Part shown: piece after piece, positions 1-64,000 of the stretch
Layout: every line of letters starts with the position of its first letter
Position numbering within the stretch: the stretch's first letter is position 1
Assembly: GCF_963675165.1 (NCBI RefSeq)
Contig: NC_087384.1
Location: 6,430,682-6,494,681 of the forward strand
Reading direction: 5' to 3'
Source: Halichondria panicea
Lineage: Eukaryota; Porifera; Demospongiae; Suberitida; Halichondriidae
DNA length: 64,000 nucleotides
Program-made: the position numbers and the translations under genes
The notes under the pieces: model-generated
What the model was told of the DNA's origin: nothing
The model's database searches: none
What the model saw: the letters and a program-made list of their open reading frames with translations, nothing else

Positions 1-139
1 CAAGGACATTAATGTACATTCTCATACATACAACACACTCTATGTGATATACAGCAAGCTGCATTTTGATGGGAACACTAACTCTGTGAAAGCTCACGAG
101 AATCCTGTAACATGCAAAGCTGCTAAAACTAAAAACAAA
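1..139 (+). other. possible exon at the window edge, strand uncertain
   Basis: An open frame runs from base 2 and is followed by a good donor-like GTAAGT at 140, so this could be the end of a plus-strand exon. The minus strand is also open here, with a pyrimidine-rich acceptor-like stretch at about 118-139. The neighbouring minus-strand gene already ends with a stop at 324-326, so it does not need this exon. I cannot decide the strand and recognise no domain. Confidence 0.2.
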
Positions 140-323
140 GTAAGTGGTGTTGTTTGTGAATTGGTTATAATTTACCATCAGACAAAGAATGCTCTCCAAG
201 ATGTTACCAACAAAAGACATTGAGTGAGGGCCATAAAGAGAAACAAACATGAACAGAACAGTATCATACCTACATGTGAAATCATACTTAATACACTTAA
301 TAATTATACTGTGTGTGTTATGT

Positions 324-4108
<3,785 letters not shown>

Positions 4109-4318
4109 ATTTATCTTTTTCTACAAACCTCCTATAAACTTGCAGTGTACTAGCCCCACCCCCATTATAGGGCATACAAATGTACCACATTGATAGTGTT
4201 TATGATAGTATCCAGGACAACCTGTCATCAACAATTTCTTTAAACATATTCATTAACACCTCTAGTGAGTGGTGGTGAGATAAAAGGAATGATTTAATAA
4301 ATACAGTTACGGAGAATG
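4109..4318. other. intergenic spacer between the two LRR-EGF genes
   Basis: 210 bp separates the start of the left LRR-EGF gene from the stop of the right one. It must hold the left gene's promoter and the right gene's 3' end. I see no clear core element. Confidence 0.5.
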
Positions 4319-7287
4319 TCATAATGTTGTGCTGTGTTCAAAATCCTTTGCATTTACTCCAATATTATGAGTGACCACCTCTTCATAAGATGGTGGGTGG
4401 TCTGCTCTGCAGAATGTCTGAGGAGGTGCTGTGGGGCACACACCAGACGATCGTCTACTTGTTCCTCCTTCAACATCATGTGACTCGGACTGGATCAGTG
4501 CACCTCCTGGAGTAGAATACGAAGGAGATATTCGCATCTTTTTCTTCAATAAACGTGTCCCAATTCCTAGTATCACTATTACTGCGACTAGTACTACAAA
4601 AACGGCAGCTGTAACACCGACAATTATCGCCAAAGTAGCTCCAGTTGACAGGGCCGGGGACGATGCCGTAGCACCTGGAGTAGAGTCACTTGGGGTTACA
4701 ATAGCAGTAGATGGGTTGGTATTAGTGTTAGGCTGCGTGGTGTACACCTCACAATCCGGTGGGTCCATTTTACATGTGCAGGTTCCATTAAATCGATTAC
4801 AAGACTCCACTCTTGTTCTACATTCACAGTCATGGATACAGTCAGGTCCGTATGTGCCTTCTTCACATTCTGCAATATAGTCAATAATTACTTGCATCAA
4901 ATGCTGTAGATTATATTTACCTTCGCTGCATGCTTCTCCTGTCCACCCAGCTGGACAGTTACACTCTCCAGTGATGTGATCACACCTAGCTACATTCTCA
5001 CAAGCACACACTCCAGCACAATCGTCTCCGTAGTACCCCTCAGGGCATTCTGTTAGACGGTGCAATATGGTAATTTTGTTAGATTTTTGTGAATTCTTAC
5101 CATCGTCACAGAGCAATCCTGTCCATCCAGCAGTACAGTCACAGTCACCTATTATGTGATCACAGCTAGCTTCATTCTCACACATACAAGCCTGGCATCC
5201 GTCTCCATAGTATCCTTCGAGACAGGCTGCATGCATGACAATAAATTAATGTTCAGCTAAAGCTATAAAAACAGTTAAGTAGGAATTAGTATACCTTCAT
5301 TGCATGCTTCTCCTCTCCACCCAGCTGTACAGTTGCACTCTCCAGTGATGTGATAACAACTAGCTCCATTCTCACAAGCACACACTCCAGCACAATCGTC
5401 CCCGTAGTATCCCTCAGGGCATTCTGTTAGATGGACAGGTGTAGTAGGGTGATTTTGTTAGTTTATCTTACTTTCGTCACAGAGCAATCCTGTCCATCCA
5501 GCAGTACAGTCACAGTCACCGCTTATGTGATCACAGCTAGCTCCATTCTCACACATACAAGCTTGGCATCCATCTCCATAGTACCCGTCAGGACAGGCTG
5601 CATAAAATTGATGTTCAGCTAAAGCTATAAAAGTAGGAATTAGTATACCTTCATTGCATGCTTCTCCTCTCCATCCAGCTGTACAGTTGCACTCTCCAGT
5701 GATGTGATTACAGCTAGCTCCATTCTCACATGCACACACTCCGGCACAATCGTCCCCGTAGTACCCCTCAGGACATTCTAACAAGTAGGTAACAATGATC
5801 AACTGACACTGCACGACAAACCATGGATCCATACACATACCTAGACTACAGTTGTCTCCATGATACCCTGCTGCACATTCACATTCTCCAACAGTTGTGT
5901 TGCATGCTCCATTCACACACTGCGGCTCACACGCTATGGGGACCAAGATCGTAAAAATCGTATGAATTAAAACGCCACTACAAAAAACCACATAAGCTAA
6001 AATTAAAATTGCCCTTGTGTTTGAGTGGCACTTAAACTACACTGTAATACACTTACTGCATCCGAAATCCTCAGCGTCTGCGATACTACTCACTGCTACT
6101 ATGGTATTGTTGAAAACTGGAGCTTCACAAAACCCAATGTCAGAGACTAGTGGTTGCTGATTTGTATCAGCGAGGAAGGAGAATAACCATCTCAAGTGGC
6201 AGTCGCATACAAGAGGATTCCCAACCAATATCCTGCATGGGTGAATGAGTACAATGCAAAAATCGTAAAAACATGTACTGTTTTGGAGGTGTCTAACATG
6301 GACACCGACAAAACAGTGTCTAGATACTAGTGCGCATGCGCAAACCTTGCCTCGAGGCTTGACTACGATACACTTTGCTTGACAATGGGATACTAAGTAA
6401 GTTGCAAGTATACTAAGTCCCATAGTACCTCCTCTGAAGCACCTTTCCCATGTACTTCCCATGTACTTCCCATGCATTAACAACTATCTAATAACTTACA
6501 ATTCTGCGATTCTGCTTGGCAGTGAAGAGAAGAGATCACTGGGTAGTGACTCAAAGATATTATTGCCAAGATTTCTGCAGGAATAAGACGAGTAATGAAG
6601 AATATAGTGGTGTACAATATTAACTTACATGATGGGAAAAAATTGCAAGCCATTGAATGTATCAGCAGTGATGCTCCTCAGGAGATTGTTCGACAAAACT
6701 CTACAGCAATAATAAAATATGAAGTTTGCATTATCATTAGTTTGTTTGCTTACAGTGTTGTAAGACTTGTGTTTTCGAACAGATTCTCTGAAATGTGAGT
6801 CAACCGATTATTGCTCAGATCCCTGTTGAGAAGCAAACACATGATTATTTATTAATCGAAGCTAAAGCTCTAGCCACTTACAGTTCCTCTAGGTTAACGT
6901 TGCTCCCAAAACTGCCAAACTCAATGGATGACAAATTGTTGAAAGACAAATCCCTGTATATAGAATAGATACGCTGCAATACCATTCAGCTAGCTAGTAA
7001 AGTTTAACAGAAACTTACAGAGTCTCCAATATGGTGTAATTGACAAGGTCTGCAGTAGTTAGCTCTGTAATCTGGTTGCTACGGAGGACTAGCTCATCTA
7101 CTCGAGGCTGCACATCGTCTGGTAGGGAAGGGAATGAAGTCAATCCTCCACCAGCACAAGTGATGGTGATGGCTGAGCCTGTGTCTGAGCAACCAAAGCA
7201 AGGCAGAGGGGAACAATCCTGTCCTTGAGTAGGTATTACTAGCACAGAGAACAAGAGAACTGCTGCTGCTAGAACACTGGTCGCCAT
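4319..7287 (-). CDS. LRR + EGF type I transmembrane receptor-like protein with a PPxY tail
   Basis: Start at 7285-7287 (MATSVLAAAVLLFSV...), chosen over an upstream in-frame ATG because it gives a clean signal peptide. Exons: 7019-7287 (signal and LRR N-cap), LRR exons 6882-6953, 6754-6822, ~6629-6697 and ~6500-6571, an LRR C-cap at ~6055-6232, and EGF-like exons near 5842-5935, 5650-5778, 5472-5600, 5293-5424, 5101-5226 and 4921-5050. The long last exon, 4319-4871, holds a last Cys-rich module, a Ser/Thr/Pro-rich stalk, one strong transmembrane helix (about 4560-4640), a basic stop-transfer (RLLKKK) and a cytoplasmic tail with HPPSYEEV. PPxY motifs bind WW domains (Nedd4-family E3 ligases, YAP/WWOX). 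The EGF part resembles the MEGF/SREC/Draper scavenger type, combined here with LRRs. A recognition or phagocytic receptor role is inference. Confidence 0.85.
4921..5778 (-). repeat. tandemly duplicated pairs of EGF exons
   Basis: Five EGF exons alternate between two types. One type starts CPEGYYGDDC (5650-5778, 5293-5424, 4921-5050). The other starts CPDGYYGDGC or CLEGYYGDGC (5472-5600, 5101-5226). The spacing of like exons is about 360-370 bp, and intron sequence is shared as well. This indicates tandem duplication of a two-exon unit, about 2.5 copies. Confidence 0.85.
6285..6477 (-). repeat. interspersed repeat, copy 1
   Basis: Intronic segment of the membrane LRR-EGF gene. It reappears in inverted orientation at about 30090-30296: shared GCGCATGCGC core, TACTAAGTCCCATAG, and the repeated CATGTACTTCC block. 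It is likely a short non-autonomous element; I did not define its ends exactly. Confidence 0.6.
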
Positions 7288-7520
7288 AACTGTTTTAGAG
7301 CTTGCACTGTTTATTTTCTCAATGGGATAGCACAATCAATATGGGATGCAGGCTGAGCCCCACCCCCACATTTTGCAGAGACCACGTGTGTCACGTGACC
7401 TCTTTTTTACTCTTCTGAAAGGTCAAAGGTCACTGTGGCTACCTAACTTGTGTGATTTAGAGTGTTTTGTGTGTGTTCTTTTCACTTGTCTCAGTGCACG
7501 CTTCGACTCTCTCTCGAAGG
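7288..7520. promoter_or_regulatory. divergent intergenic region between LRR-EGF receptor and SPT6
   Basis: Only 233 bp separates the two start codons, which face away from each other, so both promoters must overlap or be shared. It contains the palindrome-like CCACGTGTGTCACGTGAC at about 7382-7399 (two E-box-like CACGTG/CACGTGA elements). I see no TATA box in a convincing position for SPT6. That it is a bidirectional promoter is inference. Confidence 0.6.
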
Positions 7521-10500
7521 ATGAGCGGCTCAGAGGATGGCGGTCTTATTAACCAGGAGGCGGAGCAGAGCTCAGATGGAGAAGAGGGCAGTGGTTCAAG
7601 TTCTGATGAGTCGGAAGAAGAAGGTGTTTAAATGTTGATTTGTGCTGTTGCTAGTTTGGTACGATCTATCGATATTGTCCATGTAGTGTATTAGCTACAA
7701 AGGTTAATCGTAATAGTGAAACCCAGCCCAGTTTAGTCTCGTGGGCCATACTCTACAACCTGTAGTATCAGATTATGGAGCATGGCCTGCAAGACTACCC
7801 AATGTTACTACATAAATCTTCCCAAATCTGTGTTAGTTAATACACTTGCACAAGATACACGTACTGTTACACACACCCACACCACACATTAGACACATCT
7901 ACACACACACACACCGCCCCCACACACTAGATACACTAGACACAGGTGACGTTGAGGGTCTGATCAATGACACTGTGTCAGAGAAGGAGGGAAGCAGCTC
8001 TGACAGTGATAGTGGGTCAAGCAGCTCTGAGGCAGATGAGCCAGAGGAGGGAAACAAAATCAAGAGGAAGAGACGTATGTATGTAGTCATGTGTAATGTC
8101 CCCTACTGTCTCCACCATTCTTTACAACCACTGCAAACTTGTTTGAATCAATTGTCCCACTGCAAACCTTTAGACATGATGAGAAATCTTAGAGCATTTT
8201 CCCAGCTATCCTTCACTACTCTCTCTCTCTCCCTTATGTTACATAACCGTGATCTTTATTGGTATGGTCTGACTCTCTGTCACGCTTGCAGCACGGGTTG
8301 ATGACAGACTGGATGCGGATGATTATGCCCTAATTGCAGAGAACACTGGCCTCAAGATCAAACCTGTAAGTGCTTTAGTACAATTATACTATATACAAAC
8401 CTTAAGATTTGCACGCATGTACATGTAGTTAACAATTTAATTATGTCCCATTTCTGAAAATACTGTCAGATATTATAGTTACCGTATAAGTTGTTTATTT
8501 TCGTTAGTGCAAATTTTCGTATGAACTCCCAAATTTCGTATTCTAAAATATTGATATTATTTTCTGTACAGCTCAGGGTGGTGACGTACGTATAACCTAT
8601 TGCACATTAATAATTTCGCATTTTTAATTTTCGGATGATACTCTACAATACGAAAAAGTATGTCTATCGTACGAAATAACTTGCTACAGTATACGGTAAA
8701 ATCGTATGACGTGCTATTAGCGACTGGAGAGTGTACAGCAATTAATCCCGTATTGCATGTTGTTAATGACAACGTATTGTTTTCGAATAATGGCTGCGAC
8801 AGAAAATATTAATAAAAAACTGCAGAGAACTTCATCATACACGATTAGAAATCAATAGTATGGCTACTCGTGCAATAAGAGATTAATAGCACTCATAACA
8901 AGCACTGGCAAGGCTAATAGAAGCTTGCCATTGCTTGTTACTCGTGCTATATTGCACTCTTAACCATGTACTGTTACTTATACTAATTGCATGTATTTTT
9001 CAGTCAGTATTTTATGTTGTGTTTCTCTTCTCAGAAAAAGTTTCGTCGTGTGCACATGCTGGACAGTGATGACGAGGGGGAGGGTGGTGAGCCTCCCGGA
9101 GGTGGGCATGTTGAACCATCACCAGTCACACCCCACACCACAGATGATGTCGATGATATCGCTGGAGTAAGCTTGAGAGTGTGCATACAGTACAGTAGAT
9201 TAGATTGTAGTTATTGGCCCAAAAGTACATCATCATAGCCCATGGTCTTTTGTCGAAATAGGCTGTTTTTTTACCTTCCCAAAATTTTTATGTGACAGGG
9301 CTTATCTTACAATGTAGTTTTGATTATTGATTGCAAGTTGTGGCCTTCCGAAAGTAGCTTGCCAAATTGTTAGTTTTTCAGAAAAACACATACCATAAAG
9401 GTTTCTAGGCATTCCTCAGATGTCACAGCATGTCACAATAATTTGCACTTTTCACGAAGAGCAGACGTGTGTACTGGAGCCATGCTGTTGTTGTATTCAT
9501 ATGCCATGTTGTTGCATCCCCCCTCCTCAGGTGTTTGGTGACAGTGATGATGATGACATGGCTAGCTCCACCCACAGCGGAGACAAGGACAAGATCCTGC
9601 CTCGGGATGAAGAACAGGACGGTGAGAACAATACTATTATCCGTGTCTCTTAGATACAATCTTATCGTGTACATGCACACATGCAATATTAGTATTATTG
9701 TGTGTTTGTCTTCTCTCAGATGATGACTTCATTGTGGATGATGATGGCCGTTCTGTGAGACAGAGGAAGGGTGACGGCACTTACGCTGAGCCGTGAGTTG
9801 TGTGTGTGTGTGGGGGGGGGTGGTGTGAGACAGAGGAAGAGAAACGGCACTTACGCTGAGCCGTGAGTTGTGTGTGTGTGTGTGTGTGTGGGGGGGGGGT
9901 GGTGTGAGACAGAGGAAGGGTGACGGCACTTACGCTGAGCCGTGAGTTGTGTGTGTGTGTGTGGGGGGGGGGTGGTGTGAGATAGAGGAAGGGTGACGGC
10001 ACTTACGCTGAGCCGTGAGTTGTGTGTGTGTGTGTGGGGGTGGTGGTGTGTGTGGGTGGGTGTGTGCAGAGTTTTCGGCTCTGTAAGAACGTATACTAAT
10101 AGAGAGCATTGTGTGTTGGATTAGTTGTCACTGTGAGAAGAAATGGTGATTTTCCCAACACGAGCCTATTTTGATAGCTAACATTGAGTATTCATAACTT
10201 GAGTTAAGATTCTGCATTTTCAATTAAAATATGCATTTTGTAAATGATTGCTTTCTGACTGAACCTCAAAATTTCCGCTGTTGAATGAGATGTTCATTTC
10301 AGCTTCTTTTTTCTTCAGTTCTCTGCTAGAGGCTCAGGAGATATTTGGACTGGACTTTGACCTGTCTGAGTTCAACCAGGTGGCAAGGGACGGGCTGGAA
10401 TCAGACGAGGAGAACGATGAAGACGGTGAATTTGTTGAGGTGAGTAACTGGGGTCAAGGGTCACTGGGGTCAAGCGTTACCTTAGGCATTTCCACACAAA

Positions 10501-13500
10501 TCAAAGAATGAATGTCGATTACAATTGACTCTACTAAATTTGCTCGCACAATAAATTCTTTTATTTTTATGTATTATATTCATGTACTCCTGATTACAAT
10601 TTATAGCCTGGCAACTGTACATCACCATTTCTAATGTATACATGTACATGTACTCTGACCTCTACTCATACAGTACGACAGTGACGTGGATAGCGAGTAT
10701 GGGACCACACCCACCTCTAAACGCACCAAGAAGCCCCGTCGTCGCAAGAAAAAGAAGACGACCATCTACGATGTATACGAGCCGAGTGAACTGGAGAGAG
10801 GTCACTTCCTGGAGAGGGACACGGAGATACGGGTCACAGATATCCCAGAAAGGTCTATATGGTAGTGGGTGTGGTCTATATTGTAGTGGGATGGGTTTAG
10901 ATGAGAGTGGAATCAAAGACCTGAGCTCATTTTTTTTCTGTCAGTTGAAATGTCATATTAATGTACCTGTGTGATCGAGCATGTATTTGTGTCCAGGTTC
11001 CAGACGCGTAACATCCCGGTACAGAAACCAGAGGACCCGGGAGAGCTGGAGGATGAGGCAAGATGGGTCTACGACCAAGCCTTCCTCAACCAACCCATCT
11101 CCAAGCAGGTGACCAGTCGATTCATACATTGTGTAGTACGTACTACCATAATCGTTCTAATTAAAGAATCAGTAAAAAATAATTATTTTTCTAGAAACAA
11201 TGTACGAAAAAAATTGATTTTATATAATTATGGTAGTATATGGGCGTTATAAAAGAGGGCGTCCTAACCGAGGCTGGTTCTATAATTAGAACGCTTACGG
11301 TACTGTACAATGTTAAGTGCTAATGTCTTCACCAAAATTAGCAAATTAATATCTTATATTTATATACTAGTACTTGTATAACATCACCATCCTTGTCTGA
11401 TTGCAAATTGTAGAAATGTGTGCTTACTGTATTTTGCTCACTCGCCATTTATTAATTAACTGAACATTAATTTCCATATTTTTGCAGCCCTACCATCAAG
11501 TGGAGAAGGTCCGAGCTAGTGGGGGTCGAGGTTCCTATGGCAACAAGATGCAAGGGTCGATGGTGCCGAAGATCAAAGAAGCTCTCAATCTGATAAGAAA
11601 CCATTTCTTTGAGATCCCGTACATAGCTAATTATCGACGTGAGTATGTTGAACCTGAGCTGGACATTCATGACCTCTGGAGGATATTTCACTGGGATGAG
11701 AAGGCGAGTGGGCGGGGGAAACCCCTACTAATTAGTGGGCCAAGAAGGTGGGTAGGGGAGGTCCCTACTAATTAGAGAAACATTAGTAGAATGGTTTTGC
11801 TTGTACATGTAGCGTTAAATTTGAACGGCCATGAATTTAGTTCTGTTGGTCCAATAACGTTTATTTTATGATTTTCTGAATGCTTAGAGAGAGACCTTTC
11901 AAATGATCACACACACACACACACACACACCCACACCCACACACACACACACACACCACACGGCCACAGTGGATGCAGCTGAACAGTCGCAAGGCGAGCA
12001 TGAGACGATTGTTTAAGAGAATGAGAGACTATCAGTTTGAGAAGATGAGGGAACAACCGGACAAGGCTTTGACCGAGGACACGCGTCCAATCACAGAGGA
12101 GGATTTCACCAGGTGACCCACTCACTCAACCACATTGTTCAGTACATGCCCTTCCAATAACTACAATCCTCTTCACCTCACTTGAAAAGCAAATAGAACC
12201 ACTACAGTGTACATGTGTATATACATGTACACAGTAGGGTCACACCATGTACACATTCTACACACTTGAAGTAGCATTTCTGCTTTTTCGTTTTTAAAAA
12301 TTTAATTTCAAGTGAAGTTGAAAGGGTTGCAATCAATTCAAATTACTGTATATACGCACAATTTGGTTTCTGTAGCGACCTATCACTGTAGGTACTATCA
12401 AGAGTAGATAAGATAATATAATACTCTTATCTAACTCTTATCTACTCTTGATACTATTTATAGCTAGAAAAATTTGATAAAATTATCAACTTTTTATAAT
12501 AAATATATATAATTTTATCCCCCCCTCAATCACCAGACTGGACTGTGTGATGACACTGGAGGAGCTCACAGACGTACACGCCCACTTTACCCTGTACCAC
12601 GGCCGGGACCTCATCTCAATGCAAAACAGCCAAGTCAGCAAATCCTCCGTCCAATCAGATGAGCCGTCTACTGCTGCTGCTGACAAGGCAAAAAAAGGCG
12701 TCCGACAAGCACACAAGAGCGACTTCTACGCAAAGTGTCAGGAAAATAGTCTCTCGTCTCTAGCTGCTAAATATGGGCTAACTTCCGAACAGTTTGGGGA
12801 GAATCTGAGGGATAATTATCAGCGCCACGAGACAGAGCAGCACACCGTGGAGCCAGAGGAGGCTGCCGAGGACTATGTGGAGCCCATCGGGTGTGTAATG
12901 TGTGTGGGGTGTGGGGGTGTAGGGGGCATCGTGTGAGCGTGTGTGTGTGGGTGCGGTTGCTTAATTCAATGCTTATACAATGTATATTTAGATGCAGTAG
13001 TACATGAACATGTAAAAGAGTGGTGCTAGCTATACACATGTAGTACAGTAGAGCCAAACAGAAGAAAGGAAATGTCTTGCACAGTTAGTTGCTCTGTCTA
13101 GTACTTCTGGCACTTTTTGCTTGCAAAACCAATAAGTCCAAATCTGCCTCGGCGGCATTTTTTTTTCTCCTGTTTCTCGTTATCCTTTTCCTCGTTTTGT
13201 GTTACTATCAGTGAACCACTGTTCAGTGTCACTCCAGCAGGCTCACGTATACGTAGGTCTGGTGTAGCTGGTGTGTGTGCACTTAAGCCTGATGTAGCTG
13301 GTTCGTGTGCACTTAAGCCTGGTGTAGCTGGTCCGTGTCCACTTAAGCCTGGTGTAGCTGGTTCGTGTGCACTTAAGCCTGGTGTAGCTGGTTCGTGTGC
13401 ACTTAAGCCTGGTGTAGCTGGTTCGTGTGCACTTAAGCCTGGTGTAGCTGGTTTATGTCCACTTAAGCCTGGTGTAGCTGGTTCGTGTGCACTTAAGCCT

Positions 13501-15250
13501 GGTGTAGCTGGTTCGTGTGCACTTAAGCCTGGTGTACATGTAGCTGGTGTGTGTATGTTGTTCTTCTCCTGTTTCTCGTTATCCTTTTCCTCGTTTTGTG
13601 TTACTATCAGTGAACCACTGTTCAGTGTCACTCCAGTAGGCTCACGTATACGTAGGTCTGGTGTAGCTGGTGTGTGTACGTTGAAAGGGATAAGTGTCCA
13701 CCAACCACTGTTGAAATCTTGTATAGAAGATTGTCTAACTCTGACATTCTGCTGTTCACTTTGATTGTGAATGTCCTTATCATCGAAGCTGTTGAGACGA
13801 GCTGAGCTCAGCCTGGTAGAGGTTAAGATGAGTAGTATCAAACAAGGGTTCATCATGTTCTACACATGTAGTCAACTCAACTTTTAGCTAGAGCATACAT
13901 ATATTTTTGTCTTACTAGATCACATGACTAAAGCATAGATAGTAGAGCGGAGGGATTGGAAACATATCAGGTGACCAATGTATTGCCCTAGAGAATTCTG
14001 ACACCATGTGTGTTGCATTCCGCAAGTGTTGATTGCGATTGATTGCGAGCCAGCTGCAAAGACAGAGGAGAAGAAACTGAAGAAAACTGCAGTAAGCACT
14101 GGCAGAGCTAGTATGTATGTACAGTGATAATTATCAGCGCCAGAGCAGCACACCGTGGAGCCAGAGGAGGCCGCCGAGGACTATGTGGAGCCCATCGGGT
14201 GTGTAGTGTGTGTGGGAGGGTGTGTGTGTGGGGGGACTGTAGAGGTTGGCCTTTTATTAGGCACACGGTGGTTTATGGGGCATGATGTCATCCCTGATCA
14301 TAATATGGCATGCATGTACAGTAATAGCATAGCGATAACAATTATTATGCAATTAACACATATCACATGTTCACATCATGAGGCTATTTCTATTGAGTTT
14401 TTCAGCGATTCTAATTGGCTAGCTACCTTTCAATTGTTTAAAACTCCCAACGAGCATTAACCCCGATCTGCTGGTCCCTCATTTCTCCATGACGACCGTG
14501 AGCAGAAACTCCCACTCCAATCTTAGCCCTCCCATTGTCACCCTCATAGATTGTCTTTCCAGCATTCATATTCCATTCTCCATTTTCCCCGTTCACTTTG
14601 CCTTCAACCCATCCTCCTCCGTTAGTTTTTGCAGCAGCTATCACGTCGCCTTTAGTGTTTACATCCACAACAGCCTCATTGCTCACAGCCAGGTGAGCTA
14701 TGCAGATGATCAGCATGCAGATTAACAGATACTTCATGGTTGGTCTAGTCTCACTGGTCACTTGCGTTTCGCCTTCTTGTACTTTATATGTCTTCTCTGT
14801 TGTCCACTTGACCTTGGATATGGAACTGGAGCTAGCTTTTCCTCTTATACTACAAGAAATGGGCTGCCCCTCTGGTGAAATGCAATCTGTAAATCTTATA
14901 AACTGTTAATGTTACTGCAAATTTCCCTAGGGTATGTACCTCTGACCTGTACTTTCTGATGTAATCCCTCTTCCTAGCTCGTGACTGTGTGGGTATATTG
15001 GTTCTGATTTCACAATTTTCCCAGGGGTCTGTCGCTTTGAATATCTTTGAATAACATTCAGGGGTCTGTGCTTCAAATATCTTTGAATAACATTCCACTT
15101 CATTATGTATACCCAAGTTCAGAGTTTGTGGGCTTGAACTAATCATTAAATCATTTGCGTTGAACCATCATGACATCCATCGTAAATTATGTGTTGACAA
15201 AAATTAATAAGGTTCATGTATATAATTATACAGGTACATGTACATCACAC

Positions 15251-15318
<68 letters not shown>

Positions 15319-15958
15319 AGCCCATCCGGTGATGTATGTGACTGTGTGCTTAATTCAATAATACTGCATTTGATGTTTGCAAAATCAAATGTATGATGAG
15401 TTAGTCTATATTAACTTGTAGTTTTCTGCTCTAGTACTCATTGCTGGCTGCATCGTAGTTAATATCCAAACCGGAGGCTTTTTTGTTTCTTGCTTCTTGT
15501 TACTATCTGTGAACCACTGTCCAATGTCACTCCATCTGTACTTGGGTCTGGTGTAGCTGGTCCGTGTCCACTTAAGCCTGGTGTAGCTGGTTCATGTACA
15601 TGTATGTTGTGTGGAGTAAGTAGCCCCCAGCCACTGTTGATATCGTCTATAGGACAATGTCTAACTCTGAAACTACTCTGCTGTTCACTTTCGTTCTCTT
15701 TCTGGTGAATGTCCTTATCATCGAAGCTGTTGAGACGAGCTGAGCTCAGCCTGGTAGAGGTTAATATGAGTAGTAGTGCCAAACAGAGGTTCATCATGTC
15801 AGATACATGCAGTCTTGAAACTCAATAACATTAGATATTAATATTAATATTGTTATGTCATAATTATTACCTTATTAGGTTGGCATGCGTCGAATACTAG
15901 CTGTGTTATCTATATAACAACATTCTCCACACACCCACACCCCAGATGATATATAGAG

Positions 15959-15999
<41 letters not shown>

Positions 16000-18900
16000 T
16001 CTTCTCGACAGTACGGGCAGTGCTCCAGGGGGCGTGTCACATGGTGGCCATGCAGATAGCATGTGAGCCGATGGTGAGACAAGCCCTCAGGCAAGTCTAC
16101 CAGACCAGGGCAGTACTCAACATCAAACCTACCAAGAGTGGGAAGAAAGTAAGTCCGTAGTTTTGCTTCTATATCTCACCTTTGCAAGTCTATTACTTAC
16201 TGAATGCTGCTTTATATGAAAGCCCATATTCAATAGAATGGGAATAGCCATCAATGCTGTCATACTATTATAAAAACGGTACTTAATGATGTTAGTAGGC
16301 TGAGCAGGTACTTATAAAATATTGTAATACTGCAATGAGAACTTTAGGCATGTACTGTACATGTATGTGCAAATGTATACACATAGTTGCGTAGCACTCA
16401 TGCAGTCCTTCCTTGGTACATTGAAGTGGTAAAAATCAACTGGTTAATAAATTATGGCTGCATGTTTGTTCAAATACGTTAGCGAGTCTGTGTGCAGTGT
16501 ATATAGAACCTGTTGTGTGTTTTGCTGATGATGATCATTGCCCCCTCCCCTCAGATGATAGATGATAATCACCCTTGTTACCTATTGAAGTACCTCCGCA
16601 ACAAGCCGGTGCGTGAGCTCAAGGGGGAGGAGTTTCTCAAGCTGTGTCAGGCTGAGAATGATCGACTCCTGGAAATCAAGATCACCATCGATCTCGATAT
16701 GGGCTCTGACAAGAGGTGTGTGTGGGTGTGAGGGTGTGTGTGTGTGGTGTGTGTGCATGTAGCCTAGTTATTTGCCCAAAGCTTCAGAATTATGGTACTA
16801 CAGACAGTAGTAAATACTGGCACTGGGGTTCACAGTTGAGTAAGTGTGGGTCAAAGAAAACTGTCTGCTTTCCAAGTATAGTCATTACTTGTGAATTCTT
16901 GCCACAAATCAGAGATAGTAGCCCTTGTAGTAAAATAGTGATCTGGGCTGTATCTGAGCTCACCTTAATAAAGAAATTCATGGCCAGAAGAAATAATGCA
17001 GAAAGTCTGTACCCTCTCTGAACAATCCTCAACTGTCTGTTATGTACACATTTTATTTACCCTTGTACTAAAGTACCATCCCTGTCAGTTTGATTACAAT
17101 CCTACGGATCTCTGTGTGTTGTGCATTTATTGGAAATACAAAAAAATGGTTACTAGGCTGTTACTACTGTCTCTCCTCTACACTGCAGGGCAACTGCCTC
17201 CCACCAGACCTACTTTGAAGAGATTCGGCAGCTGTTCTTCAGGGACGAGTACAGTCTACTGGCTGAGAAATGGAACGCCCAGAGGGCACAAGCCGTGGCC
17301 CACGCTCTGCTCAAGGTCCTCTACCCCCTCATGGAGAAAGAGCTCAGAGCAAAGCTACTCACAGAGGCAAAGGAACATGTCTTACAGGTAAGAGTTTGTG
17401 TCTAGTCTCTGGGCACTGCTTGTTAGTGGGGTTATGATCTTTCATTAGCACTGGTAAACTTTTGTTAAAATGCTATATAGGATGTGTGGCCGAAAATGAA
17501 CATTGATTACATACAGTGCACCATTTGAAAGGTATTTTTCTAAAAAATAACTGTAAAACCTGTAGATAAGATCTCGTATATCCCCTCCCCCTCCGTCCCT
17601 CCAGAGCTGTGTACACAAGCTTCGTGTTTGGCTGGATAAGTCCCCCCTGAGGGTTAAGCAAGAGGAGAGCAGCCACCCTCTAGACGAGGGACCCTTCCCA
17701 CGAGTCATCGCCTGCGCTTACTCAACTGATAAGACGGTGCCGGCTTTCTGCTGCTTCATGGACAGCAATGGAGAGGTACGTGCATGTACATGTACGTTAA
17801 TCCAATGGAGAGGTATGTGTGTACATGTACGTTAATCCAATGAAGAGGTATGTGTGTACATGTACGTTAATCCAATGGAGAGGTACGTGCATGTACATGT
17901 ACGTTAATCCAATGAAGAGGTACGTGCATGTACATGTACGTTAATCTCACGGAGATAATAATATTATGGTTCATGGTTGTCAATTAAATTAACGCAAATT
18001 TCTTTTACAGCACAATAAGTTTTTTGGTGTTACTTTCATTTTTGTGTATACATGTATGTATCTAATAACCAACTGTTCGACAAACCTAAAGCGTACTTTA
18101 AAATTGTTGGGCCATTTTCTTTCAATATTCTGTTAAATAGATCCATTTGCCGTGCCTCTCCAGGTCAACGACTTCCTTCGATTGGGCAATCTTCTCAAGC
18201 GTAAAATGAGCCCTTACGAGAAAGAGAGAGAAGATAAAGCTAAAGACTTGCGGTCATTCAAACAGTTCCTCATCCGCAAGAGGCCGGACTCGATCGTGGT
18301 GGCAGCCGAGTCAAGGGAGTGTCTCAATATACAGCAAGACTTCAAGGATTGCGTGGAGGAGGCGGACAGGGAAGACGATGTGGGTATGGTCCCAGTGGAG
18401 CTGCTGGACCCTTGTCTGGCCAAGATATACTCAAAGACACAGCGTGCTCACGTGAGTATAATAGTTTTTTAACTCATGTAGAGTGGCTGTAGTGTGCTGT
18501 GATCGTAAAACGTATTCACAACTTTACTTCCCGTGTGCAGTACATTAATGATAATACAACCTTTTCAGCTCACTTGAAATGCAAACCTACTGTGTACACA
18601 TGTACTGTACACTGTTTAGTCTAGCGCATTTCTACTTTTTGGTTATCAAATTTCCAAGTAAAGTGAAAGTTTGTACTACTGTACACAAGTTCATGTACCC
18701 CCCCCCCCCTCCCAGGAGTCATACCCCGACTATCCTGAGCTGTTGAGAGTGGCTGTATCCCTCGGACGCAGTGCCCAAGAGCCTCTACAAGAGTTCACCG
18801 CTCTCTTTGCTTCCCCCGACAACGAGTACCTCTCCCTACACTTGCATCCTCTACAGAGCTGTCTGCCTCGCGATAGACTCAAGAGCTCACTGGAGATTGA

Positions 18901-19254
18901 GATTGTCAACAGAGTGAATGATGTGGGGGTCGATGTGAACTTTGCCATGGAGCACCCCCACACTGCGTCCATGCTGCAGTACGTGTGTGGACTCGGACCA
19001 AGGAAAGCTCCTGCTCTTATCAAGGTAGATCTATGGTCAAAATTTCTATGGTCAAAATTAAGTAGCCGTAAAGCAGCCGAATGTGTATTGTGTGCTGTAG
19101 TATTGATTTTCAGTGTCATAATTAATTTGTATGTGTGTGTGATGATGAACTGATGTTGTGTGAGCTCTCCTGTGGCCAGCGCCAGTGATGGCTGAACCTA
19201 CTGGTTGACAGGTGGAGTCAATATGATCCACACTAGCTGTACAACAGCTGTCTG

Positions 19255-19298
<44 letters not shown>

Positions 19299-22200
19299 AC
19301 TGATGTTTGTTGATGTTATAAGACATGTACACTCGAAATTGCTCATGTTTTGCTGCAGAGCTTCTTGGAGAATGCTAGGAAAGAGAACATTGATGCCAGT
19401 GCCATTCAGAATCGCTCACAACTGGTCATGCTGTGTTCCATCGGCCCACAAATGTTCATCAACTGTGCAGCATTCATCAAAATAGACACAGCTGCTTTCC
19501 ACAATGTGTAAGTATAGGAACTAGTGTGTATGCTCTCATGTGGTAGCGTGGCCGAGCGGTCTAAGGCGCTGGTTTAAGGCACCAGTCATTTCGATGGCGT
19601 GGGTTCGAATCCCACCGCTGCCAGTTTTTTTTTTTGCTAAAATGTTATATAGATAGATAGAGCTGCACATTCTCCTTTTTTTTTTATTGCTGTGTCACTT
19701 CCCTTTTCCCCCAGTGACAACACTTACATAGAGGTACTAGACAGTACTCGCATCCATCCAGAGACGTATGAGTGGGCACGCAAGATGGCTGTCGATGCAC
19801 TGGAATATGATGAGGTGAATTATGTTTGCTTTTTCACACTGTAGTTACTATAGTAGACATGCAGCCTTATTGTTTCAAGTAAAGCAGCAACATGATTGTT
19901 GGTATAATTATAGTCCATATTGTGGTTTTTTGTATAATTATCGATTTAGAATATGAGTTTTTGAACAGCTTATTACTGCACTCTTTAATCTCACTGATAA
20001 TCTACCCCGCCCCCTCCCCCCCAGACTGGCGATGACACGAACCCCAGCAGTGCGGTGGAGGACATTCTCCTCACCCCAGAGAAGCTGGGAGATCTTGATC
20101 TGGACGCCTTTGCCGAGGAGCTGGAGAGACAGGACTATGGCAACAAGAAGACCACCCTCTACGAGATCAGGAAGGAGCTGTACAGTCCCTTCAATGAGAG
20201 AAGAGAACCGTTCATTTCAATGAGTCAGGTATGTGTCTGATCTTGTTGGACTAAAACTCACTTTAAGATTAGAGAACATACCAGCTTTACTGTTGACTAT
20301 TATATTACACTCGCCTATAATCACTGTTCCACATTATATGTATGTGTAGTATAATTATGATTATTTGTACATGTATAGACCTACCACCCACACATACACA
20401 CCCCACACCCCACACACACACACACACACACACAGGAAGATAAGTTCGCCCTACTCACGGGGGAAACCCCGGACAGCCTCTACGAGGGAAAACTAGTCAC
20501 ATGTACTGTCGTGAGCATTGCTCGTCGTAAGCCACTCAAAGAAGTTCTGGAGAGAGCCAGTCCTATCCAAGACAAGCACTCACGTCTATGGCAGTGTCCT
20601 ATTTGTATGGCCCCCAATTTCCATGACGTTGGTTTAGTGTGGCAGCATTTTGACGATGGTAGTTGTCCCGGACAGAGTTTTGCCGCTCGTACGAGATTGG
20701 AAAACGGGTTGAGTGGGTTTCTCCTGGCTAAGAATATCAGCGACAAGAACGTGAGCTCCCCAGAGGAGAGAGTACATGTGAGTGCAATATAGCGTACATT
20801 GTGAATACTATCTAATTATAAGGAATATTGCATTTTTCTTGGTTATACCAAATTGAGCAAGAATGATCGAAGATGTTCATTCTCTGAGAGCTATTAAAGC
20901 CACTCCCACTTTCTCCCCCTTCTCATTGTAATCATTGTGTGCCTCCCATCTGTTGAGGTATTTTGAAATCTACTAGACTATGCATGACTGAGTTGTCTTG
21001 TTGCTACAGATTGGCATGACGATTCATTGTCGTATCTTGAGGGTCAACCTGGACAAGTTCTCAGTTGACCTCACCTGTCGTAGTTCCGACCTAGTGGACA
21101 AAGAAGGCAAATTCAGGTAAGCATTCGTAAAACTGTACATGTGATTAGATATCACTTTATGGTTCCCTAGGCTATACGTGTACATGACTAATAATTTATG
21201 TTGTAGTTAGATCAGTAATTTATTTCGGGTCCATTTTCTGAATAAGAAAAAGCGTGAATGTTTTTTCATAATCAGGCCTGTTTTCGTAACTAAGTTTGAG
21301 AAGCTGCAAATGTCCAATAAAAAATTTTGATAGCTCTTTGTCAATAACATCGTCTATGTCTTCTTTTGTCTCTAGATAAATCAGCATGCATTGTACTAGC
21401 CACGCCCACTTCCCATAGGGCTATTATATTTGACTTGATTACTCCCCTCCCCCCAGCCCTCCCAAGGACGTGTACTATGACCACCAGCAGGCCGAGGCGG
21501 ACAGACTGAAAGAGGACTCGGCTAAATCACGCCCCTCAACAAGTGAGACACTGTAGCTGCTGTATACATTGTGTTCGTATTTACCTTATAACAGTAAACA
21601 GCATTATTACACAACTCTGTATTATCTGTTAGTTATACACTCAGTTATTAGTTCTGCTTAGTTCTGGAACTCTAGTGTTTTAACCCCTCCCCCACCACAC
21701 TCCTGACATGTTTAACCCCTCCCCCACCACACTCCTGACATGTTTAACCCCTCCCCCACCACACTCCTGATATGTTTTAACCCCTCCCTCACCCACCCCC
21801 CACAGGGATGGTGAAGCGTGTGATTGTCCACCCTGCCTTTAAAAACTGCTCATTTGACGAAGCCGACAAATTCCTAGTCAAGCAAGAACAAGGAGAGGCC
21901 ATATTCAGACCGAGTAGCAAAGTAAGCTGAGCTACATCGCTGTGCAAGGATATGCCCACACACTAGTCGGTGGTGACCAGAGGAGGTCTGGACATGCGTG
22001 CACGAATCACTACAAGTTCAGTGCATTGATGTCATTGCGGTCACGTGATAACATCCAGGCCCAAAATGCACTGGCACTTGTAATGATTCGTGCACGCATG
22101 TCGAACTTCCTCTGGTCGGTGATTAACCATCTCTAGACAAAAGTACCACCTAGTTTTACCTATAAGGCTATAACAAAAGTCACCACTTCAAACATTCTAG

Positions 22201-23492
22201 GCACATCACATGACTGTGTATTTCATCATGTGATACCTTCTTCTGTGTAGGGCCTGGATCACCTGACTCTCACATGGAAGGTAGACGATACTATCCACCA
22301 GCACATTGACATACAGGAGGAAGGGAAACCCAACCAGTTCAGTCTGGGGAAACAGCTCATCATCGGGAAAGAGGTGTGTCCATGTGTATCTATACTTATA
22401 TAGAAACAAGGTTTTTGGCTAAGTAACTTCGAGGGCGGCCCATAACACGACTTTGGAAGGTCCAGTTTTAAAAGAGTTTTTGCACTAAAAGAAGACTGTA
22501 TACTGTTATCATGTCAAGTTTGTGCATTTCGCTTTCCTACAGTGTACTGTGTTGATTAAGCTAGAACCTATGTACAGTACTAATTGTAAATGAATGTCTG
22601 TCAGACTAACCCCACCCCTGCTCTGCAGGAGTATGAAGATCTCGACGAGATCCTCGCTCGTTTCATCCAACCAATGGCCTCGTACGCACGTGACATCATC
22701 TCACACAAGTGTTACAGGAAGTCAGATGGAGGCAACAAAGACATGCTAAAGAAACTCCTCCGAGAGGAAAAGGCGAAAAATCCCAAACGACATCCATACT
22801 TTTTCAGTGCCTCGAAAGAATTGCCTGGAAAGTTTCTACTTGCGTACCAACCTGGTTCCAGACCAAGATACGAATACCTTACAGTCACGCCAGACGGAAT
22901 TCGATACCGTTCCAAACTTCACACGACTCTGGATCTGCTTCTAAACTGGTTCAAGACCCATTTCCACGAGCCCATTCCGAGACCGCAACCAGTTAACCCG
23001 TCCCCTGCATTGTCGATGCACTCCCATATCCAGACTCGAATCACGCCCATGGACCCGAGCGGCTATGGGATGTCTAGTCGAGGGCCCTCAAGTACTCCGT
23101 ACACACCTACTCATCTGGCGTACTCCACCACACCTCAGTACGGTCAGCCGACAAACTCTTTTGCACATCCAGCAGCAGCTGGCGGTGGCGGAGGAGGCTA
23201 TCAGCAGCAATATAACCGAGACCAATACCGAGGTTCTAGTGGGTACCCTCCACAGCAACAGCCTCGAGGAGCACCAAATTGGAACCGTGGCGGCAGTGGT
23301 GATCAAGGATGGAACGCGTCTCAGATGGTTGCACGCACTCCGATGTCGACAGGGGGTGGGCGGACACCAGCGTACACGCCCACACAAACACCTGGATCCA
23401 TAACGAGTAACATGTACGAGGCCACACCCTCAATGGATGGTCGTCACAGGAGGGATCTGTCTCCAATGGGGACACCCCTTCTTGACGAGTAA
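7521..23492 (+). CDS. SUPT6H: transcription elongation factor SPT6
   Basis: A complete 27-exon gene. Exons: 7521-7623, 7946-8074, 8292-8365, 9035-9166, 9531-9621, 9720-9792, 10319-10439, 10674-10852, 10997-11108, 11488-11703, 11970-12112, 12537-12890, 15998-16148, 16555-16715, 17189-17387, 17605-17775, 18164-18451, 18716-19024, 19359-19507, 19715-19814, 20025-20229, 20436-20777, 21010-21116, 21457-21542, 21806-21921, 22251-22373, 22629-23492 (ends about +/-2). The product has an acidic Ser/Asp/Glu N-terminus, the Tex-like core with [14 protein letters not shown] and YVCGLGPRK signatures, the helix-hairpin-helix and death-like segments ([20 protein letters not shown]), an S1 domain (WQCPIC...DGSCPGQ), tandem SH2 domains ([14 protein letters not shown]) and a Gly/Pro/Thr-rich C-terminus ending TPLLDE, as in animal SPT6. 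SPT6 is a nuclear histone H3-H4 chaperone that travels with RNA polymerase II; its tandem SH2 binds the phosphorylated Rpb1 linker. Confidence 0.97.
8887..8950. repeat. palindromic hairpin element
   Basis: Imperfect inverted repeat in an SPT6 intron: ATAACAAGCACTGGCAAGG pairs with a downstream CCATTGCTTGTTACT. The same motif pair occurs at about 43805-43885, so this is an interspersed palindromic family. Confidence 0.6.
9754..10036 (+). repeat. minisatellite spanning an SPT6 exon end and its splice donor, 4 units
   Basis: A unit of about 70-75 bp is repeated four times. Each unit carries the last ~38 nt of SPT6 exon 6 (encoding [12 protein letters not shown]), the donor CC|GTGAGT, and a TG/G-rich tract. 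Only the first unit is needed for the open frame. Using it gives GAGCC|gtgagt, and reading through would reach TGA immediately. The other three units are intronic decoy donors. Confidence 0.9.
11704..11969 (+). other. GC-AG intron in SPT6
   Basis: The reading frame and the SPT6 family both require a join of ...HWDEK to WMQLNSRK.... The donor is AAG|GCGAGT at 11704 and the acceptor is CACAG| at 11969. No GT nearby preserves the frame. Apart from the C at position +2 the donor matches the consensus well, as is typical for GC-AG introns. Confidence 0.8.
13098..13856 (-). CDS. nested secreted decapeptide-repeat protein with a basic Cys-bracketed C-terminus
   Basis: Single-exon ORF of 252 residues, antisense within the SPT6 intron. 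The N-terminus [19 protein letters not shown] is a signal peptide, followed by a leader ([11 protein letters not shown]) shared with the ORF at 15459-15797. The middle holds about nine copies of a ten-residue unit, [10 protein letters not shown] (variants SG, HK, HG). It is flanked on both sides by a duplicated block ([19 protein letters not shown] ... [11 protein letters not shown]). The last ~20 residues change abruptly to a cationic segment with two Cys ([14 protein letters not shown]). The repeat core contains no Lys or Arg, so dibasic processing inside it is not expected; the Thr/Ser/Pro content would suit O-glycosylation. I recognise no family. An extracellular matrix or antimicrobial-type precursor is only a hypothesis. 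Confidence 0.7.
   Translation of the reverse strand: MMNPCLILLILTSTRLSSARLNSFDDKDIHNQSEQQNVRVRQSSIQDFNSGWWTLIPFNVHTPATPDLRIREPTGVTLNSGSLIVTQNEEKDNEKQEKNNIHTPATCTPGLSAHEPATPGLSAHEPATPGLSGHKPATPGLSAHEPATPGLSAHEPATPGLSAHEPATPGLSGHGPATPGLSAHEPATSGLSAHTPATPDLRIREPAGVTLNSGSLIVTQNEEKDNEKQEKKKCRRGRFGLIGFASKKCQKY
13250..13540 (-). repeat. 30-bp coding minisatellite
   Basis: About nine tandem 30-bp units (plus-strand form GGTGTAGCTGGTTCGTGTGC + ACTTAAGCCT) with few substitutions, all in frame. They encode the decapeptide array of the nested secreted protein. The high identity indicates recent expansion or homogenisation. Confidence 0.95.
14126..14230 (+). pseudogene. relic of the SPT6 exon 12 3' end
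   Basis: Nearly identical to the end of SPT6 exon 12 plus its donor region (12818-12925): GATAATTATCAGCGCCA, then the [13 protein letters not shown] coding stretch and the GG|GTGTGT donor. A 7-nt deletion (cgagaca) just after GCGCCA shifts the frame, so it is not a usable alternative exon in the SPT6 frame. Confidence 0.85.
14438..14737 (-). CDS. nested small secreted Gly/Asn-rich protein (99 aa)
   Basis: Single-exon ORF starting at 14735-14737 ([19 protein letters not shown], a strong signal peptide); an in-frame ATG eight codons upstream is less likely. A TATA-like CATATAAAG lies on the minus strand at about 14782-14790, roughly 45-50 bp upstream of the start, which supports a real promoter. 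The mature part (about 80 residues) has no Cys and is rich in Gly, Asn, Lys and Glu. It shows alternating-residue stretches ([30 protein letters not shown]) and ends GVNARWEF. This pattern recalls the Gly-rich beta domains of attacin/coleoptericin-type insect peptides, but the resemblance is loose and I cannot assign homology. Confidence 0.65.
   Translation of the reverse strand: MKYLLICMLIICIAHLAVSNEAVVDVNTKGDVIAAAKTNGGGWVEGKVNGENGEWNMNAGKTIYEGDNGRAKIGVGVSAHGRHGEMRDQQIGVNARWEF
14783..14790 (-). promoter_or_regulatory. TATA-like box of the nested 99-aa gene
   Basis: The minus strand reads ATATAAAG about 45 bp upstream of the chosen start codon, leaving room for a short 5' UTR. Confidence 0.45.
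15252..15317. repeat. (CA)n microsatellite
   Basis: About 33 CA dinucleotides in the SPT6 intron. It is followed directly by AGCCCATCCGGTGATGTATG, a degraded match to the SPT6 exon 12 end and donor. Confidence 0.95.
15459..15797 (-). CDS. nested secreted protein, paralogue of the 13098-13856 ORF
   Basis: Single-exon ORF of 112 residues. The leader is almost the same as in the larger paralogue ([19 protein letters not shown], then [12 protein letters not shown]). It has only about two of the decapeptide units ([19 protein letters not shown]), a shortened [12 protein letters not shown] block, and a different basic C-terminus ([12 protein letters not shown]) without Cys. The contrast of a conserved leader with a divergent tail is typical of precursors whose C-terminal part is the active piece, but this is inference. 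Same strand and same intron as its paralogue, which supports local duplication. Confidence 0.65.
   Translation of the reverse strand: MMNLCLALLLILTSTRLSSARLNSFDDKDIHQKENESEQQSSFRVRHCPIDDINSGWGLLTPHNIHVHEPATPGLSGHGPATPDPSTDGVTLDSGSQIVTRSKKQKSLRFGY
17766..17946 (+). repeat. minisatellite duplicating an SPT6 exon end and donor, 5 units
   Basis: A unit of about 37 bp, AATGGAGAG|GTACGTGCATG + TACATGTACGTTAATCC, is repeated about five times (variants AATGAAGAG, GTATGT). The first copy is the genuine 3' end of exon 16 (codons for SNGE) with its donor. The remaining copies place four extra consensus donors in the intron. Confidence 0.9.
19542..19623 (+). tRNA. tRNA-Leu(AAG)
   Basis: 82-nt cloverleaf. 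The acceptor stem GGTAGCG pairs with CGCTGCC (one G-T), with discriminator A. The anticodon stem CTGGT/ACCAG encloses loop TTAAGGC, giving anticodon AAG. There is a long variable arm as in type II tRNAs, and a T arm GTGGG-TTCGAAT-CCCAC. The A box (TGGCCGAGCGGTCTAAGGC) and B box (GGGTTCGAATCCC) are canonical, and a run of T follows at 19625 as the Pol III terminator. CCA is not encoded and there is no intron. It lies inside an SPT6 intron, same strand. Confidence 0.97.
19625..19635 (+). terminator. Pol III oligo-T terminator of the tRNA gene
   Basis: An uninterrupted run of T starts one base after the tRNA discriminator base. Confidence 0.85.
21679..21805. repeat. ~35-bp tandem repeat next to an SPT6 acceptor
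   Basis: Three to four copies of TTTAACCCCTCCCCCACCAC + ACTCCTGACATG fill the end of the intron before the exon at 21806. They provide a repeated pyrimidine-rich tract up to the acceptor CACAG|. Confidence 0.9.
21966..22127. repeat. palindromic MITE-like element
   Basis: Inverted arms CCAGAGGAGGTCTGGACATG... and the reverse complement ...CATGTCGAACTTCCTCTGG share the block ATGCGTGCACGAATCA(C/T)TACAAGT. They lie in an SPT6 intron. No coding capacity. Confidence 0.75.
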
Positions 23493-23748
23493 ACTAATTA
23501 TTATTGGCAATATTATATAAACACTTTATTTCTGTTATTTTACAACTGATGTGCTTACAGTCATGAATATTGATTTTTGTGTGATTGATCAGAGTTACTG
23601 ATAACAGTAAACTTTGAACTTTTATTATTACAAAATTCAAAGTATCTTGCTTGGCCTTTTCAAATAATTATAATGAATTGTGAATGAAGCATATTATACC
23701 GTGCCACTAGCTAGCTATATATGAGCTGGATTGCATGTGTAGGCAGCC
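23493..23748. other. SPT6-CDC45 intergenic region
   Basis: 256 bp between the SPT6 stop and the CDC45 start, head-to-tail. It holds the SPT6 3' UTR and the CDC45 promoter. A TATATATGAGC stretch at about 23716 is the only TATA-like sequence I see. Confidence 0.5.
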
Positions 23749-26709
23749 ATGGGGATCACCGAGAGAGTGAGAGAGGAGTTCTATGATAGGATATGCTCAG
23801 AGGTGAGTTTAGGGCCTGAGGGGATTGCATAATGGCACCACAGTGACACTACACTATAATATCTCCAAATACAGTCGAGTCCTTTATACGACCGACCCAG
23901 CGTACGTGTGTATAAATATTATATTATGATGGTAATTTCGGAATTGTAAGATTAGTTTACACGTCCTCCCATAATTATAACAGCCAAAAATGAGGTGTTT
24001 CAGAAGCTAGCTTTAATAGGCCATAACGTCAATGTAGAGTCAATTAATTACCAAACTAAAATATGCTTTCTGTAGCTTTTCCTAGCTCTATAATATGGCG
24101 TGTTTAGATATTGATTTGCTCGTGTTGGGTAAATTTTCACAAATTTCAACAAAAGCAATGGTTTGTATAACCCCAGCATGTTCTGTTACTGTGTGCCCTG
24201 GACGTTGACTCTCTGTGTGCGGTCAAGATCCTGCAGTCTCTGTTCAAGGCTGACAATGTGGAGCACACTGTGGTCCCCGTGGACGGAAAAGCTTCTCTAC
24301 AGCAGGCCTTCACCGACCAGGCTGATCAGGTGAGGAGGAGGGAGGGGGGGGGGGTAAGAAAATGGGGAACGGTGGGAGAGAGTGTAGTAGCCAGTAACAA
24401 ACACAAACACGTAATATACTGTATTCACAATACCGTATAGCGGGTAATTTTCGTGGGGTAAAAATTTGTTATTTTCGTGGGCAAGCTGACCTCTCGAAAT
24501 TTTAACGTAGGCATGGCTTACCGGAACGTAGGAATGCAGTGCAAACAATGAGACTAAACGAAATTTTACTCACGAAAATCTCGAGTTAAACAGATTTTTT
24601 ACCCCGCGAAAATTACCCACTATACGGTATTCAACTGAAGAATAGCACTCGCTCGTAATAATAGAACACCATGGATTTAGTTATTTTTTAGTGGCACCTT
24701 AATTAATGTGCTAATTAAATACAATATTAATCCTGCCCTTCCCCCCCCACACACATACACAGGTGAAGTCGGTGGTCCTAGTCAACTGTGGTGGTTCCAT
24801 CAATCTGTTGGAACTTCTTCAACCGGAACAGGATAGCGTCACTTTCTACGTGGTGGACAGTAGACGCCCATACGAGCTGGACAATGTGTACAGTCAGGAT
24901 CAAGTGCAGCTGGTCGTGAGGGAGGGGGAGGAGCTTGAGCTGCCGGCATTCGAGGAGGTTTACAACTCTGATATGGTGTGTGGGTGGGTGGTGTGTGTGT
25001 GGGTGGTGTGTGTGTGGGTGGTGCGCTAGAGGGGCACTACATGTACATGTATATAATTATACGTACTTGTGTGTCTTATGTCATAATTAATTTTTTTTTT
25101 TTTTTTATTTTTTTTTATTTTTTTTTTTTTTTTTTTAATTTAAATTTTTTCTTATGTCATAATTAATTTAAATATTCTGGTATTACCATGGTCACAGGAG
25201 GACGAGAGTGATGATGAGTACTTCAGTGACAGTGAGGATGGCCCCACAGCTAAGAGGAGGAAGACAGGAGATGAGGTGAGGTAATAATAAACAGATGCGT
25301 GTGTTGAAGGACCATCTCTTATGCATTAGGACTCTTACCAAACACGGAAGAGAAAGCACCTCTGGAAAAAGAAAAGGTAATTTAAATGTCTGTCTGTGTT
25401 GAGTACGTGATATGTTAGATGGCTTTACACACACAGAGAGGAGATCTTGTACAAGTACTATGAGTTTAACACTCATGGAACATCTGTGAGTTACCCCCCC
25501 TCCACACACACACCCACCCACTCACACACACACAACGCCCCACACACTCACACCCACACACACACACACACTAACAACCCCCCCCACACACACACACACT
25601 AACAACCCCCTCCCTCCACACACACGCACACACATCAGAACAAGCCTCCACAATCATACACTTATAATCACTAACCCCGCCCCCCTCTCCAGGCGTCTCT
25701 ACTGATGTACGAGCTAGCCATGAAGATGAGCAGGGACAGCAACGACCTCCTCTGGTGGGCTATACTAGGACTCACTGAACAGCTGCTCTACGAAAAGGTG
25801 GACAGAGAACGATACGTAACAGACCTGCACGCACTACAGCCTTACGTCATCCGACATAACAGAACAAGGTGAGCTAATGGAACGGTGCTTACACAATTCC
25901 TAGTTATGAATGGTTGCTACAGTAGATCCCTAGATCTAAAATGGCTACTTATGGCCGATATTTCCTCCTCTAAACTTTGTCAAAATGTTCTCTTTTTGTA
26001 AAAAAAACATATTGCTCTTTGAGCAAAATGTTGTGAATCTTCTTTGCTACACAGTTCTTCCTGCCAATTAATCGTTACTCTACTAAGCTGCGAATGGGTG
26101 TTCAACGTTGAACGCCCACCATGGTGGGGTGGTGTCTTCGAGAGAATGGTCAAATCAACAAAACGTTGCTTACGCAAAGTGATAGGGAGAGCCCGCCTCT
26201 CGCATGATGAACTCCTCACTGCAGTCACGGAAATTGAAGCCGTTATCAACTCAAGACCATTGTCCTACATCACCCAGCCATAAACCCTCGAGCCTGCCTC
26301 AGATCTAATCGTTCACAAATATTGTGATGCTGCTAGCTCTAGTTAGTCAATGAAAACTGGGATTTAAAGTAGCTAGATCTTGTTATATCCCTCAGCAAGT
26401 ATCATGAGCTATAGGGCTCTAGAGGCATGCTAAATATCAGGGCGTACAGTACGTGGTGTCATGGTGTGTTGTCATGGTTGTGTTCATATTGCAGCGAGGA
26501 CGAAACACCTTCAGCCATCAACTCGATGAGAATAGCATTCGACAACGAGTATCCTCAACTACTGGTAGCAATTTTAATTATTATACTTTGACCCTTGATA
26601 CATAAGAACAAGTGCAGCCTATTATCCACTCACTAGATTATGCAGAGAGAAAAAAATCAGTATTTAGAGCTTTTAAAATTTCTAGTACGTGTGTGTGTGT
26701 GTGTGCGTG

Positions 26710-26747
<38 letters not shown>

Positions 26748-28836
26748 TGCGTGCATGTGTGTGTTGTCCTTAACGATGTGCGTCAGATTGAGACTGGCCC
26801 TGTACAGACATTGGAGTCTCTATGAGAGTTTGTGTCACTCAGAGTACACAGCTTGCAGGTGACCACCATTATAGTGCCCCTCCGTGCATGACTGACTACG
26901 AGTATCCATGGCAACACATGCACAGGTTCAAAGTGTGGACGATGAAAGGTCACAAGAAATTGATGGAGTTTTTAGCAGATATGGGGTGAGGGTACATATA
27001 CACAACAAAGCTCTGTAGGTTCTTACATGTATAATTGTGGTTGCTCCAAGTATTATGCATTGTATTGTATATGCCAGAACCAAACAAAGTACGTCTACCT
27101 TCATACACACATCACCATACACATAACACCCACACCACACACACACCCATACCACACTACACACACACACGCCAGACTCCCACTGGTACAGAGTAAACAG
27201 AAGTTTGCCTCGATGGAGATGCAGCACAGAGACACATTCAAAGAGAGCTTCACTGAGAGTGCCCGCAAGTATCAGGTGGAGGACTTCACGTACGGATCAT
27301 TTGTGGCACAGTTTGGATACAAGAACAAGGTACAGTGTACATGTATGGGTCACCTTTATTGCCTATAAACAGTAAGTAATAAGTGTAAATGTCAGAACCA
27401 ATGTACTCACACTCCACACACACCCTCACACACCACCCCCACACACCACCTACACACACATATATATTCTTTTGTTTCAACCCCTACACCACCCACACAC
27501 CACCCACACACACCACTCCCACACACACACCACACACACACCACCCCTCCCCCTAGTTCTGTGCGGGAGACCTGGTCTATTCCTCTACTGCCTTAATCGA
27601 GGCTACAGATACCTCCTATTCTCAAGGTTTCCTCATGGCACTCGAAGGGCTCTCAAGGTGGGTGTGGTCAGTTGCTATGGCGAACGCAAGCCGTATATAT
27701 CCGAACATTTTCCCATGCAGAACAAATATGACTAAAATGCAAGCCGGAATCGAAGCTGCTAAGCGACAGGTATATATATAATTATAGTGGTGATGACAGT
27801 GTTAGCTGCTAAGATAGACAATCTGTTGAATTCTCAATCATTGAAATATGCAAGTTGCAGCAAATATGTGTTGTGTGATAACATGTATTTTGAACTGACG
27901 TGTAAATGTGTTTCTGTTGTGGGCTACAGCAAGTGGCAATTGTGACCCAGATAAGGAATTTCGTTGACACTCATCAGGTTGTTTGCGCTGGTCCCTTTGT
28001 GTACGCGTATGTTGAAGAGGTGAGCTCACATGATATAACTGCTGGTAGCCATGACTGCATTATGCTCATGTGCTCTACACAATTCCCCCACTCTCTTCCC
28101 TCCATCTCTCATGCATGTACAGTGTGTATAAAGCTTCTACTGTACATATACCATAGGTGTACGTATTGTCAATGATTGGTATCAAAATTATGTTTTTTCT
28201 CAGGGCACTCCAAATGTGAAGATGTTTTCCAAGCCACATACACTGGCCAAATTGGCTAGATTTCTCAGAGAAGCGTGGATTACTTCTGTAAGTTCCTGTG
28301 GTTTTATTATAATCCTTCATTGATGTACTCTATCTCATCTCTCTTTATTTCAGAATAAGAAAGCTAAAGACATTCCATTTATTGTGTCAGCTCCGTATGA
28401 TGTGGAAGAGAGCACCTGTATAATTACAGGGGTTCCCCCTCATTCAGAACATACACATAGATCGTAAGATAATCATGGTCAATTTTGGTGTGTTTTTTAA
28501 CTGTTAATTTCACAGAGAATTTGCAAAGGCTTTCCAACATGCAGCTGACAGAATCCAAGCTAGAGCCACATTTGACCATTTTGATGGTGCTGGTATGTAC
28601 ATGTGCATATGTGTGCAATTTACAGCATAATATAGTTTATTTATTAACAATTGAGCATCTTCCCCAAGAGAGACCAGATGACGAATAATAATAATACTTG
28701 TATATCCTCACTGGGTGAAAATGAATAGTAGGGACGGAGAAATAAGTCTGTTTTTTTCTTTGCTGTAGTGTTTGTGATCAAGAAGGATGACCGTGGAAAG
28801 TTCTTCGATGCATTGACTGCTTTGTCAGCATTTTAA
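23749..28836 (+). CDS. CDC45: CDC45, replication fork helicase subunit
   Basis: A complete 18-exon gene. Exons: 23749-23802, 24177-24329, 24763-24975, 25197-25275, 25330-25377, 25438-25484, 25693-25869, ~26495-26548, 26787-26858, 26926-26985, 27176-27329, 27557-27657, 27721-27769, 27930-28019, 28204-28287, 28354-28463, 28516-28592, 28769-28836. Family signatures include [19 protein letters not shown] near the N-terminus (DHH-like fold), VLVNCGG, an acidic loop ([15 protein letters not shown]), [44 protein letters not shown] and a C-terminus matching animal CDC45. The junction GA|gtatcc ... cag|A TTG was chosen because it alone gives [13 protein letters not shown], in line with the family. CDC45 joins MCM2-7 and GINS in the CMG helicase that starts and drives DNA replication in the nucleus. 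Confidence 0.96.
24433..24627. mobile_element. MITE with TA target duplication
   Basis: Terminal inverted repeats CCGTATAGCGGGTAATTTTCG and CGAAAATTACCCACTATACGG flank a 195-bp non-coding element with TA on both sides, as for Tc1/mariner-type insertions. It lies in a CDC45 intron. Partial relatives (ACCGTATA... with TTTTCG) occur near 8480-8700 and 34530-34562. Confidence 0.75.
25500..25640. repeat. degenerate CA/C-rich tandem tract in a CDC45 intron
   Basis: Low-complexity CACACA/CCCC/ACTAACAACCCCC repeats between the exons at 25484 and 25693. No coding signal. Confidence 0.8.
26085..26283 (+). mobile_element. retroelement integrase relic (BEL/Pao-like)
   Basis: An open fragment with [20 protein letters not shown]...[10 protein letters not shown]...INSRPLSYI matches the 3' part of the integrase core and linker typical of BEL/Pao (also some gypsy) LTR retrotransposons. 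It ends in a stop within the block where the family normally continues, and no catalytic DDE segment or LTR is visible. It sits in a CDC45 intron and is a dead fragment. Confidence 0.75.
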
Positions 28837-28992
28837 TTATAGTTTTTTTTTCAATACACATGCAACATGTACAGTCAGTCATAATTAAATTCTCTTGCTA
28901 AAATATCATTATTGTCAATGCGCATGTGCAAATTAAATTGCATAAAAGAGATGGCACAGAATTATAAGTGCAGTAGATTAGTAACTTCAATA
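28837..28992. other. CDC45 to gene A intergenic spacer
   Basis: 156 bp separates the CDC45 stop from the next start, head-to-tail. It holds the CDC45 3' end and the promoter of the following gene. Confidence 0.5.
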
Positions 28993-31900
28993 ATGTCTGT
29001 TCACAGCATGATTGCAGTAGCACTGCTAGCCATTGGTGAGTTCAATATAATATAATTATAATTATAGCTATATAATTTGTTGGTTGAGAGCTAGTGTAAG
29101 AAGTCTAAGCTAATGTCTTATGCATATGCACGAATGGCTTTGGATGTTGTTTGTTCGAATTCTGCAGTATGTTTCTCTGGCCTCACTATGCAAATGCCTC
29201 CTGGACCTGGACCGGATAAACCAGGACCAGGCCCTGGCTCTGGCCCGGATAAACCTGGACCTGGAGGACCTATGGCTAGGCCACGTAAGTTGAATGGTAT
29301 TCCACCTGCACTTAGTATATACATAATAATTATATATGCTCTCAGAATAGCATAATTATTCTTGTAGACTGCAAATGGATCAGGAATTTACATTCGTATA
29401 AATGCATGCATGCAGCTCCACCTGTGAACGAGAACTTCACAATGACCTGTATGAGTCAAGAAATGAGGTCTCGGCACATCAGCTGTGCTCCAGACGGCTC
29501 ATTTGACCCGGTGCAGTGCATGGGTAAGAAGTGTCACTGTGTGAATACTCAGACTGGAGAGGTACTTAGACCAGTCGACCATAAGGCAAGGAACTGCTCA
29601 GAAGGTGAGACTGCTAGTACAATATTGTACTCATGCATAGACCTATTGAAGTGGGCTGTCTAATGTATTTGTATAGAATAGTGTTAATGTGTGTACATGC
29701 ATGATTATATATATAATAATGGTTTGTTTTCTTTTCTATATATATAAGGTGCAGGAGTCACTTGTAAGCGACTGCATTGTAAACCCAAGATATGTTCTCG
29801 TGGCTATCAAAGCGGGCCAGATGGATGTGATACATGCATGTGCGAACGTAAGTACAATGACTTAAGAGTGTATTGAAAATTGACCTTGCATGTGCTATAC
29901 CGTATAGTGCTGCAAATATATCAATATGCGAACATAAAATATTACGTTAAATATTACGTTTTGACCAATTTTACGAAAATAATTTCTGAATGGGAATGTA
30001 CAGGGCTCGAATAAAAGCTTAATAATAATAATTATAGTGCTATACAAATTTATGCGACATGGCATAAATAGCATTAGACACTAGTTGATAAGATCTACAT
30101 GGGAAGTACATGGGAAGTACATGGGAAACGTGCCTCAGAGCAGGTATACTATGGGACTTAGTATATATACCTGCAAATTTACTTAGTATACCTAGCATTC
30201 CGTTGTCAAGTAATTGTATTGTAGTAATTGTATGTAGTCAAGCGGTTTGCGCATGCGCACTAGTATCTAAACACTGTTTTGTCGGTGTCCATGTGATTTA
30301 GAAGCCCTCAGCCACTTTAGTACCCTCGCTACGCTCGGGATACTAAATCAGTGCCTTTGGGCTTCTAAATCCCATAGACACCTACAAAACAATGTCTAAC
30401 TATTATTTAGTTAGCATCATGCACGCGTAAACTTCTAGCACTATAGTACTTGCTAACTAGCACTATATTATAATATACACCAACGTATATACAGTGGAAT
30501 CCCTCTATAACGGACACCTTTGGGGAACAATGTTTTGGCCTTATACAGAGGTGGCCTTTATACAGAGGTGGCCTTTGTTGAGAGGTTGTTTTGTATGCAA
30601 ACTGTCATTTGGGACCTGGATGCCTGGCCGTTATATAGCAACTGCATGGCCTTTATTCAGAGGTGGTTGTTAACGGAGGTTCCACTGTACATACATTATC
30701 CTTTATAATTTAACCTATGAATGCATGCACTCTAATATATATACACACAACAGCTCAACCACCACTTGTTGAGTGTGGCTCCATCAGTGAACTGATAGAA
30801 GAGAGGATGTGTGACTGCAGCTGTATCGAAATCAAGGGACTTGCAGGAATGAAGCCCATGAAAGGACCCAAAAAAGACTCTTGTCCTGCTTGTAACATGG
30901 CCTGCAATGACGAAATGCCTACAGGTACTTATTTATTATGTCTCGGTGTGCACATGCATGCGCAAGCAAGGTATACGGTAATGTGTTTGTGTGTCTGTGT
31001 GTGTAGTCAAAGATCAATGAAAAGTGCAAGTAAAAGTCTATAGGCTTCTATGCATGCAGTCACATTTTCTTTGGAATTGCAAAATAATGCTTCGTTGTCG
31101 AGTTATACAGCTGTGCTGTTGCAGCAGACATATAAATGCAATTCAGTGATTCATGTAGTTTGAAGTGCTTTCATCTGGTGGCGTATTGTTGAGCTTGTTT
31201 GGTACAGTTCTCTGTGCACAATTGTACTCTTGTATAGAGCCCTAACACTGTATTTGCACCTAAAACTTGTTTAATGCAAAACTCTTGTTGTTGACATCAG
31301 ATCACAATTAAGACATAATATGTTGCGTTTCTTCAGAGGCAGCTGATATGTGTGTGACTAGTGATACTACTTGCCCTTCTGGTAGCGAACTGAGGGTGGT
31401 CGGTCGTCATGGGAAACCAGAGTGTGTAGCACGTAAGCACAAACAACAATAGTTATGTAATACAGTCATATAATTATAATTATCATTTCTGCTCATAGAC
31501 ACTGTATCAAGATGTATACCACCTATATAGCGTTAAATAGAGTAGCTTAATTTGAACGGCCATAACTTATTTCCATTTGTCCCATAACGTTGATTTCTGA
31601 AAGACTTAGATGGAGCTCTTTAATTGAGATGGTATAATTATTATGTTCAGTTATAATTTTTAACGGCTATAATTTCGGAAAAAGGGCCATATACTGAAAG
31701 GTCTAAAGTTAATGTTATTGAACAGACAAAAATAGGTCCCTTGAATTTAGAATCTGCTTTGTAACTAGATTGATAGTCTTATTATAGATGCAAAGTTTTA
31801 TCTGTCTTAATTGTATCTCTCTCTTGTTATAGAACTGGTGAGTGATGACGTGTGCATGGTAACAGAGGAGCCGTATACAGGGAAGGGACCACGTGGTAGA

Positions 31901-34656
31901 GTCAAGGCCGGGAATATTGCTCAGATGACAGCCGACTGCCAGGAAGGATTCTCTTGCGTTCAGACTGGCCACAGGAAGCGTAACTGCAAGAGCAGTGAGT
32001 TAAACTGCATGTGCATGCATGGTGCCAATAATTCCATTGTTTAGCTGATACAGCGCTTCTATCAATTAATACATTGTGAGGGTGAACAGGATGTCTCTCA
32101 TACAAAACAGATTGATTATTTGGCTCTCTCCACACACAGCACAATGCAAAATGGCTCTTAAGAACAATACAAACATTGAGTGTAATAAAGAGGGTAACTT
32201 CAAGCCGCTACAGTGTGATCCCATAGTATCAGCTATTAATGAGAGTGAATCAGGCGGGGCAAGGTCAAGGTCAAAGAAGCGTGATCCAATGATGTGTCGA
32301 TGCGTTGAAATGTTGTCAGGAGATACTATAGTGAGCTCAGAGGTCAGGGTGGAGCCAGGGATGAAACGACCTAACTGCCGATTTAGAGGTAAATTATTTT
32401 TATTATTGACGAAAAGTTGACATTTTTAAGCGCCACCCACTCACAGATTGCAAAATTCCTGGGACCCGAGGACGAGGCAGAAGAGGCAAAAAAGAACGAA
32501 TGTACAGAGTCCAACATGGAGATACTTATTTTGATGCAGCCAACTGTCGAAGTTGCCAGTGCATTGATGGAGATGCACAAGCTTTCTGCAGGTAAAAGAC
32601 ACACGTCTAATTATACGTGTATGTGATACTTGTAATTAAGTGTCGTGCTGTTACTAGAGTATTATTAACTCTGTATGCAGCCAGTCGTGCTCATGGTAAT
32701 ACTTTGATATTACTTTAATTTTTATTCTTTATTACTTTTATCTTATTCAGTGCTTCTGTGGGTAATTGTGAGGCAATCACGGGTCAGAATAACTGCACAT
32801 TGGAGGGTGGCTTGATGATACTTCACGGTGAACAGATGACCTTCGAGTGTGAGAAGTGTGGTTGCAGTAACGGGAAAATCAGCTGTGTCACTATCGGAGA
32901 CTGTGAGGTACAAGGGGAGGAATGTCGTAAAATGTTTTCTGAGTTAGTTATGTAGAGGAAAGGCTTCTTTAGGCTACTTATAAATTACTAAAAATCACCT
33001 ATCAGGCTGCTCTAGGTTAGTTTTCATTTCAAACATCATGCATGGTATTGTTTTGCCCTGATCATACCAACTCTCCGACAATTTAAGACTGAAGAGGTGA
33101 ACATGTGCCAACAGTGTGAGATGCTACCACCGAACCCAGTGTGTGGGCCCGATGGCCGCAACCACAAGACAGAGTGTGCTGCTGTCTACTGTGCTGGGAT
33201 ACCTGCCATTGCCCTGCTCGAAGGACCTTGTCAGAGCAACGTGAGTTTGTTTTTAATATTAAAACACATGGTCACAACTTTATTATTTGTCGTATGAGAT
33301 TTATTTTCCTTGTGTGTAGGATGTGTGTGAAATTTACCCCTGCGATAACGATACCTTCACCTGTGTTCCTGGAGGGGGCGTGGCATGTGTCGGCACCGGT
33401 GGCTGTGAACCAGACCAACTCAGAACATGCAGTATGTGCAGTGCTACGTACATGTACTCTAATTAGAGCTTATCAATAACTGCCATGTTCCCATCTCACT
33501 GTTGTGTATACCCTTCCCTACATAGTCGACCTGGACACTCTCCAATGCACTGGGAATGAGTCATCATTGATTTTAGGATTTGAAGTTTGTGGTTCGGATA
33601 ACATCACGTACTCGAGCATCTGCAGCCTCCTCCAAAACACAGTGGATGTGCAGATTGCAAGCAGTGGTTCTTGTGAGAGTGAAGAATGTACCAGCATTGG
33701 AGAGGTGAGTTAAGCCGTTGATTATATGTAAAATATTTCATTTTATCTCCTATAGGTTTGCGGTAGTGATGGAGTAACCTACCCTAACCCATGTGTTCTG
33801 AGAAGCCAGGCTGTCACTAGATTAGACTATCCTAGTGCTTGTGTCACTAATGGATCCACTGCTGAAGCAATCTGTGAAAGTGTTCAAACACAGGGACTGT
33901 GTATAGTGAACACTGACAATTGTGACTCTCCCCACCTCCCAGAGAATGGCTGCTGTCCCATATGTGGTGAGGGTTAATTCCCTCTTGGTTAATTATTCTT
34001 GCATGTACGACACTGGCTCTCATAATACTCAGTGAATTCGTCAAAATATATGTGGGCTATGTCATTATAGTGAAACATTAATTTTTAGCTGAAACAATAA
34101 AAGCGTGTATAATCTCAGCAATAATGTGAGCTTCATGCATTGTTGTTTGTTTTCGCAATGAGTGTAATAGCTCATTAAATTTGCAAAAAGTGGCGGTAAA
34201 TCTTTTTCTAAGGCTTGTATAATTATAATTATACATACAGGTGGTTCTGTGACGATAGCATTTGATCGAGATGCACTAACAGTTGCTGGTTCTGCTGACT
34301 ACGACTTCACTTCAGTGGACAACATAGTCATCAAGATTCTCCAGCTATTTTACGAAATCCAATGCACTGTATTTGTCGATGTCACCACCACGTACAATGT
34401 TGAGATGTCACTCGTCTCTGAGAACACCACGTACACATATGAGTGTGTAACACTAGCAAAGGTATAAGTGTAATCAAGGGCTTATAAAAGAGAAGAGGGC
34501 ATGCAACTCGGGTTATTCTCAGAATCAGCAAAATACGAAAATAATTCGCTATATACGGTATTGTAATATGATATTCAATCTAGAAATCTTCATTACGTGT
34601 TCACATACACAGAGAATTGTCAATACACATGCATGTATACTAGTATCATTGCTACA

Positions 34657-34706
<50 letters not shown>

Positions 34707-34976
34707 ACAAACAAGGAAATTGCTAGTACTGTGAATGGAGACGTCGTAACTACTGGTTCCAGGCGCAGGAGACAAACAGATGATGATGAGAGCATTCCAC
34801 AGATATTTGAGTATGCCATAGTAGCGTCCACATCTCCCTTGGTGTCTGATGACTCTACAGTACAGCCTGTCGTTACTGATGTTGAGGCTACAACTAGTGG
34901 AGCTCCATCGCTTCGAGTGACACTAGGCGCTCTCTCACTGTTGGTGTTGAGCATGCTCTCCGTACTGCTGGGATAA
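28993..34976 (+). CDS. gene A: GPI-anchored thyroglobulin/antistasin/Kazal protein with RECK-like C-terminus
   Basis: Sixteen exons: 28993-29035, 29168-29284, 29416-29604, 29749-29847, 30754-30924, 31337-31432, 31833-31994, 32140-32388, 32447-32591, 32751-32907, 33088-33240, 33320-33431, 33526-33704, 33756-33966, 34241-34461, 34716-34976. Order: signal peptide; Pro/Gly-rich spacer (PGPGPDKPGPGPGSG); thyroglobulin type-1 (CHCVN); antistasin-like module; two Cys-rich modules; second thyroglobulin-like module (ECNKEGNFKPLQC, CRCV); VWC-like Cys-rich exons; Kazal-like modules (NPVCGPDGRNHKTEC, VCGSDNITYSS, VCGSDGVTYPNPC); a CCPIC-ended segment; a domain beginning GGSVTIAFDRD; a furin-like RRRRQ; and a hydrophobic C-terminus fitting a GPI signal. 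The Kazal to CCP.C to GPI order matches the end of RECK, which in vertebrates restrains metalloproteases and acts in Wnt7 signalling. The N-terminal half differs from what I recall of RECK, so I leave the symbol empty. A protease-inhibitor role is inferred from the domains. Confidence 0.8.
30090..30400 (+). repeat. interspersed repeat, copy 2, with hairpin segment
   Basis: Intronic in gene A. The first part is the inverse of the 6285-6477 repeat (CATGGGAAGTACATGGGAAG, GCGCATGCGCACTAGTATCT). The second part (about 30297-30400, TTTAGAAGCCC...GGGCTTCTAAATCCC) is palindromic and reappears at 45645-45735 in the other orientation. Confidence 0.65.
30492..30687. mobile_element. Tc1/mariner-type MITE
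   Basis: A 196-bp non-coding element whose ends CAGTGGAATCCCTCTATAAC and GTTAACGGAGGTTCCACTG are inverted repeats, flanked by TA on both sides (30490-30491, 30688-30689). It has internal short repeats of AGAGGTGGCCTTTAT. It lies in a gene A intron. Confidence 0.85.
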
Positions 34977-35259
34977 ACTCTATTTAGCTATAGTCATAGC
35001 TAGTCACTCTGACTGTACTGCTATATTGTGTAGTTTCCATTAAGTATGAAACAGTTAATTGTATACTTCACCGTGAAACATGTGTTAATAATTTTGGTCA
35101 AATAATTTTCATCGTGAGTGACCGTACCGTATAGAAGAGGATTGTGAATGCGCATGCGCAGCACGGCACGCGATGCCCCTAGGGCTTAGCTACTGGGGCC
35201 CTTAGCTTCTGGACTTGACTTGTTTAATTCAGTTGCCAACCCAAGTTTTTAAAAGAAGG
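34977..35259. promoter_or_regulatory. spacer between gene A and gene B
   Basis: 283 bp, head-to-tail. It contains a GCGCATGCGC palindrome (about 35150-35159) and the GGGCTTAGCTACTGGGGCCCTTAGC block. The same spacer recurs almost unchanged at 54754-55036 before gene D, so genes B and D probably share one promoter sequence. Confidence 0.5.
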
Positions 35260-49177
<13,918 letters not shown>

Positions 49178-49561
49178 ACTAAACTGAACTGAAACTGAAC
49201 CTGAACTATTATAATATTATGCTATATGCATGGCTGCCATAATTATGTTATAGATAGTACATGGGCATGAGGTATCTATGTGTTATAGTGTCCCATATCA
49301 CGAGGGCTTTGCCCGAGGGATGAGGGACACTATAACCATAGATACCGAATGAATTGAATTGAACTCTTAGTGTTCTTCGTAGAGACAAGAAAAGATACTG
49401 GTGAACCCATCAACCCAGCAAACGCTATAGTATGCTGGTAGTGAAAAACTGAACAGCCATAGCTAATTATCATGCAGCTACAGCTTTATTATCATTTCTG
49501 TACATTCAAAAATTGTACTTGTACTTTATACCCTCAAGCTTATAATTCCCTGGGAAACTAT

Positions 49562-51560
49562 GTTATGGTTAGAACATGGGCATGAGGTATCTATGTGTTA
49601 TAGTGTCCCAAAGCTCGAGGGCTTTAGCCCGAGGGATGAGGGACACTATAACCATAGATACCGAATGCACATGTTCTAACTGATTTAGATCCCAAAACCT
49701 ATTGGCTACTAGAAATGCACTAGCTTAGCAACAGTCAACCTATATAAACAGCCAATCTAGCAACTGCATCATTATTCTTTTGAAAACTAATATCTGAAGT
49801 TGGCATCTCTGTGTCTCTACTAAATCTGTGGTCTCTATATATTCAAGTCAACCCTGTTCCTCCATGTACCTCAGTTTGATGGACAAAATTATAGCCCTAG
49901 CTCCACCCACAAAACGGAAACATCCAGCTCCTCCCCTAGCCTCGATCCCAGGCCGAGTTTTCGCTTTTATAACGGTTAGGCGAACAACTGGGCCTGGTAC
50001 TAGTTGTCTGCGCATGCGTCAGTCGTTCGTCAGATTCTGACGAATGGATATTCTCGTTCACTTTCGTGACATTTATATTCGTGTACTATCGTGTACTAGA
50101 AGTCAGTTCCCGTTTTATCATTATTGGAATCGATTGGAATGGCTCTTAGCTGAAGCTTCTCTCTTCTCTGAAGCTTATTCTGAAGACTGAACAACAAGGG
50201 AAGAGGTATAAAGCTTTGTCAAGCTTGTTAAGGTCAGATATTTTTGTGTGGGCCCTATGGCTATGCTATCAAGTTTTGTTCATGTTTGGCAAGATCTACC
50301 GGTATGTAGGTAGAGTATAGTTTCATCATTGATATGGTGGATCAAGTGAAGAGTGTGAGCTAGAGAACTTGGTGCTGCCATCATCAGCTCGTCGACAATG
50401 ACACTAACCTGTTTAATACGAGAAATTTAATATGTATAGATCTACACGTATTTAAAATGTCTACTTCTCTGTACAGGAGCAATGGCTAATATCCAGCTAT
50501 CCCAACAGTGCTCCTCTTGGCTATACTAACGGACGAGACTGGACAGTTTGAGGTAAGGGTTTAACCGTCTTTGGTTTCTTTTAATATTGTCCTATACTCA
50601 CAGGACTGGAGTATGACCTGCTCATTCGAGTGTTGCTGGGTAGCTCAGAGACATCAAGAGAATCTACGTTTTCTCAAGTAAAATTTAACTGAGTTATGAG
50701 TTGGGGCCTAGAATCAGAGAAGTCCAGCAGCCTGCTAAATCTTTTTGAAACGTAATTTGAAGGCATTCAATCATCCTGAGTTGCCCTGGGTCACTGTAAT
50801 TGTGCTGCAGCACAACTGGCAACTCCCCAGGCCTTTGTGAAGCAGCTCTCTATGTGCATCTTTTGTGTACTCACTCTGTGCATTTTCTGTGTACAAATTT
50901 CTATTATTGATTTATTAAATATTTTTGCCGACCACAAATATACAATGAAAATTTGACGCATGCGCAGACAACTAGTACCAGGCCCAGTTGTTCGCCTAAC
51001 CGTTATAAAAGCGAAAACTCGGCCTGGGATCGAGGCTACTCCTCCCCCAGTTTTGCAGCAAGAAACAAGCGGCTTGTACTACTCTCACAAAGCGAAAGGA
51101 AGACACCTAAGCTATAATTTGCAGCAAACAAGCCCAGCAAACGAGCGGCTCCTATACTACTCTTCAACAAAGCGAAAGGAACTTTAGGAAGAAGCCAAAG
51201 CTAGAATCCCAGCACTTCCATACATCCAGCTCCTCCCCCATGCAGCCTTGCAGCAAAAAAGCACAGCACACTGCCGCCCAAAAAACGAGCGTCTCCTACT
51301 ACTCTCGAACAAAGCCAAAAAAAGAAACTAGAGCTTCTCTCTTTCATTCTAGTTCTGTTATTATATTACTAGACAAAGCATCTTAGCTACAATAATTTTT
51401 ATGTTATTATACATGTGCATCTTCTTGTAAATCACAATACAATGTACAATCTTGTAGTTTGTAGCCCAGAGCAATCTATAGTACCGGTACTATAGCTCAT
51501 AGTTCCCTGCTAAATACACTCAAATGGGATCTAAGAGATTATGGCTCATAATTCCCTGCT
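49562..51560 (-). repeat. right arm of the large inverted repeat, interrupted by a transposon
   Basis: Reverse complement of about 42866-43800, with the 1.1-kb element at 49937-51038 inserted at CTCCTCCCC. At the outer end a partial duplication repeats TAATTCCCTGCTAAACACAC + AC at about 51550. Confidence 0.9.
49937..51038 (+). mobile_element. 1.1-kb TIR transposon copy 1, 9-bp target duplication
   Basis: Ends TAGCCTCGATCCCAGGCCGA and its reverse complement. The terminal inverted repeats extend about 80-90 bp to the GCGCATGCGCAGACAACTAG region. It is flanked by the 9-bp direct repeat CTCCTCCCC (49928-49936, 51039-51047), and the uninterrupted target is visible at 43425-43440 (reverse strand). 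It contains two exon-like pieces with splice-like borders (about 50476-50550 and 50605-50680), but no transposase. Long TIRs plus a 9-bp duplication suggest a Mutator-like non-autonomous element; the family is inference. Confidence 0.9.
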
Positions 51561-51660
51561 AAACACACACAAGTGGGATCTAAGATAATGCATAAGTATT
51601 ATTTTATTATTGACAGAACTACTGCCAGATAATCCAACTGATTGCGCATGCGCGTCACAG

Positions 51661-54600
51661 TCGGGTGCATGGTAACAGAGGAGCCGTATACAGGGCCACG
51701 TGGTAGAGTCAAGGCCGGGAATATTGCTCAGATGACAGCCGACTGCCAGGAAGGATTCTCTTGCGTTCAGACTGGCCACAGGAAGCGTAACTGCAAGAGC
51801 AGTGAGTTAAACTGCATGTGCATGCATGGTGCCAATAATTCCATTGTTTAGCTGATACAGCGCTTCTATCAATTAATACATTGTGAGGGTGAACAGGATG
51901 TCTCTCATACAAAACAGATTGATTATTTGGCTCTCTCCACACACAGCACAATGCAAAATGGCTCTTAAGAACAATACAAACATTGAGTGTAATAAAGAGG
52001 GTAACTTCAAGCCGCTACAGTGTGATCCCATAGTATCAGCTATTAATGAGAGTGAATCAGGCGGGGCAAGGTCAAGGTCAAAGAAGCGTGATCCAATGAT
52101 GTGTCGATGCGTTGAAATGTTGTCAGGAGATACTATAGTGAGCTCAGAGGTCAGGGTGGAGCCAGGGATGAAACGACCTAACTGCCGATTTAGAGGTAAA
52201 TTATTTTTATTATTGACGAAAAGTTGACATTTTTAAGCGCCACCCACCCACAGATTGCAAAATTCCTGGGACCCGAGGACGAGGCAGAAGAGGCAAAAAA
52301 GAACGAATGTACAGAGTCCAACATGGAGATACTTATTTTGATGCAGCCAACTGTCGAAGTTGCCAGTGCATTGATGGAGATGCACAAGCTTTCTGCAGGT
52401 AAAAGACACACGTCTAATTATACGTGTATGTGATACTTGTAATTAAGTGTCGTGCTGTTACTAGAGTATTATTAACTCTGTATGCAGCCAGTCGTGCTCA
52501 TGGTAATACTTTGATATTACTTTAATTTTTATTCTTTATTACTTTCATCTTATTCAGTGCTTCTGTGGGTAATTGTGAGGCAATCACGGGTCAGAATAAC
52601 TGCACGTTGGAGGGTGGCTTGATGATACTTCACGGTGAACAGATGACCTTTGGGTGTGAGAAGTGTGGTTGCAGTAACGGGAAAATCAGCTGTGTCACTA
52701 TCGGAGACTGTGAGGTACAAGGGGGAGGAATGTCGTAAAATATTTTCTGAGTTAGTTGTGTAGAGGAAAGGCTTCTTTAGGCTACTTATAAAATTAAAAT
52801 CACCTATCAAACTAAAGTTAGGCGCTCTAGGTTAGTTTTCATTCAAGCATCATGCATGGTATTGTTTTGCTCTGATCATACCAACTCTCCGACAATTCAA
52901 GACTGAAGAGGTGAACATGTGCAAAGAGTGTGAGACGTTACCACCGAACCCAGTGTGTGGGCCCGATGGCCGCAACCACAAGACAGAGTGTGCTGCTGTC
53001 TACTGTGCTGGGATACCTGCCATTGCCCTCCTTGAAGGACCTTGTCAGAGCAACGTGAGAATATTAAAACACATGGTCACAACTTTATTATTTGTCGTAT
53101 GATTTATTTTCCTTGTGTGTAGGATGTGTGTGAAATTTACCCCTGCGATAACGATACCTTCACCTGTATTCCTGGAGGGGGCGTGGCATGTGTCGGCACC
53201 GGTGGCTGTGAACCAGACCAACTCAGAACATGCAGTATGTGCAGTGCTACGTACATGTACTCTAATTAGAGCTTATCAATAACTGCCATGTTCCCATCTC
53301 ACTGTTGTGTATACCCTTCCCTACATAGTCGACCTGGACACTCTCCAATGCACTGGGAATGAGTCATCATTGATTTTAGGATTTGAAGTTTGTGGTTCGG
53401 ATAACATCACGTACTCGAGCATCTGCAGCCTCCTCCAAAACACAGTGGATGTGCAGATTGCAAGCAGTGGTTCTTGTGAGAGTGAAGAATGTACCAGCAT
53501 TGGAGAGGTGAGTTAAGCGGTTGATTATATGTAAAATATTTCATTTTATCTCCTATAGGTTTGCGGTAGTGATGGAGTAACCTACCCTAACCCATGTGTT
53601 CTGAGAAGCCAGGCTGTCACTAGATTAGACTATCCTAGTGCTTGTGTCACTAATGGATCCACTGCTGAAGCAATCTGTGAAAGTGTTCAAACACAGGGAC
53701 TGTGTATAGTGAACACTGACAATTGTGACTCTCCCCACCTCCCAGAGAATGGCTGCTGTCCCATATGTGGTGAGGGTTAATTCCCTCTTGGTTAATTATT
53801 CTTGCATGTACGACACTGGCTCTCATAATACTCAGTGAATTCGTCAAAATATATGTAGGCTATGTCATTATAGTGAAACATTAATTTTTAGCTGAAACAA
53901 TAAAAGCGTGTATAATCTCAGCAATAATGTGAGCTTCATGCATTGTTGTTTGTTTTCGCAATGAGTGTAATAGCTCATTAAATTTGCAAAAAGTGGCGGC
54001 AAATCTTTTTCTAAGGCTTGTATAATTATAATTATACATACAGGTGGTTCTGTGACGATAGCATTTGATCGAGATGCACTAACAGTTGCTGGTTCTGCTG
54101 ACTACGACTTCACTTCAGTGGACAACATAGCCATCAAGATTCTCCAGCTATTTTACGAAATCCAATGCACTGTATTTGTCGATGTCACCACCACGTACAA
54201 TATTGAGATGTCACTCGTCTCTGAGAACACCACGTACACATATGAGTGTGTAACACTAGCAAAGGTATAAGTGTAATCAAGGGCTTATAAAAGAGAAGAG
54301 GGCATGCAACTCGGGTTATTCTCAGAATCAGCAAAATACGAAAATAATTCGCTATATACGGTATTGTAATATGATATTCAATCTAGAAATCTTCATTACG
54401 TGTTCACATACACAGAGAATTGTCAATACACATGCATGTATACTAGTATCATTGCTACACACACACACACACACACACACACCACAAACAAGGAAATTGC
54501 TAGTACTGTGAATGGAGACGTCGTAACTACTGGTTCCAGGCGCAGGAGACAAACAGATGATGATGAGAGCATTCCACAGATATTTGAGTATGCCATAGTA

Positions 54601-54753
54601 GCGTCCACATCTCCCTTGGTGTCTGATGACTCTACAGTACAGCCTGTCGTTACTGATGTTGAGGCTACAACTAGTGGAGCTCCATCGCTTCGAGTGACAC
54701 TAGGCGCTCTCTCACTGTTGGTGTTGAGCATGCTCTCCGTACTGCTGGGATAA
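51661..54753 (+). pseudogene. fragment C: 5'-truncated copy of gene A exons 7-16
   Basis: Near-identical to 31856-34976 (exons and introns). It starts abruptly inside exon 7 at GTGCATGGTAACAG after unrelated sequence and lacks the signal peptide and exons 1-6. Exon 7 also lost six bases (AAGGGA), and entry from the plausible upstream acceptor at 51616 would be out of frame. The downstream exons remain open, including the RRRRQ and GPI-tail exon (54494-54753), with a few substitutions (E to G in the VWC-like exon, MCQQCEM to MCKECET in the Kazal exon). I call it a duplication-breakpoint fragment. It could still be expressed from an unseen upstream exon, but I see none. Confidence 0.75.
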
Positions 54754-57700
54754 ACTCTATTTAGCTATAGTCATAGCTAGTCACTCTGACTGTACTGCTA
54801 TATTGTGTAGTTTCCATTAAGTATGAAACAGTTAATTGTATACTTCACCGTGAAACATGTGTTAATAATTTTGGTCAAATAATTTTCATCGTGAGTGACC
54901 GTACCGTATAGAAGAGGATTGTGAATGCGCATGCGCAGCACGGCACGCGATGCCCCTAGGGCTTAGCTACTGGGGCCCTTAGCTACTGGACTTGACTTGT
55001 TTAATTCAGTTGCCAACCCAAGTTTTTAAAAGAAGGATGATGTGGAAGATGTCTACCGGTATGCACTTGCACAACACCATTGCGGTGTTAATTCTTGCTA
55101 TTGGTAAGTGGACCAGAGTCAATACAGTACAGTATAATTATCTAAACTCCTTGCTTTTGTTTTTACAGTATTGTGCCTCTCTACTGTCAATTGTCAAGGT
55201 AAGAGTGAAAAGTGCATTAAGGTGCAGTATTGGTTTTTAGCACATGCTAATTATTTATGCTATTTTATCGTGTTGCAATAGCAAATATGTTATAGTTATA
55301 ACACGGGCACGAGGGATGTATGGAATATATTGCACTGAAGCACGAGGGCGCCAGCCCCGAGGGCTGAGTGCAATATATGCCATGCAGCCCGAGTGCACGT
55401 GTTATAACTAGTTTATATCCCGAGGGCATAGCAACATAACACTGTCCTAGTAACACAATATAAACAGCACAAAAAAGACAGAGACAACTCTAGACACAGC
55501 TCCATCTCTTCTCTCTTCTAGACGCCAGTATCTGCAGCGTATAAGATTGGCATGACCGACGAATGGCTTGACACAAAATTGTTGGAGTTTCAACTGAAAT
55601 CTGCAAAACAGCCCCACCCCACTTCTGGTGCTGCAAAACAGCCCCGCCCCACTTACTGCTGCAAAGAAACAGCCCCACCCCACTACTCAGTAAATACATG
55701 GTATTAGCTAGCTGCTGGTCTACGCTCGGCCTCATAACCAAGCCAAGAAAGCTCGCTTCTACACTACTGCAAAACAGCTCATGCCCCCAGCAAAAAGAGC
55801 CACTTCTAGTGCTACGGTGAAGCAGAATTGACATGCATCACGATGTCGAGGACTAGGTCGATCTAGGAACACAGAATCTTCCACAAAATGAATCTTGGAC
55901 AATTTTAAAACCTGCATGGTTGCAAGAAGAAACTCCAGCAGTGCTGAACATTCATTCCTGCATGGCTGGACATACTTTGATACTCATGCGTATTAATTTA
56001 ATTTTAATTTAATTGTCTGTCTAATTGCCAGAGGGGCGTTTTGCGGTCAGTGCATTATGACTTTGCAGTCAGTGCAATATGACTTTCAGCAGTGCAATAT
56101 GCTTCATATTGCACTTGGCAACAACGTAGCAACGGGATATAAAGCATGCTATTTCTTATATATAATATATAGGCGCTATTATTGCTATTTCATATCGTGT
56201 TGCTAATAGCAAATAATTATAGCATACTATTTCTTATCTGGCGCTATTATTGCTATTATTGCTATTTTTACTTTTGTTGGTATATATAACAGGAGCACAT
56301 TACAGAAGGAGCGTCTTACCTCGGGAATCGCATCTCGTGGAAGTTTGCAAAGCATGACCTTATATGCAAAACCACTAAGTGGGTCTGCGGGCGAGTGCTA
56401 ATTGAGCTGACGGTGCACTTTTACCAAGCATAGGTCAATAAAAGTGAAAAGTTACAGCTAGCTAGCTAGCTATAGACCTGGAAGTAAACTCTCTCTTCTA
56501 AGAACCCCAGTAAGACTCCCTACTGCAAAAACAAAACACCTAGTATGTGTTAGTCTAAGTCTAGCAAACTTTCTCTGTACAAAGTGACTGGATATCTCTT
56601 TCCTTGGCAATCTGTTGTAGAAATTACAACAACGGTAACGAATCGTTATGATGAATTAGATGAAGTTGTATGTGAGCTCCTCCCTGACAAACAAACTGTA
56701 GTCTAGGTAACTGCCTTATCAGTCAAGTAGGCTAAAAATCTGTGTCCTTTGATGTAAGCTTTGATGTCTCTTTGTGCATATGTAGTTAAAAAAAAAAAGA
56801 AACCTTTGACTAGCTAGGAAGAGTAGCAGCAGTAGTAGTAGGAAGAGTAGCAGTAGTAGTAGCAGTGCAAGCAGGACTAGGACTAGATTAAAAAGTTGGT
56901 GGAACGAATAACTGACCGTTTGGACGTCACCTGGCTGCCAGACTTTCATCTGGACTCTTCCCCCTGAGTAGCTGGCCTTTCTCTAAGCCACAAAACTGAG
57001 CAAGAAGCTGAAGAAGCAGCTAGACAGAGACATGTACCTAGCCTTGAGAATTGGGAGGCGTGGCTCAACTAGTTAGCCCAGCCCAGAGGAATTGTTACCG
57101 TGGGTACTGAACAAACCGTAGAAGTAGGGCTACCCCTGGCTTTACTGAATTAACTAGCTGTGTCTGCTGTCTAGTTGGACCAGATTTAGCTAGATAATGG
57201 GGTAGAGAATAGTTGAGCGGTGCTGTGTGTAGCTTGAACTGTACTGGCTGGCAAGAATCTAGTAAGCACCCTATGCACTGATAACTCGTCAGAATGGAGG
57301 GTATGTTCTAGGGATCTGGACAGCTGTACATCCAAAGGAGCCAGGGAGTGCCAATCATCTTCTCCCAGTCTCTGACACGCTAAACAAAACGAGCTAGAAC
57401 TGGGAGTCCCAGCTAGAATTGCTAGCCGGATCTAGACTAATAGAATGACATGGAGGCGTGGTGAGGCCGGATCCACACTAATTGATCGACCTAAAGACGC
57501 TCCTGTTCCAGACTTTCACGAATGGTAAGGAAAGGGTTATGCTCCTATTTACAGAACTTTCTGTACCTCACCAATGACAGTCTCTTCCATGATGTATACC
57601 AACATCCATCAAAGATATAGCTATTCATTTTAGCTCTTTCTGGCTCAACCTAGCTCTCCTGCTGCTGCACTACATACAAAATCCGTTTATAATAATATTC

Positions 57701-58890
57701 ACAGGCTGACCGCGGTCTGTAATTTATGTACACAGTACTTACACACTTTTCTTATAAGGCAATGCGGCGTTTACGAAAGCACACGAGATGCGATTTCCGA
57801 ACCCATGCACAGTTATACGCTCCTTCTGTAATGTGCTCCTGATATAATAATAGTATTGAAACATGGTATTAGTATAATCAGGAGTACATGTACTCCTTTT
57901 TTATCACGTATACACTCTCAGAATACATTGTCTGTACGTATCCATACTTTAAACAAAACGTGCACACACAAAACGTTAGCTTCACATGTATATACAGCTG
58001 CCTATATTGATTCACTAAACTTGTTCATGCATAGCAACCTGTCCCCCGTTGACTGCCCCTAATGATGGTAGCATATCGTATGGCCTCGCTGTTGAGACCA
58101 ATGGCGGGTATGATATTGGCGACGTAGCCACGTTCTCTTGTGATAATAACTTCATTCTGTCGGGATCCACCACCAGCACGTGCCAGAGTGACTACACATG
58201 GGACAATAGCGAACCCACCTGCCAAGGTAAGTAGTCTTGAAACGTTGCACTCCTGGTTGAATAATTATAAAGATACAATGACAAAGGTGCCACCGTATAG
58301 TACACATGAATAAATACTGATCCTTGTGATGTGTGGCATACATTTAATGCATGACTGTCTGTACAGTATGTGGTTAAGGTATTATATCACGTATACACTC
58401 TCAGAATACATTGTCTGTATGTATCCATACTTTAAACAAAACGTGCACACACAAAACGTTAGCTTCACATGTATACAGCTGCCTATATTGATTCACTAAA
58501 CTTGTTCATGCATAGCAACCTGTCCCTCGTTGACTGCCCCTGATGATGGTAGCATATCGTATGACCTCACTGTTCAGACCAATGGCGGGTATGGTGTTGG
58601 CGCAGTAGCCACATTCTCTTGTGATGCTAACTTCGATCTGTCGGGATCCACCACCAGCACGTGCCAGGGTGACCACACATGGGACAATAGCGAACCCACC
58701 TGCCAAGGTAAGTAGTCTTGAAACGTTGCACTCCTGGTTGAATAATTATAAAGATACAATGACAAAGGTGCCATCGTATAGTACACATGAATAAATACTG
58801 ATCCTTGTGATGTGTGGCATACATTTAATGCATGACTGTCTGTACAGTATGTGGTTAAGGTATTATATCACGTATACACTCTCAGAATAC
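51661..58890 (+). repeat. segmental duplication, second copy of ~31856-39950
   Basis: One continuous near-identical block: gene A exons 7-16, the A-B spacer, gene B signal exons, the gene B first intron without the 37854-39216 element, and the first sushi units. A short deletion lies at about 57897 (TACTCC|TTTTTTATCACG). Confidence 0.9.
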
Positions 58891-61800
58891 ATTGTCTATA
58901 GTGGTTGTATTGTAAGGAGTGAAAGTGCAGCGATTTCGCTATGTATACTTCTCGTTTAGATAAACTATAGTGGTTGTATTGTAAGGAGTGAAAGTGCAGC
59001 GATTTCGCTATGTATACTTCTCGTTTAGATAATTATAACAATCATATTTGCTATACTTTTTTGCCTATCTACTAATTCAGGGGGTTTCTCCTGTGCTGAT
59101 CTGTCAATGTTTTTTACTGAAATCGCCTGTGCTCCTGATGGCTCCTTTGCTCCGGTGCAGTGCAGTGGCATGGAGTGTAACTGTGTCAACACTATGACTG
59201 GAGATGTACTTAGACAAATACCGTTCTCACAGAGGGACACCTTCAACTGCTCAGCACGTTAGTTAATTTAGCATATCCCTCTCGTACCACTTTAACCACT
59301 TCTTTTTTATTGCTATTTTTACTTTTGTTGGTATATATAACAGGAGCACATTACAGAAGGAGCGTCTTACCTCGGGAATCGCATCTCGTGGAAGTTTGCA
59401 AAGCATGACCTTATATGCAAAACCACTAAGTGGGTCTGCGGGCGAGTGCTAATTGAGCTGACGGTGCACTTTTACCAAGCATAGGTCAATAAAAGTGAAA
59501 AGTTACAGCTAGCTAGCTAGCTATAGACCTGGAAGTAAACTCTCTCTTCTAAGAACCCCAGTAAGACTCCCTACTGCAAAAACAAAACACCTAGTATGTG
59601 TTAGTCTAAGTCTAGCAAACTTTCTCTGTACAAAGTGACTGGATATCTCTTTCCTTGGCAATCTGTTGTAGAAATTACAACAACGGTAACGAATCGTTAT
59701 GATGAATTAGATGAAGTTGTATGTGAACTCCTCCCTGACAAACAAACTGTAGTCTAGGTAACTGCCTTATCAGTCAAGTAGGCTAAAAATCTGTGTCCTT
59801 TGATGTAAGCTTTGATGTCTCTTTGTGCATATGTAGTTAAAAAAAAAAAGAAACCTTTGACTAGCTAGGAAGAGTAGCAGCAGTAGTAGTAGGAAGAGTA
59901 GCAGTAGTAGTAGCAGTGCAAGCAGGACTAGGACTAGATTAAAAAGTTGGTGGAACGAATAACTGACCGTTTGGACGTCACCTGGCTGCCAGACTTTCAT
60001 CTGGACTCTTCCCCCTGAGTAGCTGGCCTTTCTCTAAGCCACAAAACTGAGCAAGAAGCTGAAGAAGCAGCTAGACAGAGACATGTACCTAGCCTTGAGA
60101 ATTGGGAGGCGTGGCTCAACTAGTTAGCCCAGCCCAGAGGAATTGTTACCGTGGGTACTGAACAAACCGTAGAAGTAGGGCTACCCCTGGCTTTACTGAA
60201 TTAACTAGCTGTGTCTGCTGTCTAGTTGGACCAGATTTAGCTAGATAATGGGGTAGAGAATAGTTGAGCGGTGCTGTGTGTAGCTTGAACTGTACTGGCT
60301 GGCAAGAATCTAGTAAGCACCCTATGCACTGATAACTCGTCAGAATGGAGGGTATGTTCTAGGGATCTGGACAGCTGTACATCCAAAGGAGCCAGGGAGT
60401 GCCAATCATCTTCTCCCAGTCTCTGACACGCTAAACAAAACGAGCTAGAACTGGGAGTCCCAGCTAGAATTGCTAGCCGGATCTAGACTAATAGAATGAC
60501 ATGGAGGCGTGGTGAGGCCGGATCCACACTAATTGATCGACCTAAAGACGCTCCTGTTCCAGACTTTCACGAATGGTAAGGAAAGGGTTATGCTCCTATT
60601 TACAGAACTTTCTGTACCTCACCAATGACAGTCTCTTCCATGATGTATACCAACATCCATAAAAGATATAGCTATTCATTTTAGCTCTTTCTGGCTCAAC
60701 CTAGCTCTCCTGCTGCTGCACTACATACAAAATCCGTTTATAATAATATTCACAGGCTGACCGCGGTCTGTAATTTATGTACACAGTACTTACACACTTT
60801 TCTTATAAGGCAATGCGGCGTTTACGAAAGCACACGAGATGCGATTTCCGAACCCATGCACAGTTATACGCTCCTTCTGTAATGTGCTCCTGATATAATA
60901 ATAGTATTGAAACATGGTATTAGTATAATCAGGAGTACATGTACTCCTTTTTTATCACGTATACACTCTCAGAATACATTGTCTGTACGTATCCATACTT
61001 TAAACAAAACGTGCACACACAAAACGTTAGCTTCACATGTATATACAGCTGCCTATATTGATTCACTAAACTTGTTCATGCATAGCGCCCTGTCCCCCGT
61101 TGACTGCCCCTAATGATGGTAGCATATCGTATGGCCTCGCTGTTGAGACCAATGGCGGGTATGATATTGGCGACGTAGCCACGTTCTCTTGTGATAATAA
61201 CTTCATTCTGTCGGGATCCACCACCAGCACGTGCCAGAGTGACTACACATGGGACAATAGCGAACCCACCTGCCAAGGTAAGTAGTCTTGAAACGTTGCA
61301 CTCCTGGTTGAATAATTATAAAGATACAATGACAAAGGTGCCACCGTATAGTACACATGAATAAATACTGATCCTTGTGATGTGTGGCATACATTTAATG
61401 CATGACTGTCTGTACAGTATGTGGTTAAGGTATTATATCACGTATACACTCTCAGAATACATTGTCTGTATGTATCCATACTTTAAACAAAACGTGCACA
61501 CACAAAACGTTAGCTTCACATGTATACAGCTGCCTATATTGATTCACTAAACTTGTTCATGCATAGCAACCTGTCCCTCGTTGACTGCCCCTGATGATGG
61601 TAGCATATCGTATGACCTCACTGTTCAGACCAATGGCGGGTATGGTGTTGGCGCAGTAGCCACATTCTCTTGTGATGCTAACTTCGATCTGTCGGGATCC
61701 ACCACCAGCACGTGCCAGGGTGACCACACATGGGACAATAGCGAACCCACCTGCCAAGGTAAGTAGTCTTGAAACGTTGCACTCCTGGTTGAATAATTAT

Positions 61801-63890
61801 AAAGATACAATGACAAAGGTGCCACCGTATAGTACACATGAATAAATACTGATCCTTGTGATGTGTGGCATACATTTAATGCATGACTGTCTGTACAGTA
61901 TGTGGTTAAGGTATTATATCACGTATACACTCTCAGAATACATTGTCTGTATGTATCCATACTTTAAACAAAACGTGCACACACAAAACGTTAGCTTCAC
62001 ATGTATACAGCTGCCTATATTGATTCACTAAACTTGTTCATGCATAGCAACCTGTCCCTCGTTGACTGCCCCTGATGATGGTAGCATATCGTATGACCTC
62101 ACTGTTCAGACCAATGGCGGGTATGGTGTTGGCGCAGTAGCCACATTCTCTTGTGACGCTAACTTCGATCTGTCGGGATCCACTACCAGCACGTGCCAGG
62201 GTGATAACACATGGGACAATAGCGAACCCACCTGCCAAGGTAAGTAGTCTTGAAACGTTGCACTCCTGGTTGAATAATTATAAAGATACAATGACAAAGG
62301 TGCCACCGTATAGTACACATGAATAAATACTGATCCTTGTGATGTGTGGCATACATTTAATTAGCCTCGATCCCAGGCCGAGTTTTCGCTTTTATAACGG
62401 TTAGGCGAACAACTGGGCCTGGTACTAGTTGTCTGCGCATGCGCAAATTTTCATTGTATATTTGTGGTCGGCAAAAATATTTAATAAATCAACAATCGAA
62501 ATTTGTACACAGAAAAATGCACAGAGTGAGTACACAAAAGATGCACATAGGGAGTACACAAAAGATGCACATAGGGAGCTGCTTCACAAAGGCCTGGGGA
62601 GTTGCCAGTTGTGCTGCAGCACAATTACAGTGACCCAGGACAACTTCAGGATGATTGAATGCCTTCAAATTACGTTTCAAAAAGATTTAGCAGGCTGCTG
62701 GACTTCTCTGATTCTAGGCCCCAACTCGTAACTCATTGCTTGAGAAAACGTAGATTCTCTTGATGTCTCTGAGCTACCCAGCAACGCTCGAATGAGCAGG
62801 TCATACTCCAGTCCTGTGTCTGTGAGTATAGGACAATATTAAAAGAAACCAAAGACGGTTAAACCCTTACCTCAAACTGTCCAGTCTCGTCCGTTAGTAT
62901 AGCCAAGAGGAGCACTGTTGGGATAGCTGGATATTAGCCATTGCTCCTGTACAGAGAAGTAGACATTTTAAATACGTGTAGATCTCTACATATTAAATTT
63001 CTCGGTTATAGTGTCATTGTCGACGAGCTGATGATGGCAGCACCAAGTTCTCTAGCTCACACTCTTCACTTGATCCACCATATTAATGATGAAACTATAG
63101 TCTACCTACATTCTTGCCAAACATGAACAAGACTTGATAGCATAGCCGGCCATAGGGCCCACACAAAAATATCTGACCTTAACAAGCTTGACAAAGCTTT
63201 ATACCTCTTCCCTTGTTGTTCAGTCTTCAGAATAAGCTTCAGAGAAGAGAGAAGCTTCAGCTAAGAGCCATTCCAATCGATTCCAATAATGATAAAACGG
63301 GAACTGACTTCTAGTACACGATAGTACACAAATATAAATGTCACGAAAGTGAACGAGAATATCCATTCGTCAGAATCTGACGAACGATTGACGCATGCGC
63401 AGACAACTAGTACCAGGCCCAGTTGTTCGCCTAACCGTTATAAAAGCGAAAACTCGGCCTGGGATCGAGGCTAACATTTAATCAGGAGTACTCCTGGTAT
63501 AATTAATAGTATGGCTAGGAGTGCAATATGGGATTATTAGATCCCATTTGAGTGTATTTAACAGGGAACTATGAGTACTGGTACTATAGATTGCTCTGGG
63601 CTACAAACTACAAGATTGTACATTGTATTGTGATTTACAGATGCACATGTAATACAGCAGCTTCAGAAGTTACTACAGCAGTTCCAGGAGTTACTACAAT
63701 AATTCCAGGAGTCACAACTGCTGAAGAAGACTTACAAACTACAGAAACTACAGCCTCACAGGCTACAGATGCCTTAGTGGATTCCTCTGACCCTACAAAT
63801 CCTTTAAGTGATGGAGCTATGTCTGTACATGTGACGCTGGGTGCTCTCTCACTGCTGGTGTTGAGTATGCTGTCGGTACTGCTGGGATAA
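55037..63890 (+). CDS. gene D: chimeric GPI-anchored sushi/thyroglobulin protein
   Basis: Exons, all compatible in phase 1: signal 55037-55103 and 55169-55198 (same as gene B), sushi 58035-58226 and 58516-58707, thyroglobulin type-1 59081-59257 (CADLSMFFTEIACAPDGSF...NCVN), sushi 61086-61277, 61567-61758 and 62048-62239, and a tail exon 63658-63890. The tail exon begins AASEVTTAVPGVTT, is Thr-rich, and ends in TLGALSLLVLSMLSVLLG (GPI signal). The acceptor AATACAG|CA at 63657 was chosen because it keeps phase 1; the nearer ATTTACAG at 63640 would bring a stop. No Kazal or RECK-like part remains. The gene is built from duplicated pieces of gene B, yet every joined exon is open, so it may encode a real surface protein of about 460 residues. 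Expression is unproven. Confidence 0.6.
58896..59033 (+). repeat. 69-bp tandem duplication upstream of the gene D thyroglobulin exon
   Basis: CTATAGTGGTTGTATTGTAA...TCTCGTTTAGATAA occurs twice in direct tandem (period 69 bp). The corresponding gene B site (about 44798-44867) has one copy. Confidence 0.95.
59308..62352 (+). repeat. third copy of the gene B first-intron/sushi segment
   Basis: Starts at a sharp junction after CTTCTTTTTTAT (gene B: followed by AGCTGCATTC; here by TGCTATTTTTACTTTTG). It then follows 36483-37853 / 39221 onward through three sushi units, again without the 1.36-kb element. Confidence 0.9.
62362..63473 (-). mobile_element. 1.1-kb TIR transposon copy 2, inverted relative to copy 1
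   Basis: Same terminal repeats as 49937-51038 but opposite internal orientation (compare CGAGAATATCCATTCGTCAG at about 63354 with its complement at 50040). It is flanked by the 9-bp direct repeat ACATTTAAT (62353-62361, 63474-63482). The empty site is the junction at about 42858-42866 after the gene B sushi array. It has short internal duplications (AGTACACAAAAGATGCACATAGG). Intronic in gene D; no transposase. Confidence 0.92.
63483..63652 (+). repeat. direct partial copy of the inverted-repeat arm
   Basis: Matches 42866-43036 from CAGGAGTACTCCTGG to ATTTACAGATGCACATGTAA. It then diverges exactly where the gene D tail exon begins (AACATAAAA in the gene B locus, TACAGCAGC here). Confidence 0.9.
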
Positions 63891-64000
63891 ACTGAACTGA
63901 ACTATTATAATAATTATGCTATAATGCCACATTTTTATTCTTGCATGAGCTGTCTTATTGGCATATTTATTGTGTAAAGAATAGAAACTCGGAAAGAAGT

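Follow-up and report, generated by a model that had tools for sequence, protein, structure and literature searches.

The single-exon gene for glassin is nested in another gene in the glass sponges Aphrocallistes vastus and Oopsacas minuta, and its product, with a predicted mass of about 48 kDa, is described as combining HX/HHX repeats with a C-terminal domain that is conserved. Nested genes number 2432 in A. vastus, 3358 in Amphimedon queenslandica and 5032 in Sycon ciliatum (PMC10282587, table 1), and the excerpted text of that source calls them a challenge for automatic annotation. Outside the sponges, the excerpted text of PMC10051947 describes springtail diptericins as cationic peptides of 108-125 aa, with 21-25% Gly and a mature peptide devoid of Cys.

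The window, a 64,000-nucleotide stretch of Halichondria panicea contig NC_087384.1, contains a local instance, the same in kind, of this nested arrangement: three open reading frames (A1, P99 and A2) that lie wholly within an intron of the SPT6 gene (Table 1). Like glassin, A1 and A2 are single open frames nested in another gene, here as read from sequence alone. They differ from it in that what they have in common is an N-terminal leader, in carrying a single His in each ten-residue unit (A1 has 12 His among 234 residues, and His-rich HX/HHX repeats were not found in it) and in their size of 10-25 kDa. The hosts differ too: the authors of the glassin work found no silicatein in glass sponge genomes, whereas the present host has a silicatein-like exon, which points most likely to a demosponge. 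P99 resembles attacins and diptericins in its small size, secreted-looking start, Gly-rich composition and mature part without Cys, and differs from them in being acidic and in matching no profile of that family.

The identity of the host gene and of its intron is secure. The 562 aa encoded by nine joined exons align with human SPT6 at E 1.1e-150, and the exons at 12537-12890 and 15998-16148 join in frame, which sets the intron bounds exactly and bears out the 3.1-kb SPT6 intron reported around the ORFs in a preliminary description of this DNA. It is the longest of eight measured SPT6 introns, the other seven spanning 144-473 bp. The three minus-strand ORFs of that description were found again at the same places and, as single open frames within the intron, are plausible candidates for nested single-exon genes. 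The minisatellite, the 399-nt internal repeat, the interspersed repeat and the SPT6 exon copies were absent from it.

Table 1. Features in and around the long SPT6 intron (window coordinates)
Feature	Position	Strand	Description
SPT6 intron with cluster	12891..15997	+	3107 bp; in-frame exon translation on both sides, human SPT6 match
A1	13098..13856	-	Single-exon ORF, 252 aa; starts like a signal peptide, has decapeptide repeats and a basic C-terminus; A2 paralogue
A1 internal repeat	13159..13677	-	In-frame 120-nt copies at 13159-13278 and 13558-13677 flanking the minisatellite
Minisatellite in A1	13259..13536	-	9.3 copies of 30 bp; in-frame decapeptide and variants
Truncated interspersed repeat copy	13934..14123		Begins some 78 bp 5' of the A1 start codon
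Second SPT6 exon-end copy with donor site	14126..14232	+	Copied from 12811 on, 7 nt missing
P99	14438..14737	-	Single-exon ORF, 99 aa, 80 of them in the mature part; signal-peptide-like start
Possible third SPT6 exon-end/intron-start vestige	15319..15359	+	AGCCCATCCGGTG...CTTAATTCAAT; short, tentative
A2	15459..15797	-	Single-exon ORF, 112 aa; A1 paralogue, about two repeat units

The A1 and A2 proteins are identical at 63 of 91 aligned residues, and their coding DNA (187 of 236 aligned bases identical, 79%) is more alike than the DNA upstream (40 of 76, 53%). All four indels in the aligned coding part are multiples of three, as are the two upstream gaps (87 and 3) in the same alignment. On these comparisons A1 and A2 are paralogues and probably genes, in keeping with the earlier proposal of local duplication. 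Retention of the frame is not compelling on its own, because 7.1% of neutral simulations, each with 47 substitutions and 4 indels, still had an open frame as far as codon 80 of 91 or beyond. The earlier characterization of the C-termini as divergent and basic was partly right, but KK...RFG is common to both ends.

The leader common to A1 and A2 includes a run of 60 identical nucleotides, within which none of the 13.3 synonymous sites has changed (P about 0.012 given the rate found in the remainder, a small sample); codons 1-30 overall contain two synonymous and two other changes. Because the identical run spares synonymous sites, it suggests gene conversion in the shared leader, and protein-level constraint alone was set aside on the same ground. 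Ka and Ks were estimated at 0.177 and 0.267 over the 91 codons (Ka/Ks 0.66), and at 0.262 and 0.357 after codon 30, a span of only 61 codons (Ka/Ks 0.73). Positive selection on the tail is unsupported, Ka/Ks there being below 1. With gene conversion suggested and Ka/Ks below 1, the shared leader and variable end, a layout that the preliminary description expected of rapidly evolving effector or matrix peptides, find no support as the mark of an effector under diversifying selection. Most of what differs in the variable end is the copy number of the in-frame 30-bp minisatellite together with in-frame indels.

The two copies of the A1 internal repeat are 98% alike, and their starts lie 399 nt apart. 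A1 matches the Pfam GLTT repeat (PF01744) at 37.4 bits (cut-off 21), and A2 does not match it. GLTT is defined by five-residue xGLTT units; A1 differs in having units of ten residues with GLS, and in our reading the recurrence of GLS accounts for the match. Apart from this, no curated cut-off was reached, NCBIfam returned no match and PHROGs gave weak rows only (best E 0.059), in line with the original impression that no known family is represented. Within its own genome, A2 matched itself and six stretches of A1, while the 36 rows returned for A1 were made up of A1 itself, two pieces of A2, the opposite strand of A1 and 32 further matches. All 32 fall inside residues 93-219, the repeat region (best three E 8.1e-8, 1.4e-7 and 1.8e-7, identity 35-41%), and they may be further repeat proteins or low-complexity matches. 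No further copy of the leader was present among the matches listed. The P99 protein and the 1010-bp DNA block around it each found only themselves in the genome. Searches for P99 relatives elsewhere yielded 8 pattern-matching stretches in viral contigs and 44 in GTDB genome contigs, none of them confirmed, nothing in phages and a single match in plasmids (E 4).

All three ORFs begin with signal-peptide-like stretches, as expected from their initial portrayal as secreted precursors: with a home-made score (not SignalP), P99, A2 and A1 ranked 2, 5 and 9 in a background of 141 ORFs that includes them. The TATA-like box attributed to P99 is real (TATAAAGT at -51) and is accompanied by an A at -3 and by AATAAA 180 nt past the stop codon. 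No TATA box was found within 200 nt of A1, and the 400 nt scanned at A1 and at A2 contained none of six poly(A) variants. The codon score of P99 (0.108 per codon) exceeds the top decile of the background (0.09; mean 0.002, sd 0.066); synonymous-only scores of A1, A2 and P99 lie close to zero (-0.018 to 0.025, against a background sd of 0.037).

The intron also contains rearranged DNA. The interspersed repeat matches at least 40 other places in the genome. The window copy has a sharp start in common with 9 copies and is truncated at its end, the columns immediately beyond which are at least 90% conserved in 15 copies. It is fused to a second, broken SPT6 exon end, whose frame is lost through 7 missing nt. 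We rejected one tandem duplication spanning the exon end, the A gene and the repeat, as it leaves the order unexplained: the DNA that follows the second exon copy is unlike that following the first, so that either a deletion or a further event must be invoked. The GT/AC order in 264 kb (neighbouring pairs 5 versus 3) shows little.

It is possible, if on balance doubtful, that the ORFs are non-genes or dying, that is, chance frames together with a decaying duplicate gene in a repeat-inflated, locally duplicated intron. When the 1010-bp block around P99 was dinucleotide-shuffled 500 times, 51 shuffles gave an ORF reaching 99 aa or more, and P99 is plausible as a gene even though a chance ORF of its length arises that often. 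Around A2, 1 of 500 shuffles gave an ORF reaching 112 aa or more, and shuffling the intron with its minisatellite and CA runs removed gave two or more ORFs of at least 95 aa in 9 of 200 trials. Minisatellites whose period is a multiple of three hold frames open unaided, and the opposite strand of A1 is likewise open for 220 codons; the codon scores of A1 (0.064 whole, 0.087 for the N-terminus) and A2 (0.044) are unremarkable, and a repeat has inserted just upstream of A1. Such a reading fits poorly with the greater similarity and in-frame indels of the A1/A2 coding DNA and with the signal-peptide-like opening of all three frames.

For P99, and perhaps for A1 and A2, a role as a secreted defence peptide is unlikely; P99 would then be a Gly-rich, Cys-free antibacterial acting like arthropod attacins and diptericins. 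Its length, Gly content (18.8% in the mature part) and lack of Cys are near the springtail values, the original label of Cys-free holding for the mature part (0 of 80 residues) and failing for the signal peptide. An alignment with a fly diptericin sequence, a comparison chosen post hoc, scored 52, a value equalled in 6 of 2000 shuffles. Mature P99, however, is acidic (pI about 5.6), in contrast to the cationic peptides in the excerpted text of PMC10051947. Pfam Attacin gave no row at E <=10 for whole P99 or three fragments, in searches where HMMER filters drop most weak rows, and the Attacin_C profile found nothing in the sponge genome, though 14 control genomes were equally empty. It is rather improbable that a piece of P99 is SH3-derived or SH3-folded and serves as an extracellular binding module. 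A segment of about 31 residues matches Rho GEF 6/7 SH3 domains from the PDB set (E 0.0023-0.011 for the whole protein, 0.0048-0.019 for the mature part), while in just three control sequences reversed P99 had no match and two shuffles had best E values of 0.26 and 0.44, none to SH3. The Pfam SH3_2 match (E 0.017-0.027) reaches 14.6-15.2 bits against a cut-off of 21.8 and is confined to positions 19-45 of 55.

Given the observed layout, paralogy, in-frame repeats, and truncated repeat and exon copies, our favored reading, held with slightly less than even confidence, is that the intron is a rearranged pocket carrying three genes, each on the minus strand with a single exon and encoding a secreted protein; A1 and A2 would derive from one duplication and have a matrix or mucus role. 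Both frames would have been kept since that duplication, gene conversion probably evening out part of the leaders, and A1 would have been lengthened through slippage of the 30-bp minisatellite and through the 399-nt internal repeat, both multiples of three. A1, A2 and P99 would each be transcribed from their own promoters and exported from the cell by their signal peptides. The Pro/Thr/Ser/His decapeptides of A1 and A2 may make up a chain that is disordered and extended, located in mucus or the extracellular matrix, and our best guess, by composition and analogy, is that both are matrix or mucus proteins. P99 would be a separate orphan, a small Gly/Asn-rich and probably beta-rich secreted protein.

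Because nested genes are common in sponges, the find is a modest one. We consider it very improbable that P99 is a sponge member, or a convergent equivalent, of the arthropod Gly-rich, Cys-free defence peptides, housed in an "intron nursery" with a length-changing secreted pair; if true, local duplication, gene conversion and minisatellite growth would yield new secreted genes under the cover of an essential gene. If the genes of our favored reading are real, the locus would be a compact example of the birth and length change of secreted-protein genes inside an essential-gene intron, by way of duplication, gene conversion and in-frame minisatellite growth, and it cautions that the pairing of conserved leader and variable tail can stem from gene conversion and repeat slippage and not from an arms race.

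Nine exons within 10674-17775 joined in frame to yield 562 amino acids of SPT6, which matched human SPT6 with an E-value of 1.1e-150. The exon joining and the ORF positions confirmed the coordinates that the preliminary description had assigned to one long SPT6 intron and to the three minus-strand ORFs inside it, designated here A1, P99 and A2. At 3107 bp, this intron contrasts with the remaining seven measured SPT6 introns, which span 144-473 bp. Its GT-rich and (AC)n ends (12891-12956 and 15950-15997) could pair in a duplex of -43.8 kcal/mol, compared with -3.5 to -30.7 kcal/mol for equal end lengths in the other seven, and such pairing may aid splicing of the long intron. SPT6 also contains a GC-AG intron at 11704-11969 (GCGAGT at its start, CCACAG at its end), flanked by exons in frame.

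Features of the long SPT6 intron (window positions)
Feature	Position	Strand	Size or state	Location or basis
SPT6 long intron	12891-15997		3107 bp	exon joining
A1	13098-13856	minus	252 aa	within SPT6 intron
30-bp minisatellite	13259-13536	minus	9.3 copies	in A1
Interspersed repeat piece	13934-14123			between A1 and P99; genome matches
Second SPT6 exon-end copy with donor site	14126-14232		7 nt missing	
P99	14438-14737	minus	99 aa	within SPT6 intron
Possible third vestige of SPT6 exon end	15319-15359		short	
A2	15459-15797	minus	112 aa	within SPT6 intron

The intron shows a readable history of growth. The interspersed repeat matched at least 40 further sites across the genome (40 of 65 candidates scored); alignment of the window copy with 9 of 15 fetched copies revealed a sharp common start, and in the alignment of all 15 the columns just beyond the window copy's break point were at least 90% conserved. 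This broken end joins onto the second copy of the SPT6 exon end with its donor site, which is out of frame because of the missing nucleotides. A search of the host genome with the 1010-bp block bearing P99 (14236-15245) returned no match besides the block itself.

Judged by their sequences, A1 and A2 are paralogues, with 63 of 91 aligned residues identical. At the DNA level, identity reaches 187/236 aligned bases in the coding part (125/174, or 72%, without the 62-column identical leader stretch) versus 40/76 upstream. All four gaps in the aligned coding part are multiples of three, an outcome with a chance of about 0.001 assuming geometric indel lengths, but the coding argument is weakened by the upstream region, where both gaps (87 and 3) are likewise divisible by three. 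It is weakened too by a neutral simulation (47 substitutions, 4 indels), in which the frame stayed open to at least codon 80 of 91 in 7.1% of trials. Shuffling the surroundings of each ORF produced an A2-length frame once in 500 trials and a P99-length frame in 51 of 500. Ranking 141 ORFs of at least 80 aa by a home-made signal-peptide score put P99 in place 2, A2 in place 5 and A1 in place 9; this set shares no frame with the training ORFs, contains all three candidates and surely also holds some genuine exons. P99 had a codon score of 0.108, above the top decile of this set (0.09), with 0.087 for the N-terminal part of A1 and an unremarkable 0.044 for A2; scored on synonymous choice only, all three lay near zero. 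P99 is flanked by TATAAAGT at -51, an A at -3 and AATAAA 180 nt past the stop. No TATA was found within 200 nt of A1, TATA-like sites of A2 occur only at -119 and -158, and none of six poly(A) signal variants appeared within 400 nt of either. On balance, the evidence leans somewhat towards A1 and A2 being real genes and, separately, towards P99 being one.

The A1 and A2 leaders, their common N-terminal regions, share 60 consecutive identical nucleotides (62 columns when a 9-nt gap is passed over). Shuffling the 231 coding columns 20,000 times never reproduced this run, which leaves 13.3 synonymous sites unchanged (P ~0.012 at the rate found after codon 30); this favours gene conversion over protein-level constraint on its own. 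Overall, codons 1-30 carry two synonymous and two non-synonymous changes. The shared leader and variable end had been read as the mark of rapidly evolving effector or matrix peptides, but the variable part gives no sign of diversifying selection (Ka 0.262 versus Ks 0.357 over the 61 codons after codon 30). The C-termini, described as divergent, do differ in part, yet the tails are related, both keeping GVTLxSGSxIVT and KK...RFG. Within A1, the 30-bp units read in frame as a ten-residue unit and its variants, and the minisatellite is flanked by two 120-nt copies, 98% alike, whose starts lie 399 nt apart; the 30-bp and 399-nt periods are each divisible by three. The A1 repeat region also matched three other places in the host genome, C5:6913395-6913622, C10:6567551-6567856 and C12:5675166-5675396 (E 8.1e-8 to 1.8e-7, 35-41% identity), representing either similar repeat proteins or low complexity.

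By sequence, A1 and A2 look secreted and form chains of low complexity with much Pro, Thr, Ser and His (24, 21, 20 and 12 of 234 residues in A1). The passages of PMC10282587 on glassin, a glass sponge protein, describe it as single-exon and nested, with His/Pro/Ser/Thr repeats that vary between species; A1 and A2 share the single-exon, nested layout and carry repeats of such residues. Given this composition and analogy, their role would most likely be in matrix or mucus. Judged on His repeats, A1 does not qualify as a glassin. For P99, a 31-residue segment appeared SH3-like in the PDB set (best E 0.0023 and 0.0048; no match for reversed P99, 0.26 and 0.44 for two shuffles) and fell under the cut-off in Pfam. 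Its composition resembles that of diptericin, a Gly-rich, Cys-free arthropod antibacterial peptide, and its alignment score against a fly diptericin sequence was reached by 6 of 2000 shuffles. Both possible leads are weak and below trust.

Across the host assembly (131,455,214 bases, 39 contigs), a Peptidase_C1 search gave 77 matches. Of seven small pieces fetched, five show an active-site motif: in four of them the usual Cys is present, while the fifth, L055 on contig C2, reads QGDCGASYAFS, with Ser replacing Cys. The best PDB match of L055 is silicatein alpha (E 3.1e-12), followed by cathepsins (5.1e-10 and weaker). The statements on silicatein in PMC10282587 place it in Demospongiae and in neither of two glass sponge genomes. 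The silicatein-like piece makes a demosponge the most probable host. Seven Peptidase_C1-like open frames lie on one strand within 28 kb at C8:493345-521186. The assembly yielded a single COX1 match, C1:5280527-5280718 on an 18-Mb contig; it contains two in-frame TGA codons and looks like a transferred mitochondrial piece. In the window itself, (TG)n continues unbroken for 410 bases (623-1032), and the sole Rfam family match at the gathering threshold is a plus-strand tRNA at 19542-19623.

Among the matches listed, titles and abstract beginnings from literature on sponge and metazoan nested genes, attacin/diptericin (in sponges and outside insects) and sponge Gly-rich antimicrobial peptides did not describe this locus, and a search on nested secreted lineage-specific genes gave no match among those listed. 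The nested gene counts presented in PMC10282587 are 2432 for A. vastus, 3358 for Amphimedon queenslandica and 5032 for Sycon ciliatum, with 83 and 0 in two further genomes; its authors attribute the low counts in some genomes to annotation method. On these figures, gene nesting is commonplace in several sponges. The preliminary description holds as an observation and in part as an interpretation, and the locus is a further instance of an already known kind, the nested gene.
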